A DNA stretch of 64,000 nucleotides from Vibrio vulnificus NBRC 15645 = ATCC 27562. Its GTDB lineage: Bacteria > Pseudomonadota > Gammaproteobacteria > Enterobacterales > Vibrionaceae. The notes under the pieces were generated by a model. That model was not told the DNA's origin. It saw only the letters and a list, made by a program, of their open reading frames with translations, and searched no databases. The stretch lies in the NCBI RefSeq assembly GCF_002224265.1, contig NZ_CP012882.1, forward strand, positions 930,001 to 994,000. Direction: 5' to 3'. Both the position numbers and the translations under genes were made by a program. Shown piece after piece: positions 1 to 64,000 of the stretch; the first letter of the stretch is position 1, and every line of letters begins with the position of its first letter.

Positions 1-75
1 ATCTACTGTGGCGGTTTAGCCCAAGAAAACAAGATTTACCTCGACGTTCAAACAGGTGAGATCTTTTATCGATAA
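1..75 (+). CDS. C-terminal end of an unidentified protein (partial)
   Basis: An open frame enters from the left edge in frame 1 and ends at TAA (73-75), giving 24 residues that finish in ...TGEIFYR. No motif in this fragment identifies a family. It is followed after about 90 bases by an intrinsic terminator, so it looks like the last gene of the preceding transcript. Confidence 0.5.
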   Translation: MYCGGLAQENKIYLDVQTGEIFYR

Positions 76-164
76 TTAACGTACCTTATTGGTCGGTAGG
101 CTTTTATAGGGTTAACTTTTAGAACTTTTTAGTTGAGCTAAATCACATCTGGGCATACTATGCG

Positions 165-192
165 AGAGCAGGCAAACTTGCCTGCTCTTTTT
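165..192 (+). terminator. Intrinsic terminator upstream of vemP
   Basis: An 11-bp stem (AGAGCAGGCAA / TTGCCTGCTCT) with a very short loop is followed by a run of T. It ends the transcript of the gene entering from the left. A longer vemP frame starting at 160 would run through this hairpin, which argues for the later ATG at 211. Confidence 0.85.
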
Positions 193-210
193 GATCTTCA
201 GAGAAGAGTT

Positions 211-687
211 ATGCACAACAGCTTACTGCGATTATTTGCTTTACTGCTTACATTGGTGATGATGCCAGTGGAAGTGATTGCATCTATTGCAGAGAGCAAT
301 CAGCGTAATCATGCAGCAAATGGTCAATTTACGGTGCTCAAACACCAAATTGGCCCCACAACACAAGAAACAACCCAGCGCGAAGAATCAGACTCTTCAC
401 CACTGCCAGTCTCAGAATCCCACTTCAAAACAGACGCTGCAGGTATTCTCAACGCTGGTCGCTGGAACGTATCTCAGCGAGAAGAAAACGCATCCGACAC
501 AACGCCTTTGATGTTTGGCGATGGGCACGAAAGCCCAGATGCGCTACCGAACGTTCATGTCAATGTTGTCTGTGCCATAGCTCGTAAAGCTCTACAGACT
601 CAGTATCACTACGTTGCCAATCATCGCTTAGCGGGTTGGAAAGAAACCAATGCCATGTATGTGGCACTTAATAGTCAGTTCTCGTAA
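211..687 (+). CDS. vemP: VemP, Vibrio export-monitoring arrest peptide
   Basis: Secreted regulatory peptide of 158 residues that stalls its own ribosome when Sec export is weak and so switches on the downstream secDF2 genes. Start ATG 211 follows a purine-rich AGAGAAGAG. The N-terminus is a signal peptide with a long hydrophobic core (LLRLFALLLTLVMMPVEV). The C-terminus carries the conserved arrest motif GWKETNAMYVALN followed by QFS, with the last Gln at residue 156, the arrest position described for V. alginolyticus VemP. The middle is polar and variable. The gene lies 69 bases upstream of secD2. Length, motif and context agree with the known family, so identification is firm. Confidence 0.95.
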   Translation: MHNSLLRLFALLLTLVMMPVEVIASIAESNQRNHAANGQFTVLKHQIGPTTQETTQREESDSSPLPVSESHFKTDAAGILNAGRWNVSQREENASDTTPLMFGDGHESPDALPNVHVNVVCAIARKALQTQYHYVANHRLAGWKETNAMYVALNSQFS

Positions 688-756
688 CTCAGTCCAACAA
701 AAACACATTTTATTTTGACTGTATTAACTCTGTCTTTTGCGACGGAGGGGAACTCT
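676..756 (+). promoter_or_regulatory. vemP-secD2 leader hairpin masking the secD2 ribosome binding site
   Basis: The segment AGTTCTC (677-683) can pair with GGGAACT (748-754), which includes the 3' part of the secD2 Shine-Dalgarno GGAGGGG (744-750). The codon for the VemP arrest residue Gln156 is at 676-678, so a stalled ribosome would sit on the upstream arm and free the secD2 site. The mechanism is known for V. alginolyticus vemP-secD2; the exact pairing given here is my reading and includes one G-U pair. Confidence 0.7.
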
Positions 757-2601
757 ATGACAAAAAAACACAAAGCAGCGCAGAAGTTGCTTAATCACTA
801 TTCCGCTTGGAAATACGTGGTGTTGATGACGACACTGGTTATTTTAACGTTAAGCGCAATTCCAACATGGTTTGGTGAACAGCCTTCAATCCAAATTTCT
901 TATCAGAATAATGCCAAAGGGCCGACAAGCGAGCATTACGACGTTGTACAGCTAAAAGGCTTGCTTGAGCATCAATCGGTTTCAGTCGACAAGGTGACAG
1001 AAAAAGAAGGCGTGACGACCTTAGTTTTCTCTGATGAAAATGCGCAAAGCCAAGCGAGAAAAATTTTAGACAACACTCTTGGTGATGATGCCAACATCAG
1101 CTTTTCTTATGTTTCTGTGGCACCGCAATGGCTTTCTGATATGGGATTCAACCCTATCAAGTTGGGTCTAGACTTACGCGGTGGTGTGCAGTTTTTACTT
1201 AACGTCGATGTAGATAAAGCGTTCGACGAACAACGTGATGTTTTATCAGATGAAATTCGTGCAATGCTGCGCACGGAAAAACTTCGTGGTGTTCAGGTTC
1301 GCAATACTGGCACTGCCCAACTGGCCGTACAAAGCGATAATGCGGTGGCGTTGGAAAAAGTGAGCAACTATCTACGCAGCAACTATCCTAACTGGCAAGT
1401 TCGCACCCATTCCGACTCATTGGAAGTGAAACCTTCGGATGCTTATGCGGCGGAGTTTCAAACCACAACCCTTCAGCAAAACTTGAAGATCATGCGTGGT
1501 CGAATTGAAGAGCTTGGTATTACTGAAGCGTTGGTTCAACGTCAAGGCGCTCACAGCATTCGTATTGAACTGCCAGGCGTGCAAGACCCTGCGCAAGCGA
1601 AGAATGTGATCGGTGCAACGGCAAGCCTAGCATTCTATTCCGTCAAATCACCAAGTGATGCCAGAAGTGGTGATGATTTGGTACTGCAAGACGCCGATGG
1701 CCGTTCCGTCGTGCTTGAAAAGAGACCGGTGTTAACGGGTGAACATATTGTCAATGCACGAGCAGGTGTCGACAAGATGGGCATGTCGGAAGTCAACATC
1801 TCTTTGGATCATGCTGGTGGCAAGATGATGAGCGATTTTTCCGCCACTCACATTGGTAAGCCAATGGCGACCGTTTATCGTGAATACACCACCCAAGAAA
1901 ATGGTGACATTGCTCGTAGTGAGCGCGTGATTAGCGTTGCTACCATTCAGTCACAATTAGGCAGTCAGTTCCGCATTACTGGCGCAGGCAGCATGGATGA
2001 AGCGCAACAACTTGCGTTATTGCTTCGTGCTGGTTCGTTGACTGCGCCAGTTTCGATTGTTGAAGAGCGTACCATTGGCGCGTCATTGGGGGCTGAAAAC
2101 ATCCAAAATGGCTTTGCGGCACTTGCTCTCGGTATGGGCTTAACACTGACGTTTATGGCGTTGTGGTATCGCCGTTTAGGCTGGGTTGCAAACGTTGCAC
2201 TTGTTGCAAACATGCTCTGTTTGCTTGGCCTAATCGCCTTGCTACCGGGTGCCGTATTAACCTTACCAGGGATCGCAGGCTTAGTGCTGACCGTTGGTAT
2301 GGCCGTGGATACGAACGTGATTATTTTTGAGCGAATCAAAGATAAGATGCGTGAAGGAAGAAGCATGGCACAAGCGATTGATAGCGGCTTTGACAGCGCG
2401 TTTGCCACCATTTTGGATGCAAACATCACCACGATGATCACCGCCGTTGTTTTGTATGCGATTGGTAATGGTCCGATTCAAGGCTTCGCTTTGACGCTAG
2501 GACTCGGCTTATTAACCAGTATGTTTACTGGGGTATTTGCATCACGCGCCATGATCAATTTGGTGTGGGGTAAAGATAGTCGTCGTAATGTGAGGGTATA
2601 A
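757..2601 (+). CDS. secD2: SecD2, protein translocase subunit SecD (second paralogue)
   Basis: Inner-membrane subunit of the ion-driven SecDF complex that pulls exported proteins out on the periplasmic side after SecYEG transit. 614 residues, the usual SecD length. ATG 757 is chosen over an upstream TTG (715) because GGAGGGG lies 6 bases before it. There is one N-terminal membrane helix (about residue 20), a P1 periplasmic domain, the conserved LGLDLRGGVQF motif near residue 130-140, and a C-terminal RND-like membrane domain with GMAVDTNVIIFERIK. It is followed by secF2 after 2 bases. Vibrio carries a sodium-driven SecDF1 and a proton-driven SecDF2; linkage to vemP marks this one as SecDF2. 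Confidence 0.95.
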   Translation: MTKKHKAAQKLLNHYSAWKYVVLMTTLVILTLSAIPTWFGEQPSIQISYQNNAKGPTSEHYDVVQLKGLLEHQSVSVDKVTEKEGVTTLVFSDENAQSQARKILDNTLGDDANISFSYVSVAPQWLSDMGFNPIKLGLDLRGGVQFLLNVDVDKAFDEQRDVLSDEIRAMLRTEKLRGVQVRNTGTAQLAVQSDNAVALEKVSNYLRSNYPNWQVRTHSDSLEVKPSDAYAAEFQTTTLQQNLKIMRGRIEELGITEALVQRQGAHSIRIELPGVQDPAQAKNVIGATASLAFYSVKSPSDARSGDDLVLQDADGRSVVLEKRPVLTGEHIVNARAGVDKMGMSEVNISLDHAGGKMMSDFSATHIGKPMATVYREYTTQENGDIARSERVISVATIQSQLGSQFRITGAGSMDEAQQLALLLRAGSLTAPVSIVEERTIGASLGAENIQNGFAALALGMGLTLTFMALWYRRLGWVANVALVANMLCLLGLIALLPGAVLTLPGIAGLVLTVGMAVDTNVIIFERIKDKMREGRSMAQAIDSGFDSAFATILDANITTMITAVVLYAIGNGPIQGFALTLGLGLLTSMFTGVFASRAMINLVWGKDSRRNVRV

Positions 2602-2603
2602 CC

Positions 2604-3506
2604 ATGGTTGAATTTATGAAAAAACACATCCGCGCTATCCGCTACCTAACCAGCGTGATTTCCTTGGCGTTGATGGTGGTCTCTTTAGTGGCCTTGGGCC
2701 TGCGTGGCTTAAATTTGGGTTTGGACTTTACTGGCGGTATGGTGACCGAAGTCAAGTTGGACACAGGGTTAACCAATCACCAACTTCTGGATCAATTGAA
2801 ACCCGTATTAGGAGAGTCAACAACGGTCACTAAATCGGGAGAAGAGGGGAGATGGATTATTCGTTACTCCCTGCCTGAAGGGGAAACTCAAGCGCCGAAC
2901 ATTCAGCAAGTGTTAGAGGGTGTGTCCCATCATGTCACCACCATCAGCAACAGCGTAGTCGGCTCGCAAGTTGGCCAAGATCTTGTTGATCAAGGTGGTA
3001 TGGCGTTGTTGATCAGCATCTTGTGTATTCTTGGATATCTTTGTTTCCGTTTTGAATGGCGCTTAGCGAGTGGTTCTCTACTCGCACTGCTTCACGATGT
3101 AGTGCTTGTGTTGGGTTTTTTTGCGATCACACAAATGGAGTTCAACCTAACGGTATTTGCCGCCATACTCGCTATCCTTGGTTATTCATTGAACGACTCA
3201 ATTATCATTGCGGACCGGATACGAGAATTGCTGATTGCCAAACAGAATGAAACCACGGAAAACATTAACGACCAAGCGGTATTAGGAACCTTCTCGCGCA
3301 CAATGGTGACATCGGGAACCACCTTAATTACGATTGCCGCACTATGGTTTATGGGCGGTAATGCATTGGAAGGCTTCTCGACCGCGATGTTTATTGGTGT
3401 GCTATCGGGTACATGGTCGTCTATCTCGATCGGTACCGTGTTGCCAGAATGGCTGCATTTAAAACCGGAGCACTATTTACCAGTACAAGTGGACACTGCA
3501 CCATAA
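2604..3506 (+). CDS. secF2: SecF2, protein translocase subunit SecF (second paralogue)
   Basis: Partner of SecD2 in the proton-driven translocation motor. 300 residues, normal for SecF. It has an N-terminal helix followed by GLNLGLDFTGGMVTEV (SecF signature) and a C-terminal membrane domain with YSLNDSIIIADRIREL, the counterpart of the SecD ion-pathway motif. The ATG at 2604 lies 2 bases after the secD2 stop, with GAGGG overlapping the end of secD2, so the two are translationally coupled. A strong terminator follows 57 bases later. Confidence 0.95.
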   Translation: MVEFMKKHIRAIRYLTSVISLALMVVSLVALGLRGLNLGLDFTGGMVTEVKLDTGLTNHQLLDQLKPVLGESTTVTKSGEEGRWIIRYSLPEGETQAPNIQQVLEGVSHHVTTISNSVVGSQVGQDLVDQGGMALLISILCILGYLCFRFEWRLASGSLLALLHDVVLVLGFFAITQMEFNLTVFAAILAILGYSLNDSIIIADRIRELLIAKQNETTENINDQAVLGTFSRTMVTSGTTLITIAALWFMGGNALEGFSTAMFIGVLSGTWSSISIGTVLPEWLHLKPEHYLPVQVDTAP

Positions 3507-3563
3507 AAGAGCAGCATCTTTATTCGAAGTTAATAATAACTTTGGAATAAACCAACAAGACAT

Positions 3564-3599
3564 AAAATAAAAGCCACAGATAATTGTGGCTTTTATTTT
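3564..3599. terminator. Intrinsic terminator after secF2
   Basis: A 15-bp perfect stem, AAAATAAAAGCCACA / TGTGGCTTTTATTTT, with a 6-base loop. A and T tracts on both sides make it usable in both directions. It closes the vemP-secD2-secF2 transcript. Confidence 0.9.
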
Positions 3600-4063
3600 A
3601 TGCGAGCAAAAAAATGGAAATATATATATGTTCCATTGGCATGAAAGAGAACTTAATTTTTTTGTTTATCATTAAATAGCACTGTGCTTATTGATTTATT
3701 TATACTTAAGTATAATGTCTGAGTTTCTGTTCATATCTGTTATGTAACACGCAAAAAAGAGAAAATCCCTTTCCTAACAAATGCTTATAATTGCATATCT
3801 CAAAATCGAGCCATCGTAAGTTGTTGTTTTAAATTGCTTATTGCAATCGTTAACCTTTTTATAACATTTCATTCCTTATGGGATCTAGCTCAACCTTACG
3901 CGCAATTTTTCAAATTTTATTTGAAATGTCACATTTCTAAGTTAGCTTAAATATATAGATAAGTGTCAGTGAAGACACATTGAATAATATTTAATTTGTC
4001 AGTTGGTAATTATTTGCCAATGGATGTGCGCTAAATTTTTGCTGTTAAGAATGGAGTTCTTAG
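3600..4063 (+). promoter_or_regulatory. AT-rich promoter region of the PHB cluster
   Basis: About 460 bases without a credible gene, markedly AT-rich, leading to phaB. It contains a small hairpin (GTGTC 3963-3967 / GACAC 3974-3978) and an imperfect palindrome TTGGTAATTATTTGCCAA (4003-4020) about 45 bases before the phaB start. The palindrome could be an operator, but no regulator gene of the PhaR type lies in the cluster. No single sigma-70 promoter stands out. Confidence 0.4.
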
Positions 4064-4804
4064 ATGAAAAAAGTCGCTTTGATCACTGGATCAAAAGGCG
4101 GGATTGGTTCTGCAATTTCTTCCCAACTTGTTGAAAATGGTTACCGTTTAATTGCTACTTATTACACGGGAAATCATCAATGTGCGTTAGATTGGTTTAA
4201 TGAAAAAGGCTTTACCGAAGATCAGGTCCGCTTATTTGAACTGGATGTGACGAATACAGAAGAGTGTGCCGACCGCTTGAGTAAATTACTGGAAGAAGAG
4301 GGGACGATCGACGTCGTCGTCAATAATGCCGGTATTACTCGTGATGGGGTGTTTAAGAAAATGACCCCGCAATCTTGGTTTGATGTCATTAATACTAACC
4401 TCAACAGTGTGTTCAACGTGACTCAACCGCTCTTTGCCGCCATGTGCGAAAAAGGGGGTGGTCGAGTGATCAATATTTCTTCTGTAAATGGCCTTAAAGG
4501 TCAGTTTGGCCAAGCTAACTATTCTGCGGCTAAAGCTGGCATGATCGGCTTTTCCAAAGCCCTCGCTTACGAAGGTGCCCGCAGTGGTGTGACGGTCAAT
4601 GTCGTTGCTCCTGGTTACACCGCTACACCGATGGTCGAGCAAATGCGCGATGAAGTGCTCGAAGGCATCAAATCTCAAATTCCTATGCAAAGACTGGCAA
4701 CACCAGAAGAAATCGCCAAAGCGGTTGCTTTCTTGGTGAGCGATGCAGGCGCATACATTACGGGTGAAACGCTGTCGGTAAACGGCGGCTTATACATGCA
4801 TTAA
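4064..4804 (+). CDS. phaB: Acetoacetyl-CoA reductase PhaB
   Basis: NADPH-dependent reduction of acetoacetyl-CoA to (R)-3-hydroxybutyryl-CoA, the monomer for PHB. 246 residues, a classical short-chain dehydrogenase: cofactor motif TGSKGGIG near residue 8-15, NNAG near residue 89-92, and the catalytic Ser plus YSAAK (YxxxK). GGAG precedes the ATG by 7 bases. It is the first gene of phaB-phaA-phasin-phaC, and phaA follows after 12 bases. The fabG family is similar in sequence, but the neighbours settle the role. Confidence 0.95.
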   Translation: MKKVALITGSKGGIGSAISSQLVENGYRLIATYYTGNHQCALDWFNEKGFTEDQVRLFELDVTNTEECADRLSKLLEEEGTIDVVVNNAGITRDGVFKKMTPQSWFDVINTNLNSVFNVTQPLFAAMCEKGGGRVINISSVNGLKGQFGQANYSAAKAGMIGFSKALAYEGARSGVTVNVVAPGYTATPMVEQMRDEVLEGIKSQIPMQRLATPEEIAKAVAFLVSDAGAYITGETLSVNGGLYMH

Positions 4805-4816
4805 AGGGATGTTGAG

Positions 4817-6025
4817 ATGGAAAAAGTATTTATTGTTGCGGCCAAACGCACCCCGATTGGCGCTTTTGGCGGCTCGTTGAAAACGGTCGCGGCTGGTGAA
4901 TTGGCATCTGTCGCCATCAAAGGTGCAATTGAACAAGCCAAAGTGGATGCTTCACTGATTGATGAAGTGATCGTGGGTAATGTGGTGAGTGCTGCACAAG
5001 GTATGGGCATTGGCCGTCAAGCCGCAATCCTAGCCGGCATCCCAGCAGAAGTGCCTGCTTACACCCTCAATATGGTGTGTGGCAGTGGCATGAAAACCGT
5101 TATGGATGGCGTTTCTCATATTCGCAGTGGTGACGCAAAAGTGGTGGTAGCAGCTGGTGTCGAAGTGATGTCACAAATTCCATTTACAGTGCCTGCAAAC
5201 GTTCGTGATGGTAACAAGATGGGTCATATGGCACTGCAAGATTTGCTGATTGCTGATGGTTTGACTGATGTTTTCAATCAATACCATATGGGCGTTACAG
5301 CAGAAAATGTCGCGAAAGAAGTGGGCATCACTCGTGATCAGCAAGATGAATATGCATTGGCGAGTCAACAGAAAGCCGTAGCGGCGATAGAAGCTGGCAA
5401 ATTTAAAGACGAAATTGTGCCCGTTGAAGTGACCGTACGTCGCCAAACAGTGACGTTTGATACCGATGAATATCCAAAAGCCAACGCAACACTTGAAGCG
5501 CTAAAAGGGTTACGCCCAGCCTTTGATAAAGAAGGCACGGTCACCGCGGGCAATGCTTCTGGCATTAATGATGGGGCGAGTGCCGTCATTCTGGCATCCG
5601 AGCAAGCGGTGAAAGAATACGGTTTGCAACCTATCGCAGAAGTGGTGAGTTACGCACAGTCTGGCCTTGACCCCAAAATCATGGGATTAGGTCCCGTAGA
5701 GGCCGTTAGCAAAGCGCTTGAAAAAGCACAACTGAATACAGCAGACATTGATGTGTATGAGTTGAATGAAGCCTTTGCTGCCCAAGCACTAGGTGTGATT
5801 CATCAACTTGCCGATAAACACCAAGTGCCAGTGGCATCGATTCAAGACAAAGCGAACCCGAATGGTGGTGCAATCGCATTAGGGCATCCGCTAGGTGCGT
5901 CGGGTAACCGAATTCTCGTGACGTTAATTCATGAGCTTCAAAAACAAAACGGTCAGTATGGCGTTGCGTCACTATGTGTTGGTGGCGGTATGGGAACGGC
6001 AGTGATTGTGAAAGCAGTTAAGTAA
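4817..6025 (+). CDS. phaA: Acetyl-CoA acetyltransferase (beta-ketothiolase) PhaA
   Basis: Condenses two acetyl-CoA to acetoacetyl-CoA, the first step of PHB synthesis. 402 residues. The acyl-accepting Cys is residue 88 in NMVCGSGMK, the catalytic His is in GHPLGASG, and the second Cys is in CVGGGMGTA, the full biosynthetic thiolase set. It shares an operon with phaB (12-base gap) and precedes the phasin gene. A second thiolase, fadA, occurs in this window at 39.6-40.8 kb and belongs to the degradative type. Confidence 0.95.
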   Translation: MEKVFIVAAKRTPIGAFGGSLKTVAAGELASVAIKGAIEQAKVDASLIDEVIVGNVVSAAQGMGIGRQAAILAGIPAEVPAYTLNMVCGSGMKTVMDGVSHIRSGDAKVVVAAGVEVMSQIPFTVPANVRDGNKMGHMALQDLLIADGLTDVFNQYHMGVTAENVAKEVGITRDQQDEYALASQQKAVAAIEAGKFKDEIVPVEVTVRRQTVTFDTDEYPKANATLEALKGLRPAFDKEGTVTAGNASGINDGASAVILASEQAVKEYGLQPIAEVVSYAQSGLDPKIMGLGPVEAVSKALEKAQLNTADIDVYELNEAFAAQALGVIHQLADKHQVPVASIQDKANPNGGAIALGHPLGASGNRILVTLIHELQKQNGQYGVASLCVGGGMGTAVIVKAVK

Positions 6026-6065
6026 TACGGATTAAACAACATCTACAATTGTTAGGAGACACACC

Positions 6066-6413
6066 ATGTATACGGATTTTTTCAAAACTTTCAGTGACCA
6101 AACAGAAAAAAATCTTCAGCCATACTTCAAGTTCAACAAGCTTGTGACAAAAAATGTTGAAGTACTGACCGAGCTTCAGCTAAACGCTATTCGCACATAC
6201 AGCGAAATGGGGCTAGCGCAAATGAAAGCGGCATCTGAAGTGAAAGATGTGACGTCATTGGCTTCTTTTAACGGTCAACAACTGAATGTACTGACTAAGC
6301 TTTCTCAGCAGATGCTAGACGACAGCAATAAACTTCAAGCGATTGCTAAAGAGTTTAAAGACGACGTTGAGAAGCTAACTTCGGAAAACCTTAAGACTGT
6401 TACCCCAGCGTAA
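6066..6413 (+). CDS. phaP: Phasin family PHA granule protein
   Basis: 115-residue helical amphipathic protein with the phasin pattern (TDFFKTFSDQTEKN at the start, then long Ala/Gln/Lys-rich helices). Phasins coat PHB granules and control their size and number. TTAGGAG lies 7 bases before the ATG. The position between phaA and phaC is typical of Vibrio. An intrinsic terminator directly follows, so phasin message may be made in excess over phaC. Confidence 0.9.
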   Translation: MYTDFFKTFSDQTEKNLQPYFKFNKLVTKNVEVLTELQLNAIRTYSEMGLAQMKAASEVKDVTSLASFNGQQLNVLTKLSQQMLDDSNKLQAIAKEFKDDVEKLTSENLKTVTPA

Positions 6414-6427
6414 CTAGTCCCACTATT

Positions 6428-6453
6428 ACGCCGCCAATAGGCGGCGTTTTTTT
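6428..6453 (+). terminator. Intrinsic terminator/attenuator between phasin and phaC
   Basis: ACGCCGCC / GGCGGCGT stem of 8 bp with loop AATA and a run of seven T. It lies only 20 bases upstream of the phaC start, so phaC is reached by read-through or by its own promoter. Confidence 0.9.
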
Positions 6454-6473
6454 CCGAATCAGGGAGTACCATT

Positions 6474-8246
6474 ATGTTACAGCACTTCTTTTCGGACTAT
6501 CTTGTTAAGCTCCAAGAGACCAATCAACAGTGGTGGCAGGATTTTGAAGTTGGCAAGGCAGCCGTCAATTCTCCTTTAAACAAGGCAATGCAAGAAGTGA
6601 ACTTTGAGGATACCGCGAAATTCTTTGAAAAAGCGGCGAATCAACCACAAGCCATTCTGCAACTGCAAACGCAGTGGTGGGAGCAACAACTGCAAATTTG
6701 GCAGAATGTTGCGCTATCTGGCAATACTCAAAGTATCATTGAAGCGGACAAAGGGGATAAGCGTTTCTCAAACGAAGCGTGGCAGTCCGAAGCTATGTAT
6801 AGCTTTATCAAACAGTCTTACCTTTTATTCAGCAAGACCTATATGGATACCATTGACGCCATAGAAGGTCTGGATGAAAAAACCAAAGAGCGCATTAGCT
6901 TTTTCTCTCGTCAAGCCATTAACGCACTTTCTCCATCAAACTTCATCGCGACCAACCCAGAGTTGTTGAAATTGACGATCGAAAAAAATGGTGAAAACTT
7001 ACTCGCGGGGATGGAACTGCTCAGAGAAGACGTTGAGTCGAGTGCAGACATTCTCAAAATTCGCATGACCAGCAATAATGCGTTTCGCATCGGTGAAGAT
7101 ATTGCGACAACGGCGGGTGACATCGTTTTCCAAAATGATCTGTTTGAACTGATTCAATATCGCCCGTTGACAGAGCAAGTGAACGCAACTCCGCTTTTGA
7201 TCGTTCCTCCTTTCATTAATAAATACTATATCCTTGATCTCACAGCCAAAAACTCCATGGTTCGCTGGCTGCTAGAACAAGGCCACAGCGTGTTTATGAT
7301 GTCGTGGAAAAACCCGGGTAAAGCGCAAGCCAATGTCGAGTTCGGGGATTATGTGACCGAAGGCGTCGTCAAGGCTGTGACTGCGATTGAAGAAATTACG
7401 GGTCAAGAGCAGATTAACGCAGCGGGTTACTGCATTGGTGGCACTGTATTGGCGTGTACGGTTGGTTACTATGCTGCGAAGCGCATGAAAAAGCGCATAA
7501 AGTCAGCGACCTTCTTTACAACGCTACTCGATTTCTCCCAACCAGGCGAAGTGGGTGCTTACATTAATGACACCATCATCAGTGCCATTGAGCTGCAAAA
7601 TAACGCCAAAGGTTACATGGATGGTCGTTCGTTAAGTGTGACGTTCAGTCTGCTACGCGAAAACAGCCTCTACTGGAACTATTACGTCGACAACTACTTA
7701 AAAGGCAGCAGCCCTGTTGACTTTGATTTGTTGTATTGGAATAGCGACAGTACCAATGTGGCGGCGGCAACCCACAATTTTATGCTGCGTGAGCTCTATT
7801 TGAACAACAAACTTGTTCAAGACAAAGGCGTGAAAATTGGTGGTGTTTGGATTGATCTCGATAAGATCCGTATACCGAGTTACTTTATTTCAACCAAAGA
7901 AGACCATATCGCGTTGTGGCAAGGCACTTATCGAGGCGCGCTTAACATGGGCGGCAATAAAACCTTTGTACTAGGTGAATCAGGTCATATTGCGGGTATT
8001 GTTAACCCACCGGCTAAGAACAAGTACGGCTTCTGGGTGAACGACAATCTCGATGAGTCAGCCGACGAGTGGCTCTCCAATGCACAGCATAAAGAAGGCT
8101 CTTGGTGGACGCATTGGGATCAGTGGTTAGCGCAGTTTAACCCTGATGAAAAAGTCCTTCCATATCGACAAGGCTCTGAAGCCAATCCGGTTATCGACAT
8201 TGCTCCAGGACAGTATGTCAAGCAGGTACTACCGATTACAGAGTAA
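6474..8246 (+). CDS. phaC: Class I poly(R)-hydroxyalkanoate synthase PhaC
   Basis: Polymerises (R)-3-hydroxyacyl-CoA into PHA on the granule surface. 590 residues, as for single-subunit class I enzymes. The lipase-like box is GYCIGG with the nucleophile Cys at residue 320; Asp of the triad is in KEDHIA and His in GESGHIAG. The helical N-terminal third is typical. AGGGAG precedes the ATG. No phaE or phaR subunit gene is present, supporting class I. Confidence 0.95.
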   Translation: MLQHFFSDYLVKLQETNQQWWQDFEVGKAAVNSPLNKAMQEVNFEDTAKFFEKAANQPQAILQLQTQWWEQQLQIWQNVALSGNTQSIIEADKGDKRFSNEAWQSEAMYSFIKQSYLLFSKTYMDTIDAIEGLDEKTKERISFFSRQAINALSPSNFIATNPELLKLTIEKNGENLLAGMELLREDVESSADILKIRMTSNNAFRIGEDIATTAGDIVFQNDLFELIQYRPLTEQVNATPLLIVPPFINKYYILDLTAKNSMVRWLLEQGHSVFMMSWKNPGKAQANVEFGDYVTEGVVKAVTAIEEITGQEQINAAGYCIGGTVLACTVGYYAAKRMKKRIKSATFFTTLLDFSQPGEVGAYINDTIISAIELQNNAKGYMDGRSLSVTFSLLRENSLYWNYYVDNYLKGSSPVDFDLLYWNSDSTNVAAATHNFMLRELYLNNKLVQDKGVKIGGVWIDLDKIRIPSYFISTKEDHIALWQGTYRGALNMGGNKTFVLGESGHIAGIVNPPAKNKYGFWVNDNLDESADEWLSNAQHKEGSWWTHWDQWLAQFNPDEKVLPYRQGSEANPVIDIAPGQYVKQVLPITE

Positions 8247-8262
8247 CCTTGGTTCTAACCTC

Positions 8263-8297
8263 AGCGCACTGCATGTAAAACCGGCAGTGCGCTTTTT
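8263..8297 (+). terminator. Intrinsic terminator after phaC
   Basis: 10-bp stem AGCGCACTGC / GCAGTGCGCT with an 11-base loop, followed by a T tract. Confidence 0.9.
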
Positions 8298-8439
8298 CTT
8301 CTTGTCACCTTTGAAAGACACTCAAGTACTTTTGTGGTGGTTGATAACTCTACGTTGGCATGCACCTGCATAAATCGCGCATCTTTTTCTATTAATTATT
8401 CCTATTTTCGTTGCTCGGAATGAGCGACACTGCACGTGT

Positions 8440-8580
8440 GTTTACCTGATTTGGGTAAAAAGGCTTTTCTTTTTGAACAAAGACGCTAGTCGATCAATGT
8501 TCTTACTGTAGGGGACAGCTATTATCTACCGTACCCACTTTCACAGAGGCTCCATCTAGTTGGAGTCTCTGTGCTATTTT
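8440..8580 (+). ncRNA. Candidate small RNA or orphan leader ending in a terminator
   Basis: No protein-coding frame is credible here. A 13-bp terminator hairpin (CACAGAG...CTCTGTG, 8542-8573, one G-T pair) followed by TATTTT sits about 300 bases after phaC has already been terminated and 110 bases before the sgrR-like gene. Something transcribed on the plus strand between the two must end here. The 5' end at about 8440 is a guess. In enterics an sRNA (sgrS) neighbours sgrR, but I see no sequence identity to claim that. Confidence 0.3.
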
Positions 8581-8596
8581 AATAACTATAAATTAC

Positions 8597-8669
8597 CCAA
8601 TGTTTTGATGAGTCTGCATAAAGTGGGAGCAGACACTGACAGGCTTTATGGTCATCTTTCATCCATTGG
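8597..8669 (+). promoter_or_regulatory. Structured leader upstream of the sgrR-like gene with two exclusive hairpins
   Basis: Three nested pairings can form: CCAATG (8597) with CATTGG (8664), GATGA (8607) with TCATC (8652), and CATAAAG (8617) with CTTTATG (8644). An alternative helix, GTCTGC (8612) with GCAGAC (8629), overlaps the inner arm and would exclude it. The element ends 20 bases before the GTG start. This is seen in the sequence; a regulatory role is inference. Confidence 0.4.
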
Positions 8670-8688
8670 CAAAACATAAAAAGCTATT

Positions 8689-10380
8689 GTGAGCGAAATA
8701 AATTTAAGACGATTTCATCAGCTGCTGTCGCGATATGAGTTGTACACCTGCCACTCTGTCAATATCGACGACTTGGAAAAAACACTGTCGACTTCAAGAA
8801 GAAACACCTCCATTGTGATGAAGAACCTTTCTGAATCGGGATGGATTGAGTGGCAACCTTCAGTCGGCCGCAGTCGCACGAGCCAACTAAAAGTGGTTTC
8901 TTCATTTGATGAGGCATTGTGTGATGTCATAGCCGAAGAGTTAAAGCATGGTCGATTTGCACTCATCACCCGTTTGCTTGAGGTCTATGGACAAGCCACG
9001 ATTCGCGCTCTGACACAAGCGACAGAAAGACAAAATCAAGCGAATGAAGAGAACAATCAATTATTAATCACCCAATATCCTTGGGTCGATACGCTAGATC
9101 CACTCTGGACCATGCGTTTGGCAGAGCTACAGGTGATCAAAAGCGTATACGATACCTTGTTTAAACAGGATGAGTACGGAGAACTGAAACCTTCACTTGC
9201 GCACGCTTGGCACATTGAAGGAAGAAAACTGCACATATGGTTGAGGCCCGATATTGTGCGTCATGATGGAAAAATACTTTCTGCGCAACATGTCGCGTGG
9301 AGCCTAGAGCGACTAAGCCATTCACAAGGGCCGGTACTGCATCTGTATGAAGAGATGGAACAGGTCTTGGTGAAGAGTGCGACACAAATTGAAATATCAC
9401 TAAGGCATGCGAATCAACTTTTTCCTTATCTTCTTGCGATGCCTCATTCTGCCATTGTCTGTCCTGACTCTGTTAAGTGCGATCAGAGCCATTGCTATTT
9501 TGTTGGCACCGGACCGTTTCGCATCGAGCGTTGGAATCGCGACCGACTCATTTTGATGCGCCATAACGAATATTTTGCGGAAAAAGCGTTATTACACAAA
9601 GTAACGCTGTCCCATGCTCAAGAGTCTTTGTTCAACGCGATGAGTTTCAATAACGAAGAGGGTGATAAAGAGGTTACTCAAATTAGTGCTTTCTCTTACT
9701 TAACCTACCATCGCCGTCAGCAAAGTGGCATCTCATCAGACACATGGCAACAGTTGTACCATTTTCTTGAGCGAGCCAAAGTGCATTTTGATCGGCAAAA
9801 CGCGGTTGATGGTGTTGATTTTCAGCTGTCTGCTCATCAATCACGGTTACAAAAGGAGGCGTTTATCGCGCCTCCCTCTTTGTCTGGCAAATTAGTACTG
9901 GCTGAGCCCAAATGGACCATTCCATATCTCGCCGATATTGCCGCGTGGTTACATGACACGATTCGCTCAACTGGATTGGAACTAGACGTCGTTGAGCTAA
10001 CAGAAATCAGTAGACCAGAAAGCGTACGCGACATCGCTGACGTATTGTTTATTGAAGAGGTGATTGAAGCGCCTCTTGAATACGGATTGTACGAATGGTT
10101 GCTCATCGCATCGGGTCTGCGCTTTGCACTCAATGAGGAACGGTGGCAATCGCACAAAGCAGAGATTGCGTTGGCCGTGGAACAGTCTGAACCTTTGCCT
10201 TCACTACAAACTATTGAGCGAGCGTTATACCAAAGCCACCGTTGTTTGCCTTTGTTTGTCGGGCGAGAAGAAATCACCAAAGCCCAGCAAGTCCAAGGTA
10301 TTCAAGTGCGTAAAACAGGCTACAGCGATTTCTACAAACTGTGGATTGTCGAAAATAGGCAAGATGAACTTTTGAAGTGA
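8689..10380 (+). CDS. sgrR: SgrR-family transcriptional regulator (HTH plus solute-binding domain)
   Basis: 563 residues against 551 for E. coli SgrR. The N-terminal ~110 residues form an SgrR-type winged helix (RRFHQLLSRYELY...TSRRNTSIVMKNLSESGWIEW). The rest resembles a periplasmic oligopeptide-binding fold (TLDPLWTMRLAELQ, VYDTLF, LAHAW) but lacks a signal peptide, so it senses a cytoplasmic small molecule. In E. coli the protein responds to sugar-phosphate stress. The start codon is GTG with a poor Shine-Dalgarno, and the frame opens 20 bases after a foldable leader. The ligand in Vibrio is not deducible. Confidence 0.8.
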   Translation: MSEINLRRFHQLLSRYELYTCHSVNIDDLEKTLSTSRRNTSIVMKNLSESGWIEWQPSVGRSRTSQLKVVSSFDEALCDVIAEELKHGRFALITRLLEVYGQATIRALTQATERQNQANEENNQLLITQYPWVDTLDPLWTMRLAELQVIKSVYDTLFKQDEYGELKPSLAHAWHIEGRKLHIWLRPDIVRHDGKILSAQHVAWSLERLSHSQGPVLHLYEEMEQVLVKSATQIEISLRHANQLFPYLLAMPHSAIVCPDSVKCDQSHCYFVGTGPFRIERWNRDRLILMRHNEYFAEKALLHKVTLSHAQESLFNAMSFNNEEGDKEVTQISAFSYLTYHRRQQSGISSDTWQQLYHFLERAKVHFDRQNAVDGVDFQLSAHQSRLQKEAFIAPPSLSGKLVLAEPKWTIPYLADIAAWLHDTIRSTGLELDVVELTEISRPESVRDIADVLFIEEVIEAPLEYGLYEWLLIASGLRFALNEERWQSHKAEIALAVEQSEPLPSLQTIERALYQSHRCLPLFVGREEITKAQQVQGIQVRKTGYSDFYKLWIVENRQDELLK

Positions 10381-10470
10381 ACCAGAGCATAAGACGCTAA
10401 ATCCAGTCTCTTGAAGTTACTAGGGTATAGTTACTTTGTTTGCTTCTTTTTAACGCCTTGAGCCAAAAAG

Positions 10471-10502
10471 AAAACCCCAGATGGGAAGCCATCTGGGGTT
10501 TT
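10471..10502. terminator. Bidirectional terminator between the sgrR-like gene and the nap operon
   Basis: 14-bp perfect stem AAAACCCCAGATGG / CCATCTGGGGTTTT with loop GAAG. It separates two convergent transcripts. Confidence 0.92.
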
Positions 10503-10538
10503 GTCATCAACAAAATAGGCAAAAGAGTTGACGAATTC

Positions 10539-10673
10539 TTAGATGTCTTTGTCTTTACCCAAAGACAATAACCAGAGTGAGACGGCGGCAACGCCAGCAA
10601 ACCCAGTTAGAATAATGACAGGCATAGCGCTATAACCAAGAACATGCCAAATAACCGATTCCAGTGTACTCAT
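10539..10673 (-). CDS. Short single-span membrane protein of the nap locus (TIGR02808-like)
   Basis: 44 residues, beginning MSTLESVIWHVLG and ending LGKDKDI, with one hydrophobic segment (about residues 16-38). AAGGAGAA lies 6 bases before the ATG. It is the last gene of the nap transcript, 11 bases after napC, and is followed by a strong terminator. The size, single membrane span and nap linkage match the family TIGR02808, described from memory as a ~46-residue protein near periplasmic nitrate reductase genes in Vibrio and Photobacterium. Its function is unknown; a role in NapC or quinol-oxidase assembly would be inference. Confidence 0.8.
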   Translation of the reverse strand: MSTLESVIWHVLGYSAMPVIILTGFAGVAAVSLWLLSLGKDKDI

Positions 10674-10684
10674 GCTTGTTCTCC

Positions 10685-11260
10685 TTATTGCCAGCCTTCA
10701 ACGCCGTGCATGTCAGGCAGTTTGTGAGCGATACCTTTGTGGCAGTCTACACAGGTTTTTTCGCCAGAAGCCAGTGCCGTCGAGTGCTGTTTTGCACTGC
10801 GCGAACCTTGTTCTGAGAAGTCCATGTATTCAAACTCGTGACAGTTACGACATTCCAATGAGTCATTCTTTTTCAAGCGAGCCCATTCACGCTCAGCAAG
10901 GTGAGCACGACGCTCTTGGAATTTCTCAGGGGTATCGATAGTACCGATGAAGTGGGCAAACAACTCTTTTGATGCTTGCACTTTACGGACGATCTTATCT
11001 GTCCACTCATGAGGGACGTGACAGTCGGAACAAATCGCACGAACACCAGAACGGTTAGAGTAGTGAATTGTTTCCTGGATTTCCGCAACAATTGGAGCGT
11101 GACAACCAGAACAGAATTCTTCTGAGTTAGTCGCCTCCATACCCGTGTTGAATGCGCCCCAGAATAGAAGACCACCAGCAAATCCCATGAACAGCAAAAT
11201 ACCTGCTGCTGCTTTACTAGGAGTGCTTAGTCGCTTCCAAAACGCTTGAAGTAATTTCAT
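10685..11260 (-). CDS. napC: NapC tetraheme c-type cytochrome
   Basis: Membrane-anchored quinol dehydrogenase that passes electrons from menaquinol/ubiquinol to NapB-NapA. 191 residues. One N-terminal membrane helix (residues ~17-36, AAAGILLFMGFAGGLLFW) is followed by four CxxCH heme sites: CSGCH, CSDCH, CRNCH and CVDCH. AGAGG precedes the ATG. It lies 30 bases downstream of napB. With no napG/H in the operon, NapC is the only visible electron donor. Confidence 0.97.
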   Translation of the reverse strand: MKLLQAFWKRLSTPSKAAAGILLFMGFAGGLLFWGAFNTGMEATNSEEFCSGCHAPIVAEIQETIHYSNRSGVRAICSDCHVPHEWTDKIVRKVQASKELFAHFIGTIDTPEKFQERRAHLAEREWARLKKNDSLECRNCHEFEYMDFSEQGSRSAKQHSTALASGEKTCVDCHKGIAHKLPDMHGVEGWQ

Positions 11261-11290
11261 AGATAGCCTCTTTGATTCTGTTGTTGGCTA

Positions 11291-11767
11291 TTACTTGCGC
11301 AGTGAGTCAACGCGCTCGAAATCGTTCTCTACAAGCGGTTTAGCATTCGCTTGAGGAACGTGGCACTGCAAACAGAAGTAACGACGAGGTGATACGTCAG
11401 CCAATACAGCGTCTTCACGGTTTACAAAGTGAGTCACACTGATTTTGGTTGCGCCCATTTCTTTAGCGTTTTTCCAGCTATGACACGCCAAACATTTGTT
11501 CGCGTTGAGTGTTACTTCGTAGCCACGAATATTGTGTGGAATCAATGGTGGCTGATAGATGTAATCACTGTCTAGCGCTTGTTCACGAGGGAACTTCTTA
11601 AAATCATCTGCAGGACGCGTGTCTTCAAGGTTGGTTGCACCACGTAGTGATTCTAAACCACCGATGCCGCCTGGGTTATCCAGCTCAGCTTGTGCAACAC
11701 CTGCTACCAATGTCCCCAATGAAAGTGCACTTACAGATAACAGTGCCATTAATAGTTTTTTCATCAT
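11291..11767 (-). CDS. napB: NapB diheme cytochrome, small subunit of periplasmic nitrate reductase
   Basis: Periplasmic electron-transfer subunit of NapAB. 158 residues from the ATG at 11767, which follows GGAG with a 5-base gap; a longer frame upstream has no such site. It has a signal peptide (MMKKLLMALLSVSALSLG), then two heme sites, CLACH and CLQCH, with the two His residues needed as distal ligands in the conserved places. It lies 75 bases after napA. Confidence 0.95.
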   Translation of the reverse strand: MMKKLLMALLSVSALSLGTLVAGVAQAELDNPGGIGGLESLRGATNLEDTRPADDFKKFPREQALDSDYIYQPPLIPHNIRGYEVTLNANKCLACHSWKNAKEMGATKISVTHFVNREDAVLADVSPRRYFCLQCHVPQANAKPLVENDFERVDSLRK

Positions 11768-11842
11768 GTAATCTCCGCCTGATGGCTTAATTCTTTTCAA
11801 GCTGCCCTTAATATCTAAGAGCAGCCTGTGCATTTCGGTCTG

Positions 11843-14332
11843 TTAGGCAACTTTGGTGATCTTAACGGGACATTTCTTGAAGTCTGTCTGTTTAGACAGC
11901 GGGTCAGTCGCATCAAGGATCAACTTGTTAATCAGAATTCGTGCATCAAAGAATGGTACGAATACCAAGCCTTGAGGTGGACGGTTACGGCCACGAGTTT
12001 CGACACGAACACGTACTTCACCACGTTTGTTCGAGATAAGAACCTCGTCACCACGGCGCAGACCGCGTGCTTTCGCATCTTCTGGGTGGATGTAACACAC
12101 CGCGTCTGGAACCGCTTTGTAAAGCTCAGGAACACGACGAGTCATGGTGCCAGTGTGCCAGTGTTCAAGAACACGGCCAGTACATAGCCACATGTCGTAT
12201 TCAGCATCTGGAGACTCAGGTGGCGCCTCGTAAGGGGCTGAGATGATCAGTGCTTTGCCATCAGGTTTGCCGTAGAAGTCCCAGCCAGAGCCTTTCTTCG
12301 CATATGGATCCGAGCCTTCTTTGTAACGCCAAAGTGTTTCTTTGCCGTCAACCACTGGCCAACGTAAACCGCGAACAGTGTGGTAAACATCGTATGGTGC
12401 TAGGTCGTGACCATGGCCGCGGCCAAACTCAGCGTATTCTTCGAACAGACCTTTCTGTACGTAGAAGCCAAAGTGGTGTGAATCATCGTTAAGCTGGCGA
12501 GCTTCTGACAGTGGGAACTTATCCACTTGCCCGTTAGCGAACAGCATGTCGTACATGGTTTTACCACGGTACTGAGGCGCTTTCGCTAGAAGCTCTTCTG
12601 GCCACACTTCTTCCATCTTGAAGCGTTTAGAGAACTCCATGACTTGCCACAAGTCAGATTTCGCTTCACCGACTGTGCCAACTTGTTGGTACCAAGCTTG
12701 AGTACGGCGCTCGGCGTTACCGTAAGCCCCTTCTTTTTCGATCCACATTGCTGTTGGAAGTATTAGGTCAGCCGCTTGCGCTGTCGCCGTTGGGTATGGG
12801 TCAGACACGACGATGAAGTTTTCTGGGTTGCGGTAACCTGGTAGACGTTCACCATTGATGTTCGGGCCAGCTTGCATATTGTTGTTACACTGAACCCAGT
12901 AACAGTTCAGTACACCGTCGTGCAGCATGCGGTCTTGAAGAACCGCGTGGAAACCTGGTTTTGGTGGAATGGTGCCTTCAGGCAGTTTCCAAATTTTCTC
13001 AGCGATAGCGCGGTGTTTTGGATTCGCAACGACCATGTCTGCAGGCAGACGGTGTGCAAATGTACCTACTTCACGAGCGGTACCACAAGCAGATGGCTGG
13101 CCAGTCAACGAGAATGGGCTGTTGCCCGGAGTTGCGATTTTTCCGGTTAGTAGGTGGATGTTGTAAACAAGGCTGTTCATCCACACACCACGAGTATGTT
13201 GGTTCATACCCATTGTCCAAAGTGACATCACTTTGGTGTTCGGATCCGCATACTGTTTTGCAAGTTCAATCAGCTTGTCTTGCGCAACGCCAGACATCTC
13301 TGAGGCTTTTTCAACTGTGTATGGTGCAACCGATTTTTTGTACTCTTCGAATGAGATTGACGTCATATCGCCAGAGTTCGGGTTTTTCGCTTGTTTCTGC
13401 AGCGGGTCATCGTCACGCAAGCCGTAACCGATATCGGTAGTCGCTTGTTTGAAGTTGGTATGCTTGTTAACGAAATCCCAATTTACAGCATCGTTTTGGA
13501 TGATGTAGTTTGCGATGAAGTTTGCGATCGCCAAATCAGATTGTGGATGGAAAATGTAGCCGCTGTCAGCCAGCTCAAAAGAACGGTGGTAGTAAGTAGA
13601 AAGTACGTTTACTTTAACATGCGGGTGGCTTAGTCGGCGGTCAGTGATACGAGTCCAAAGAACAGGGTGCATTTCGGCCATGTTCGAACCCCAAAGCACG
13701 AAAGAATCTGCGTGTTCGAAGTCATCGTAACAACCCATTGGTTCATCGATACCAAAGGTACGCATAAAACCGACCACTGCAGATGCCATACAGTGACGAG
13801 CGTTCGGGTCGATGTTGTTCGAGCGGAAACCCGCTTTCATCATTTTCGCCGCCGCGTAACCTTCCATTACCGTCCACTGGCCAGAACCAAACATACCGAT
13901 GCTTGTTGGGCCTTTCTTCGCCAGAGAAGCTTTCCACTTCTCAGCCATGGTGTCGAATGCCACATCCCAAGACACTGGTGTGAAGTCACCTTCTTTGTCG
14001 TATTTGCCATCTTTCATACGTAAAAGTGGCTGAGTCAGACGGTCCTGACCGTACATGATCTTCGATAGGAAGTAACCTTTGATACAGTTCAAGCCTTTGT
14101 TTACTGGTGCTTCAGGGTCACCTTGTGTTGCAACGACTTTACCGTTCTGAGTACCTACGAGTACAGAACAGCCTGTACCACAGAAACGACAAGGAGCCTT
14201 GTCCCATGTGATTTTGGTTTGGTCTGAGCTAGCGATCAGGTTTGCTGCTGAAGCAGGCAGTGTAATGCCAGCTACTGCCGCCGCTGATGCAGCTGCGTTT
14301 GCTTTCACAAACGCACGTCTTGTCATTTTCAT
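11843..14332 (-). CDS. napA: NapA, catalytic subunit of periplasmic nitrate reductase
   Basis: Reduces nitrate to nitrite in the periplasm using a bis-MGD molybdenum cofactor and one [4Fe-4S] cluster. 829 residues, the standard length. A Tat signal starts [12 protein letters not shown]. The cluster motif CRFCGTGC...NCIKG follows at residues ~47-85, and the Mo-ligand Cys lies in [11 protein letters not shown]. The start overlaps the napD stop by 4 bases (ATGA), so synthesis is coupled to its chaperone. Confidence 0.98.
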
Positions 14333-14634
14333 ACTTCACCCTCGATTTGGGAATGTTGTGTTCCAGTGTCTTCGTCCGTGTCATCCAGATCGGTTTCAAT
14401 TTGGTGGTAAACCAGAACCGTGCTGAGAACGTTCGGTAAATTGTTGATGGTTTCAATGGTGTCGGTAACGAAACCTTGGTTTTCGGTTTCCAGAACCACG
14501 ACGATTTTGCCTTCTGGGCTATCACCATAAATTTCCGCGTTCTCGATGGCTTCGATCTGCGTCTTTATCGTGCCTAAGTGCTCAGGGGCCACGTGTACCA
14601 CTAAACTTGAAATATGCACTTCATTTAGTGCCAT
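14329..14634 (-). CDS. napD: NapD, Tat proofreading chaperone for NapA
   Basis: Cytoplasmic chaperone that binds the NapA Tat signal until the cofactor is inserted. 101 residues with the ferredoxin-like NapD pattern ([11 protein letters not shown] near the start, then GKIVVVLE). The acidic C-terminal tail ([10 protein letters not shown]) is longer than in E. coli (87 residues). It overlaps napA by 4 bases and lies 20 bases after napF. Confidence 0.93.
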
Positions 14635-14654
14635 AATTCTCTCTCATTATTCTT

Positions 14655-15137
14655 TTATTCGTTTATGCTCACATTGATGGATGAAGAGGGGCAAACCGAA
14701 ACACAAGCGCCACATCCACTACATTCATCAAGGTTTATCTGAGGTTGTGCTACCTTGCCGATTTCCAATTTGAATTGGATAGCCATGGGTTCACACATCT
14801 CGCCACAACTGCGACATTCCACGTTGTGGTACGACAAACAGGACTCATTGATTATTGCCCTAGCTTGCCAAGGCTGCGCATCTTTCGCTAAAAAAAGTGA
14901 CTCGGGACAGATTTCTGCGCAACGGTAACAAAACGTACATTCATCAATAGAGAAATCGACGGTAGGAAAGCCTCCGTCGCCTTTAACAATGATTTGAGTT
15001 TCACATTGCTCAACGCATTTACCGCATCGAGTGCATTGATCGGTAAACTGCATGCGATCAGCCAACCAGGGAAGACGAATTAAGCCGTCATCGACTTTTT
15101 TTCTGGAAAATAAACGTCTTCTTGAAAGGTCTACCAC
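14655..15137 (-). CDS. napF: NapF, polyferredoxin of the nitrate reductase operon
   Basis: Cytoplasmic iron-sulfur protein thought to help NapA maturation. 160 residues with three clear 4Fe-4S motifs (CTRCGKCVEQC, CTFCYRCAEIC, CSGCGACVSVC) and a further Cys group in CRSCGEMCEP. It starts VDLSRRRLFSRKK, as NapF proteins do. The start codon is GTG with AGGA 9 bases upstream. It is the first gene of napFDABC, facing the narQ promoter. Confidence 0.93.
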   Translation of the reverse strand: MVDLSRRRLFSRKKVDDGLIRLPWLADRMQFTDQCTRCGKCVEQCETQIIVKGDGGFPTVDFSIDECTFCYRCAEICPESLFLAKDAQPWQARAIINESCLSYHNVECRSCGEMCEPMAIQFKLEIGKVAQPQINLDECSGCGACVSVCPSSSINVSINE

Positions 15138-15246
15138 TGTACTATCCTGAGTTTAAGAAACATGACTTAATGTTAGTTCACATTTCTCATTAATAAACTG
15201 TCATTTAAGCGCACATAAATTGTAGTTTTTGACATATTTGTATAAA

Positions 15247-15290
15247 TACCCCTTAGGGGGTAATTAAGCGGCAATGTTGTTTTAGATCAA
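15247..15290. promoter_or_regulatory. NarP-type 7-2-7 site and FNR-like box between napF and narQ
   Basis: TACCCCT-TA-GGGGGTA (15247-15262) fits the NarP/NarL inverted heptamer pair (TACYYMT, 2-bp spacing) with one mismatch. TTGTTTTAGATCAA (15277-15290) fits the FNR consensus TTGAT-N4-ATCAA with one mismatch. They lie 110-155 bases upstream of napF and 100-140 upstream of narQ, the right place for anaerobic, nitrate/nitrite-responsive control of nap by NarP and FNR. Confidence 0.7.
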
Positions 15291-15387
15291 TAAATTCCGG
15301 CGAGAGTGATCACATATTGATATTGTTAACAGAAAAACGTGAAACGGAGAGGCTTCGCTGCCGTTTTGTTAGTGAAGAGGTTATAAA

Positions 15388-17103
15388 TTGCTAAAAACGG
15401 TGAAAAAGTCGGTAACACGCACGATTGCGAAGGCAATGGGCTTGATCTTGCTGCTATCTATTGCAACAACCAGTTTTGCAATTATCAACCTAGCTTCTAG
15501 CTTGAATGATGCAGAGGCGGTTAACGTGGCAGGCTCTATGCGCATGCAAAGTTACCGTTTAGCCCATGATATTCAAATCAATGCACAGGATTATTCCTCT
15601 CACATCTATTTGTTTGAGCGTTCGATATATTCGCCGTCCATGAAAGCACTGCAAAATTGGACGGTGCCTGATGATATCACCCACGACTACTATCGTTTGA
15701 TCATGCGCTGGCACGAATTAAAAGAAGTGCTGCAAAGTAAAGATAGAGAGCGCTATTTGGTTTTGGTCGCTGGCTTTGTTTCACAAATTGACGCTTTTGT
15801 TTTTAAGCTGCAACATTTTTCTGAACAGAAACTGATCAAGCTCGCTTGGGTTGGTGGTTTAGGCTTGGGCGGGATTTTATTGGTGAGCATTTTCGTTGTT
15901 CACTTTGTGCGTCGTGAAGTGGTTACGCCACTCAAGGCGATGGTCACGGCCAGTGAGCAAATTCAATCGCGCTCGTTTGATGTTTCTCTCAATGTCACCA
16001 GTGATAATGAAATGGGTATTCTCACCAGAACCTTCAACAATATGGCGGCTGACCTGGGTAAACTCTACCGAGGGCTGGAACAAGCGGTGAATGAGAAGAC
16101 GCACAAGCTGCAACACGCCAATCAGTCTCTTCAGGTGCTGTACCATTCTTCTCAAGAGCTGACGGCATCACGCATCAGCCAAGAGAACTTCCAAGCGATT
16201 TTGAGACACATTGTGAGTATCGAAGGCATTGTGTCCGCCAAATTAGAGATTGAAGAGATCGGCGAGCGTAACTTGGTGCTCACTGAAGGCCCTAAATGCG
16301 TCGGGCGTTGTAATCAAAAAGCGTTAACGCTCGATGGGCAACACTTAGGGTATTTGCATTGGTGCAGCGGTTTGCCATGCCCTGATCAAGCGTTGATCGA
16401 CAATTTCGTGCAAATCCTATCGCGCGCGGTTTACTACAATCAGGCGCAAAGACAAGCAGAACAGCTGCTTTTGATGGAAGAACGAGCAACGATTGCGCGT
16501 GAGTTACATGATTCGTTGGCACAATCTCTTTCTTACCTCAAGATTCAGGTATCATTGCTAAAACGCAGCGTCGCGAAGTTGAACGATGAGCCTCAGTTAG
16601 CGCGCACCAATCAAGTGATTGCGGAATTAGATACTGGGCTGTCGTCGGCATACACCCAATTACGTGAACTGCTGACGACTTTCCGACTCACGATTAAAGA
16701 AGGCACCTTTGGTCAAGCGCTACAAGAAATGGTGGTGCAACTGGGGGATCAAACGGAAGCGGAGATTCATTTAACCAATGATCTTTCGTCGGTGGAACTG
16801 GACGCTCACCAACAAGTGCATTTGTTGCAATTGATTCGTGAAGCCACCATCAACGCCATTAAACACGCCAAAGCCGCCAACATTCGGATCGAATGTTGTG
16901 AAGAAGGGGAGTGGGTCACGGTATCCGTGAGTGATGATGGGGTAGGGTTTGATCAGTGTAACCAGAAATTGAATCACTACGGCATGTCCATCATGCAAGA
17001 GCGAGCGGCGCGTTTGAACGGATCGTTATCGGTCTCCGCATCGCCACAGAATGGTTGTGCTGTAGTGTTAAAATATCAACGTATTAAGGAAACACGAATT
17101 TGA
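15388..17103 (+). CDS. narQ: NarQ, nitrate/nitrite sensor histidine kinase
   Basis: Membrane sensor that phosphorylates NarP. 571 residues. A first membrane helix (residues ~13-35) is followed by a periplasmic domain with the P-box-like NVAGSMRMQSYRLA that binds nitrate. A second helix (~155-175), a HAMP segment and a coiled coil come next, then the HisKA_3 phospho-acceptor region ARELHDSLAQSLSYLK and an ATPase domain (REATINAIKHAKA, DDGVGF). The start is TTG with GAAGAGG 7 bases upstream. The stop overlaps narP. The periplasmic motif separates it from other NarL-type kinases. Confidence 0.93.
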   Translation: MLKTVKKSVTRTIAKAMGLILLLSIATTSFAIINLASSLNDAEAVNVAGSMRMQSYRLAHDIQINAQDYSSHIYLFERSIYSPSMKALQNWTVPDDITHDYYRLIMRWHELKEVLQSKDRERYLVLVAGFVSQIDAFVFKLQHFSEQKLIKLAWVGGLGLGGILLVSIFVVHFVRREVVTPLKAMVTASEQIQSRSFDVSLNVTSDNEMGILTRTFNNMAADLGKLYRGLEQAVNEKTHKLQHANQSLQVLYHSSQELTASRISQENFQAILRHIVSIEGIVSAKLEIEEIGERNLVLTEGPKCVGRCNQKALTLDGQHLGYLHWCSGLPCPDQALIDNFVQILSRAVYYNQAQRQAEQLLLMEERATIARELHDSLAQSLSYLKIQVSLLKRSVAKLNDEPQLARTNQVIAELDTGLSSAYTQLRELLTTFRLTIKEGTFGQALQEMVVQLGDQTEAEIHLTNDLSSVELDAHQQVHLLQLIREATINAIKHAKAANIRIECCEEGEWVTVSVSDDGVGFDQCNQKLNHYGMSIMQERAARLNGSLSVSASPQNGCAVVLKYQRIKETRI

Positions 17104-17732
17104 CGGTGTGTAGAGTAATGTTGGTGGACGATCATCCCTTGATGCGTCGTGGTATTAACCAACTATTGAGCTTCGAAGAGCAATTTGAAGTAGTCGCAGA
17201 AGCCAGCAATGGCACAGAGGCCGTTGCCAAAGCGCATGAAAACGAACTAGACCTCATCTTGTTGGATCTCAACATGAAAGGCATGTCTGGTTTGGATACC
17301 TTAAAAGCATTGCGAGCGGATGGCTGTGAAGCAAGTATCGTTATCTTAACCGTTTCAGATAGCCCCGCTGACATCGAAGCCATCGTAAAAGCCGGTGCGG
17401 ATGGTTACCTTTTGAAAGATACCGAGCCCGATGAGCTGGTGGAGTTGCTTGAGAAAGCGCATTTGGGCGACAAAGCCTACAGCAGCGTTGTCGCGAAATA
17501 TCTGCTTCAACGTGAAGAAAATACAGATGTCTTTGATGAGCTGACCGATCGTGAGCGTCAGATCTTACAAGAAGTGGCGCGTGGTTTTCGTAACAAGCAG
17601 ATCGCAGACCGACTGTTTATCTCTGAATCGACGGTCAAAGTGCACATGAAGAGCTTGTTGAAAAAACTCAAAGTGCCTTCGCGCACTGCGGCGACAGTGC
17701 TGTTTCTTGAACGCTATGGTGAACTAAAGTAA
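17100..17732 (+). CDS. narP: NarP, nitrate/nitrite response regulator
   Basis: NarL/FixJ-type regulator of 210 residues. It has a receiver domain with the acidic pair in MLVDDHPLMRRG, the phospho-acceptor Asp in LILLDLNMKGMSGLDTL and the conserved Lys in YLLKD. A LuxR-type HTH follows (LTDRERQILQEVARG...STVKVHMKSLLKKL). The TTG at 17100 overlaps the narQ stop by 4 bases; the ATG at 17118 would cut off the first beta strand, so TTG is preferred. Confidence 0.93.
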   Translation: MTVCRVMLVDDHPLMRRGINQLLSFEEQFEVVAEASNGTEAVAKAHENELDLILLDLNMKGMSGLDTLKALRADGCEASIVILTVSDSPADIEAIVKAGADGYLLKDTEPDELVELLEKAHLGDKAYSSVVAKYLLQREENTDVFDELTDRERQILQEVARGFRNKQIADRLFISESTVKVHMKSLLKKLKVPSRTAATVLFLERYGELK

Positions 17733-17877
17733 CGCAACATGCTTGGTCGATGTTGACGTTTATTGGGCTTCATCTTGCTCATCAGGTTAACTAAGACTTA
17801 AGTCCAAGAGATCTCTTTGCCTCATACCGCTACTATGATACCAAGCAGTAACAATAGCGGTAGATGAGAGGGATCAC

Positions 17878-18123
17878 ATGGAAGCGGGTTTATACATGCT
17901 TGAAAAAGCCATACTGTTGCTAGGCATACTTTTTGTGCTAACAGGCGTTATTCAGTATGGAAAACGCAGCCAAGATTGGCGAGGAATTGCAACGATGTTC
18001 TACAAACGCATTCCGATGTCGATCAGTGAGTTTAAATGGTATCGCCTTGGCATTGGTTTGTGTCTGTTTGCGGTGGTCATGCGTTTTGGCCTAATGATCA
18101 TTTTCCCTGTCTACACTCTTTAA
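17878..18123 (+). CDS. Small two-helix inner-membrane protein, function unknown
   Basis: 81 residues from ATG 17878, with GAGAGGG 5 bases upstream. There are two hydrophobic helices (about 8-25 and 58-77) separated by a basic loop (KRSQDWRG, YKRIPM), so both ends probably face the periplasm. No family recognised. It is monocistronic, 145 bases after narP and followed by its own terminator; co-regulation with narQP cannot be read from the sequence. Confidence 0.65.
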   Translation: MEAGLYMLEKAILLLGILFVLTGVIQYGKRSQDWRGIATMFYKRIPMSISEFKWYRLGIGLCLFAVVMRFGLMIIFPVYTL

Positions 18124-18137
18124 TACATTCTCAATCA

Positions 18138-18170
18138 AAAGCGCCTAATTCGTTGGGCGCTTTCTCTTTT
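18138..18170 (+). terminator. Intrinsic terminator
   Basis: Stem AAAGCGCC / GGCGCTTT, 10-base loop, then TCTCTTTTT. Confidence 0.8.
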
Positions 18171-18405
18171 TGTATGGAAAACGAACAAAAGTTAAACGCT
18201 TTTCCTTAACTAATTCTTATTTAAAAGATTTTTGTTACCGAGGCCATAGAAAATCGTTCCCACCCTAGAAGTTATTTCGTATTCTCGTTAAATAACGTTC
18301 ATACTTATAGCGAACAACAATAATAAATACGTCAGTTTCCGTACGTCATTTAGTATCTATCTGTTAAACTTGTTGCAGTGGAATACCTGTCAAAAGGGTG
18401 GTTGA

Positions 18406-19410
18406 ATGTCTTTTCCTGTACTCATCTGTGATGACTCAGCGCTTGCTCGAAAGCAAATGGCTCGCTCACTACCTGCTTCTTTGAATGCGGATATTACATT
18501 CGCAGTGCATGGTCTTAACGCGTTAGAAGAACTGAGCCAAAAACAATTTAAATTAATGTTCCTTGATCTCACCATGCCGGAGTTGGACGGTTTTGGAACA
18601 TTAGAAGAAATGCGAAAACGTGGCGACAATACGCCCGTTATCGTTGTCTCCGGCGATATTCAACCCAAAGCGAAAGAACGCGTTTTCGCGCTGGGAGCCA
18701 AGGCATTTATTCAAAAGCCGATTGGCCAAGATGAACTGAAAGCCACACTCAGAGAATTAGTTGAGCCAGCTTCGGTTCCTCAAGTTGTGACGCCTAGAAC
18801 CATCGAATTGCCAATTTTGCGCCGCCGTGACATCTACATGGAAGTGGCGAACGTTTCCATTGGTCGCGCTGCAGATGCGTTGGCAAGGCATTTTGATGTG
18901 TTTGTAAACTTGCCGCTACCGAACGTGAATATCTTTGAGCTCAGCGAGCTGCACATGGCACTGCGCGATTTGGCGGAAAGTGACAACGTTTCCGGCGTAT
19001 GCCAAGGTTTCAGTGGCGAAGGGATTGCGGGAGAGGCACTCGTCTTGCTCAGCGATTCCAGTGTTGCCGACCTGAAAAAACTGATGAAAGTACCGGCAGA
19101 CAGCGAAGAACTGGAAGAGCTCGAGCTTCTTATGGACGTTTCCAATATCTTAGTTGGGTCTTTCCTCAATGGCTTAGGGCAGCAAGCGGAAGTGCGTTTT
19201 TTCCAAAGCTCTCCTGTCTTGCTAGGTCAGCACATTTCAATTGATTCTGTGATTGAAAATACTACCGGTTCGTTTACCAAAACCATGACGTTTGAAGTGA
19301 GTTATACCATTGAAAATACGTCGATTCGTTGTGACTTACTGTTTATGTTTGTTGATGAGTCACTGCCGTTGTTAGACAACAAACTCGCCTATCTGATGGA
19401 GGACTTCTAA
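18406..19410 (+). CDS. Response regulator with a CheC/CheX-like C-terminal domain
   Basis: 334 residues. Residues 1-125 are a receiver domain: VLICDDSALARKQM (acidic pocket), FLDLTMPELDG (phospho-acceptor Asp) and FIQKPIG (Lys). From about residue 145 the protein follows the CheC/CheX/FliY phosphatase fold, with a segment containing ELEELELLMDVSNILVGSF that resembles the E-x3-N active-site helix. A CheY-P phosphatase fused to its own receiver could reset a chemotaxis or other phosphorelay. The stop overlaps the next start by one base (TAATG). No kinase gene is adjacent. The domain reading is from motifs, not from a search. Confidence 0.75.
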   Translation: MSFPVLICDDSALARKQMARSLPASLNADITFAVHGLNALEELSQKQFKLMFLDLTMPELDGFGTLEEMRKRGDNTPVIVVSGDIQPKAKERVFALGAKAFIQKPIGQDELKATLRELVEPASVPQVVTPRTIELPILRRRDIYMEVANVSIGRAADALARHFDVFVNLPLPNVNIFELSELHMALRDLAESDNVSGVCQGFSGEGIAGEALVLLSDSSVADLKKLMKVPADSEELEELELLMDVSNILVGSFLNGLGQQAEVRFFQSSPVLLGQHISIDSVIENTTGSFTKTMTFEVSYTIENTSIRCDLLFMFVDESLPLLDNKLAYLMEDF

Positions 19411-19850
19411 TGCTTAATCTTCCTGCAGAATTTGAACAGTTCCACTGGATGGTGGACATGGTACAAAACGTCGACATGGGGTTAATCGTGTTGGATACCG
19501 ATTACAATGTGCAAGTGTGGAATGGATTTATGACGCACCACAGTGGCAAACAAGCGCACGACGCCATTGGCAAATCGATCTTTGAACTCTTTCCAGAGAT
19601 CCCCCAAGAGTGGTTCAAATTAAAAACCAAGCCAGTGTACAACTTGGGTTGTCGTAGCTTTATCACCTGGCGTCAGCGCCCGTATCTGTTTCGCTGCCGC
19701 AACGTTCGCCCAGTGACACAGCAAGCGGAGTTCATGTATCAAAACGTGACTCTTAACCCGATGCGCACACCAACAGGGCAAGTGAAATCACTGTTTCTCT
19801 CCATACAAGATGCCACCGCAGAAGCGATCATGGCGCAGCAACATCAATAG
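19410..19850 (+). CDS. PAS-domain protein coupled to the CheC-like response regulator
   Basis: 146 residues, a single PAS fold (MGLIVLDTDYNVQVWNGFM near residue 28-46, IGKSIFELFPEI near 65-75) with no output domain and no membrane span. The one-base overlap with the upstream gene implies a joint function, probably as the sensor partner of the response regulator. The ligand is unknown. Confidence 0.75.
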   Translation: MLNLPAEFEQFHWMVDMVQNVDMGLIVLDTDYNVQVWNGFMTHHSGKQAHDAIGKSIFELFPEIPQEWFKLKTKPVYNLGCRSFITWRQRPYLFRCRNVRPVTQQAEFMYQNVTLNPMRTPTGQVKSLFLSIQDATAEAIMAQQHQ

Positions 19851-19961
19851 CATTTTGTCGCGTAATTTGTGCAAACTCTCTTTTAAGCCAAGGTTTTCCT
19901 TGGCTTTTTCGTCTACAGTCATCGTAGAGCTTTCAGTAACGCGCAAAATAAGGTGACTGCC

Positions 19962-21449
19962 ATGGATTTACGCAACGCACTGTATACCGCAAAGCAAGTA
20001 AGAGAAGGGGAAGTGGGCGCTGCCGCCAACGCGGGCGTGACACTCTATGAGCTGATGGAAAGGGCAGGGCGCGCCACATTTGCTGTGATTCTTAACTATT
20101 ATCCAGCGGTATCACGCTTATGTGTGGTGTGTGGCAAGGGAAATAATGGCGGTGATGGCTATGTGGTTGCTCGGTTAGCTCTGCAGCAAGGTTTGCATGT
20201 GGTGCTGATTCAAAGTGGTGATGCAGAGAGTTTAAGCGGAGATGCCAAACAAGCACAGCAAGCGTGGCGAGATGCTGGAGGAGAGATATCTGACACCACC
20301 AGCCTCAACGGGGCACTTTCAGACTGCGATTTGGTGGTGGATGCTCTGCTGGGTACAGGCCTAGCAGGCGCTGTTCGTGAAGAGATGGCCAAGGTCATAG
20401 ACATGGTCAACCTCGCGGGAAAACCGATTGTGTCAGTGGATATTCCGTCCGGGCTTTGTGCTGATACTGGCCAAGCGCTTCCTGACGCGATTCATGCCGA
20501 TCACACCGTCACCTTCATTGGCACCAAACAAGGGCTCGTCACGGGAAAAGCGAGAGCCTTTTGCGGATTGATACATTTTGCTGATCTTGGCGTTGGTGCT
20601 GAATTTTCCAAATTAGTCCCGAGTTTCAAGATGACGATTGAGCGTGATGAGATTGCTCAATGGCGACTTACCAGAGACCGCTGCGCTCATAAAGGTGATC
20701 ATGGACGTGTTGTGTTGCTCGGGGGCAACCGCGGCATGTCTGGGGCAATCTCATTAGCGGCAACGGCTTGCGCGCGCAGTGGCGCAGGTTTGATGGCCGC
20801 GCTGACGCATCCAGAATCCGCATTGCCGCTGCAAATCCATTGCCCTGAAGTGATGACGCTGGGCTATAACGAAGACAAGAAAGAGCTCGAAAAGAAACTC
20901 GATTGGGCCGATGTACTCGTGGTGGGGCCGGGTTTAGGGACCGATGAATGGGCAAAAAAACGTTGGAACGACATTGCCAATTACCAAGGGCCAATGGTGT
21001 TAGATGCCGATGGTTTGAACTGGCTTGCGCGCTACCCAAACCACAATGATCAGCGCATTATTACCCCGCATCCGGGAGAAGCCGCAAGGTTGCTTGGCTG
21101 TAGCGTCAATGAAGTCGAAGCCGATCGATTTGCCGCGATTTTAGTGCTGCAAAGCCAATACGGAGGCGTGGTAGTCCTTAAGGGGGCAGGAACCCTGATT
21201 TGCGATGGTACACAGACTTTCGTGTGTAATGCTGGCAACCCTGGAATGGCTACTGGGGGAATGGGCGATGTGCTTTCCGGTGTGATCGGTGCGTTATTAG
21301 CCCAGAAGCTGCCATTATTGAGAGCCGCATCGCTAGGCGTGCTTTTACACAGTTGTGCCGCGGATATTTGCGCGGAGCAAGATGGGGAGATAGGTTTACT
21401 GGCTTCCGACTTGTTCGACAAAATCCGTCAGTTGCTGAACGCTGATTGA
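19962..21449 (+). CDS. nnr: Bifunctional NAD(P)H-hydrate epimerase / ADP-dependent dehydratase
   Basis: Repairs damaged NADHX/NADPHX. 495 residues (E. coli Nnr 515). The N-terminal epimerase domain has YTAKQVRE at the start, ERAGRATF and GKGNNGGDGYVVARL. The C-terminal ribokinase-like dehydratase has HKGDHGRVVLLGG, LDADGLNWL, TPHPGEAARLLG and NPGMATGGMGDVLSG. ATG 19962 is preferred to GTG 19953 because AAGG lies 8 bases before it. It stands alone here, without the tsaE/queG neighbours usual for the gammaproteobacterial gene, so it may be a second copy; that cannot be checked from this window. Confidence 0.92.
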   Translation: MDLRNALYTAKQVREGEVGAAANAGVTLYELMERAGRATFAVILNYYPAVSRLCVVCGKGNNGGDGYVVARLALQQGLHVVLIQSGDAESLSGDAKQAQQAWRDAGGEISDTTSLNGALSDCDLVVDALLGTGLAGAVREEMAKVIDMVNLAGKPIVSVDIPSGLCADTGQALPDAIHADHTVTFIGTKQGLVTGKARAFCGLIHFADLGVGAEFSKLVPSFKMTIERDEIAQWRLTRDRCAHKGDHGRVVLLGGNRGMSGAISLAATACARSGAGLMAALTHPESALPLQIHCPEVMTLGYNEDKKELEKKLDWADVLVVGPGLGTDEWAKKRWNDIANYQGPMVLDADGLNWLARYPNHNDQRIITPHPGEAARLLGCSVNEVEADRFAAILVLQSQYGGVVVLKGAGTLICDGTQTFVCNAGNPGMATGGMGDVLSGVIGALLAQKLPLLRAASLGVLLHSCAADICAEQDGEIGLLASDLFDKIRQLLNAD

Positions 21450-21511
21450 ACCTATCCCGCTGCAACGTATCCTGCTACATTGTGACGGCTTATGTTTCAA
21501 CGAGTTTACCC

Positions 21512-21585
21512 CATTTGTCTCTGCGTTAAGGTGAGGCAGAGACAAATGAGGATACGCTCAAACCATCCACGATGGTGGTTTGAGC
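21512..21585. repeat. Two tandem perfect hairpins between convergent genes
   Basis: The first is CATTTGTCTCTGC / GCAGAGACAAATG (13 bp, 11-base loop, 21512-21548). The second is GCTCAAACCA..CCA / TGG..TGGTTTGAGC (21556-21585). They lie between the ends of nnr and the minus-strand outer-membrane gene. Neither has a long T tract. They may serve as termination or mRNA-end protection structures. Confidence 0.6.
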
Positions 21586-21629
21586 ACATTGAACAGGCAG
21601 AAAGTTCTGCCGCTTGGAACGAAAACGGC

Positions 21630-22181
21630 TTAGAACGAGAACTTCACGCCAGCACTCACTGAGGTGGCGTGCTCATCATTCGGCAGCATCTGATAAGTGA
21701 CAGCGGCATCTAGCGTTAAGCGTTGATCAAACGGAGAGGCTAAGCTCACCCCTGCACTTGCATAAGGTTTAAAGCTGTCATCCGTGGTGGTTTTTTCCGC
21801 AGACGTCACCGTGTCCCACTTCGTCAACTCCGATTCAATGTAACTTGCCCCAGCTTTTCCGTAGATACTGAGCGCGCCAAGGTGTTGATCGACCCTCAAG
21901 CCCACACCATACGCGTTATAGGTTTGTACAAAATCTTTCGAGTTGGCCGCCACACTGCTGTTTACCGTTTCTACCTTTTTATAACTCACGTCAGCGGAAA
22001 GAAAATCGGTAATGCGGTGGTTGTAGCCGACTTGGAAAAAGTAAGCGAGTTCTTCTTCGTTGCCATTGCTTACCATTGTTGCTCCCACGTTGGTGTACAT
22101 GGAGCCCATTTCCCCTTTTGCGTATGCCGCAGCAGGAAGCGTAGTCACGAATGCAAGAGTGATTAAAGAGAGTTTTTTCAT
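21630..22181 (-). CDS. Outer-membrane beta-barrel protein of the small OmpA/OMP_b-brl type
   Basis: 183 residues. It has a signal peptide (MKKLSLITLAFVTTLPAAAYA) followed by about eight amphipathic strands and a terminal Phe (SAGVKFSF), the usual barrel-insertion signal. No OmpA peptidoglycan-binding domain is attached. ATG 22181 is chosen over GTG 22190 because AAAGGCAG fits it better. Ligand or role unknown. An upstream AT-rich stretch probably holds the promoter. Confidence 0.75.
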   Translation of the reverse strand: MKKLSLITLAFVTTLPAAAYAKGEMGSMYTNVGATMVSNGNEEELAYFFQVGYNHRITDFLSADVSYKKVETVNSSVAANSKDFVQTYNAYGVGLRVDQHLGALSIYGKAGASYIESELTKWDTVTSAEKTTTDDSFKPYASAGVSLASPFDQRLTLDAAVTYQMLPNDEHATSVSAGVKFSF

Positions 22182-22527
22182 TATCGACACTGCCTTTGTT
22201 GTTCATTTGCCGAGCGGCAAACGTGTTCCTTGTTTATTCCTTAATACCTTACTAAGCAAAAAACAGTCCGCTTTTCATACTAAAAGTTTAGGAGGGTTAA
22301 CAAAAAAGTGAGAAGGTTGATCGGCAGTGACCACCTTGTTTAGGTCACATCTTGAGAAAAAAACGGACATGGGTGAGCAAATAGCCAAAGCATTGCGCAA
22401 GCGTTTGCGAACGATTTCTTTACTAACGGCATGAATTAAAAGATAAAAAAGAAACTAAGGGGAAAATCGAGGGGAGTGGGTATGGAATCTCTGCGATGGT
22501 AGCACAAAAAAATTTAAAAAATCAGAC
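22182..22527. other. Gene-free stretch between the barrel protein and guaC
   Basis: About 350 bases that include the promoter side of the minus-strand barrel gene. A-rich runs (such as AAAAAAATTTAAAAAATC at 22505-22522) lie just before the guaC promoter and look like an UP-element or bent DNA. No reading frame in it has a ribosome binding site or codon pattern worth calling. Confidence 0.4.
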
Positions 22528-22555
22528 TTGTCGAAAAAAAATCGCGACCTATAAT
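22528..22555 (+). promoter_or_regulatory. Sigma-70 promoter of guaC
   Basis: TTGTCG (22528-22533), 16 bp, TATAAT (22550-22555). The likely start point, 22561-22563, falls at the foot of the first leader hairpin. Confidence 0.75.
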
Positions 22556-22560
22556 GCTGA

Positions 22561-22635
22561 AAACCGGAGCGTCTGCCAACGCTCCGGTTTTTTTGTGTCC
22601 GAAGAACAGTAACCTCGTCTGCCAACTTGGTTACT
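22561..22635 (+). promoter_or_regulatory. guaC leader: terminator hairpin plus second hairpin with the same loop sequence
   Basis: Hairpin 1 (AAACCGGAGCG / CGCTCCGGTTT, 22561-22590, then a T run to 22594) looks like a complete intrinsic terminator starting at the transcription start. Hairpin 2 is AGTAACC / GGTTACT (22608-22635). Both loops contain TCTGCCAA, inside an 11-base direct repeat CGTCTGCCAAC (22570-22580 and 22616-22626). This suggests attenuation of guaC with a shared loop ligand (RNA or protein). The structures are seen; the mechanism is inference. Confidence 0.6.
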
Positions 22636-22683
22636 ACGCACTCTGCGATGACACATACAAGTTATGAATCAAGGAATTACACA

Positions 22684-23727
22684 ATGCGTATCGAACAAGA
22701 ACTTAAGTTAGGTTTTAAAGATGTCCTGTTTCGCCCGAAACGTTCTACCCTGAAAAGCCGTTCTCAAGTAAATTTAACCCGCGAGTTTACATTCAAACAT
22801 AGTGGTCGTCAATGGTCTGGCGTGCCTGTCATTGCCGCCAATATGGACTCTGTGGGCAGCTTCGACATGGCGAAAGCTCTTTCTCAGCATGGTGTAATGA
22901 CCGCCATCCACAAACACTATACCGTTCAAGATTGGGCCGATTTCGTCAAAGATGCTGACAGCGAAACCTTGAACAAAGTAATGGTTTCAACCGGCACGTC
23001 GGAAGCTGACTTCCAGAAAACCAAAGATGTCATGGCGCTTTCCGATGAGCTGATTTTCATCTGTATCGATATCGCCAACGGCTATTCAGAGCACCTAGTG
23101 CAATACGTTCAGCAAGTTCGCGCCGCGTTCCCAGACAAAGTGATCTCAGCAGGTAACGTCGTCACTGGCGATATGGTAGAAGAGCTGATCCTTGCTGGCG
23201 CAGACATCGTTAAAGTGGGCATTGGCCCTGGCTCTGTGTGTACTACTCGCGTGAAAACAGGCGTTGGTTACCCTCAGCTTTCTGCCATCATCGAGTGTGC
23301 CGATGCCGCGCACGGTCTTGGTGGCCGTATTATCGGTGACGGTGGCTGTGCGTGTGCAGGCGATGTAGCGAAAGCCTTCGGCGGTGGTGCAGATTTCGTG
23401 ATGCTAGGCGGCATGCTCGCTGGCCATGAAGAATCAGGCGGTGAAATCGTTCTAAAAGACGGCGAGAGCTACATGAAGTTCTACGGCATGTCTTCAAAGA
23501 GCGCGATGGACAAGCACTCTGGCGGCGTTGCAGGCTACCGCGCAGCGGAAGGAAAAACCGTACTATTGCCTTACCGTGGCAGTGTTCACGGCACGATTCA
23601 AGACATCCTTGGCGGTGTGCGCTCAACCTGTACCTACGTAGGCGCAGCGGAGCTTCGCGAGCTTACCAAACGCACCACATTCATCCGCGTTCTCGAGCAA
23701 GAGAACAATGTATTTGGTAAAGAGTAA
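22684..23727 (+). CDS. guaC: GMP reductase GuaC
   Basis: NADPH-dependent deamination of GMP to IMP, which recycles guanine nucleotides into the adenine branch. 347 residues from ATG 22684 (AAGGAATT upstream), the same length as E. coli GuaC; a longer frame from 22627 would run into the leader hairpin. It has an IMPDH-type barrel: the catalytic Cys loop is [11 protein letters not shown], and the phosphate-binding region is [14 protein letters not shown] followed by VMLGGML and the [14 protein letters not shown] flap. Confidence 0.97.
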
Positions 23728-23770
23728 ATAGCTATTGGCTAGCAACTATGTAAAAACAACTAAACGTTGA

Positions 23771-23868
23771 ATTTACGAAGCCATACGTTGAAATAAAAAC
23801 AACCATACCTTGAAATAGCTTATTTAGTGTACAACACTTAGGTAAGTTTACTACAGGTATGGTTGTTT
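23771..23868. repeat. Inverted repeat with internal direct repeats downstream of guaC
   Basis: AAACAACCATACCT (23797-23810) and AGGTATGGTTGTTT (23855-23868) form a 14-bp perfect stem around 44 bases that contain a smaller hairpin (AGTGT / ACACT). Two near-identical 13-mers, CATAC[G/C]TTGAAAT, lie at about 23782 and 23805. It could be a bidirectional terminator for guaC and the convergent gene, or the remnant of a small mobile repeat. Confidence 0.5.
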
Positions 23869-24014
23869 ATTATGAAAAAACGGATTCTCAGAAACTCGTC
23901 AGTTAAAAACTTTTACTAAGGCACATTTCGTGTGTATGCAAACAAAGAATCAGTGTTATTGACAATTCAACTGTCGTAGCCAGTTACGCTGTATGGTGTT
24001 GAGCTCGATTTGTA

Positions 24015-25019
24015 CTACGCGGAAAGTTTGGTAAGTGCTTGTATCTTTTCTAGCAATCTAGATCTTAATTGCTGGTAGGTGAGAGGCTTGCGTCCACGTT
24101 TAGGCTTTCGCTCTGACTCTGCGGCTAAAATTGCTTCTTTATTGCGTTCTAATTCACGCAATTGTTCCTCTAGTTTTTTCCGTTTTCTTAGTGCTTTTTG
24201 GCGCTCACTCAATGGTTTTCGGCCCACTTTTTTGAGTTTGCTATGTTGTTGGTTTCGCCAAACTTGTTCTGGTGTCAGTGGTAGTATTTGTAGAGCACGA
24301 TAAGTTACGGCTAGCTCTTGATAATCATCGATCAAGGATTGCTCCGCCCTAACAAGATCAACCGGCGTTGGTAGCTTAGGGCGACCTGCGGTTTTGGCGC
24401 TGTGTATCGGGTAAATCAAACCAATGCGTTTTTCAATGATGTGGCCTAGCCCCTTTCTGATCAATGTTCGCCAAGTTTTAACAGCACACTTCTCTTCATA
24501 CTCAGCACACTGTGCTTTGAGCCAAAGAGCAAAACCATAGAGCGTAACAGTTTGTTCGTTAGCTGGCTGATAACTTAAATATGAAATCGCCTTATTGATT
24601 GTTTCATTGTTAGCATGTCGCCAGTACTTTTTACTGGGTAGGATAGGTTGATTACGCTGACAGAGTATTAACTGATAAGTCGTCTGCAACTGGACTAAGT
24701 CCTGCTGGAGTTTCTCCGACTGGAGAAAAAATTGAGTTTCTGGGTCTTTGTGCCTCTGAATGGCGAGCAGCCGATTGTCGATTTCTGACCATAAGCGATA
24801 TTCTTCCGCGGTAGCAAGAACAAGTTGGGCGACATCGCTGAGTTCCGCAGGATTTAAATCTGGGTAGTGCTGTTTCAGCTCTAAGTTGAATTGCTGACGC
24901 ACGTTAAGTAGATCTTGATAGCGTTTAGCTACACGACGTTGCTGTTTTATTAATGGAGCGCTTTTGGGCCTTCCTCGTTTATTGTCAGGCGCAGACGTTA
25001 CCGATACCGCATCCGTCAT
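24015..25019 (-). CDS. Uncharacterised basic protein with AT-hook-like motifs
   Basis: 334 residues, rich in Lys, Arg, Gln and Leu, with long predicted helices. Four short basic motifs resemble AT-hooks: KRGRPKS (near residue 15), AGRPKLP (~215), VGRKPLS (~270) and KRGRKPLT (~310). The last third (SERQKALRKRKKLEEQLRE) should form a coiled coil. No enzyme motif is seen. It starts inside the stop of the upstream cold-shock-like gene (ATGA overlap). A DNA-binding or nucleoid role is inference; family not recognised. Confidence 0.6.
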   Translation of the reverse strand: MTDAVSVTSAPDNKRGRPKSAPLIKQQRRVAKRYQDLLNVRQQFNLELKQHYPDLNPAELSDVAQLVLATAEEYRLWSEIDNRLLAIQRHKDPETQFFLQSEKLQQDLVQLQTTYQLILCQRNQPILPSKKYWRHANNETINKAISYLSYQPANEQTVTLYGFALWLKAQCAEYEEKCAVKTWRTLIRKGLGHIIEKRIGLIYPIHSAKTAGRPKLPTPVDLVRAEQSLIDDYQELAVTYRALQILPLTPEQVWRNQQHSKLKKVGRKPLSERQKALRKRKKLEEQLRELERNKEAILAAESERKPKRGRKPLTYQQLRSRLLEKIQALTKLSA

Positions 25020-25225
25020 AGTGGGATCACTGCAGTGGCGCGAAAGCCACCGTCGTCAGGTGTTTCGATTTCTATGTAAATTCGCTGCCCAAGGGCTAAT
25101 TCCATGTTGGCCAAGTTGATGCTGGAAAGATCAATCAACACATCAATGGGAACGACATCGGGCACCGCAAAGCCAAATTTTTTCTCAGAGTTAAACCAGG
25201 TTACTTTCGCTTTCAGTCCCAGCAT
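25016..25225 (-). CDS. Cold-shock-domain-like small protein
   Basis: 69 residues starting MLGLKAKVTWFNSEKKFGFA, matching the cold-shock-domain start (KVKWFNxxKGFGF) with an RNP1-like KKFGFA and an RNP2-like VLIDLSSI where canonical Csp proteins have VFVHFS. The altered aromatic positions make it a divergent member that may bind nucleic acid differently. ATG 25225 has AGGAGAG upstream. It overlaps the downstream AT-hook-like gene by 4 bases, so the pair is co-translated. Confidence 0.65.
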   Translation of the reverse strand: MLGLKAKVTWFNSEKKFGFAVPDVVPIDVLIDLSSINLANMELALGQRIYIEIETPDDGGFRATAVIPL

Positions 25226-25435
25226 TTCTAGTGTCTCTCTCCTAATTAATAAGTAATAAATTAAATAACAAAAAAAGCCGAGCGTAGCCACGCTTTTCCT
25301 TTCTTACCGCCGCGAAAGCTGATCTGAAACAATTCCTGCTCTTCCAAGCCTACGTTTCGCACTGGTTTCTCAGTAAAACAGCGTCATTAAACACGATTAA
25401 TCACGTAATTACGTTGTAAAACAGCGAGTAAAACT

Positions 25436-26785
25436 ATGAACAGACTATTGTTATCAGCAGTTGGGGTCAGTTTGACACTTAGCGGCGCGCCCGCAGTGGC
25501 ACATACTGTTGACTTGCAGCGACTCTATCTAGACTCACTAGAGAACAATCCGATATTGGCTAGTGCGGCACTGGAAATGGATAGTGCGCGTAAAGGCAGC
25601 GCCATCATTGATGGTCAATACCGCCCACAGGTGGATGTGAGTGTTCAGTATGGTGCGCTGCGAAATGATTGGACCACGATGAACGAAACCGATGGCCAAG
25701 GCGCAGAAGTGTCTGTATCGGTTGGGCAAAATATTTTTAATGATCAGCTTAATCGAGCGAGTGCCATTGCTGAGCAGCAGCATGAACTCAGCAAGGTTAG
25801 TTATGATTACGCTCTAGCGACGATGCAGATGAGTGTGGTCAATGGCTATTTCAATGCGCTTAAAGCGCAAGAGAAACAAAAACAGGTTAAAGCCACCAAG
25901 AAAGCGATAGGTGAGCATTTGGTTCAAGTGAAGCATCGTTTTAATAACGGCCTCGTGCCAGAGAATGATGTCAAAGAAACCCAAGCGCAATATGACCTAG
26001 CGGAAACGGCGGTGATTTTTGCTCACAACGAGGTGGAAAAGGCGCTCGACTATCTGTACGAATTAACGGGTCGCGAATATACACGAGTAGCCTCATTGGG
26101 TGCCAATCTGCCTAAGGTTTCGCTCCCCCAACCCAATGGTTACATCAGCTGGCAAGAGCTTGCTCAGCGAGAGAGCCAGCAAATGGAGATTCAACGTCAT
26201 CTGGTTGAGTTATCGCGAGAGCAGATTTCCCTTGCTCAAGCGGGTCATATGCCGACGATTGGCTTAGTGGCAGAGTATCGCTATGCGTTTGCTACTCAAT
26301 CCCGTAGCAACGGCCCACAACAAGCCAAAGGCTCGTTTCAAGACCTAGATAACAATGCCACTGTGTTTGCCGGAGTGGCAATGTCTCTGCCAGCTTACCG
26401 TGGTGGCGCGACGGAAAATCGAGTCGAACAAGCCAATATTCAGTACCAACAGGCACTTGAACTTCAAAGCCATACTTGGCGACAGGTCGCACGCCAAGTG
26501 CGCAGCGCAGAAAAAGATTTAGTGGCACTTGAAAGTGCGCAATCTGCTTATCAACAAGCGGTGATTTCTGCCGAATCAGCTCTAAAAGCGACGGAGCAAG
26601 GGCTAGACATTGGCACGCGCACTATCGTTGATGTGCTTGACTCGACGCGTCAACTTTACTCAGCGAAAGAGCAGTTAACTGCCGCTCAGATCGATTTCTT
26701 AGTCGCAAATCTACAACTGCATTTCCTAGCAGGTGTTCTCGATGACGACGCGCTAAACGCAATTAATCGCCTGCTAGATGTTTAG
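25436..26785 (+). CDS. TolC-family outer-membrane efflux protein
   Basis: 449 residues. It has a signal peptide (LLSAVGVSLTLSGAPAVAHT) and two repeats of the outer-membrane efflux fold with long helices (AIAEQQHELSKVSYDYALATMQMSVVNGYF is part of the first, given here only as a region near residues 103-132). It is the exit duct of the tripartite pump encoded by the next two genes (48 and 4 base gaps). Having its own duct gene in the RND operon means it need not borrow the housekeeping TolC. Confidence 0.9.
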   Translation: MNRLLLSAVGVSLTLSGAPAVAHTVDLQRLYLDSLENNPILASAALEMDSARKGSAIIDGQYRPQVDVSVQYGALRNDWTTMNETDGQGAEVSVSVGQNIFNDQLNRASAIAEQQHELSKVSYDYALATMQMSVVNGYFNALKAQEKQKQVKATKKAIGEHLVQVKHRFNNGLVPENDVKETQAQYDLAETAVIFAHNEVEKALDYLYELTGREYTRVASLGANLPKVSLPQPNGYISWQELAQRESQQMEIQRHLVELSREQISLAQAGHMPTIGLVAEYRYAFATQSRSNGPQQAKGSFQDLDNNATVFAGVAMSLPAYRGGATENRVEQANIQYQQALELQSHTWRQVARQVRSAEKDLVALESAQSAYQQAVISAESALKATEQGLDIGTRTIVDVLDSTRQLYSAKEQLTAAQIDFLVANLQLHFLAGVLDDDALNAINRLLDV

Positions 26786-26833
26786 TGATTACACCGCACC
26801 CACTCAATCAAATTAATTAATAAAGAGAAACTC

Positions 26834-27913
26834 ATGAGAAAATTGCCCTTATACACAGCGATTGCCCTTTTGCTATCTGGTTGTGGTAGTTCAAATGAAA
26901 GTGACCAGCAAAACGTGGCTCAAGCAACCCCTGTTAGTGTGGTCACTGCAAAGGCACACCTCCACAGCCCAACTAGCTATTACGTCGGCCGAATGCAAGC
27001 GATTGAGTCCGCCAATTTGACGCCAAGAACCACAGGTTACTTACTCAAGAAAAACTTTGAAGATGGGGCTTTAGTCGAGAAAGGTGACGTTCTATTTGAG
27101 ATCGACCCGACCTCATACCAAGCCGCTTTGGATGCCGCTAAGGCTTCTATGAGCGAGGCGAAAGCTGCGCTAGCACTTACAGAGCTGAACCATCAACGTA
27201 ATGCAAATATGTTGAAAACCGGTGGCGTATCTCAAGCGCAGTTTGATTTAAGCTCAGCGGAACTCGCACAAGCGAAACACCGCGTTGAATCAGCGCAAGC
27301 TAACCTAGTTGTTCAGCAAGATAACCTAGAACAAACCCAAGTAAGAGCGCCGTACAGTGGCAAATTGGGTAAGAGCCTGTTCTCTATCGGCGATATGGTT
27401 GGACCTAACTTTGGACCACTTACCGACTTGGTGCAAATCCATCCGATTGAAGCGAGTTTCTCACTCAAGCAAACCGACGTCGCTGTACGTGATTTTTCGC
27501 GCCCAGACTCAACACTGGTTTCACTAGAAATTGCTGGTGAAGTTGTTGACAGCGAAGGCGTTCTTTCATTTGTTGACAACAAGATTGATCCACAAAGTGG
27601 CACGATAGATCTCGCGGCAACATTCAACAACGAGCAAGGCTTGCTGACAGCGAATCAGTATGTACGGGTTGGCCTAGCGCCGACTCAAGCGCTTACTGGT
27701 GTAAAAATTCCGCATGCGGCAATTCACCAAGATTACAAGGCGCAATACGTCCTGACGATTGAAGATGGGATTGCGGTTCGTCGAGATGTGGAAGTGTCAG
27801 ACCGCATTGGTCAAAACGTCTTTATTACACAAGGTTTGGCCGTGGAAGAGCCAATCATTATCGGTGGTCTACAGCGCATTAGGGAAGGTGCTCAAGTAGT
27901 GGTAGCGGAGTAG
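26834..27913 (+). CDS. RND efflux periplasmic adaptor (membrane fusion protein), lipoprotein
   Basis: 359 residues. The lipobox LLLSGC places the lipid-anchored Cys near residue 17. It then shows the HlyD/AcrA order: beta-barrel, lipoyl ([18 protein letters not shown]), a helical hairpin with Ala/Gln-rich helices, lipoyl half ([12 protein letters not shown]), and C-terminal membrane-proximal domain. It bridges the pump and the outer-membrane duct. The pump gene starts 4 bases after its stop. Confidence 0.93.
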
Positions 27914-27917
27914 GTCC

Positions 27918-30900
27918 ATGCTAAGTCAATTTTTCATCAATCGACCAAAATTTGCGTTTGTTATTTCGATCTTCCTGACCTTGATCGGCCTGATTGCGAT
28001 TAAAACCATGCCTGTGGCTGAGTACCCTAGTGTGACGCCTCCGCAGGTTCGTGTGATCGCCGTTTTACCTGGAGCGAGCGCAGAAACAGTGAAAGAGGTG
28101 ATTGGTAACCCGATCGAAGAAGAGGTCAACGGCGTGGATGGCATGGTGTACATGCAGTCGCGTTCAACCAACGATGGCCGTTACTTCCTCAATATCACGT
28201 TTGATAACAGCGTTGATTCTGACATGGCGATGGTCAACGTTTCAAACCGTGTCGCGGTAGCGGAAAACATGCTGCCGTTCGAAGTGCGTGCCCGTGGTAT
28301 TCGTATCCGAAAAGCGACGCCTGACGATCTGCTTGCGGTAGCGTTCTATTCTGAAACCCAGTCAATGTCTGAGCTTGAGCTTAACTCTTGGGTGGAATCC
28401 AACTTCATGGAGCGTATTGCGCGTATTCCAGGGCTGGCGACCAGTGACCTAATTGGCGCGACGTATGGCATGCGTGTGTGGCTTGATATGGATCGTATGG
28501 CAGCTCTAGGTGTCAGCACAGTAGAAGTGAAGAACGCGATTCGCGAGCAAAACGCGGTTGTCCCTGCTGGTCGTATTGGTCAAGGTCCAAGCCGTGAAAA
28601 TGCCGCACTTCAGTTTAACTTGATCACACAAGGGCGTTTAACCAGTGCTCAAGATTTTGAGCAAGTGATTGTCAAAACATTGGCTAATGGTAACCATATT
28701 CACCTTGCGGATGTGGCCGATATCGAAATTGGCAGTCAGTTCTACGATGCGTACGCTAACTATAATGGTCAAGAAGCGGCGCTAGTGATGATGCAAGCTA
28801 ACCCAGATGCAAACGCATTGGAAACGGGTGAAGCCGTAAAAGCGGTGCTGAAAGACATTGAATCTATTTTGCCAGCCGGCATGTCGTATGCAATCCCTTA
28901 CGATACAACGCTTGCGGTAGAGGCATCGATTAAGAGTATCGTAGAAACGCTGCTAGTTGCGGTTCTGCTGGTTATCGCGGTGACCTACTTATTCTTGGGT
29001 AATGTTCGTGCAACGTTAGCGCCTGTTGTGGCCATTCCTGTCTCTTTGATTGGTACCTTTGCCTTCATGCAAATGGGCGGCTTTAGCATCAACACAGTCA
29101 CGCTATTTGGCTTGATTCTCGCGATTGGTATTGTGGTAGACAATGCGATCTTAGTGGTAGAAAACGTCGAACGAATTCTCGAAGAACAGCCACAGTGGTC
29201 AAGCAAGGAAGCGACCATTCAAGCGATGAAAGAGGTTACGGGGCCTATCATCGCGTCGACGCTGGTGATGCTGGCGGTGTTTATTCCGGTTGCGATGCTG
29301 CCGGGTATTGCCGGTTTGATGTTCGCTCAGTTCTCAATCACGATTTGTATCGCGCTGGTGTTGTCTGCGATTAACGCACTCACCCTGTCGCCAGCTCTGT
29401 GTGCCATGGTGATGAAGCGCAACAGCCAGCCGGCGAAATGGTTTGTCGCGTTTAACCGCGTGTTTGATCGCGTGACCAACGCTTATGGTAAAGCCGTAGC
29501 ACTGATGGTGCGTAAGAGCTTGGTGTTGGGTACGGCTTTCATTGTGGCGATTGGTGCTATGGTCGCGATGAACGCTAAGCTACCAACTGCATTTGTCCCT
29601 GCTGAAGATAAAGGGGTATTGGCACTGGCGATGTTCTTGCCGGACAACGCGTCTAAAGAGCGTACTCATGCGCTGATCCGTAAAGCGGAAGCGATTTTGA
29701 ATAACGATCCCGCGATCGAAGATTATGCAGGTGCGATTGGTTTTAACGCCGTAACCGGCAGTGTGGCGTCAAACTCGGCGACCATGTTCATCAACTTAAA
29801 GCACTGGGATGAGCGTCTTGAGCTTGAGGGTGACCATACTCAGGCAGCGGTTGCACAGCGTTTGAATCGTCAACTGCATGGTATAGATAAGGCAATGACG
29901 TTTACCATGGGTATGCCAGCGATTCCGGGCGTAGGTGCAGGTGATTCACTTGAATTCATGCTGCAAGATACGGGCGGTCGCAGTGCACAAGAACTGGCTC
30001 AGATGACTTACGCTATGGTCGCAGCGGCGAACCAAGCACCAGAGATTACCCGTGCGATGACAACTTATCGTGCCAATGTGCCTCACTATCACGTAGACAT
30101 TGACCGCGAAAAAGCGCGTCAAATGGGCGTAACGCTCGGCGCAATCAATGATGCGATGGCCACGCACCTTGCGTCTTCTTACGTCAATGATTTCGCACTC
30201 AATGGTCGTAGCTACCGCGTGTTCGTTCAGGCAAAAGGTGAGCAGCGTAACGATCTGGATGATGTTCTTCGTATTCATGTGCCCTCAAATAGCGGAAAGC
30301 AGGTTCCATTGTCAACGGTAGCGACGATTTCACCGACACTTGAGCCAGACTTGGTGACCAGCTACAACATGCTACCAGCGGCGCGTATTCAGCTAAACGC
30401 CGCGCCAGGATACTCTTCGGGTCAAGCAATTGAAGCGATGGAACGCATTGCAGGCGATGTGCTTGAGTCGGGTTACACGTTTGAATGGACCAATATGGCA
30501 TTCCAAGAGAAACAAGCGGGCGGTACAGCACAAATTGCCATGATTCTCGCTTTGGTGTTCATCTACCTGTTCTTAGTGGCGCAGTATGAATCTTGGGCAC
30601 TGCCAGCAGCAATCATCATTGTTGCGCCAACAGCGGCGGTCGGCACATACGCTGCACTACTAATGGGTGGTCAAGCGCTGTCGATTTACGGACAAATTGG
30701 TTTGATTCTGTTGGTATCGCTAGCGGCGAAAAACGCCATTTTGATGGTCGAGTTCTCCAAAATTAAGCGTGAAGAACAAGGCCTGTCGATTGAAGAGGCA
30801 GCGATCCAAGGTGGTAAAATGCGCTTTAGAGCGGTGAACATGACGTCGTGGTCGTTTATTCTGGGTATTTTACCGCTTGCGTTTGCACAAGGTGCGGGTG

Positions 30901-31028
30901 CGACCGCGCAAAACACCACAGGCCTTGCCTTGTTGGGCGGTATGTTGATGGTACTGGCGGTGGGCTCGATTATGACCCCGGGTTTCTACGCCGTGTTCCA
31001 AAAACTGCGTGAAAAAGTAAAAGCGTAA
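27918..31028 (+). CDS. RND-type multidrug efflux pump, HAE1 family
   Basis: Proton-driven drug/proton antiporter of the inner membrane. 1036 residues, the HAE1 length. It starts with the family signature [14 protein letters not shown] and has 12 membrane helices and two large periplasmic loops. The proton-relay Asp pair analogue is in [16 protein letters not shown] (TM4), and the Lys is in [15 protein letters not shown] (TM10). Vibrio encodes about a dozen such pumps (Vme/Vex); I do not assign which. A strong terminator follows. Confidence 0.95.
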
Positions 31029-31049
31029 CAAATAGCAATATTAAGGTGT

Positions 31050-31080
31050 AAAACGGAGCTCAACTGAGCTCCGTTTTTTT
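31050..31080 (+). terminator. Intrinsic terminator after the RND operon
   Basis: Stem AAAACGGAGCTCA / TGAGCTCCGTTTT (13 bp) with a T run continuing to 31080. The 200 bases after it show nothing else before the minus-strand terminator at 31284. Confidence 0.92.
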
Positions 31081-31283
31081 GTGCGTGATATTTCGTTGTC
31101 ATTGCGGTTGGAACGTAAAGCCGATGGCTCGGTGAGGGGAGTAGACGTCGGGAAGATGGCAAAAAGTTGCTTTATTGCTTGAGTAACTAGATAGGGTGAC
31201 AGAATCAATGGAAGGTCAAACAACAAGGTTTTTTTGACTAGGCAGGGGGGCGTTGAAAGGAAGAAGAAGCTTATAGAAGATGC

Positions 31284-31306
31284 AAAAAAAGGTGCGTCCG
31301 TGCACC
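31284..31306 (-). terminator. Minus-strand terminator of the M20 amidohydrolase gene
   Basis: GGTGC / GCACC stem (31291-31306), read on the minus strand, is followed by a run of seven T (A run 31284-31290 on the plus strand). It lies 25 bases after the amidohydrolase stop. Confidence 0.65.
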
Positions 31307-31330
31307 CTACATTTTATTAGTGAGGTAACA

Positions 31331-32653
31331 CTATTTTTCCATGATCTTAAGGATGATGTCTGACGCCACTTTGGTTCCTTTACCGATCGCGTCAAGGTCG
31401 ACTTGGTAGTCAGGGTTGTGGTTCATAAACGGGAAATGCTGACCATTCTTATGTGCTCGCTCAACCAGCTTAGGCTCTGCTGAACCAACGGCTAGGTAAG
31501 ACACTTTTACCCCTGGAATATGGTCAACTAAAGTTGTTGCGTCATCCGATGCTGGTGCTTGGAACTGAGGCACGACTTTGTTGACATAATCAGCGTCACG
31601 CAGCTCTTTCTGAATCAGACTCGTCAGTTCTGGATCGTTAACCATGGCCGCAGCGAAGCCTTTGTAGGTGATCGTCGGCAGGTCTTCTTCCGTCACGCCG
31701 TTTGAGCGAGCGATGTTGTTAACGATGTTGGTGATGGACTCGTGCATCTGCTTGCGAACTTCGTTGTCTGAAAAGTGAAGCTTGAGCTTTAGTGTTGCTT
31801 CTTCAGGAATCACGTTGTTGTCGACGCCCGCTTGCACTGAACCAACGGTTAATACCGAAACATCCGTTGGATCTATGTGACGTGAAACCACGGTTTGCAG
31901 TTGAACAATCGCTTGTCCAGCCATGAGCACTGGATCTTTTGCTAAATGCGGAGAAGAACCATGGCCACCAACACCGTGGAAAGTGACGTCAATATGATCA
32001 GAGCCGGTACTTACCCGACCTGGTGAGGCCAGTACCGTACCCGTTGCAAATGGGAAGGTATGCATCGCGATGAAGTAATCTGGCTCAGGTACGCCATGAG
32101 TGGTGTACATGCCATCTTGCACCATAGACTGTGCGCCTTCAATCGGCTCCTCTGCAGGCTGAGCAACCAATACCAGCGTGCCTTGCCACTCAGATTTCAT
32201 TTCGGCCATCACTTTGGCTAAACCGATCAGCCAGGTGGTGTGTGCGTCATGACCACACATGTGCGAGACGTACGTTTCCTCTCCGTCTAGGTTGGTGACT
32301 TTAACGTTGCTGGCATAAGGCAGTCCGGTTTCTTCTTTGACCGCGTTGGCATCCATATCGGCGCGGAACATTACAACCGGGCCTGGCCCATTTTCTAAGA
32401 TTCCCACCACGCCCGTTTTACCAATGCCTGTCTTTACCTCAAAGCCGAGTTTGGTCAGTTCATCGGCTACCACTCCCGCAGTGCGGTATTCCATGAACCC
32501 TAGCCCTGGGTTAGCATGCAGGTCTTTGTAAATTTCTTGCAGACGCTCGGTTTTGCTATCGACAAACTGGGTCATTTCAATAGATGAGGCATTAACTGTT
32601 GTCGCGAGTGCCATTGTAACGGCAAGCACTGAAGCTTTTCGAAGAATTTTCAT
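31331..32653 (-). CDS. Exported M20-family amidohydrolase / metallopeptidase
   Basis: 440 residues from ATG 32653 (AAGGTGA 9 bases upstream). A signal peptide (KASVLAVTMALATTVNASS) sends it to the periplasm. M20D metal-site motifs are present in order: HANPGLGF, FRADMDANAV, HMCGHDAHTT (the metal ligands Cys and His in CGHD/H) and AQPAEEP. The family includes hippurate and N-acyl-amino-acid hydrolases, most of which are cytoplasmic. It is divergent from an adjacent LysR-type regulator that probably controls it. Confidence 0.85.
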   Translation of the reverse strand: MKILRKASVLAVTMALATTVNASSIEMTQFVDSKTERLQEIYKDLHANPGLGFMEYRTAGVVADELTKLGFEVKTGIGKTGVVGILENGPGPVVMFRADMDANAVKEETGLPYASNVKVTNLDGEETYVSHMCGHDAHTTWLIGLAKVMAEMKSEWQGTLVLVAQPAEEPIEGAQSMVQDGMYTTHGVPEPDYFIAMHTFPFATGTVLASPGRVSTGSDHIDVTFHGVGGHGSSPHLAKDPVLMAGQAIVQLQTVVSRHIDPTDVSVLTVGSVQAGVDNNVIPEEATLKLKLHFSDNEVRKQMHESITNIVNNIARSNGVTEEDLPTITYKGFAAAMVNDPELTSLIQKELRDADYVNKVVPQFQAPASDDATTLVDHIPGVKVSYLAVGSAEPKLVERAHKNGQHFPFMNHNPDYQVDLDAIGKGTKVASDIILKIMEK

Positions 32654-32783
32654 TGTCTTATTCACCTTATTTAAGTGTTGTTTGATAGGTTTTGTTATCT
32701 TTCGTGTTGATATTAAGATGGATTGAGAAATCAAAGAAATGCATAATGATAGGGAAGTGCGTACATTTTTGCTGGGGGCGACG

Positions 32784-33674
32784 ATGTTTACTCTTGAACA
32801 AATCCATTGTTTTAATCAGGTCTTCGTGACGAACTCTTACAGTCAGGCTGGCAAAGTGTTGGGTAAGACACGTACAACGGTTAGAGAGCAGATCGTGGCG
32901 TTAGAAGATTCTACTGGGCTAGCTTTGTTTGAACTTGAAGGTAAGCGATTAACGCCGACCAAAGCCGCAAAAGCCATTTATGAGCGCACAGTGCTTTTGG
33001 GCAAGCATGCTAGAGATTTGCAGGAAACGCTTCTGTCACTGCATGATTCGACATTAACGGAGCTGGTTATTTGCCATGACCCTTTGGTGCCTATGAACTT
33101 GCTTACTCGCCTCCATGCCGCCATATCGAGTCAATTTCCGCACCTAAATGTCCAGTTTCTTGATCGTGTGCGAGAAAACGCGTTTGTTGAGGTAAAACAA
33201 GCAAGGGCGCAAATCGCTTTGATGGCGAGTGAAAACCTGATAGCGACATCCCACGAGTTGGATGTCATCAATCTAGGAACGATGCGATTTTCAGCTTACC
33301 TATCAAAACAGCACCCATTGGCGCAGGCGAAGTCTGTTAGCCTCAATGATCTGCGCTTGGTAAAACAATATATGACAGAGAGCGCTGCAAATGGGGGGTT
33401 GGGGGCTTATCCCATGTCGGTAAACAAGCAAATTGTTACCGATACCAACCTGTTATTAGAAATGGCCGCACAAGATGGCTGGACCATTATTCCGGAATGG
33501 TTGGCAAAATCTCACGCGTCACAAAAAGGACTCATTAAACTTAAGCTTGAAGAAGTTCTCCAGTCACAATCACATAATGTGTGTGCGTTTTTTCCTAATC
33601 ATTATCGCAGTAATGAGCAGTTACGCGAGATTGCCAATATTGTAGGTCAAGTCGGCAAAAACAACCTGAGTTAA
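32784..33674 (+). CDS. LysR-type transcriptional regulator, copy A
   Basis: 296 residues from ATG 32784, placed after a GGGGG tract; the frame extends to 32739 but the family begins at FTLEQIHCF. The winged helix is SYSQAGKVLGKTRTTVREQIVALED, followed by an effector-binding domain. It resembles the minus-strand regulator at 37028-37918 along its whole length, including the unusual R-x-x-x-REQ-V/I recognition helix. It is divergent from the M20 gene and followed by a terminator. Confidence 0.85.
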   Translation: MFTLEQIHCFNQVFVTNSYSQAGKVLGKTRTTVREQIVALEDSTGLALFELEGKRLTPTKAAKAIYERTVLLGKHARDLQETLLSLHDSTLTELVICHDPLVPMNLLTRLHAAISSQFPHLNVQFLDRVRENAFVEVKQARAQIALMASENLIATSHELDVINLGTMRFSAYLSKQHPLAQAKSVSLNDLRLVKQYMTESAANGGLGAYPMSVNKQIVTDTNLLLEMAAQDGWTIIPEWLAKSHASQKGLIKLKLEEVLQSQSHNVCAFFPNHYRSNEQLREIANIVGQVGKNNLS

Positions 33675-33677
33675 AAT

Positions 33678-33708
33678 AACGCTCCATCGTGTTTGATGGA
33701 GCGTTTTG
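33678..33708. terminator. Intrinsic terminator between LysR copy A and the porin gene
   Basis: 11-bp stem AACGCTCCATC / GATGGAGCGTT followed by TTGT. It ends the LysR gene and, with A-rich sequence on the other side (33673-33676), may also serve the convergent porin gene. Confidence 0.85.
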
Positions 33709-33715
33709 TCGATGA

Positions 33716-34936
33716 TTAAAAGCGAATATTGGTGCGAAGACCTGCCAACCACGCTTTATCTTGTGTATTGAGCGCTGAAGTGACGTATTGAACATCAGCG
33801 GTTACTGTTAACCAAGGTACTGGCTCATAAGCATAATAAGCCTCAAACCCTTGTTCATTGCGCAGTTTGTAAGGAGTAGGTAATGCATTGATGCTGTCTT
33901 GTAGATCGTCAGACAAATCGTAGTAGTAATAACCTAAGCCCCAAGTATCCATCGGGCGATCGAAGAACAGTGCTTTACCGCCGAGTCCGCCTGCGAAGGT
34001 CGCGTTAAAGACATTCGGGTTGCCATCAGCCAGTGAACCGCGCAGGTGCAAGCCCCAAGATTCCGCCGGATTACCCTCTCGCTCAACTAAATTGTGCGAT
34101 AGTTGGAAACGTGCGTTGTATTTATATTGTGCAGTCGCCTCGAAGTTTAAATCTGGTGTCAGTGAGCTAAAGTCTGCGCCTTTCTCAGTGCTGTAAGCAT
34201 AGTTAACTGACAGCAGAGTTTGACGGTCAAACAGCTTGGTAAAGTGCACAAAGCCTAAGCTAGCACTGACGCCATCATCAAACAGACCTTTAGCATTCAA
34301 GTTTTCGGTGTAGCGATCTCTTGGGTCGAACACCATCGCGTTCCAAAGGGTGTTGCCAACTCTGTGATTCGCAATGACCCCGACAAACGAAGGCGGTACT
34401 ACGCCACTTGGTGGCGCAGTAAACGCCAAGTTCATAAAGCCATGACGTGTGCCACCACCATAGAAACTGGCTGGGCGCATCATCTCAATCGCATCAAACT
34501 TACCGACCATAAGTTGGGTCGAAGGGCTAATCTGATGGCTGTAACTGAAACTCGTTACCATCACTGAATCATCATGGGCGAACAGTGTTGAATTTGGGCT
34601 GGAAATCTGTACAAGACCAAACTCATTCGCCTTACCACTGCTGGCAACCACTTGCGTGTTGAGCTTGCCCTCTTGCCAAAGACCAAGTGCCTCAAAATCA
34701 AACTGGGTAAATAGATCAAAACGGTGAGAGGTGTTTGAGCGGTCGTTTGGTGTCGAATTAAGCGGTGTTTGATAGACGTTAGTGTACTCCGCGTTCACGA
34801 TGATTCCGGAGTCGGCAAGATCGGTTCTTACACCGCTCCAATCTTGACTGAGTGTGTTGTCAAAGGTCGAATTAGCGACAGCGTTATAGTTGGCAAATAT
34901 CGCTGTTAGCGCGAAAGCGATCGGTGAGCGTTTCAT
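33716..34936 (-). CDS. OprB-like carbohydrate-selective porin
   Basis: 406 residues from ATG 34936 (signal peptide SPIAFALTAIFANYNAVANS). The mature part opens with TLSQDWSGVRTDLADSGI, the OprB signature (W-x-G-x-R-x-x-L-x-x-x-G), and ends in a terminal Phe (LAGLRTNIRF) as outer-membrane barrels do. OprB porins admit sugars in Pseudomonas. The substrate here is unknown. It follows a small cytoplasmic gene by 56 bases. Confidence 0.82.
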   Translation of the reverse strand: MKRSPIAFALTAIFANYNAVANSTFDNTLSQDWSGVRTDLADSGIIVNAEYTNVYQTPLNSTPNDRSNTSHRFDLFTQFDFEALGLWQEGKLNTQVVASSGKANEFGLVQISSPNSTLFAHDDSVMVTSFSYSHQISPSTQLMVGKFDAIEMMRPASFYGGGTRHGFMNLAFTAPPSGVVPPSFVGVIANHRVGNTLWNAMVFDPRDRYTENLNAKGLFDDGVSASLGFVHFTKLFDRQTLLSVNYAYSTEKGADFSSLTPDLNFEATAQYKYNARFQLSHNLVEREGNPAESWGLHLRGSLADGNPNVFNATFAGGLGGKALFFDRPMDTWGLGYYYYDLSDDLQDSINALPTPYKLRNEQGFEAYYAYEPVPWLTVTADVQYVTSALNTQDKAWLAGLRTNIRF

Positions 34937-34992
34937 AAAAGTTCTCTGTGGTTGCGGTATGGGTTTACGTGCTTTAAGCCGTTTCTGGCCTT

Positions 34993-35511
34993 TCAAGGTT
35001 GCAGTTGAACAAATTGCAAGCGATGCTGACATGCAAACTGTGCGCGATAGGCGTCAATTGCTTCACTGAGGTTGAGCAGACCTTTTCGGTATGCGGTTGC
35101 AATGTGGAGGCCATTGCCTTCGGTGAGTTGGGTTGGCTGAGAGACCATTTGTCGGTTCTTAAGGTAAGAAAACAGCAGATGCATTTTCTCTTCATCTTGG
35201 CAAGATAGAGGTTCTTCATGGTTAAGCAGATAAGTCGCAATTTTACGAGCTTGCTCAAGTAGTAGATTGAACTGGCCATAGCGCTCAAGGTTGACTACAA
35301 CGGATAAGCGTTCAACCAATTCAAGCGCTTGTTGAATGTGTCTGACTTCGACTCGCTGCTGTTCAAGCGTATCTGAGATCAACTGCTCGACAAGTTCGAT
35401 AATACGGTGTTTCTCTTTTGGGAAAATTTTCACTGTGTTGTCCCTAACATGAGCAATAATTTCCTGAAATAGTGTGACAAAATCTGTCAGTTCAGGGTGT
35501 TTTATGATCAT
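34993..35511 (-). CDS. Uncharacterised helical protein upstream of the porin
   Basis: 172 residues from ATG 35511; the Shine-Dalgarno is weak and the frame extends further up to 35601 without a better site. It is entirely helical, with no signal peptide or membrane span. It is probably co-transcribed with the OprB-like porin. No family recognised. Confidence 0.5.
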   Translation of the reverse strand: MIIKHPELTDFVTLFQEIIAHVRDNTVKIFPKEKHRIIELVEQLISDTLEQQRVEVRHIQQALELVERLSVVVNLERYGQFNLLLEQARKIATYLLNHEEPLSCQDEEKMHLLFSYLKNRQMVSQPTQLTEGNGLHIATAYRKGLLNLSEAIDAYRAQFACQHRLQFVQLQP

Positions 35512-35760
35512 GGTTTTTGTATTGCCTGTTGGATTAATAATGCTTGCCGGAGTTGTGCGAGAACAATGATGCTCAACGCTCGGACAGTAAGGTGTAAACA
35601 TGGTTTAGCTCGGTCTGGCTCAACTCTCTTTCAAAAATGGCTGGGCTCACACAGTGGTGAATCAGCCGAGAAAATGCAATTGGTGCTGATAGCACAACAA
35701 TAAAAACGACTAAAATGGCGACATGGGCATGGAGCATATCTGAACGTGCCTTATGGTGGA

Positions 35761-35827
35761 GAAAGAGCGTGGCCCCAAAATAAGAGCAGCGTGTTGTATA
35801 GTGTTCTTATTAGAGCCACTCTCTTTT
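35761..35827. terminator. Hairpin at the end of the second outer-membrane gene
   Basis: GAAAGAGcGTGGC (35761-35773) pairs with GCCACtCTCTTTT (35815-35827) with one mismatch, around a loop with a further partial helix (ATAAGA / TCTTAT). It lies 9 bases beyond the stop of the minus-strand gene at 35836. The 250 bases to its left, up to the start of the helical protein gene, hold nothing I can call. Confidence 0.6.
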
Positions 35828-35835
35828 GCCTCTAA

Positions 35836-36639
35836 CTAGAAGAACCACTTCATGCCGATTTCGACACGTAGCTCAGGGTCGTTATCAATCGCAGTACCGT
35901 CTGGTAGTACTACATCAGCTGAGCCGTATTCAAAACGCGTCATTAACCATTGAGTACGATCCGAGCGAGTGGGTGCGCTAATAAAGAAGCTCATCTTGCT
36001 TGATTCCATCGATACCACATCGCCTTCGGCTTTGAAGTACTCTGGAGAGAACTGAATGAAGCTGCCCGAATCACCAATCTCTTTGGTCAGGAACATGTTT
36101 AACATGTAACCATCAGCACTTTGACCAAAAACTTTACCTGTTGTGTAAGCAACGTTAGGGAACACTTTGGCACCAAAGGTGTAGGCAGGGTTAATAAGAC
36201 CGATCACACCCGCTGAAAACAGAGTCGTATCTTTTAAACCAGAATCTTTAGCCGTACCTGCTTCGCCGTTTTGGTGGATCAAATCTGTTGAGAAGCCGAC
36301 ACGTGGCATTAGGTGGTTGTCTAGCGCGTGAACTTGGAAGTACTGCGCGCGACCTTTCTGGTAGTCGGTGCCCAGTTTATGCTTTCCATCAATTTTCGCG
36401 TTGTCGTTGCCAAATGTGCCTTCGGCAAAGCCAGCAAATTGAATATCGTCTGACCATGCGCCCGTCATCATTCCCGACATGCGAACGTCGGCATTGGAAT
36501 CTAGGAAGACAGCCGCTTGGGTATAAACGCGTGTTAAGTCAGAAGGGTTAATTACTTCACTCTGTTGCTCTTGTTCCGAAGCAATGGCAGTGCCGGAAAA
36601 TGCTAAGAGTAACGCAGTGCTAAGCGTTGCTTTTTTCAT
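35836..36639 (-). CDS. Predicted outer-membrane beta-barrel protein
   Basis: 267 residues from ATG 36639 (AAGGTGA upstream). Signal peptide (KKATLSTALLLAFSGTAIAS), alternating amphipathic strands, terminal Phe-Phe (MKWFF). No close family recognised. It sits between the OprB-like porin and the second LysR regulator and is transcribed with neither on one clear operon, having its own 5' region of about 380 bases. Confidence 0.7.
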   Translation of the reverse strand: MKKATLSTALLLAFSGTAIASEQEQQSEVINPSDLTRVYTQAAVFLDSNADVRMSGMMTGAWSDDIQFAGFAEGTFGNDNAKIDGKHKLGTDYQKGRAQYFQVHALDNHLMPRVGFSTDLIHQNGEAGTAKDSGLKDTTLFSAGVIGLINPAYTFGAKVFPNVAYTTGKVFGQSADGYMLNMFLTKEIGDSGSFIQFSPEYFKAEGDVVSMESSKMSFFISAPTRSDRTQWLMTRFEYGSADVVLPDGTAIDNDPELRVEIGMKWFF

Positions 36640-36995
36640 GATTTCACCTTGTATCAAGACTGGTCAAACATCCCTTCTGTGAGTAGAGGTGCGTCCCTGC
36701 ATAGCTTTTTATTGGTTTTTGGAGATAGTACGAACTGAATAAAGTAACGATTGAACATCGCTTTACCTTACGTCGATCAGTGGTACTGAAACCATGGGTA
36801 TTTAACCAAGACGACATGTCTTTAGCTTGGCATTTTAGGTCACTAGGTTAGCCAGCTAGGACAATGGGTAAATTGTTGATGCAGGTCATCCTTTCTGATG
36901 GCGGCAGTTTGCAATGCAGGCAAAGATATTAAGCAAAGTTGAGAAATGCTGGTGAAGAATGCGACTAAAAGAGAGATAGGAGGTTGTTGTGGTAT
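36640..36995. other. Gene-free stretch upstream of the outer-membrane gene
   Basis: About 355 bases, probably carrying the promoter of the minus-strand barrel gene. It contains GAGGTGCGTCC (36686-36696), which by chance or otherwise equals part of the IS110 subterminal repeat. No frame is convincing. Confidence 0.4.
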
Positions 36996-37020
36996 GAAAA
37001 AGCCGGCTGAGTAGGCCGGC
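36996..37020 (-). terminator. Minus-strand terminator of LysR copy B
   Basis: GCCGGC / GCCGGC stem (37002-37020), read on the minus strand, then TTTTT. It is 8 bases after the regulator stop. Confidence 0.82.
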
Positions 37021-37027
37021 AGTTGAT

Positions 37028-37918
37028 TCACGCTAAGTACGGATGAGCATGTCGATTAAAGCGATCCAGCGCAAAGCTAATTTCATCTCTGTTTTTGCTG
37101 GTTAAGCCAAAAAATAGACAAACACCTCGCATATAATTGCGTGTTGCTTCGTTCAAGGTAAGTTGTCGGAGAACGCCTTGCTCAACTAAGGGGGCTGCTA
37201 ATGAACAGGACAAGGCAATCCAGCCGCCTTGTGTGAGCAGAGCGCTAGCAAGGCTGAGTGAACTGACTTTTTCAATCGTGTTTGAAACGCGAAAGCACCC
37301 CAAGTCACCTTCTTTCGTGTGGGGCAGTTCATACTGGGTTTCGAGCCTGAGTTGCTCAATTGACACGATATCTTGTTCGGCAAGCGGAGAGTCTGGGCTG
37401 ACATAGGCACCAAGGGCTAGGTTGCCAATATAGTGTGTGTCAATTCGAGCTTGAGTTCTGGGTGAGTCTTCGGTGGCCATGATTGCTATGTGGCATTCGC
37501 TCTTTTCAAGGCAATCATAAGCGTGCTCTCTTGACGCGCAGATAATATCAATCATCAGTTGAGGGTACTGCTGCTTAATCTCCAGAATGGCAGAACTCAT
37601 CCAGCCACTTGGGATCTGGTCATCATGCATGACGATCAGTTTTTCTAGTGGCTCATCGAGCAGGGAGAAAGCGGTGAGCTCAAAATCTTTGGCTTGTTTG
37701 CTTAAGTTGGTTGCCCGAGAGATGAGCTGGTGGGCTGCATCGGTGGGCTTTGCTTTTCGCCCTTCAATTTGAAACAACTCTACCCCGACAATGTCTTCTA
37801 AGGTCACCACTTGCTCCCTTATTGTGCTGCGCTCCTTGTTTGCTGCGCGTGCCGCTGCACTGTATGAGCCATGCTGGTAAACCAGAGTAAACGCGTGAAT
37901 CTGTTCAATAGAGATCAT
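37028..37918 (-). CDS. LysR-type transcriptional regulator, copy B
   Basis: 296 residues. The N-terminal winged helix is SYSAAARAANKERSTIREQVVTLED. It is a diverged paralogue of the regulator at 32784-33674 (same length, shared IEQIHAF / LEQIHCF start, same REQ recognition helix). The two copies bracket the outer-membrane genes, each beside an exported hydrolase gene. The effector is unknown. Confidence 0.85.
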   Translation of the reverse strand: MISIEQIHAFTLVYQHGSYSAAARAANKERSTIREQVVTLEDIVGVELFQIEGRKAKPTDAAHQLISRATNLSKQAKDFELTAFSLLDEPLEKLIVMHDDQIPSGWMSSAILEIKQQYPQLMIDIICASREHAYDCLEKSECHIAIMATEDSPRTQARIDTHYIGNLALGAYVSPDSPLAEQDIVSIEQLRLETQYELPHTKEGDLGCFRVSNTIEKVSSLSLASALLTQGGWIALSCSLAAPLVEQGVLRQLTLNEATRNYMRGVCLFFGLTSKNRDEISFALDRFNRHAHPYLA

Positions 37919-38013
37919 AGAGAAACCTTGTCGAGGTATTTTTGTATAAGATACTGGTTTCTTTGGTCATTGTCATGGCTACAACTCAGACTAAAAGGGG
38001 CTCAAAGGATCCG

Positions 38014-38046
38014 GAAAAAAAGCCTAAACGTTTCCGCCTAGGCTTT
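38014..38046 (-). terminator. Minus-strand terminator of the serine hydrolase gene
   Basis: Stem AAAGCCTA / TAGGCTTT (38019-38046) with a long A run to its left, giving a T tract on the minus strand. Confidence 0.8.
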
Positions 38047-38072
38047 GGTCTTATCCCGATAAATGTATGTGC

Positions 38073-39437
38073 TTACTTTGCGTTATCTAATTGCTCAGCT
38101 ACTTTGCGGAAGTATGCCGGTGCTTTGATCTCACCGTATGGTGGCACATAAGGTGTTGCTCCGAAGTAAACGGCAGCAAAGTCACGCGATGGATCGACGT
38201 AGATACCTTGGCCAGAGTTACCGTGTTTGTACATCGCACCGTCTTCAAAGATGAAGTCGAACTGGTAAGCACCTTTTACAGGTTTCTCGCCAAATAGACC
38301 CACAGCCTGACCTTCTTTACGGCCGCCTACAAATGCGTCTGCGCTGCCTGCTGAGCGAATACGGTCAAGTAGTTTAGGTGTAACGACTTGCTCGTGTGCC
38401 ACTTTGTCCCAGCTTGGTGTGTACATGGTGGCGTACTTAGCAAAGTCTTCCAGTGTAGACGAGATAATTGCTAGGTTTAGTGGTGTGCCGTCTGGCGTTA
38501 GGTGAACTTGTAGCGGCATACGCGCACCTAGTTTGCCCCAAATGCGCTCTTCAGCAACGTCAGTCCAGCGTTTGTTGGTCACGTTTTGAATCACTTGACC
38601 CAGTACGTGTGTATTCAGTGAAGAGTAACGGAAGCGATCGCCCGGCTTTTCGTTTTCTAGCGGTTTTACATCTTTTAATACGTCACGCCATGTTTCACCT
38701 GTTTCGCAACGTTCAGTCGTGCCAAGTGCAGAGCTGATGAAGCGCACGAATACGCCTTCTGGATCGAGAATTGACGTGTTGTTCTCTTCGTGGTCAAGGC
38801 CTGCAGTATGGTTAACTAAGTCAAGGATAGTCACTTTATCCCATGCTGTGCCTTTGAGCTCAGGGACGTATTTGGTCGTTGAAGCGCTCATGTCGAGCTT
38901 GCCTTCTTCAGCTAGCATGGCTGTGATAAGGCCTGTAAGCGTCTTTGATGATGACATCCAGATGTGAGAATCGGTTGGTTTCATACCTGGGTAAGCTTCG
39001 TATACCACTTCACCTTTGTGGATCATCATTACGCCTTGGTGGCGGAAGGTTGGATGTACGAAGTAGTCATCCATTTTCAGGTCACCTTCGCTGTCTGTTT
39101 TGACCGTGATGTTACCGATTTCGTTGTTGATATTACGTGCCAATATTTTTTGCTCTGCCGCTGGATTAACATTATCAGTGCGCATCACAGTGCTGAAGTT
39201 GGTCATGTAATAAAGTGCATGGTCGCCACCCATTTGCGCATGGAAGCTTTCAAAGCTGTCGTAGGCGCCCTGAACGAAATCTAGATCAAAAGACTGTTTT
39301 GCTGCAGTCACAGGCAAGTTAACCGACGCACCTGGTGCATTAAGGTACTTAGCCAGTGGGTGTTCCGCTGGTACATTGGCGTGAACAGAAGCTGATGCAA
39401 GTGCGAATGTTAGCGTGGTTAAGGCAAATTTTTTCAT
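38073..39437 (-). CDS. Exported beta-lactamase-fold serine hydrolase
   Basis: 454 residues. Start ATG 39437 is preferred because GGGG lies 6 bases before it; TTG 39449 and ATG 39440 are alternatives. Signal peptide (KKFALTTLTFALASASVHA). Class C / esterase-type motifs: SSSK (SxxK) in WMSSSKTLTG, the YxN-like YSS in FRYSSLNTHVLG, and HGNSG near the C-terminus. Such proteins include D-aminopeptidases, esterases and 6-aminohexanoate hydrolases; antibiotic hydrolysis cannot be claimed. It is next to LysR copy B, in parallel with the M20 hydrolase beside copy A. Confidence 0.85.
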   Translation of the reverse strand: MKKFALTTLTFALASASVHANVPAEHPLAKYLNAPGASVNLPVTAAKQSFDLDFVQGAYDSFESFHAQMGGDHALYYMTNFSTVMRTDNVNPAAEQKILARNINNEIGNITVKTDSEGDLKMDDYFVHPTFRHQGVMMIHKGEVVYEAYPGMKPTDSHIWMSSSKTLTGLITAMLAEEGKLDMSASTTKYVPELKGTAWDKVTILDLVNHTAGLDHEENNTSILDPEGVFVRFISSALGTTERCETGETWRDVLKDVKPLENEKPGDRFRYSSLNTHVLGQVIQNVTNKRWTDVAEERIWGKLGARMPLQVHLTPDGTPLNLAIISSTLEDFAKYATMYTPSWDKVAHEQVVTPKLLDRIRSAGSADAFVGGRKEGQAVGLFGEKPVKGAYQFDFIFEDGAMYKHGNSGQGIYVDPSRDFAAVYFGATPYVPPYGEIKAPAYFRKVAEQLDNAK

Positions 39438-39555
39438 CATTTTCCCCAAGGGTTGTTATAGGAACAGAATGTTTGTTTCGTTGACCATAATAGCGATTCT
39501 AGCGAGGCAAAAAACTCAATTATGTAGGGGATGACCATCCAAACTAGCTGGCGGT

Positions 39556-39589
39556 AAAAAAAAGAGCTCTGGGTAGGACAGAGCTCTTT
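39556..39589 (-). terminator. Minus-strand terminator after fadA
   Basis: 11-bp stem AAAGAGCTCTG / CAGAGCTCTTT (39561-39589), with an A run to the left that gives a T tract on the minus strand. Confidence 0.85.
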
Positions 39590-39613
39590 GACTTAGGCTG
39601 ACTTTAATTTTCG

Positions 39614-40774
39614 TTATTCAATACGTTCAATGATGGTCGCGATACCTTGACCCATGCCAATACACATGGTCGCAAGTCCGTAGCGTCCGCCACGTTGTTC
39701 CATGATATTGATCAGAGAGCCGACAATACGTGCGCCTGAACATCCAAGAGGGTGCCCCAACGAAATAGCGCCACCATGGAGGTTAACTTTGTCATCACGC
39801 TGCTCCCACAAGCCAAGATCCTTCAAACAAGGAATCGCTTGAGCGGCAAATGCTTCGTTAACTTCAGCAAAGTCGATTTGGTCAATGCTGAGTTCGGCTT
39901 TCTTCAGCGCTTTTTGTGTCGCTGGCACTGGGCCGTAACCCATGATCGCTGCAGGAACACCTGCACTGGTAGCAGCAATGACGCGTGCTCTTGCTTTCAG
40001 ACCGAGTTCGATGGCTTTTTCTTCGCTCATCACGAGTAGACATGACGCGCCATCAGACAGTGCCGATGAGGTACCAGCCGTTACTGTGCCGCGAGGGTCA
40101 AACACCGGGCGAAGCGTCGCAAGTGATTCTGCTGTCGTTTCTGGTCGAATCACTTCATCGTGTTGGACTAGAGTAGGTAAACCCGCCGCATCATGACCCA
40201 TTGTTGGGACGATCTCGTTATCAAAGCGACCTTCAAGGGTAGCTTGATGAGCCAGACGATGAGAGCGAGCGCCTAGCTCATCTTGTTCTTCACGAGACAC
40301 GTTGTGCATCTTGCCAAGGGCTTCTGCTGTCAGTCCCATCATTGCTGATGCTTGCGCCATATTGCGGTTGTATGGGTTCATGCTGATGCCTTTGGTCATC
40401 GGCACGTGACCCATGTGCTCAACACCGCCGACAAGGACCACATCTGAGTCGCCCGCTTTAATAGCGCGGGTTGCCATGTGCAGTGCATCCATCGATGAAC
40501 CACATAGTCGGTTGACGGTTGTCGCTGGCACGGTTTCCGGAAGGCCCGCTTGCAGAGCAGCAACACGAGCTAGGTTAGCACCTTGCTCCTCAGTTTGTTG
40601 CACACAACCCCAAATCACATCGTCGATCAGTGTCGCATCAAGGTTCGGTTGACGCTCAATCATGCTTTTCATTAGGTGTGCAGACAGGTCGTCAGCACGG
40701 ACGTGGCGAAAAACACCATTCTTTGATTTACCCATAGGAGTACGGATAGCATCAACAATCACTACATTTTTCAT
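39614..40774 (-). CDS. fadA: 3-ketoacyl-CoA thiolase, beta subunit of the fatty-acid oxidation complex
   Basis: Releases acetyl-CoA from 3-ketoacyl-CoA. 386 residues (E. coli FadA 387). Catalytic Cys in [11 protein letters not shown], His in [11 protein letters not shown], second Cys in CIGMGQG. It lies 14 bases downstream of fadB in one operon with a CoA-transferase gene. Confidence 0.93.
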
Positions 40775-40788
40775 TTTAAATCTCCTAA

Positions 40789-42945
40789 TTAGGCGTAAAA
40801 GCTTTGGTTGTTATTCGCACGTTCAAGCAGACCTTGAGGTATCGCGTAAAGTGAACCCAGTGCTTCGTATTTCTGCGCGAGTTCGACTAAGTTATCGAGG
40901 CCAAGAGTGTCCATGTAGTAGAAAATGCCGCCGCGGAATGGCGGGAAGCCTGTGCCATAAACAAACGCGATATCGCCTTCTTGAGGAGAGCTGATAATGC
41001 CTTCATCTAAACAGCGAATTGCTTCAAACATCATTGGCAGCATCATGCGCAAAGTCACATCTTCATCGCTAAATACCGCAGGAGCAGCACATTCGCTATC
41101 AAGTAGCACTTGGGTGTCAATGCTGAGTGATGGCTGTAAACGACCTCTACGATCTTTTTGGTAGCTATAGAAGCCGTGTTCCGATTTCTGGCCTAGCTGC
41201 CCACGCCCACATAGCATTTCAATCAGGTTGACTTGAGGTTTACCTAGACGAGCAGGGAAGGCTTCATCCATCACATCCATGCAGTGTTTCGCCGTATCAA
41301 GACCGATAACATCCGCAAGGTGCGCAGGCCCCATCGGCCAACCAAAGCCTTTGCTCATGACTTTGTCTGCCTGAGCGATGCTGCCGCCATCAACTAACAG
41401 TTGGTTGAACGCGAGGAAGTAAGGGGTTAAACAGCGGTTGACTAAGAAACCGGCACAATCGTTGACCACAACCGGCACTTTGCCTAATTGCAGAACATAG
41501 TTAACCGCTTTGGCGATGGTTTCTTTTGAGGTTTTTTCGCCACGAATCACTTCCACTAGCGGCATACGGTGTACCGGGTTGAAGAAGTGGATACCACAGA
41601 AGTTTTCAGGCTTTTTCAGTGCCTGGGCTAAACCGCTGATCATCAGCGTCGATGTGTTTGATGCGATGATGGCGTTCGGTGCTGTCTCTTCAAGTTGAGC
41701 CAGTACTTTCTCTTTCACCATTGGGTTTTCAACCACCGCTTCGATGATCATATCGGTGTCTGCCAGTGTCGCGTCGTGCAGAGTCGGCACGATGCGATTT
41801 AGCACATTGCCCATCTCGCGCGGGGTTTTCTTCTTACGTTCAACTTGCTTGGTTAGAAGGTTGTTTGCTTCTGATAGACCTAGGTCGAGCCCTTGCTTGT
41901 TGATGTCTTTCATCACCACATCAATGCCACGGTCAGCACTGACATAAGCAATGCCGCCCCCCATGATGCCTGCGCCGATCACGCCGACTTGCGCTGTTTT
42001 GCTCACTTCAGACTGTTCAGCGTGCTTTTTCGCTGCCGCTTTTACCGCCATATCGCTTAAGAACACATTCACCAGCGCATCGGCCACGCCGCTTTCTGCA
42101 CAAGCGACGATGCCTTTTGCTTCGACTTTTAGCGCTTCATCACGAGTACAACGCGCAGCGTTAAATACGGTATCAAGGATAATCCCTGGAGCAGGGTAGT
42201 GAGGACCTGCCGCTTTTGCCACCATACCTCGCGCGACATTAATCGACATCGCCAGTTCTAGATCGTTCACTGGAAGTGCTTGACGCTTTTCTGCTTGACG
42301 CGCTTGCCAATTCAGTTCACCACGCTGTGCACGTTCGATGACGCGCAGCGCTTGCTCAACTGGGTTATCTTGGCTTGGATCAATGATGCCATCAACCACA
42401 TGGTCGCTTAGTGCTTTTTCGGCTGAGAAGTTTTTGCCCGTGGTTAGCCAACCCAGAGCAGTATCAACGCCAACAATACGTGGAAGACGCGTAACGCCAC
42501 CCCAACCCGGCATAATGCCAAGCTTCACTTCTGGCAAACTGATTTTCGCGTCGGCCGTTGCCAAGCGGTAGTCAGCCAATAGAGACAGTTCGACACCGCC
42601 ACCCGCTGCTACGCCATTGATGATGGCCACTTTAGGGCAATCGAGATCTTCAACACGGTTGTAGATAGAGTGTACCCAGTCAAGGAACGGTGTGATCGCT
42701 GCGTCACCGTCTTTAAATAGGCTACGAAACGCTTTAACGTCTGCACCAGCACTAAATAGAGCTTTGCCAGAACGAATGATTAAGCCTTGTGGCTTTTCTT
42801 CCTCAAGTCGAGTAATACAGGCTTCCAGCTCAATTAGCGCAGCGTTACGTAGGGTATTCACCGGATCTTTTTCAGCGTTAAAAACCAGTTCAACCGCCTG
42901 ATTGTCGCCCAGGGTGTTTAGGGTGAAGAATTGACCTTTGTACAT
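40789..42945 (-). CDS. fadB: Multifunctional fatty-acid oxidation complex alpha subunit
   Basis: Enoyl-CoA hydratase / 3-hydroxyacyl-CoA dehydrogenase of 718 residues (E. coli FadB 729). The hydratase domain has [10 protein letters not shown] and [12 protein letters not shown] with [13 protein letters not shown]. The NAD domain begins [14 protein letters not shown] and contains [15 protein letters not shown] and [14 protein letters not shown]. It sits between the CoA-transferase gene (12-base gap) and fadA. Vibrio also has a housekeeping fadBA on chromosome 1, so this is probably the second set. Confidence 0.93.
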
Positions 42946-42957
42946 AATATGGGCTCC

Positions 42958-44265
42958 TTATTTAGCCAAACCAAGTTTTGTTGCTTGCTTTAGAAGCTCA
43001 TCTCTAAACTCTGGGTGAGCAATGTTGATGAGGGCTTTGACACGTTGTGGGGTGGTTAAACCACGTAGGTCAGCTGCACCGTATTCGGTGACAACAACTT
43101 GTGTGTCGTTGCGAGGCGTGGTGATCGGTGTACCTGTCGGCAGTGCGATACGAATGTTTGACTCAAGGCCTTCTTTGCCATCACGAGTTGAAGATAGGGC
43201 AAGAATGCTCACGCCACCTTTAGACATGCCCGCCGCACGAACGAAGTCAAGCTGACCGCCAGAGCCAGAAATTTGAGAGAAGCCCACACCTTCAGACGCC
43301 ACTTGACCAACCACATCGACCATCACACAGGTGTTGATTGATACGAAGTTGTCGTTTTTGGCGACTTCATAAGCGTCGACCACATCGGCCATGCCACCCA
43401 TTTCAATTGCGTCGTTGTTGTGCAGGAAGTCCATCACTTCTTGAGGACCAGCGGCAAACGCAGTCACAATTTTGTTTGGCTTGTAGTTTTTCAGCTTGCC
43501 ACTCACCGCACCTGCTTTACACATTTCCATTAGAGATTCGGTAAACATTTCAGTGTGAATTCCGAGATCTTGGTGGTTACGTAGTGCCATGCCCATAGCG
43601 TTGGAGATGGTGCCAATACCGATTTGCACTGTCATGCCATTTTCAATGAATGGACTAACGTGCTGTGCGATTTGTTGTTCAAGTTCACTTGGCTCGCCCG
43701 CTTTTGGCATGGCAATACTGTGGTGACCTTCGACAACAAAATCTGCGTAGTCAATGTGAACAAGGTTGTCTTTGTTGCCAATAAATGGTTGTTGGTCGTT
43801 AACCACAAAAAGGACTTTTTTCGCGTACTTCAGCGCTTCTTTGCTGCCCACACCGCCACAAGCACCAAGACTTACATAACCGTCTGAATTTGGTGGCGTC
43901 ACCTCAATGATGACTGTGTTTGGTTTTAGCGCAGCAAACGTCTGTTTGAAGTTAGAGAAGTGGAAGTTCATCACTTCAATGTTACCGCCATGCTGGCATT
44001 TACGCTCAAGTGGGCCCATGAAAAGGCTGATGTGTTTGAAGTTCTCTTTATATTGAGGTTTTAGGAATTCGTATGGGTAAGTCATTAGGCCTGTGTAAAG
44101 CTCACAGCCGTGGAATTGAGTTAGGTGTTTGTCTAACTCTTGAAGGAAGATAACTGGCATCGACAACAAGCCACCAGCCCAAATTTTATCGCCCGATTCA
44201 ATTTTGCCTACTGCCGACTCTAATGAGATTATTTTTTCGGCGAATTTATTTTTCCAGTCAGTCAT
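42958..44265 (-). CDS. Acetyl-CoA hydrolase / CoA-transferase family protein
   Basis: 435 residues from ATG 44265; the frame opens 81 bases earlier but the family homology starts at MTDWKNKFAEK. It has ISGSGGQLDFVRAAGMSKGG and, near the C-terminus, VTEYGAADLRGLT, both typical of the 4-hydroxybutyrate/butyryl-CoA:acetate CoA-transferase group. It may load short-chain acids for beta-oxidation or release acetate. It is the first gene of the CoA-transferase-fadB-fadA operon, divergent from an AraC-type regulator. Confidence 0.85.
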   Translation of the reverse strand: MTDWKNKFAEKIISLESAVGKIESGDKIWAGGLLSMPVIFLQELDKHLTQFHGCELYTGLMTYPYEFLKPQYKENFKHISLFMGPLERKCQHGGNIEVMNFHFSNFKQTFAALKPNTVIIEVTPPNSDGYVSLGACGGVGSKEALKYAKKVLFVVNDQQPFIGNKDNLVHIDYADFVVEGHHSIAMPKAGEPSELEQQIAQHVSPFIENGMTVQIGIGTISNAMGMALRNHQDLGIHTEMFTESLMEMCKAGAVSGKLKNYKPNKIVTAFAAGPQEVMDFLHNNDAIEMGGMADVVDAYEVAKNDNFVSINTCVMVDVVGQVASEGVGFSQISGSGGQLDFVRAAGMSKGGVSILALSSTRDGKEGLESNIRIALPTGTPITTPRNDTQVVVTEYGAADLRGLTTPQRVKALINIAHPEFRDELLKQATKLGLAK

Positions 44266-44498
44266 AGTGACGCTCTCTGTTTTCGCATATTGAACCATTC
44301 GACCTCGACTTCTCAACCGTGAAAATGTCCGATGTATCGTGTCCAATGTGATTTATGTAGGGAAGAAAGTCCGTTTCACTGCATACAGCTTACTCTGTTG
44401 ATGGAGGTCAATATTTGGCTTTTTAAGACAGCTAGTATGCAAGTTGAGACAGTGTCAACCTTTGTGTATTGAGTCACAAATTTAGGGTGTTAAGTGAT

Positions 44499-45527
44499 AT
44501 GAATCATAAAAAATCCGTTTTTGACAACGCGCTTTCAGTTCATGCTGGCTGGCTAAAGCTATTGAAACCGATAGGTGAAGAGTCTCTAATAGAAGCGATT
44601 CGCTGTAATGAAGAAGGTAGGGTTAATGTGCAAGATTTGCGCTCCTTGCTTTATCAAGCTTACGAGCAAAATGAGACACCAATCATGTTGGCTCACATTG
44701 CCGATACGGTAGAGTCATTGACGTTTGGCAGCTTTTCGACTGCGTTATGGACGGCGCGAGATCTTGATAGCTTGTTGAGTGTGTTACAAGAATACGTGAT
44801 TGTATTAAGTGCGCCTGTTCGACTCGTCTATAAGCGAGATCGCCAAGGCAATGCTGAGCTCTGGGTTCTGGATACGGAGTCGCTGGGAAACGATTCAAAA
44901 GTCAGTTACCTTGGGATTACTTTGTTTATCGCCGTGGTGATCAAAATCATTCACAAGGTGCTGAGTGATACCAAAGTCACGCTCGATGTTTGTTTAATTG
45001 AGCATCGCTATAGTGAGAAGGAAAATGCGTTACTAGAACAGGTAATGCACTGTACCGTTAAGGAAGGGGCACCTATTCGTAAACTGGTTATTCCCAAGCG
45101 TTTTCTCCATATTCCTCTCACTGATAGTGACAAGAACCTTCATTTCTCTTGTGTGAATTTATTGCGAGAAGAAGCGGAGCGCCTGAAAAAAGATGACTTG
45201 ATTCTTCAGATTTATCATTTCCTCAATCAGCAGAGTCACTTAGTTGATATTAATGGCCGTGCCATCGCCGACGCGCTGAATATGAATTTACGCACCCTAA
45301 ATCGACATCTTTCACAGCAAAACACCAGTTATCGAGGGGTGGTCGAAAAGTACAAGCTTGAAAAAGCGCTACATCTACTTGATGCCGGAAAAGTCAATAT
45401 GACCGAAATTGCCTACCAACTTGGCTTTTCAGATTTGAGCACTTTTTCGCGTGCGTTTAAAAGGTGGACGGGCGTATCGCCAATGTCTATAAGGCAAGAC
45501 ACTAGGGTAAAAGGTTCCCTAATATGA
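44499..45527 (+). CDS. AraC-family transcriptional regulator
   Basis: 342 residues from ATG 44499 (a TTG at 44469 is possible). The N-terminal ~200 residues fit the arabinose-binding-like domain of OruR/GacR-type regulators. The C-terminal double HTH runs from about residue 240 (AIADALNMNLRTLNRHLSQ, TEIAYQLGFSDLSTFSRAFK, WTGVSP). It lies between the divergent beta-oxidation operon and the co-directional reductase gene, so it probably controls one or both. The inducer may be a fatty or short-chain acid; this is inference. Confidence 0.85.
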   Translation: MNHKKSVFDNALSVHAGWLKLLKPIGEESLIEAIRCNEEGRVNVQDLRSLLYQAYEQNETPIMLAHIADTVESLTFGSFSTALWTARDLDSLLSVLQEYVIVLSAPVRLVYKRDRQGNAELWVLDTESLGNDSKVSYLGITLFIAVVIKIIHKVLSDTKVTLDVCLIEHRYSEKENALLEQVMHCTVKEGAPIRKLVIPKRFLHIPLTDSDKNLHFSCVNLLREEAERLKKDDLILQIYHFLNQQSHLVDINGRAIADALNMNLRTLNRHLSQQNTSYRGVVEKYKLEKALHLLDAGKVNMTEIAYQLGFSDLSTFSRAFKRWTGVSPMSIRQDTRVKGSLI

Positions 45528-45670
45528 TGCATGTCAAAAAAACTCTGGATGTCTTGAAAGGTTAATGAGATGTCCTGTTTTGCCAAGTAATGAGCGTTGA
45601 GGGTTGTTTTAATACTCGCAGATTCTGTCACTAACTATTTTGGTGGCATACCAATAATGTGGAGTGTTCA

Positions 45671-47692
45671 ATGTTAAAACAACAGCACAAAATCCTTTTT
45701 GAGCCAATGCAGATTGGTTCATTAAAACTGAAAAACCGTTACTCGATGGCGCCAATGGGCACACTGGGTTGTGTCGATGGTGACGGCGCCTACAATCAGC
45801 GTGGTGTCGAGTATTATGTCGCGCGTGCACGTGGCGGCGTTGGCTTAATTATTACTGGCGTACAAATGGTCGAAAACGAGTTGGAACAATTTCCGATGCC
45901 TTCTCTTCCTTGTCCGACCAACCACCCTACAGCGTACATTCGCAGTGCCAAAGAGATGACTGAACGTGTGCATACGTACGGTGCGAAAATCTTTGCTCAG
46001 TTGACCGCAGGTTGGGGACGTTCTTGTATCCCAGGTTTTACTCCGGAAGATAAATCCATTGCGCCTTCTGACGCGCCAAACCGTTTTGACCCTTCTATTC
46101 AGCATAGAGAGTTAACGACGGATGAAGTGAAATACTTTATCGGTAAGTTTGTTGAATCGGCTGCGATTGCGCAAAAAGCAGGCTTTGATGGTGTCGAAAT
46201 TCACGCGGTACATGAAGGTTATTTGCTTGACCAGTTCACCATGGAGTTTTTCAACCAACGTACTGATCAGTACGGCGGTAGTTTTGAAAACCGCTACCGT
46301 TTCGCAGTAGAAATCGTCAAAGGCATTAAAGCAATCTGTGGCGATGATTTTCCAGTTTCACTGCGTTACTCAGTCAAAGGCAACATGAAGGGCTTTGGCC
46401 AAGGTATTCTTCCGGGTGAAGTAGCTGAAGAAGTTGGCCGTGATATGGAAGAGGGCCTGAAAGCAGCCAAGTACCTTCAAGATGCTGGCTTTGATGCGTT
46501 GAACGTGGATGCGGGCACTTATGACTCTTGGTACTGGAACCATCCGCCTAACTACTTTGCACCTGGCATGTACAAGCCTTACTGCAAGGCAGTGTCAGAG
46601 GTGGTCGATATTCCAGTCTTAATGGCAGGACGCATGGAGAATCCAGATTTAGCTGCGCATGCCGTCAACAATGGCATCTCTGATGGTATTTCACTAGGTC
46701 GACCACTGCTGGCAGACCCAGATACCGTTAACAAGATTCGTCGCGGTCGTTTTGAAGAGGTGCGTCCTTGTCTCTCGTGTCATTTAGGTTGTTTAGGCCG
46801 TATGGCAGAAGTGGGCAACTTGTCGTGCGCTGTAAACCCAAGTTGTGGCCGTGAAGAAGAGTTTCGCTTAGTGCCAACCCATCGCAGCCAAAACGTCGTG
46901 GTCGTTGGTGGTGGTGTCGCAGGTATGGAAGCAGCGCGTATTGCCTCGGAGCGTGGGCATAAAGTAACGTTACTTGAAAAATCAAAACAACTTGGTGGTA
47001 ACGTTATTCCTGGTAGCCAGCCTCCATTTAAACACGATGACAAGCTGTTGATTGAATGGTTTGCAGGTGAGATGGAGCGTAAGAACGTGGATGTGCGTTT
47101 CGATACTACGGCAGATAAAGAGACCATTGAATCGTTCAATCCAGACAGCGTTATCTTTGCTACGGGTTCGCGTCCAGTGAAGCCCAAATGGTTATCAGGT
47201 CAAGATAAGCCACATGTAATCGTTGCAGAAGATATGTTGATGAATCCAGACAAAATCACTGGTGATAAAGTGACCGTGATTGGTGGTGGTCTCGTCGGTG
47301 CTGAAGCGGCGTTGTGGATGGCACAGCAAGGTAAAGCCGTGACCTTAATTGAAGCCAGTGACGACATCATCGGTGGTCCTCACGGTACTTGTTTTGCTAA
47401 CTATCAGATGCTTAAAGAACTGCTGGTTAAAGAGCAAGTGAGCGTATTGACCTCAACGATGCTGCAAACCATCACTGATACAGGGGTTATAGTTCAGCGA
47501 GATCAAAGAGACATGGAAATCTTGTCGGATCACGTCGTATTAGCTTTGGGTTACCGAGCCGAAGATCATCTACATGAAGCACTTGCTAATCAGCTTGATG
47601 TCGAAAACGTGTTTAACATTGGTGATAGCCAAAAAGCGCGAACCATCATGACCGCCATTTGGGATGGTTTTGAGGTTGCCAGAACACTTTAA
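45671..47692 (+). CDS. Old-Yellow-Enzyme-type 2,4-dienoyl-CoA / 2-enoate reductase
   Basis: 673 residues (E. coli FadH 672). ATG 45671 follows GGAG by 6 bases. It has an N-terminal FMN barrel (MAPMGTLG, HAVHEGYLLDQF, QYGGSFENRYRF), then a [4Fe-4S] cluster in CLSCHLGC...CAVNP, then FAD/NAD domains with VVVVGGGVAGMEAARIA and VTVIGGGLVGAEAALWMA. The chemistry is NAD(P)H-dependent reduction of an alpha,beta-unsaturated acid or thioester. The neighbouring fadBA operon favours dienoyl-CoA; BaiCD- or enoate-reductase-like substrates remain possible. Confidence 0.85.
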   Translation: MLKQQHKILFEPMQIGSLKLKNRYSMAPMGTLGCVDGDGAYNQRGVEYYVARARGGVGLIITGVQMVENELEQFPMPSLPCPTNHPTAYIRSAKEMTERVHTYGAKIFAQLTAGWGRSCIPGFTPEDKSIAPSDAPNRFDPSIQHRELTTDEVKYFIGKFVESAAIAQKAGFDGVEIHAVHEGYLLDQFTMEFFNQRTDQYGGSFENRYRFAVEIVKGIKAICGDDFPVSLRYSVKGNMKGFGQGILPGEVAEEVGRDMEEGLKAAKYLQDAGFDALNVDAGTYDSWYWNHPPNYFAPGMYKPYCKAVSEVVDIPVLMAGRMENPDLAAHAVNNGISDGISLGRPLLADPDTVNKIRRGRFEEVRPCLSCHLGCLGRMAEVGNLSCAVNPSCGREEEFRLVPTHRSQNVVVVGGGVAGMEAARIASERGHKVTLLEKSKQLGGNVIPGSQPPFKHDDKLLIEWFAGEMERKNVDVRFDTTADKETIESFNPDSVIFATGSRPVKPKWLSGQDKPHVIVAEDMLMNPDKITGDKVTVIGGGLVGAEAALWMAQQGKAVTLIEASDDIIGGPHGTCFANYQMLKELLVKEQVSVLTSTMLQTITDTGVIVQRDQRDMEILSDHVVLALGYRAEDHLHEALANQLDVENVFNIGDSQKARTIMTAIWDGFEVARTL

Positions 47693-47708
47693 TCGTTAAA
47701 CAAAACAG

Positions 47709-47737
47709 AGAAGCAGCAATAGGCTGCTTCTTTTTTT
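47709..47737 (+). terminator. Intrinsic terminator after the reductase gene
   Basis: 9-bp stem AGAAGCAGC / GCTGCTTCT with a 5-base loop and a run of T. Confidence 0.9.
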
Positions 47738-47909
47738 CGTTACAGATTGATTGGCGACTCGATCATTTAAGTCGCGCCGGAGATCTGGGAGTCGCTAAGT
47801 TTTAATCACAACTAGACTAGTTAGAGGCTTTGATGTGATGGACGCACCTCCCTTCTAGCGTCGTTGTACCAAACTAATAGTACAACCATTGAGAGCAGGA
47901 GTAACAAGT

Positions 47910-48944
47910 ATGCCTATTAAAGTTGTCGGTATTGATATAGCGAAAAATCTCTTCCAAGTATGTGTGCTGGGTACAAATGGACAAATTTTATCAAACAGAA
48001 AGGTAAAGCGAGATAAGCTTCTAGATACTGTCCGCCAACTACCTGAGCAAACTGCTCTTGCAATGGAGTCATGTGCAACTTCTCATCATTGGGGCAGAAT
48101 ATTTCAAGAGCTAGGATACACAGTGGCTCTTATTCCAGCTCAGCATGTAAAACCATTTGTTGGGCGGCAAAAGAACGATGCTAATGATGCAAGAGCCATT
48201 TGCGAAGCCTATTCTAGACCTAATCTTCACTTCGTTCCTGTTAAGTCTGTTGAACAACAAGACCTCAAAGCGATACGCAGTGTCCGTAAACGTTTGGTAG
48301 AGAACAGAACTGCCTTGGCGAACCAGATCAGAGGATTGGCTGCTGAATACGGGGTAGTATTTCCTCTCTCCATTAAAGCTTTACGAAGTCATTTACCGCT
48401 AGCTCTTGAAGACGCAGAGAATGCTCTTTCCCCAGTAATGAGGAACTTACTGCAAACTTTATACTGTGACTTTGTCAGTCTTAGCGAAGAGATAGATGAA
48501 ATGACCCAAAGTGTCACCATGTTGAGTCAGCAAAATCCAAAATATGAGGCTATTCGGAATATTCCTGGTTTTGGTCCGATTTTGACAGCGGCTCTGATTA
48601 GTGAGGTAGGTGCTGGAAACCAATTCCAAAATGGTCGCCAGTTCTCAGCATGGTGTGGCCTAGTTCCAAAACAAAATAGTACAGGTGGAAAAAGTAGTCT
48701 CGGCTCTCTATCGAAGAATGGCAATCGCGAATTGAGAGCATTACTTATCCACGGTGCTCGCGCAGTGGTTCGGTGCGGAGCTAACAAAGCGGATGCTATG
48801 GGAGTATGGTTGAGAGGACTCATTGCACGCCGAGGCAAAGCAAAAGCGATTGTCGCTCTTGCAAACAAGCTCGGTCGGGTAGCATGGCACATCTTGGCGA
48901 AAAATAGCGAATACGATATTAATCAGGCATTTAAGCCTGTTTGA
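47910..48944 (+). CDS. IS110-family DEDD transposase, left copy
   Basis: 344 residues from ATG 47910 (AGGAG 8 bases upstream); TTG 47889 would add seven residues without a site. The RuvC-like domain carries D9 (VVGIDIAKN), E53 (AMESC) and D90/D93 (KNDANDA). The C-terminal Transposase_20 domain has IPGFGPILTAALI and the serine-containing KQNSTGGKSSLGSLSKNGN. It works with a structured guide RNA made from the same element. It is identical to the right-hand copy, so the duplication is recent. Confidence 0.95.
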   Translation: MPIKVVGIDIAKNLFQVCVLGTNGQILSNRKVKRDKLLDTVRQLPEQTALAMESCATSHHWGRIFQELGYTVALIPAQHVKPFVGRQKNDANDARAICEAYSRPNLHFVPVKSVEQQDLKAIRSVRKRLVENRTALANQIRGLAAEYGVVFPLSIKALRSHLPLALEDAENALSPVMRNLLQTLYCDFVSLSEEIDEMTQSVTMLSQQNPKYEAIRNIPGFGPILTAALISEVGAGNQFQNGRQFSAWCGLVPKQNSTGGKSSLGSLSKNGNRELRALLIHGARAVVRCGANKADAMGVWLRGLIARRGKAKAIVALANKLGRVAWHILAKNSEYDINQAFKPV

Positions 48945-49180
48945 TTAAAAATACTAAGTTCTAAGGAGATATCCTCAAGAAGCAACTGAGTTTGCAATAG
49001 CTGATGAATAAACGGTGAACCATCCTTACTACACTCTGATAACGCAACGAGGTTATTGAAACCGAGGCTTTGAAAAGACAGTGAGGAGCGGATTACATCA
49101 TGGCGCAGGTCACGTAGTAGACCTAGAAAGACGTCGGATATATGTTAGCGACCGTATCATTGAATCAGTCATTGCATCCT
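48945..49180 (+). ncRNA. Predicted bridge/seeker RNA region of the left IS110 copy
   Basis: Non-coding 3' part of the element. Four guide-like segments occur in two loops. Target loop: GCAACG (49044-49049), complementary to TGTTGC with one wobble, and GGCTTTG (49066-49072), identical to the left half of the target; a short hairpin GGTT/AACC lies between them. Donor loop: ATTACATCA (49092-49100), complementary to the left end TGATGTGAT with one wobble, and ATATATG (49138-49144), identical to the right end; hairpin AGGTC/GACCT lies between. IS1111 elements carry this RNA 3' of the transposase. Confidence 0.75.
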
Positions 49181-49198
49181 GAGGTGCGTCCATATATG

Positions 49199-50238
49199 TT
49201 GCTTAAATCGATGGAACTAAATCAAGAAGCTACGATCTGATCGGCTACACCCATCAGTCCCCGTAGCCTCATGCCTAAACCTTGGTACAAAACAACAAAC
49301 TGGAAGCAGTACAATAAAGCCTTAATCAACCGTGGTTCTCTGACTTTTTGGATTGATGAGGAAACGATAGCCGAGTGGAAGCAAAACAAACAAGGTAAGC
49401 GTGGTAGACCTCGCCGATTCAGCGACTTAGCCATTACTACCGCACTAACGGTGAAACGCGTTTTCTCTATGCCATTGAGAGCGCTGCAAGGTTTTCTAGA
49501 CTCAGTATTTAAGCTAGCTAACATCCCGCTTGTTTGTCCGCACTACACCTGTATAAGCCGCCGAGCTAAGGAAGTTGAGGTTTCATTTAAAACCAAAACC
49601 AGAGGTGCGATACAACATCTGGCAATTGATGCCACGGGCCTCAAGGTTTATGGCGAAGGTGAATGGAAGGTCAAGAAGCATGGAACTGATGGGAAGCGCA
49701 GAGTGTGGCGAAAGTTGCATATCGCAGTAGATACAAGCACCCACGAAATAGTCGCAGCAGAACTGAGCTTATCTAATGTAACCGATGCCGAAGTGCTTCC
49801 AAACTTACTCAAGCAGACACGTCGTAAAATCATTGAGATATCGGGTGATGGCGCTTATGACACAAGGGATTGCCATGATGCTATACGGATCAAGCAAGCA
49901 GCTCCACTTATCCCGCCACGAGAAGGGGCGGCCTTCTGGGAGCAAGGACATCCTCGCAACTTAGCAGTAGGTTGCCAGAAGCTCTACGGTTCCAACAAGA
50001 AGTGGAAAAAGCGGTATGGCTATCACAAACGCTCGCTATCAGAGACAGCAATGTATCGAGTGAAACAGTTGTTAGGCGGGAAATTAAGCCTGAGAAACTA
50101 CAACGCTCAAGTTGGCGAGACTTACGCTATGATCATGGCGCGGAATAAGCTTACAGGGTTAGGTATGCCTGAAACTCAGTGTGTTGTATGAGAATTGTTC
50201 AATTTCAGGCAATTTGGCTCTCTGACCAAATTACGCAA
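49199..50238 (+). mobile_element. Internal part of the IS903-type IS5-family element
   Basis: 1040 bp lying between the two IS110 copies, starting TTGCTTAAATCG and ending CCAAATTACGCAA. Both outermost 7 bases of the terminal repeats have been separated from it by the insertions, so the element should no longer be mobile by its own transposase unless the IS110 copies leave precisely. Confidence 0.88.
49271..50191 (+). CDS. IS5-family (IS903 group) DDE transposase
   Basis: 306 residues, full length for the group (IS903 307). DDE residues are D120 (LAIDATGL), D193 (SGDGAYDT) and E258. The signature Y-2-R-3-E-6-K is complete (Y251, R254, E258, K265 in YHKRSLSETAMYRVKQ). The frame is intact although both ends of its element are split, so the protein may still be made and could act on other copies. 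Confidence 0.95.
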   Translation: MPKPWYKTTNWKQYNKALINRGSLTFWIDEETIAEWKQNKQGKRGRPRRFSDLAITTALTVKRVFSMPLRALQGFLDSVFKLANIPLVCPHYTCISRRAKEVEVSFKTKTRGAIQHLAIDATGLKVYGEGEWKVKKHGTDGKRRVWRKLHIAVDTSTHEIVAAELSLSNVTDAEVLPNLLKQTRRKIIEISGDGAYDTRDCHDAIRIKQAAPLIPPREGAAFWEQGHPRNLAVGCQKLYGSNKKWKKRYGYHKRSLSETAMYRVKQLLGGKLSLRNYNAQVGETYAMIMARNKLTGLGMPETQCVV

Positions 50239-50256
50239 CATATATGGACGCACCTC

Positions 50257-50492
50257 AGGATGCAATGACTGATTCAATGATACGGTCGCTAACATATATC
50301 CGACGTCTTTCTAGGTCTACTACGTGACCTGCGCCATGATGTAATCCGCTCCTCACTGTCTTTTCAAAGCCTCGGTTTCAATAACCTCGTTGCGTTATCA
50401 GAGTGTAGTAAGGATGGTTCACCGTTTATTCATCAGCTATTGCAAACTCAGTTGCTTCTTGAGGATATCTCCTTAGAACTTAGTATTTTTAA
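50257..50492 (-). ncRNA. Predicted bridge/seeker RNA region of the right IS110 copy
   Basis: Mirror image of the left region. Guide-like segments are at 50388-50393 and 50365-50371 (target) and 50337-50345 and 50293-50299 (donor). The target of this copy has TTGCGT instead of TTGCTT; the extended guide ACGCAACG fits this end slightly better. Confidence 0.75.
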
Positions 50493-51527
50493 TCAAACAG
50501 GCTTAAATGCCTGATTAATATCGTATTCGCTATTTTTCGCCAAGATGTGCCATGCTACCCGACCGAGCTTGTTTGCAAGAGCGACAATCGCTTTTGCTTT
50601 GCCTCGGCGTGCAATGAGTCCTCTCAACCATACTCCCATAGCATCCGCTTTGTTAGCTCCGCACCGAACCACTGCGCGAGCACCGTGGATAAGTAATGCT
50701 CTCAATTCGCGATTGCCATTCTTCGATAGAGAGCCGAGACTACTTTTTCCACCTGTACTATTTTGTTTTGGAACTAGGCCACACCATGCTGAGAACTGGC
50801 GACCATTTTGGAATTGGTTTCCAGCACCTACCTCACTAATCAGAGCCGCTGTCAAAATCGGACCAAAACCAGGAATATTCCGAATAGCCTCATATTTTGG
50901 ATTTTGCTGACTCAACATGGTGACACTTTGGGTCATTTCATCTATCTCTTCGCTAAGACTGACAAAGTCACAGTATAAAGTTTGCAGTAAGTTCCTCATT
51001 ACTGGGGAAAGAGCATTCTCTGCGTCTTCAAGAGCTAGCGGTAAATGACTTCGTAAAGCTTTAATGGAGAGAGGAAATACTACCCCGTATTCAGCAGCCA
51101 ATCCTCTGATCTGGTTCGCCAAGGCAGTTCTGTTCTCTACCAAACGTTTACGGACACTGCGTATCGCTTTGAGGTCTTGTTGTTCAACAGACTTAACAGG
51201 AACGAAGTGAAGATTAGGTCTAGAATAGGCTTCGCAAATGGCTCTTGCATCATTAGCATCGTTCTTTTGCCGCCCAACAAATGGTTTTACATGCTGAGCT
51301 GGAATAAGAGCCACTGTGTATCCTAGCTCTTGAAATATTCTGCCCCAATGATGAGAAGTTGCACATGACTCCATTGCAAGAGCAGTTTGCTCAGGTAGTT
51401 GGCGGACAGTATCTAGAAGCTTATCTCGCTTTACCTTTCTGTTTGATAAAATTTGTCCATTTGTACCCAGCACACATACTTGGAAGAGATTTTTCGCTAT
51501 ATCAATACCGACAACTTTAATAGGCAT
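50493..51527 (-). CDS. IS110-family DEDD transposase, right copy
   Basis: 344 residues, identical in sequence to the left-hand copy at 47910-48944, with the same start context. Intact, so both copies can supply transposase. Confidence 0.95.
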   Translation of the reverse strand: MPIKVVGIDIAKNLFQVCVLGTNGQILSNRKVKRDKLLDTVRQLPEQTALAMESCATSHHWGRIFQELGYTVALIPAQHVKPFVGRQKNDANDARAICEAYSRPNLHFVPVKSVEQQDLKAIRSVRKRLVENRTALANQIRGLAAEYGVVFPLSIKALRSHLPLALEDAENALSPVMRNLLQTLYCDFVSLSEEIDEMTQSVTMLSQQNPKYEAIRNIPGFGPILTAALISEVGAGNQFQNGRQFSAWCGLVPKQNSTGGKSSLGSLSKNGNRELRALLIHGARAVVRCGANKADAMGVWLRGLIARRGKAKAIVALANKLGRVAWHILAKNSEYDINQAFKPV

Positions 51528-51683
51528 ACTTGTTACTCCTGCTCTCAATGGTTGTACTATTAGTTTGGTACAACGACGCTAGAAGGGAGGTGCGTCCATC
51601 ACATCAAAGCCGCTTACAGGTGGCAAAAAACGAGATGTGTTCAGCTAAATCTGACAATAAAGCTGCTGCCGAGTTGAAAAATC

Positions 51684-52199
51684 TCAGCTTTCCTTAACCC
51701 GCAAACGGTTTTTGTTATCGCGATTGGCGATGACTTGCGCGTGGTCGTCTATCGAGTCGAGGGTTTTTGCTAAGCGATCGTACATCACTACATTGACAGT
51801 TGCGGCGAGATTCATGCAGCCGTGAGTGGGGATATAGACAACATGATGTGCCTTGTCGACCATCTCTTGCGGCAGTGAACCATCTTCTGGGCCAAACAGA
51901 TAAATGGCTTTTTCAGGATGGACGAAATGCGGTAGCGCAGTGGCACCGACCACCAACTCGACACAAACGATCTCGACATCGCCGTCAAGGCTGGCGGTGA
52001 GGTCTTCCATCTCCACTAAATCAATCCGCTCATGACTATTTTGTGTATCGGTCTGAAACCTTGCCGCTCGGCTATAACGGGTGCCGTTGTAGCGCACCTG
52101 AGTGGCGTTGTAGCAACCTGCTGCGCGCATCACTGCGCCGACATTGGTGGGGCTTTTGGGATTGTGCAGTCCAATTATGACTGTTGGCTCAGTTGTCAT
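51684..52199 (-). CDS. SPOUT-class RNA 2'-O-methyltransferase, TrmH family
   Basis: 171 residues. Deep-knot motifs are present: NPKSPTNVGAVMRAAGCY (motif 1, with Asn and Arg), YLFGPEDGSLP (motif 2) and NLAATVNVVMYDRLAK (motif 3). It has no N-terminal RNA-binding extension, like TrmL, but its sequence does not let me choose between a tRNA and an rRNA target. Its 3' end lies 72 bases from the insertion-sequence complex, so the complex is intergenic and does not cut it. Confidence 0.85.
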   Translation of the reverse strand: MTTEPTVIIGLHNPKSPTNVGAVMRAAGCYNATQVRYNGTRYSRAARFQTDTQNSHERIDLVEMEDLTASLDGDVEIVCVELVVGATALPHFVHPEKAIYLFGPEDGSLPQEMVDKAHHVVYIPTHGCMNLAATVNVVMYDRLAKTLDSIDDHAQVIANRDNKNRLRVKES

Positions 52200-52426
52200 C
52201 GCTGTCTTTCTACTTCTGTATTGCTATCGTTGAGCTGGGTGCTCATAAAGGGCGGGATTATCGCTCTAACAGGGCCGGAGTGCTAGTGATGAATGCACTT
52301 CAGGGGATATTCTCGGTGGGGTAGTGAAAGCGTCGTGGCGAGTTTGCCTTCTTTCAACTGAAAGCGATACAACAGCCATTTGGTCAAGAGAAGTCATGTA
52401 ATACGAAAATCTACACCGTTACCATT

Positions 52427-52448
52427 AAGAGCCGCTTTTGCGGCTCTT
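52427..52448. terminator. Hairpin after rnk
   Basis: 9-bp stem AAGAGCCGC / GCGGCTCTT, loop TTTT, 10 bases beyond the rnk stop on the minus strand. The T tract is short. The 220 bases between it and the methyltransferase start contain no credible gene. Confidence 0.65.
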
Positions 52449-52458
52449 GTCTTAAGCA

Positions 52459-52866
52459 TTACAAATGAAACTCGCCCACGCGCTCTGGCTGGTAAGTTAC
52501 TTCGAGAATCTCGATGGTTTTTTCTGCGCCGCCGGGCATTGGCCATGTGAGCTGCTGGCCGACAGAAAGGCCAAGCAACGCGCTGCCAACTGGGGCAAAA
52601 ATAGAAACGTCATCTGGGTTACGAACTTGGTCTGGATAGACCAATGTTTTCTCCATGACTTTGTCACTGCCGACAAACGTAAAACGCACCGTTGAGTTCA
52701 TGGTAACGATGTTGTCGGGCATCTGTTGTGGCGCGAGCACGTTGGCTCTATCTAACTCATTTTCCAGCTTCTCCAATTCTGGTGATAAGTTCGCCATCTT
52801 TTCAAGAAGTGCGCTAATACGATCCATGTCTAGCGTTGATACGCAGATCGATTCAGTGTTGGACAT
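52459..52866 (-). CDS. rnk: Rnk, nucleoside diphosphate kinase regulator (GreA/B fold)
   Basis: 135 residues (E. coli Rnk 136). ATG 52866 follows AGGAGG, which rules out the longer frame. It has a short N-terminal coiled coil (LSPELEKLENELDRANVL) and a GreA-type C-terminal domain with VSIFAPVGSALLGLSVGQ. Rnk binds RNA polymerase in competition with Gre factors; the short coiled coil explains its lack of cleavage activity. Confidence 0.88.
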   Translation of the reverse strand: MSNTESICVSTLDMDRISALLEKMANLSPELEKLENELDRANVLAPQQMPDNIVTMNSTVRFTFVGSDKVMEKTLVYPDQVRNPDDVSIFAPVGSALLGLSVGQQLTWPMPGGAEKTIEILEVTYQPERVGEFHL

Positions 52867-53066
52867 TTTATTCCTCCTAAACGCAATACCGCCCCAACAA
52901 AAGTCAGGGCGGCATAGAAAAATCCAGATTGTTGTGCTGCTCAATGGGAGTAACACAAATTTGTCGTGCCATTCTAATCAATATGAATGAAGTTTTCTAT
53001 GTTTCGGTTGTTTTCATACATGAAAGTGGGAGGTGCTGGGGCAAAACAAGTTGAGTTAACAGTTTG

Positions 53067-53192
53067 ATATCCCTTCCTACTTGAAGCTGTCGCGGTATTG
53101 GCTTCGGTCCTTCTCCCTAATCACATAGCCTGCCTATGCTCATGGTGATGAACGCACTTGCCGCCTACCTACAACTCCAAGTAGTTTGGTAT
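53067..53192. repeat. ERIC-like intergenic repeat of Vibrio type
   Basis: About 126 bases with imperfect terminal inversion (ATATCCCTTCCTACTTGAAG at the left; its counterpart CAACTCCAAGTAGTTTGGTAT at the right). The inside has ATTGGCTTCGGTCC, CACATAG...CTATG and ACTTGCCGCCTACCTACAAC. I recognise this as the ERIC/IRU-like element common in Vibrio intergenic regions (canonical length 127). It lies between rnk and a GNAT gene. Confidence 0.7.
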
Positions 53193-53268
53193 TAATAAAA
53201 TTAAAGGTTTCATCGGCTGCCGTGCGATACTCTGTGCTCAATAGCGGGTAAACAGAAACGAGAAAAAG

Positions 53269-53700
53269 ATGAAGATTGATTTCACGACAGGTCCTTTAGA
53301 TGAAGGTAAGCAGCGTCAACTCAGTGCTGGGTTTGAATCTCACAGCGAAACGCAATTGGCACCGCCTTACCAAAAAGAACGTTTCAACTGGACGGTGGAA
53401 GATGAGCACGGCAACCTCATCGCGGCGTTAACGGCGAACTTACTCTGGGATTGGCTCTACATTGATGAGCTTTGGGTTGATGAGGCATGCCGAGGCTCGG
53501 GGATGGGCAAAAAGCTGATGGTTCAAGCAGAGGAGTACGCGAAACAACATTCGCTATCTGGCTTGTGGCTCTGGACACAAAGTTGGCAGGCTCCGCAGTT
53601 TTATCAAAGCTTGGGATTTGAAGAATTTACACGCTTTGATGATTTCCCTGCGGGGCATAGCCGAATTGGTTTAAGGAAGCCTTTGGCAAAGCGCTCATAA
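53269..53700 (+). CDS. GNAT-family acetyltransferase
   Basis: 143 residues. Acetyl-CoA-binding motif A is LWVDEACRGSGMGKKLM (Q/RxxGxG/A form). LWLWTQSWQAPQFYQSLGFEE gives the typical beta-bulge and C-terminal part. Start ATG 53269 follows an AGAAACGAGAAAAAG purine stretch. Substrate unknown. Followed by a terminator. Confidence 0.85.
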   Translation: MKIDFTTGPLDEGKQRQLSAGFESHSETQLAPPYQKERFNWTVEDEHGNLIAALTANLLWDWLYIDELWVDEACRGSGMGKKLMVQAEEYAKQHSLSGLWLWTQSWQAPQFYQSLGFEEFTRFDDFPAGHSRIGLRKPLAKRS

Positions 53701-53718
53701 GAGCCCTTACAGTTGAGA

Positions 53719-53754
53719 AAAAAGGCACGACGTTAAGCTACGAAGTGCCTTTTT
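53719..53754. terminator. Terminator between the GNAT gene and the chaperone-like gene
   Basis: Stem AAAAAGGCAC / GTGCCTTTTT (10 bp) with A and T tracts on both sides, usable in both directions. Confidence 0.85.
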
Positions 53755-53768
53755 GCTTTTTGATTGGC

Positions 53769-54752
53769 TTAGGAAGAGAAAAACGTGCGGCGAAATTCAC
53801 TGACTTGCTGTTGGTAGTAATTTTGCCAGTCAGATTCTGGCCATTCTGCATGGCTGGTGGCTCTTTGCTTGTTAAGGCGCGATTGCAGCTCAGCAAGGGC
53901 GGCTTGGTAGTCTTGTACTTGCTGCTGTTGCTTGGCGACCGTTTGCTCACGAGTTTGAAGGTTGGCACGCTCTTCTTTGGACAGATAAGTTTGCTCCAAA
54001 GTTTGGCGAATAGTGGATTGTTCTGCATCGCTGAAATGAGTTGGGATGAGCGAAACACCTCGTTCATATTTGGCGCTATCGCTCACTAGCCCAAACGATT
54101 GTGCGCGGTTTTGCCACTGCACCATCAAACGTTGAAAATTGGCTACAAATTCTTCGGGGTCGCTTTGGCTAAGGGATTCGCTGTCGAGACTGAAATCGTA
54201 AAGCGCGAACTCATCGGCAAACAGAATATCTGCCAACTCACCCCAAATCTCCCTCGCTTGTGCTTTAAGTTGTTCGATTCGAGCGCTTAAGGCTTGCTGT
54301 TCGTCAAATTGCAGATCGCCTAATTGGCGTTGCCATTGTGCGTTCAATTCTGGGTATTGAGAGAGTAGCGCAAACAGTTCTGCCGAGAGATAAGGCGATA
54401 CCGCCATTAATTGTTCTTCGCATCGTTTCTCTGGTTGGCATTCGCGCCAAAAGGCGTCAAGTTCAGCAATCAATTCTCGACCTTGAGCTTGTTGGAGGCT
54501 TTCCGCCAGTAACTCGCTTGACGATGTTTTGTCGGTTTGCTTTCGCGCTGAAACGCTATTTACATTAGTGGCAACCATCGTGTCTGTTGGTTGATGATCA
54601 ATGGTGTCTACACTCTGAGCTGATGTGGCCTCCACTCGTTGAGCAGAAGTGGCGACATTACTCTCGTTACCAGAGAACAGCGTGATAAAACCCATGCCCG
54701 CGGCAAGCGCGGACAGGGTGATGACAAAAACAAGGATGATGGTACGCATCAT
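53769..54752 (-). CDS. Membrane-anchored periplasmic helical protein, lipase-chaperone-like
   Basis: 327 residues. It has one N-terminal membrane helix (TIILVFVITLSALAAGMGF), then a low-complexity Ser/Thr/Gln linker (to about residue 75), then a highly helical domain. The segment AREIWGELADILFADEFALYDFSL resembles the F/WG-x-x-A-x-x-LF-x-x-E pattern of Lif/LipB lipase foldases, but the Lif signature RxxFDY is absent. The ATGA overlap with the upstream sphingomyelinase gene argues for a dedicated folding helper of that enzyme. Lif kinship is tentative. Confidence 0.5.
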   Translation of the reverse strand: MMRTIILVFVITLSALAAGMGFITLFSGNESNVATSAQRVEATSAQSVDTIDHQPTDTMVATNVNSVSARKQTDKTSSSELLAESLQQAQGRELIAELDAFWRECQPEKRCEEQLMAVSPYLSAELFALLSQYPELNAQWQRQLGDLQFDEQQALSARIEQLKAQAREIWGELADILFADEFALYDFSLDSESLSQSDPEEFVANFQRLMVQWQNRAQSFGLVSDSAKYERGVSLIPTHFSDAEQSTIRQTLEQTYLSKEERANLQTREQTVAKQQQQVQDYQAALAELQSRLNKQRATSHAEWPESDWQNYYQQQVSEFRRTFFSS

Positions 54753-56077
54753 GGTTTGATCACGGTAGAAACCGGGAAGTGGTCTGAAAGGTTATAGTGT
54801 TTCCATAAGCTTTCTGCCGTTGAGCGAGGGATGTCTACACGGTTGTTGTTATCGCCTTTCACAGCGTACTCGTTACTCACCATCACGTAGTCGAGATATT
54901 CCACGTTCTCGCCACCAGAGAGAGGCTCGCCTGCAAAATTGTTGATACGAGGATCAAATGTTGATTCGGTGTAGCCTGAGTAGTGCGGTTCAATCGCGCT
55001 TAAGTTGGCGATCATCTGTTGATAGTCACCAGGAAACTTACGCTTATTGACGTTGAAGTCGCCGCTGTATATCACGGTTTCGTTAGCCGGAATCTTTAAT
55101 GACTGAGCGAGGGAGCGCATCTGTTTGAACTGACGCTGGCGGTAGTCGCGCGCAGTATCGGTATCGTATGACGCGGTGTGTGTGGCAAACACATGATAGG
55201 CTTCACCGCCTTTAATTACTTCAGCGTAGTTTACCCCTTTATCGGCAAAACAATCGGTACCTGTGCAATCAGGAAAGACAAACTGCGCCTGATTCACAAT
55301 CGGATAGCGGCTAACAATGATCACGCCACCGTCATAAATATTAAAGCCATTTTTATCCAACATTTTGGTTTGATAAGGGTACTCTTTGGCCAGTTCACGC
55401 AAAAAAGCATCGCGGCCATTGGCAAAAACTTCTTGTAATGCGAGCACATCATAGCCTTTGACATAGTCTGGGATGAGTTCAAAACGTTCACCAATATGGG
55501 ACGCAATAGCAGGCAGAGCCCAGATGTTGTAAGTCATGATCTTAAGATGCTGATCGTTGTCATCGACCACCTCATCGACCTTGCTTGGTGTGATGGTGTA
55601 GTGAAGATCGTCATAACGAGCGGTGGCCGAGGATTTAAACGCTAACTCCACTTCACGCTCACCAAACGCCAACGTCGGCGAGCGATGAACATTGCGGTCA
55701 TCTTTAAGAGACAAATTGACGTCGGCTGCGCTAACCCCATATTGAATCGAAGAGTTATACCAGTGCCCCCTCATTACCTGATTGAGGGAAATACTTTCGC
55801 CTTTCGGATTAGAGACCACGGTTTCAAAGCGGTAGGTATGATTGGTTTTCACGCCGTCCCAGCGGTTAAAGCTAAGAACTGATTTGGTTTCCCAAGGGCC
55901 AAGAGTTTGCACATGCTGTTGCCACTCATCACCATATTTGAGTAAGTCGCTGCCATCGTGTTTGATTTGAATGGTCAACGGTTGATCAGAGTTGTTCGTT
56001 AGGTAAACGTCGGTATCCGCCAGAGCAGGCATTGCGATTAAGCCTGTAAGGATCAGACTCCACTGCGTTATTTTCAT
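54749..56077 (-). CDS. Secreted neutral sphingomyelinase C (DNase I-like fold)
   Basis: 442 residues. Signal peptide (TQWSLILTGLIAMPALA). Residues ~20-165 form an extra N-terminal beta domain. The endonuclease/exonuclease/phosphatase domain follows with MTYNIWALP (metal-site Asn), LQEVFANGRD (metal-site Glu), FATHTASYD, YSGDFNVNK and the catalytic LSDHFPVSTV. It hydrolyses sphingomyelin to ceramide and phosphocholine, as the bacterial hemolytic SMases do. A single Cys pair (CTGTDC) may form a disulfide. It is coupled to the downstream chaperone-like gene. Confidence 0.88.
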   Translation of the reverse strand: MKITQWSLILTGLIAMPALADTDVYLTNNSDQPLTIQIKHDGSDLLKYGDEWQQHVQTLGPWETKSVLSFNRWDGVKTNHTYRFETVVSNPKGESISLNQVMRGHWYNSSIQYGVSAADVNLSLKDDRNVHRSPTLAFGEREVELAFKSSATARYDDLHYTITPSKVDEVVDDNDQHLKIMTYNIWALPAIASHIGERFELIPDYVKGYDVLALQEVFANGRDAFLRELAKEYPYQTKMLDKNGFNIYDGGVIIVSRYPIVNQAQFVFPDCTGTDCFADKGVNYAEVIKGGEAYHVFATHTASYDTDTARDYRQRQFKQMRSLAQSLKIPANETVIYSGDFNVNKRKFPGDYQQMIANLSAIEPHYSGYTESTFDPRINNFAGEPLSGGENVEYLDYVMVSNEYAVKGDNNNRVDIPRSTAESLWKHYNLSDHFPVSTVIKP

Positions 56078-56293
56078 CTTTCTTATCCATAAGTTAGGTT
56101 AGAGCGATTATTCTTATTTATAAATATTACTCACACGTTAAATATGGATGACAGAAGTGTGTTTGCGGATAAATGTTAAATAATTGTGATCTTTGTTCCT
56201 TGGCAAGACAAGCAAATCAGAAGGCCTTAATCATGTAGTTAAGCCCTCTAATTTTCTCAAGGGGATAAGATGAAACGGTTATGATGGCATGGC

Positions 56294-56812
56294 TCAACGC
56301 AGACTCTCACTCACAATACCGTACAAATTATTCTCCATACCATAGAGTTCTTTGGTGCCAAGTTGGCTAAAGCCGAGTTTTTGCAATAACCCATTGGAGG
56401 CTTGGTTGTCTGGTAGAGTGACGGCCAAAATCTGCTCCAACTGATCACGTTCAAAAGCGTTTGCCAACACGGCTTTAGCCGCTTCTTCAGCGTAGCCTTG
56501 GCGCCAATGTTTTTCTAAAAACGCGTAGCCGAGATCTGGGTGTTCCAACTCTGGTCGTTTTAGCACGCCGCACATACCAACAGGCGTGCCACACGCTTTG
56601 AGCGCTACCATACTTAAACCAAAACCGTAGTGTTGGTAGCTGGCGATGGGGCCGTTGGTGAGGTATTGAATCGCATCTTCGGTGGTGCGCACGTTTTTAT
56701 CAGCAATGTAGCGAATAAACGACGCTTGGTTGAGCAGTTGGATGATGAAATCGCTGTCACTCAGCTCAAAATGGCGAACAATCAAACGCTCGGTTTCACA
56801 CAATAGCGCCAT
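56294..56812 (-). CDS. GNAT acetyltransferase, RimJ/RimL-like
   Basis: 172 residues from ATG 56812 (GAGGAAG upstream). It starts ETERLIVRHFELSDSDFI, as ribosomal-protein N-acetyltransferase relatives do. The acetyl-CoA site is WRQGYAEEAAKAVLANAF, followed by NQASNGLLQKLGF. Substrate unknown. It stands alone; the 216 bases between it and the sphingomyelinase start hold no gene. Confidence 0.85.
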   Translation of the reverse strand: MALLCETERLIVRHFELSDSDFIIQLLNQASFIRYIADKNVRTTEDAIQYLTNGPIASYQHYGFGLSMVALKACGTPVGMCGVLKRPELEHPDLGYAFLEKHWRQGYAEEAAKAVLANAFERDQLEQILAVTLPDNQASNGLLQKLGFSQLGTKELYGMENNLYGIVSESLR

Positions 56813-57001
56813 GTTAATCTTCCTCATTGTTTTTAAATGCGTTGGCACTGTACGCCTTCTTACTAATAGAGAAAAGCAGTTTAGTTCTTACCAATCTTTG
56901 ACAGAGCGGTACAAACGCCAAGTCGTTTTTCTTATACAATTTCGCTGAATGTTTTAGCGATTTTTGCTCGCTTGTTATCACTGAAATAAATGGATAGACC
57001 A

Positions 57002-57364
57002 ATGAAAGCGCGTTTTTTTCTTTTGCTCCTCGTTTTAACGGGCTGCTCTGATATAGTTCAAAGCCACTATGACAATTACCAACAGGCTCAAGCAGATCAA
57101 CTCTTTGAAAGAGGGTGGCTGCCAGATGTTCTGCCTGTGTCGACCACGCAAATTGAAGTGGCCAATGATCTGGACAACAATACCTCTCAAGGTTCGTTTC
57201 TCATTGCAGAGAAAGAAATGGGGCAGTTTCTTAGCCAGCTACAGCCTTTAGAAACCGCAAACCAATATCGGTTTGAGTCGGACAACAGTGTCTGGATTTT
57301 TACGCTGAATGAAGCGGGTAAGGTAAGCTACCAACTTAGCGAATACCGCAGTGAGATGAAATAA
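57002..57364 (+). CDS. Small lipoprotein upstream of the chloramphenicol acetyltransferase gene
   Basis: 120 residues from ATG 57002 (an ATG at 56990 is in frame but leaves the GGATAG site unused). Signal sequence [12 protein letters not shown] with the lipobox LTGC. No family recognised; the remainder is a small alpha/beta-like domain with a hydrophilic Gln-rich start. It ends 10 bases before the next gene, so the two are probably co-transcribed. Confidence 0.7.
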
Positions 57365-57374
57365 CGAGAACAAG

Positions 57375-57998
57375 ATGAACTACTTTGACAGCCCATTTTC
57401 GGGTAAGCCAATCCAAGAGCAAATTACCAATCCTAATATCATCGTTGGGCGGCATAGCTACTACTCTGGCTATTATCATGGCCACGGTTTCGATGATTGC
57501 GTGCGTTACCTTAATCCAGAGCGAAATGATGTGGACAAGCTGATCATCGGTAGCTTTTGCTCAGTTGGCTCAGGCGCGGTTTTCATGATGGCAGGAAACC
57601 AAGGCCATAGAACGGATTGGGTCAGCACTTTTCCTTTCTTCTACCAACAAAATCCTAACTTTTCAGAAGCGAAAGATGGCTTTGTAAGAGCTGGGGATAC
57701 GCGCATTGGTCACGATGTATGGATTGGCTCGGAAGCGATGATCATGCCAGGTGTGACGATTGGAGATGGCGCGATAATCGCCAGTCGCGCGGTGGTGACC
57801 AAAGATGTGGCACCTTATGAGGTTGTGGGTTCAAACCCCGCTAAACACATCAAATTCCGCTTTTCTCCCCAAGAGATTGAGATGCTGCAGGAAATGCAAT
57901 GGTGGCAATGGTCAGATGAACAGCTTGGCCGATGCATGGCCTTGATGTGCTCGGCAGATATTGAAGGTTTGTATTTGTGGTGGAAGCAAAGCCGATAA
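57375..57998 (+). CDS. catB: Type-B (xenobiotic) chloramphenicol acetyltransferase, CatB-like
   Basis: 207 residues. Left-handed beta-helix (hexapeptide) acetyltransferase with the xenobiotic-family start [10 protein letters not shown], the catalytic His in [10 protein letters not shown], and repeats [20 protein letters not shown]. It transfers acetyl from acetyl-CoA to chloramphenicol or related hydroxyl compounds. Such genes are chromosomal in many vibrios. The actual resistance level cannot be read here. AGAACAAG precedes the ATG. Confidence 0.87.
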
Positions 57999-58033
57999 TG
58001 GTGCCACTGTGAGCCGATCAAGGATCCTAAAAC

Positions 58034-58441
58034 ATGAAAGCTAAGCCCGTGAATGAACAACTCGTAGTGATTGCTTTGCCGTCCTTGATTCATCGTATTG
58101 GTGGGGAGATGACAAAGCACTTGAAAAGCGTGGCGGCGGAGCATGGTTGTGAACTTAAGCGCGTTCGTCGATCTCGCCATTGGCAAATTTCTGGTGAAGC
58201 TTTGGCACTGCAGGCGTTTTATGATCAAGTAAGGCGCTTGGAAGAAGACTCGGCCAGCTACTTGGTCAAAAAAATGCAATTGGCGTTGGCTTCACACAGC
58301 GAGAAGCTGGAACCGCTGGAAGACAAATTACAGCGTTTGGTGATGGAAAATCCGGCGATTACCTTGGCGGAGTTGATGTCGCAAACGCACTGCAGCTTAT
58401 CACAAGCAAGGAGTGCACGCTTTTCTGCTGAGGGTTTGTAA
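58034..58441 (+). CDS. Small protein of the RRF_GI type (ribosome-recycling-factor-like annotation)
   Basis: 135 residues. The start VVIALPSLIHRIGGEMTKHLKSV and the basic KRVRRSRHWQISG resemble a Vibrio family labelled ribosome recycling factor family protein in databases (from memory). The second half is helical with an HTH-like end (ITLAELMSQTHCSLSQARSARF). True ribosome-recycling function is doubtful given its length and sequence. It lies 35 bases after catB and shares the final terminator. Confidence 0.5.
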   Translation: MKAKPVNEQLVVIALPSLIHRIGGEMTKHLKSVAAEHGCELKRVRRSRHWQISGEALALQAFYDQVRRLEEDSASYLVKKMQLALASHSEKLEPLEDKLQRLVMENPAITLAELMSQTHCSLSQARSARFSAEGL

Positions 58442-58469
58442 GCTGGGATGACGCGAAGAGGAATAAGAG

Positions 58470-58492
58470 AAGAGCCACAATGTGTGGCTCTT
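58470..58492. terminator. Terminator between the catB operon and rhlE
   Basis: 10-bp stem AAGAGCCACA / TGTGGCTCTT with loop ATG, located between convergent genes. Confidence 0.8.
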
Positions 58493-58505
58493 GTCGTTTT
58501 AACCG

Positions 58506-60047
58506 TTAAGCGCTTTGTGGACGTGGCTTACGACGTTGAGCCGAAGGCTTGCCATTAGCAGGCTTGTTGTTGCCAGTTTTCGCTTTGTTTGGCTTGGCAT
58601 GACTTGGCTTGCCGTGTGTTTTGCCATTTGCGTTGTTCGCAGGTTTCGAGCCTTTTGTATTTGGTCTCTTACCTTTGTTGGCTGAATCATTGTTACCTTC
58701 TTTTGGCGCAGAGAACTGACGTTTGGCTTTGCCATTACCATTACCATTACCACGGTTCTGCCCTTGAGGTTTGTCTGCCGCTTTCGCCTTTTGGCTGCCT
58801 TTGCTGTTCGCCTCACCGCCTGTTGCTTCCGCATTCGGAGCTTTCGGTTTCTTTGGCTTCTTCGGTTTTTTCGGCTTAATTGGGCGCGTATCCAGTTTAG
58901 ATTCTGGTACTGCGTTGGTTGGCGCGTGACCTTCCAGTGCTTTACGAGGTAGCACTTCTTGAATCAAACGCTCAATGGCAAACAGTTCAGGCGCTTCGAG
59001 CGCACAGACTAGAGAAATTGCCTTACCCGTTTCACCGGCGCGACCAGTACGGCCAATACGGTGTACATAATCTTCCGCCACTTTTGGAAGCTCAAAGTTC
59101 ACGACTTGAGGAAGCTGAGGAATATCGATACCGCGCGCGGCGATGTCGGTTGCTACCAGTACGCGAACGTCGCCTGATTTAAAATCCGCCAACGCTTTGG
59201 TACGAGCACCTTGGCTCTTGTTGCCGTGGATAGCAGCGGCAGTCAGGCCTTGATCGGTAAGGAAAGCCGCGAGGCGGTTTGCGCCATGCTTGGTGCGAGT
59301 AAACACCAGTACTTGTCGCCAGTCACCGTCTTTAATCAGCTTGGCAAGCATCGCTGGCTTTTTCTTTACGTCTGCTGGGTAGATACTCTGCTCTACGGTG
59401 CGAGCCGTCGAGTTGGCTGGGTTAACCGATATCTCGATAGGGTTATTCACCAAGCCTTTTGCCAGTTCGCGAATTTCGTCAGAAAACGTGGCTGAGAACA
59501 GCAGGTTTTGGCGTTTTGCTGGCAGCAAAGCCAAAATCTTGCGGATATCACGAATGAAACCCATATCCAACATGCGGTCGGCTTCGTCCAGTACTAGCAC
59601 TTCGAGCTGATCAAACTTCACCGCATTTTGGCTGTACAAGTCCATCAAACGGCCTGGTGTTGCCACCAACACATCAGCACCTTTACGCAGGCGCAGCATT
59701 TGTGGGTTGATTTTCACACCACCAAACACCACTGCACTGTTTAAATCCAAATGGCGGCTGTACATAAAGACGTTTTCTTGTACTTGCGCGGCTAATTCGC
59801 GGGTCGGCGTTAAGATAAGCGCACGAATGTGGTTTGCACGCACACGTGGCCCCTTCGCCAGGCGTTCAAGAATAGGCAGCGTGAAGCCCGCAGTTTTACC
59901 TGTTCCTGTCTGTGCCGCCGCCATGACATCTTTGCCTTCTAAAATAGCAGGGATGGCCTGCAATTGGATGGGAGAAGGGGTGTCATAGCCTTTTTCCTGA
60001 ATAGCTTTAAGGATTGGTGCAGACAGACCTAAGGAGGTAAAACCCAT
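58506..60047 (-). CDS. rhlE: DEAD-box RNA helicase, RhlE type
   Basis: 513 residues. All core motifs are present: Q motif region [20 protein letters not shown] (I), PTRELAAQ (Ia), TPGRLMD (Ib), DEAD (II), SAT (III), DIAARGID and [10 protein letters not shown] (VI). The last ~130 residues are a basic low-complexity tail with [12 protein letters not shown] and Asn/Gly/Lys-rich stretches, which should bind RNA non-specifically and may drive condensation. RhlE acts in rRNA and mRNA remodelling. Confidence 0.92.
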
Positions 60048-60289
60048 GTATGATTCTCTATGTTGGTAAAGTCAGGGCCGACGATTTCGCTATCGGCCAA
60101 AAGTGCGACATTCTGAGGCTTTTAAGGGGGGACTTCAACCGATAATTCTCCTTTCTCGAAATCCGTCATTTGGGAATCTTTGTGTGATCAATCTCTCTTT
60201 TCTGATTTCGTCTTTAAAATCGTCCTTTACCTCAATTTAGCTTGAGGTTTTAGGCTGCTCCTTGTTAGTTAAGTGCAAGGAGCAAAATG

Positions 60290-60718
60290 ATGAAAAGTTA
60301 TGTAGAACACGCCAACATGTCGGTGGTTGATGCGCAGAAAACCATTCATTTCTTAACCAGTGCGATTCCCGAATGGCGAGTACGTGGCTGAGGCAAGCTA
60401 GACAACTGGTTTGGCCGCGCGATTGAGTGGTTCCATGTTGGCGATGAACAGAGTTATATCGCCATCAGCACTGGTGGTGAGGGGGATGCCGCGAACTGGA
60501 CAACGGCTTTCACTGGGGTGAAGCATATTGGCATTGTGGTACCCAATGTGGATGCGGTGGTCGAGCGACTCGCGTTGGCGGGCTACGCTTTAGATCATTG
60601 GGGTGGCGATCATCCACATCGCAAGAGCGTTTACTATCTCGAAGATCATGGTTTCCAGTTCGAATTTGTTGAGTACTTCAGTCAAGAAAGTGATCTGAAA
60701 AACGATTACACGCTATAA
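60290..60718 (+). pseudogene. VOC (glyoxalase-fold) protein gene with an in-frame UGA
   Basis: ATG 60290 follows AAGGAG by 7 bases. The frame runs 142 codons to TAA at 60718 but is broken by TGA at codon 34 (60389-60391), between VRG and GKLDNWFG. Reading through gives a normal VOC half: HANMSVVDAQKTIHFL at the start, then KHIGIVVPNVDAVVERL and FQFEFVEYF. Codon use stays coding-like on both sides. A recent nonsense change (for example CGA, GGA or TCA to TGA) or a sequencing error is most likely. Restart at internal ATG or GTG codons would lose the first metal-site strand. Confidence 0.75.
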
Positions 60719-60747
60719 CTAAAAATAACCGAAAGGAGAGAAACGTC

Positions 60748-61167
60748 ATGGAGAAGGCAAGGCCGATTCAGTTGCAAGCGATTGATCACATTGTGCTGAG
60801 GGTGGTGGATCTGCCCAAGATGTTAGCATTTTATTGCGATATTTTAGGCTGTGTTGTTGAGCGTGAAGTGGCCGAGTTTGGCTTAACTCAGTTGCGAGCA
60901 GGCAGTGCACTGATTGATCTGGTCACGGTGGACAGCAAGCTCGGGCAACAAGGCGGCAGAGCACCCGAGCAAGAAGGGCGAAATCTGGATCATTTCTGTT
61001 TGCAAATCACCCCTAAAGATGAGCAAGAGATTCTCGATTTTCTGACTCTTCACGGGGTGAAGGTGGAAGATTTCGCCAATCGCTATGGCGCGCAAGGATT
61101 TGGCCGTTCCATTTACCTCTCCGATCCTGAGGGCAATACAGTTGAGCTCAAACCTCAGAACTCTTGA
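60748..61167 (+). CDS. VOC-family (glyoxalase/dioxygenase fold) protein
   Basis: 139 residues. One vicinal-oxygen-chelate module: DHIVLRVVDLPKMLAFYCDILG with the first metal His, NLDHFCLQI with the second His, and YLSDPEGNTVELK with the Glu. GAAAGGAG precedes the ATG. Substrate unknown. It lies 29 bases after the broken VOC gene, so the two formed one transcript. Its last 13 bases overlap the convergent marR-type gene, and an 11-bp hairpin (AGAGCAGCAA... 61187-61209) inside that gene probably ends transcription. Confidence 0.82.
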   Translation: MEKARPIQLQAIDHIVLRVVDLPKMLAFYCDILGCVVEREVAEFGLTQLRAGSALIDLVTVDSKLGQQGGRAPEQEGRNLDHFCLQITPKDEQEILDFLTLHGVKVEDFANRYGAQGFGRSIYLSDPEGNTVELKPQNS

Positions 61168-61571
61168 TTCATCTTCTCAAGGCAAGAGAGCAGCAACGCT
61201 TGCTGCTCTTCGTCGATATGGCGTGTGAGCTCGCGAACCAAATCAAGATGCAATTGATTGTGCTGGCGATGAATCACTTGTCCCGCTTCTGTTAGCTTGA
61301 CGACGATGGCACGTCGATCTTCTGGAAGTGCACAGCGCTCAATCAACTCTGCTTTGACCAGTTTTTCTATCTGCACCGTTAGCGTACCGGTTGTGATGCC
61401 TAGTTTTTCTGCCAGTTCCTTCATTCGCAACGCACCGTGACAGCCGAGCACTTCAATGGTGTGAATTTGCGCCAATGAGTAACCGGTTTCTTTCACCACC
61501 GATTGCTCCCACGAAGACATCTTGTCGTAGAATTCAGTCAGAGTTTGATTGAGTTTTTCTAAATTTAGCAT
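61155..61571 (-). CDS. MarR-family regulator, possible metal sensor
   Basis: 138 residues. The winged helix runs through LRMKELAEKLGITTGTLTVQIEKLV and the wing PEDRRAIVVKLTEAG. A His at LAQIHTIEVL and a His cluster in IHRQHNQLHLDL fall where the zinc sensor AdcR has ligands (comparison from memory). Its start overlaps the stop of the exporter gene by one base (TAATG), so the two form one operon. A zinc or other divalent metal effector is inference; most MarR proteins bind organic ligands. Confidence 0.8.
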   Translation of the reverse strand: MLNLEKLNQTLTEFYDKMSSWEQSVVKETGYSLAQIHTIEVLGCHGALRMKELAEKLGITTGTLTVQIEKLVKAELIERCALPEDRRAIVVKLTEAGQVIHRQHNQLHLDLVRELTRHIDEEQQALLLSCLEKMNQEF

Positions 61572-62494
61572 TACTTGGCCGGTTGCAGTTCCAACGTGAG
61601 GTGGTGAATCTTATCAAATTTTTCCAGCATGTGTTTATATTCCTCATACGAGGTTTTGCTGTGATCCACCAAGCTGATGATTGCGCCGTAATGGTGGGCG
61701 CTGATTCGCCAAACATGTAAATCAGTCACCGTGGCATAAGGGCTTAACGTTTGGTTAAGCTGTTCGAGATAATTCGATTCAATGCTTTCATCAAGTAAAA
61801 TAGGCGCGGTCTGTTTCACTAGCCCGAAGGTCCATTTACCGATCACCAGTGCACCGACGATGCCCATCAATGCATCGAGCCAAATCCAACCATAGAACTT
61901 CCCAATGATGAGAGCCACAATAGCTAAGATTGAAGTGAGGGCATCCGCCAGTACATGAAGATAAGCGGCACGCAGATTGTGGTCGTGATGGTGCTCATGC
62001 TCATGTTCATTTTCGTGGTGATGGTCATGATGATGATCGCCGTGGTCGTGATGATGGTGATCATGCAGCAAGAACATACTGGCGACATTGACGGATAATC
62101 CAACCACCGCCACCAAGATCGCTTCATTAAATTGAATACTTTCAGGATTAAATAGGCGGTGAACAGATTCCACCACCATCAGCAACGCGACGATTCCTAA
62201 AGCCATCGCGCTGGTAAAGCCACCAAGCACGCTGACTTTACCCGTGCCAAAAGAGAAACGAGCGCTGTGCGCGTGTTTTTTCGCATACCGATACGCAAAG
62301 AGGGTGATGCAAAAGGCTGCCGCGTGCGTCCCCATGTGCCAACCGTCAGCCAGTAGTGCCATGGAGCCGTAAAGGGTACCTGCAACGATTTCCGCCACCA
62401 TAGTAAAAAGAGTGAGTAAAAGGACATAAAACGTGCGTTTTTCACCTTGTTGATTGTGTGTGGTAAATCGGTGGCTTTGAGAGCAAGCAGACAT
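61571..62494 (-). CDS. Cation diffusion facilitator (CDF) metal exporter, DmeF/ZitB-like
   Basis: 307 residues from ATG 62494; the frame extends upstream across the operator-like repeats, so this start is preferred. It has six membrane helices. The first membrane metal site is LLADGWHMGTHA (HxxxH/D form) and the partner site is HVLADALTSILA. A large His-rich cytoplasmic loop (HDHHHHDHGDHHHDHHHENE region) sits between helices IV and V. The C-terminal domain has TDLHVWRISA. Exports Zn, Co or Ni out of the cytoplasm in exchange for protons. It is the first gene of a two-gene operon with a MarR regulator. Confidence 0.88.
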   Translation of the reverse strand: MSACSQSHRFTTHNQQGEKRTFYVLLLTLFTMVAEIVAGTLYGSMALLADGWHMGTHAAAFCITLFAYRYAKKHAHSARFSFGTGKVSVLGGFTSAMALGIVALLMVVESVHRLFNPESIQFNEAILVAVVGLSVNVASMFLLHDHHHHDHGDHHHDHHHENEHEHEHHHDHNLRAAYLHVLADALTSILAIVALIIGKFYGWIWLDALMGIVGALVIGKWTFGLVKQTAPILLDESIESNYLEQLNQTLSPYATVTDLHVWRISAHHYGAIISLVDHSKTSYEEYKHMLEKFDKIHHLTLELQPAK

Positions 62495-62511
62495 AAAAGA
62501 AAATCCATTTG

Positions 62512-62557
62512 TTTGATAGTCAAAATATTTGAAAATCAATTTAGTTTGATTATCAAA
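62512..62557. promoter_or_regulatory. Three tandem TTTGA-N3-TCAAA operator-like palindromes
   Basis: TTTGATAGTCAAA (62512-62524), TTTGAAAATCAA (62528-62539) and TTTGATTATCAAA (62545-62557) lie 18-63 bases upstream of the CDF exporter start, at a spacing of 16-17 bp. They are the likely binding sites of the MarR protein encoded in the same operon, giving self-regulation. Confidence 0.65.
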
Positions 62558-62749
62558 GTAAGTCAACGTTTTGTTGCGTGTAGAAAACGCAACAAGCCAC
62601 ACAGTGTGGCTTGTTGGTCAGGTAACTGGTGGTTGATAGGCAAATTATGCAATAAAGTGCATTTACGATCGCACTCGCATTTATTAATAAATAATCGCCT
62701 TTAAAGTGTAGTAACATATTATCTTCAAAATTCATGGAGGATATATTAA

Positions 62750-63211
62750 ATGGAAAGGTGTCCAGCTATCGTAGGTGTTGTTTTCGATGATGAGAGCTTA
62801 AAGGCTATAGATCGAATTAATGAATTACATGAATTAGAAAAAAGTGCTAAGTTTTTTATTAGTATAGGTAATTTGTTTAATATATTTGCTGGAAATACTG
62901 TTAAAGGTGCTGGTAGTTCAGGTTTGACAAAGGCAATATCTGCAGTCCCATTCGTAAAAAATAGTGATGGTTTTACAAAAGCTAAAGATCTCAGTGTCTC
63001 TATTGGTATGGGCATTTCATCTGATGTTGGTCAGACAGCTTGGAATATAACACAGGCGAACTGGGAATATTATTTTAAATCTTATAGTGCACTTGAAACG
63101 ATTAAGTTAAAGCAAATATATGATATAGCAACTTATCAAGCTGTAATTCACACTTCTGATAGGAAGCAATACAGATTTTGGAAAGCTATTTCTGATGGGT
63201 GTAAACTATGA
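62750..63211 (+). CDS. Unidentified AT-rich gene A of a two-gene unit
   Basis: 153 residues. GGAGG lies 10 bases before the ATG. No signal peptide. The middle is Gly/Ser/Ala-rich with a weakly hydrophobic stretch (FFISIGNLFNIFAG), and the C-terminal part is aromatic and polar (WEYYFKSYSALE). Base composition is much more AT-rich than the surroundings and codon use is skewed to A/T, which points to recent acquisition. Its stop overlaps gene B (ATGA). No family recognised. Confidence 0.6.
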   Translation: MERCPAIVGVVFDDESLKAIDRINELHELEKSAKFFISIGNLFNIFAGNTVKGAGSSGLTKAISAVPFVKNSDGFTKAKDLSVSIGMGISSDVGQTAWNITQANWEYYFKSYSALETIKLKQIYDIATYQAVIHTSDRKQYRFWKAISDGCKL

Positions 63212-63696
63212 GAAATGTTTTGTTTTTGGGTTTTTTATTGATATTTTTGCCTTTTTTTGCAAAAGCGGATATAGAAGATCAAATGTATTCTGACTTGAAT
63301 GTATCAATTTCAAATTTAGGTGAACGAATTGAGCATTGTAGAAAACTAGCGTTAGAAAATAAGCCAAGTGAAAGAACTATTTCATACTTAAAAGATAAAC
63401 CTGATTCTTTCTTTTCAATATTGCCGTATGTTAATCATTTAGCGATGGAAAAATGCACGTTAGAGCAAAAGAAAAATTTGGCCTATGTGCTGCTTTATGT
63501 GAAAAACAACTCTTCTAGAGAAATAACAATCAGTCTCATAAAATCGACTGAAAAATTGGCGTTTAGTGTAGACCATTCTCAAAAAGTTAACTTTGAATCA
63601 CTAGACCCAGAATCCAAAGCGTTTATTTTATCGAATGACTTTTTCTCAAAGCCTTTTGATGTATTAGGCTTATTTGAAAAAGTTACTGAAGAATAA
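63208..63696 (+). CDS. Unidentified AT-rich gene B, exported protein
   Basis: 162 residues. A clear signal peptide (RNVLFLGFLLIFLPFFAKA) sends the product to the periplasm. The mature part is helical, with two Cys (HCRKLA and KCTLEQ) that could form a disulfide. It is translated through a 4-base overlap with gene A. An effector-immunity or membrane-stress pair are options, but nothing in the sequence decides. Same AT-rich composition as gene A. Confidence 0.6.
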   Translation: MRNVLFLGFLLIFLPFFAKADIEDQMYSDLNVSISNLGERIEHCRKLALENKPSERTISYLKDKPDSFFSILPYVNHLAMEKCTLEQKKNLAYVLLYVKNNSSREITISLIKSTEKLAFSVDHSQKVNFESLDPESKAFILSNDFFSKPFDVLGLFEKVTEE

Positions 63697-63819
63697 TGGC
63701 ATACAAGGCGTTTCAGAGAGGCTTGGTACGCCTAGCACTCCCTGCTTACGCTTGGCATGCTGGCTAAGGTGCGATGCAGTCACTTTGGTCGCGTGTGCCT
63801 GCATCCTCCATGTGTGGCT

Positions 63820-64000
63820 TTAGCCGTTATCTTCTAACCACCAGGGTTTGAGTGGTGATTCTTCATTAAGCACAAGGCGCTGACCAATCTCTGGGCTGAT
63901 CATTGTCACGCCTTTTTCTTCGCTGAACTGTCGCGCTTTTTCCATCGGTTCATGCCAATCGTGCATCGCCAAATCAAAGGTGCTGTTGTGAATCGGCATC
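63820..64000 (-). CDS. C-terminal part of an MBL-fold metallo-hydrolase, UlaG/RomA-like (partial)
   Basis: 60 codons before the stop at 63820-63822 lie in the window and the gene continues past the right edge. MPIHNSTFDLAMHDWHEP corresponds to the H-W/N-G/S-T-F-x-L-A-x-x-x-W-x-E-P motif at the end of UlaG/NAPE-PLD-like metallo-beta-lactamase-fold hydrolases, with the last metal-site His. The 123 bases between it and gene B hold no gene. Confidence 0.75.
   Translation of the reverse strand, partial: MPIHNSTFDLAMHDWHEPMEKARQFSEEKGVTMISPEIGQRLVLNEESPLKPWWLEDNG

Follow-up and report, generated by a model that had tools for sequence, protein, structure and literature searches.

The window, by which we mean the whole 64,000-nucleotide stretch of Vibrio vulnificus DNA that was analysed, appears to carry an intact IS1111-type insertion sequence with an RNA that guides its insertion into the ends of IS5/IS903-type elements, a reading to which we assign a probability of about 0.92. 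This reading is built on the element itself, its ends and its empty site, on target guides that co-vary with the targets of related elements, and on a conserved RNA structure.

An IS1111-type element in both ends of an IS5-type element

The guide region belongs to an IS1111-type insertion sequence that is complete, measures 1366 bp and lies at 47831-49196 on the forward strand (copy 1). Its sub-terminal inverted repeats, ATGGACGCACCT on the left (47838-47849, +) and AGGTGCGTCCAT on the right (49182-49193, +), agree at 12 of 12 bp, the IS1111 criterion being 11-13 bp, and beyond them lie extensions of 7 bp (TGATGTG, 47831-47837, +, the start of the right half of the donor site) and 3 bp (ATA, 49194-49196, +), in the register that restores an intact IS5 terminus. 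This arrangement of sub-terminal repeats and extensions, 7 bp on one side and 3 bp on the other, is the end rule given for IS1111 in passages of PMC11187229. The transposase gene (47910-48944, +) encodes 344 aa from an ATG that is also the start of the annotated homologue in L019, the listed open reading frame beginning at a TTG (47889-48944). Its product has the domains PF01548 and PF02371 and matches NF033542, the NCBI model for 'IS110 family RNA-guided transposase', which corresponds to the DEDD N-terminal plus PF02371 C-terminal arrangement of IS1111, and the IS1111 C-terminal motif GL-P----S(T)G is present as GLVPKQNSTG. The non-coding stretch downstream of the gene is 252 bp long, as opposed to 79 bp upstream of the ATG; membership in the IS110 group (IS621-like) was rejected, since the RNA region lies downstream and not upstream of the gene. 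Assignment to IS1111 is thereby supported by every feature of that group open to checking in sequence, namely the sub-terminal repeats, their extensions, the DEDD/PF02371 transposase, the downstream RNA region and the guide order.

The window holds a second, inverted copy identical to the first (copy 2, 50241-51606, -), a third identical copy is found elsewhere on the same contig, and all three sit in IS5/IS903-type ends. Copies 1 and 2 interrupt opposite ends of one and the same IS5/IS903-type (ISVa2-like) insertion sequence, whose body, with both termini interrupted, lies at 49197-50240 (+) and encodes an IS5-type transposase of 306 aa (49271-50191, +; PF13737, PF01609, NF033579). Copy 1 has severed GGCTT (47826-47830, +), the outermost 5 bp of the left terminus, and copy 2 has severed AAGCC (51607-51611, +), which is GGCTT on the minus strand and the outermost 5 bp of the right terminus. 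The uninterrupted site is seen in L121 and L122, intact IS5-type relatives that start at both ends with GGCTTTGTTGCGTAATTC, while other relatives of the window's IS5-type element, at ~91% identity, are annotated as ISVa2. When the flanks of copies 1 and 2 are joined they give GGCTTTGTTGCGTAATTC apart from small differences after TTGC, so that target duplication is absent. The third copy occupies the left terminus GACTTTGTTGC of another IS5-type element (L115), the right terminus of which, at about 2521-2539 of L115 (GGCTTTGTTTCCTAATTCG / GGCTTTGTTTCC), is empty; GGCTTTGTTTCC is perhaps a natural resistant target variant. No 9-bp duplication, which we take to be the length for IS903, is present around the window's IS5-type element (47817-47825 against 51612-51620). 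The sequences on its two outer sides may therefore be of separate origin, perhaps because element copies recombined with one another once inserted.

The same choice of site recurs in related elements. Element length and flanks are as in the window in G133, of the same genus (L008), and in Vibrio rotiferianus (L033), and in Shewanella oneidensis (L025) an element with the right guide UAGGAAAC is inserted in a terminus of such a kind, GGCTT-TGTTTCCTAAATCG. Among the 14 non-redundant elements with a TGTT right flank, an IS5 transposase reading lies 53-97 bp from the junction in 10 and 1454 bp away in L022, with another IS110-family gene between; none was found close by in L019, L021 and L023. The intervening gene in L022 (about 4170-5204) encodes a second IS110-family transposase, 46% identical, and separates the first element from the gene of the IS5-type element which that element interrupts.

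Shortened and composite relatives were also observed. L123 (genome G028) is a derivative of ~264 bp that keeps both ends, is without most of the transposase gene and the guide RNA, and sits in the apparent right terminus of an ISVa2-like element; it is possibly a MITE mobilised in trans, or possibly the product of a deletion after insertion. L026 (2501-3011, plasmid hit H10) is a degenerate copy of 511 bp in an IS5-like end. Its right target guide has been lost, and what it retains is both ends, the donor guides and the left target guide. Five other Vibrio plasmid hits (within H10-H15) are of the same length and of similar identity. In Vibrio crassostreae p1 (L030, 2497-4184) an apparent hybrid has a left end of the IS5-hunting type, a right end and RNA that resemble another IS110-family element, and a different right flank.

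Guide segments, RNA structure and co-variation with targets

An earlier note on this DNA had proposed a bridge (seeker) RNA at 48945-49198 with four readable guide segments. The location holds, but the element's non-coding part, the putative source of the bridge/seekRNA, stops at 49196 (48945-49196, +), the TG at 49197-49198 being target, or a core common with the left end. The four segments, GCAACG (49044-49049), GGCTTTG (49066-49072), ATTACATCA (49092-49100) and ATATATG (49138-49144), are right to the base; each occurs once in 48945-49196, and with G.U allowed they match TGTTGC, GGCTT-TG, TGATGTGAT and ATATA-TG, respectively. The right target guide is nevertheless longer than GCAACG: as AACGCAAC (49041-49048, +), predicted to pair with the right half of the target, it also covers the variable base that follows TTGC, a position at which copy 1 has a mismatch (guide C, target T). 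The left target guide GGCTTTG (+) has the letters of the left half plus core, the left half GGCTT being 47826-47830; that note gave the target sequence correctly and missed its identity as an IS5 terminal repeat. The hairpins that it placed inside both guide pairs can likewise be read, a small one between the target guides at 49051-49063 (+; GGTT 49051-49054 with AACC 49060-49063) and another at 49107-49124 (+; AGGTC 49107-49111 with GACCT 49120-49124) between the right donor guide ATTACATCA and the left donor guide ATATATG (both +). The top-strand complement lies 5' of the bottom-strand match, as the IS1111 seekRNA requires.

Chance matches in a region without RNA function would be one way to explain these segments, and single pairs do arise at random: when the region was shuffled by dinucleotides and searched under the G.U and spacing rules used for the real sequence, the target pair was seen in 46 of 20000 and the donor pair in 79 of 20000. 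All four segments in order, as opposed to single pairs, were seen in 0/20000, and there is co-variation in both guides and helices. Chance was therefore rejected, and we give it next to no weight.

The conserved structured core of the putative RNA lies at 48984-49150 (+). A consensus structure based on the 30 of 38 distinct RNA sequences that were aligned has 25 predicted pairs, 10 of them with both-sided changes; the structure as scored included one misplaced extra helix (a target-guide hairpin, 15.3% paired), which falls in wrong columns because the guide region aligns with gaps. Paired cells amounted to 89.1% against 82.6% in shuffles and the covariation score to 0.277 against 0.147 (sd 0.008), with 0/500 shuffles as high in either case, and when the structure was slid along the alignment the covariation score was at most 0.102. 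Further standard pair types, one of the five measures, were not in excess (22 against a shuffle mean of 23.0, 442/500 as high). The donor-guide hairpin (helix 7) has both-sided changes at 3/4 pairs. Taken sequence by sequence, a target-guide stem of at least 4 bp is found in 39/46 elements against 44% of shuffles, whereas a donor-guide stem of at least 5 bp, found in 44/46 elements, is a weak test because 62% of shuffles also have one. In the predicted consensus ACATCA pairs with an upstream TGATG. Membership in a known Rfam family was rejected, there being no match up to E = 1 in 47800-51650.

For the comparison of guides with targets, 123 transposase hits (the window plus collected loci) were reduced to 67 by an end filter and to 57 non-redundant elements, and the 45 with TGATGT ends and long enough flanks, including the three copies of the window's own genome, were tested; several divergent relatives were left out, their ends having been misplaced by the automatic search. 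Fit was scored out of 15, with G.U counted as half and with the guides allowed to shift position against foreign targets just as against own ones. The guides scored at least 12/15 against their own target in 40/45 elements, as compared with means of ~9.4 to 10.8 per element against foreign targets, and in 19/45 no foreign target scored as well as the element's own; the remaining equal foreign scores probably come largely from near-identical targets of the same class that were counted as foreign. When each of the 19 guide classes was represented by a single element, the fits added up to 248, the permuted mean being 194.5 (sd 5.7, maximum 229), and 0/100000 permutations reached it. Individual guides changed with their targets: UAGGAAAC with TGTTTCCTA in Shewanella (L025), UAAGCAAC with TGTTGCTTA in L013, L023 and L035, UACGCAAC with TGTTGCGTA in L009, and in L011 both UUUUGGAC with TGTCCAAAA and GGAAAUG with GGAAA-TG.

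The co-variation that the earlier note had put forward as a check is thus present across the set, and it is broken by L079, a counter-example of the very kind (another target, little-changed guides) that the note had named as speaking against its reading. L079 is 91.9% identical to L080 and its guides are little changed, but its insertion site is different; its own target scores 9/15, and 42/44 foreign targets are equal or better. The other poor fits are L041 and L083 (10.5) and L039 and L067 (11), with weak left halves in L039, L041 and L067 and a disrupted guide region in L083. The left guide GGCUUUC of L025 has a mismatch at the core G, and the right guide of L050 fits only 5.5/8. At the variable base in the close IS5 clade, read by eye, the guide base C goes with G, T or A in 10 elements and the guide base A with T in all three of its elements, which is too few elements for a claim that guides track the G/T variant.

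A different explanation would leave the choice of target to the transposase or to a feature of IS5 ends, such as their structure or bound IS5 transposase, and would treat the guide-like letters as relics of ancestry. It could draw on the insertions with a TGTT right flank, of which 15/18 are IS5-like by eye (13 of the 14 non-redundant elements, all but L019, plus L123 and L134, but not L124 and L131), and on the nine intact GGCTTTGTTGC sites in the window's own genome, none of which is an IS5 end by eye and all of which are without insertion. Sister elements with other guides, however, sit at correspondingly matching sequences, a correspondence equalled in 0/100000 permutations, and the non-IS5 site of L019 carries the same 11 letters, which together make this explanation very improbable. 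The sites of L019 and of two G034 copies (L124 and L131, of which the right flanks alone were read) are not recognisable as IS5 and have only the short core in common, so that the short core can suffice. Like these three sites, the nine empty ones count against the guided insertion that we favour; for this reading, the preference for IS5 ends agrees either with the greater length of the right guide or with selective loss of insertions that hit genes.

Putative donor guides and the predicted circle junction

The second guide pair bears on how the element recognises its own ends. The left donor guide ATATATG is present in 49/49 elements with TGATGT ends and is invariant in close relatives, and in seven distant relatives with another right end it changes along with the end: with a TG core it is ACACATG in 4/4, and with a CG core ACACACG in 2/3, the third (L092) being one wobble off. 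This tracking, in which few independent changes relate donor guide to IS end, is suggestive rather than proof. For the right donor guide, exact matches are seen between AUAACAUCA and the left end TGATGTTAT of L053 and between UUACAUCA and the left end TGATGTAA of L034; those of most other elements have a wobble or mismatch to the end, and L056 combines the guide AUAACAUCA with the end TGATGTGAT.

Joining of the ends would also create a predicted promoter, TTGCAT-N17-TATGAT, in which the -35-like TTGCAT (49172-49177, +) would in the circle stand 17 nt before a TATGAT spanning the junction. TATGAT arises only with the element ends joined (49195-49196 to 47831-47834). A TTG(A/C/T)A box occurs within the last 60 bases of 43/49 elements, with a spacer to TATGAT of 17 nt in 40/43, 16 nt in 2 and 18 nt in 1.

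In the mechanism that we propose, a single transcript would yield both the transposase and the downstream non-coding RNA, with the strongest transcription most likely coming from the promoter made by the joined ends in a circular intermediate. The first bipartite guide (AACGCAAC ... GGCTTTG) would pair with opposite strands of GGCTT-TG-TTGC(G/T), the IS5/IS903-type terminal inverted repeat, and so bring the transposase there, while the joined IS ends would be the pairing partner of the second (ATTACATCA ... ATATATG). Exchange of strands at TG would then give insertion without target duplication, and the IS5-type element would lose its mobility. Transcription, binding of the transposase, circle formation and this loss of mobility are all inferred, as is donor pairing, which we regard as the least certain step and yet a fairly probable one.

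It could instead be that only the target half guides, as in the seekRNA model. The sub-terminal repeats would then tell the transposase where its own ends are, and the 'donor guides' would be kept for RNA folding and the junction promoter. A short seekRNA with target matches is described as enough for ISEc11 transposition in passages of PMC11187229. The donor guide is moreover constant among close relatives, most right donor guides deviate from the end as described above, the conserved donor letters could also reflect the ACATCA/TGATG helix of the predicted consensus, and the junction TATGAT with its regular spacer would constrain the ends independently. Set against this are the constancy of ATATATG in all 49 elements and its shift with the end in the seven distant relatives, together with the potential donor-binding nucleotides reported for many IS1111 RNAs in passages of PMC11208160, and we consider target guidance alone unlikely, though well worth keeping in mind. 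Donor guidance is accordingly worded here as likely but unproven, and the bridge/seekRNA reading of the earlier note stands through its IS1111 features and its co-varying target guides, with a weaker donor half.

Sister elements, other prey and known systems

Target classes were defined from the bases that open the right flank. On a tree of transposase genes from 39 of the 45 rows (the six omitted being further copies of one genome, near copies or a truncated element), 12 such classes require 11 changes. For the TGGTCA class no fewer than three changes are required, on well-supported branches; these may be three gains, or one gain and two losses. Of the 31 elements outside the TGTT group, 28 (all but L018, L039 and L083) had their flanking readings scanned with Pfam, and 9/28 proved to lie within another insertion sequence or at its margin. 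PF00665 integrase cores lie 6-54 bp from the junction in L043, L053, L059, L061 and L097, and PF01527 lies 2 bp from it in L058; these readings and termini we take to be IS3-type. PF13612 transposase genes, presumably IS982-like, are interrupted in L078, L080 and L088, where the right part begins at profile position 42, and the left part (positions 1-41) is seen in L078, the only one scanned on that side. A transposase or integrase reading is found further off in L017 (160 bp), L034 (232), L028 (243) and L054 (72, left side), and the flanks of the other 15/28 have none. L010, L011, L037, L041, L042, L049, L060, L067 and L108 lie near other genes, the flanks of L056 and L057 contain unrelated families, and the readings of L038, L050, L063 and L079 belong to no family. 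The TGCCCC target class (L037, L042, L049) is a near-palindrome, CGCTTTG/TGCCCCAAAGCG in L049, and resembles a hairpin or repeat, not an insertion sequence.

These flanks raise the tentative idea, which we hold somewhat short of even odds, of a clade of RNA-guided elements that have other insertion sequences as their main habitat and form a natural, RNA-programmed curb on other transposons. If this were true, repeated changes of a few guide letters would have re-aimed sisters between prey that include IS5 termini, IS3-type termini (a class on three separate branches that calls for at least three changes), the beginning of orfA in an IS3-type element and a conserved motif within a PF13612 transposase gene, and guide variants such as UAGGAAAC would follow sequence variants of prey ends. 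The right-junction pattern was found in 8/227 genomes of the genus, one of which (G187, L129) does not have the window element, and in 3/394 genomes of the order sample, one of which (G562, L145) is without the element. Searches for carriers in a phage collection and an E. coli collection gave no match, and one relative (L113) was found among viral contigs.

Since the principle of the bridge/seekRNA is published, the element described here is a further member. It is apparently unnamed, because the closest annotated plasmid relatives (among H1-H7) are called only 'IS110 family transposase' and no paper with ISVa2 together with IS110 was found in a literature search that had most subscription journals outside its scope; as far as was searched, the earlier view of the element as undescribed therefore holds. 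Neither an IS5-end programme nor an IS-directed target spread in one clade was found in that same literature. The apparent additions are its targeting of IS5 ends, the sisters whose targets are elements of IS3 type and PF13612 type, and a predicted junction promoter. Twelve target classes in one clade offer a clean natural test of the IS1111 guide code, since the ends are nearly constant across them and guide and target letters are thus directly comparable. The clade also lends itself to deciding if the donor loop of IS1111 RNAs works, and in it other insertion sequences have become the target of RNA-guided elements on more than one occasion.

A guide RNA downstream of the gene has already been published for IS1111 elements (passages of PMC11187229 and PMC11208160), and a bridge RNA is predicted in 93.0% of them, apparently within the right end (from passages of PMC11208160). 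ISEc11, ISKpn4, ISPst6 and ISPa11, as presented in passages of PMC11187229, are like the window element in their DEDD transposase and in sub-terminal repeats with 7/3 bp extensions, and the IS1111 elements treated there are also alike in the downstream non-coding region, the top-strand complement coming first and the lack of target duplication. ISEc11 has a promoter at the circle junction, where the window element has a promoter-like sequence, and natural re-aiming between relatives is seen there for ISEc11 and ISXne4 as it is here among sister elements (passages of PMC11187229). The window element differs from those elements in that its target is an IS5 terminus and that it is known from sequence alone, and the passages in question describe target matches only, while the window element also has a readable donor pair (PMC11187229). 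In having bipartite guides for target and donor around a common core, the window RNA resembles the IS621 bridge RNA of passages in PMC11208160. It differs from IS621 in lying downstream and not upstream of the transposase gene, in an element with long sub-terminal repeats. Its guides run right half then left half in both loops, an order from which that of IS621 is taken to differ. Another parallel is IS4321/IS5075, members of the IS1111 family that, as Partridge and Hall are said to have described in 2003, target the terminal repeats of Tn21-family transposons. In both cases an IS1111 element is aimed at the terminal repeat of another transposon; the window element, though, has an IS5/IS903-type insertion sequence as its target, and the sisters are aimed at IS3-type and PF13612-type elements.
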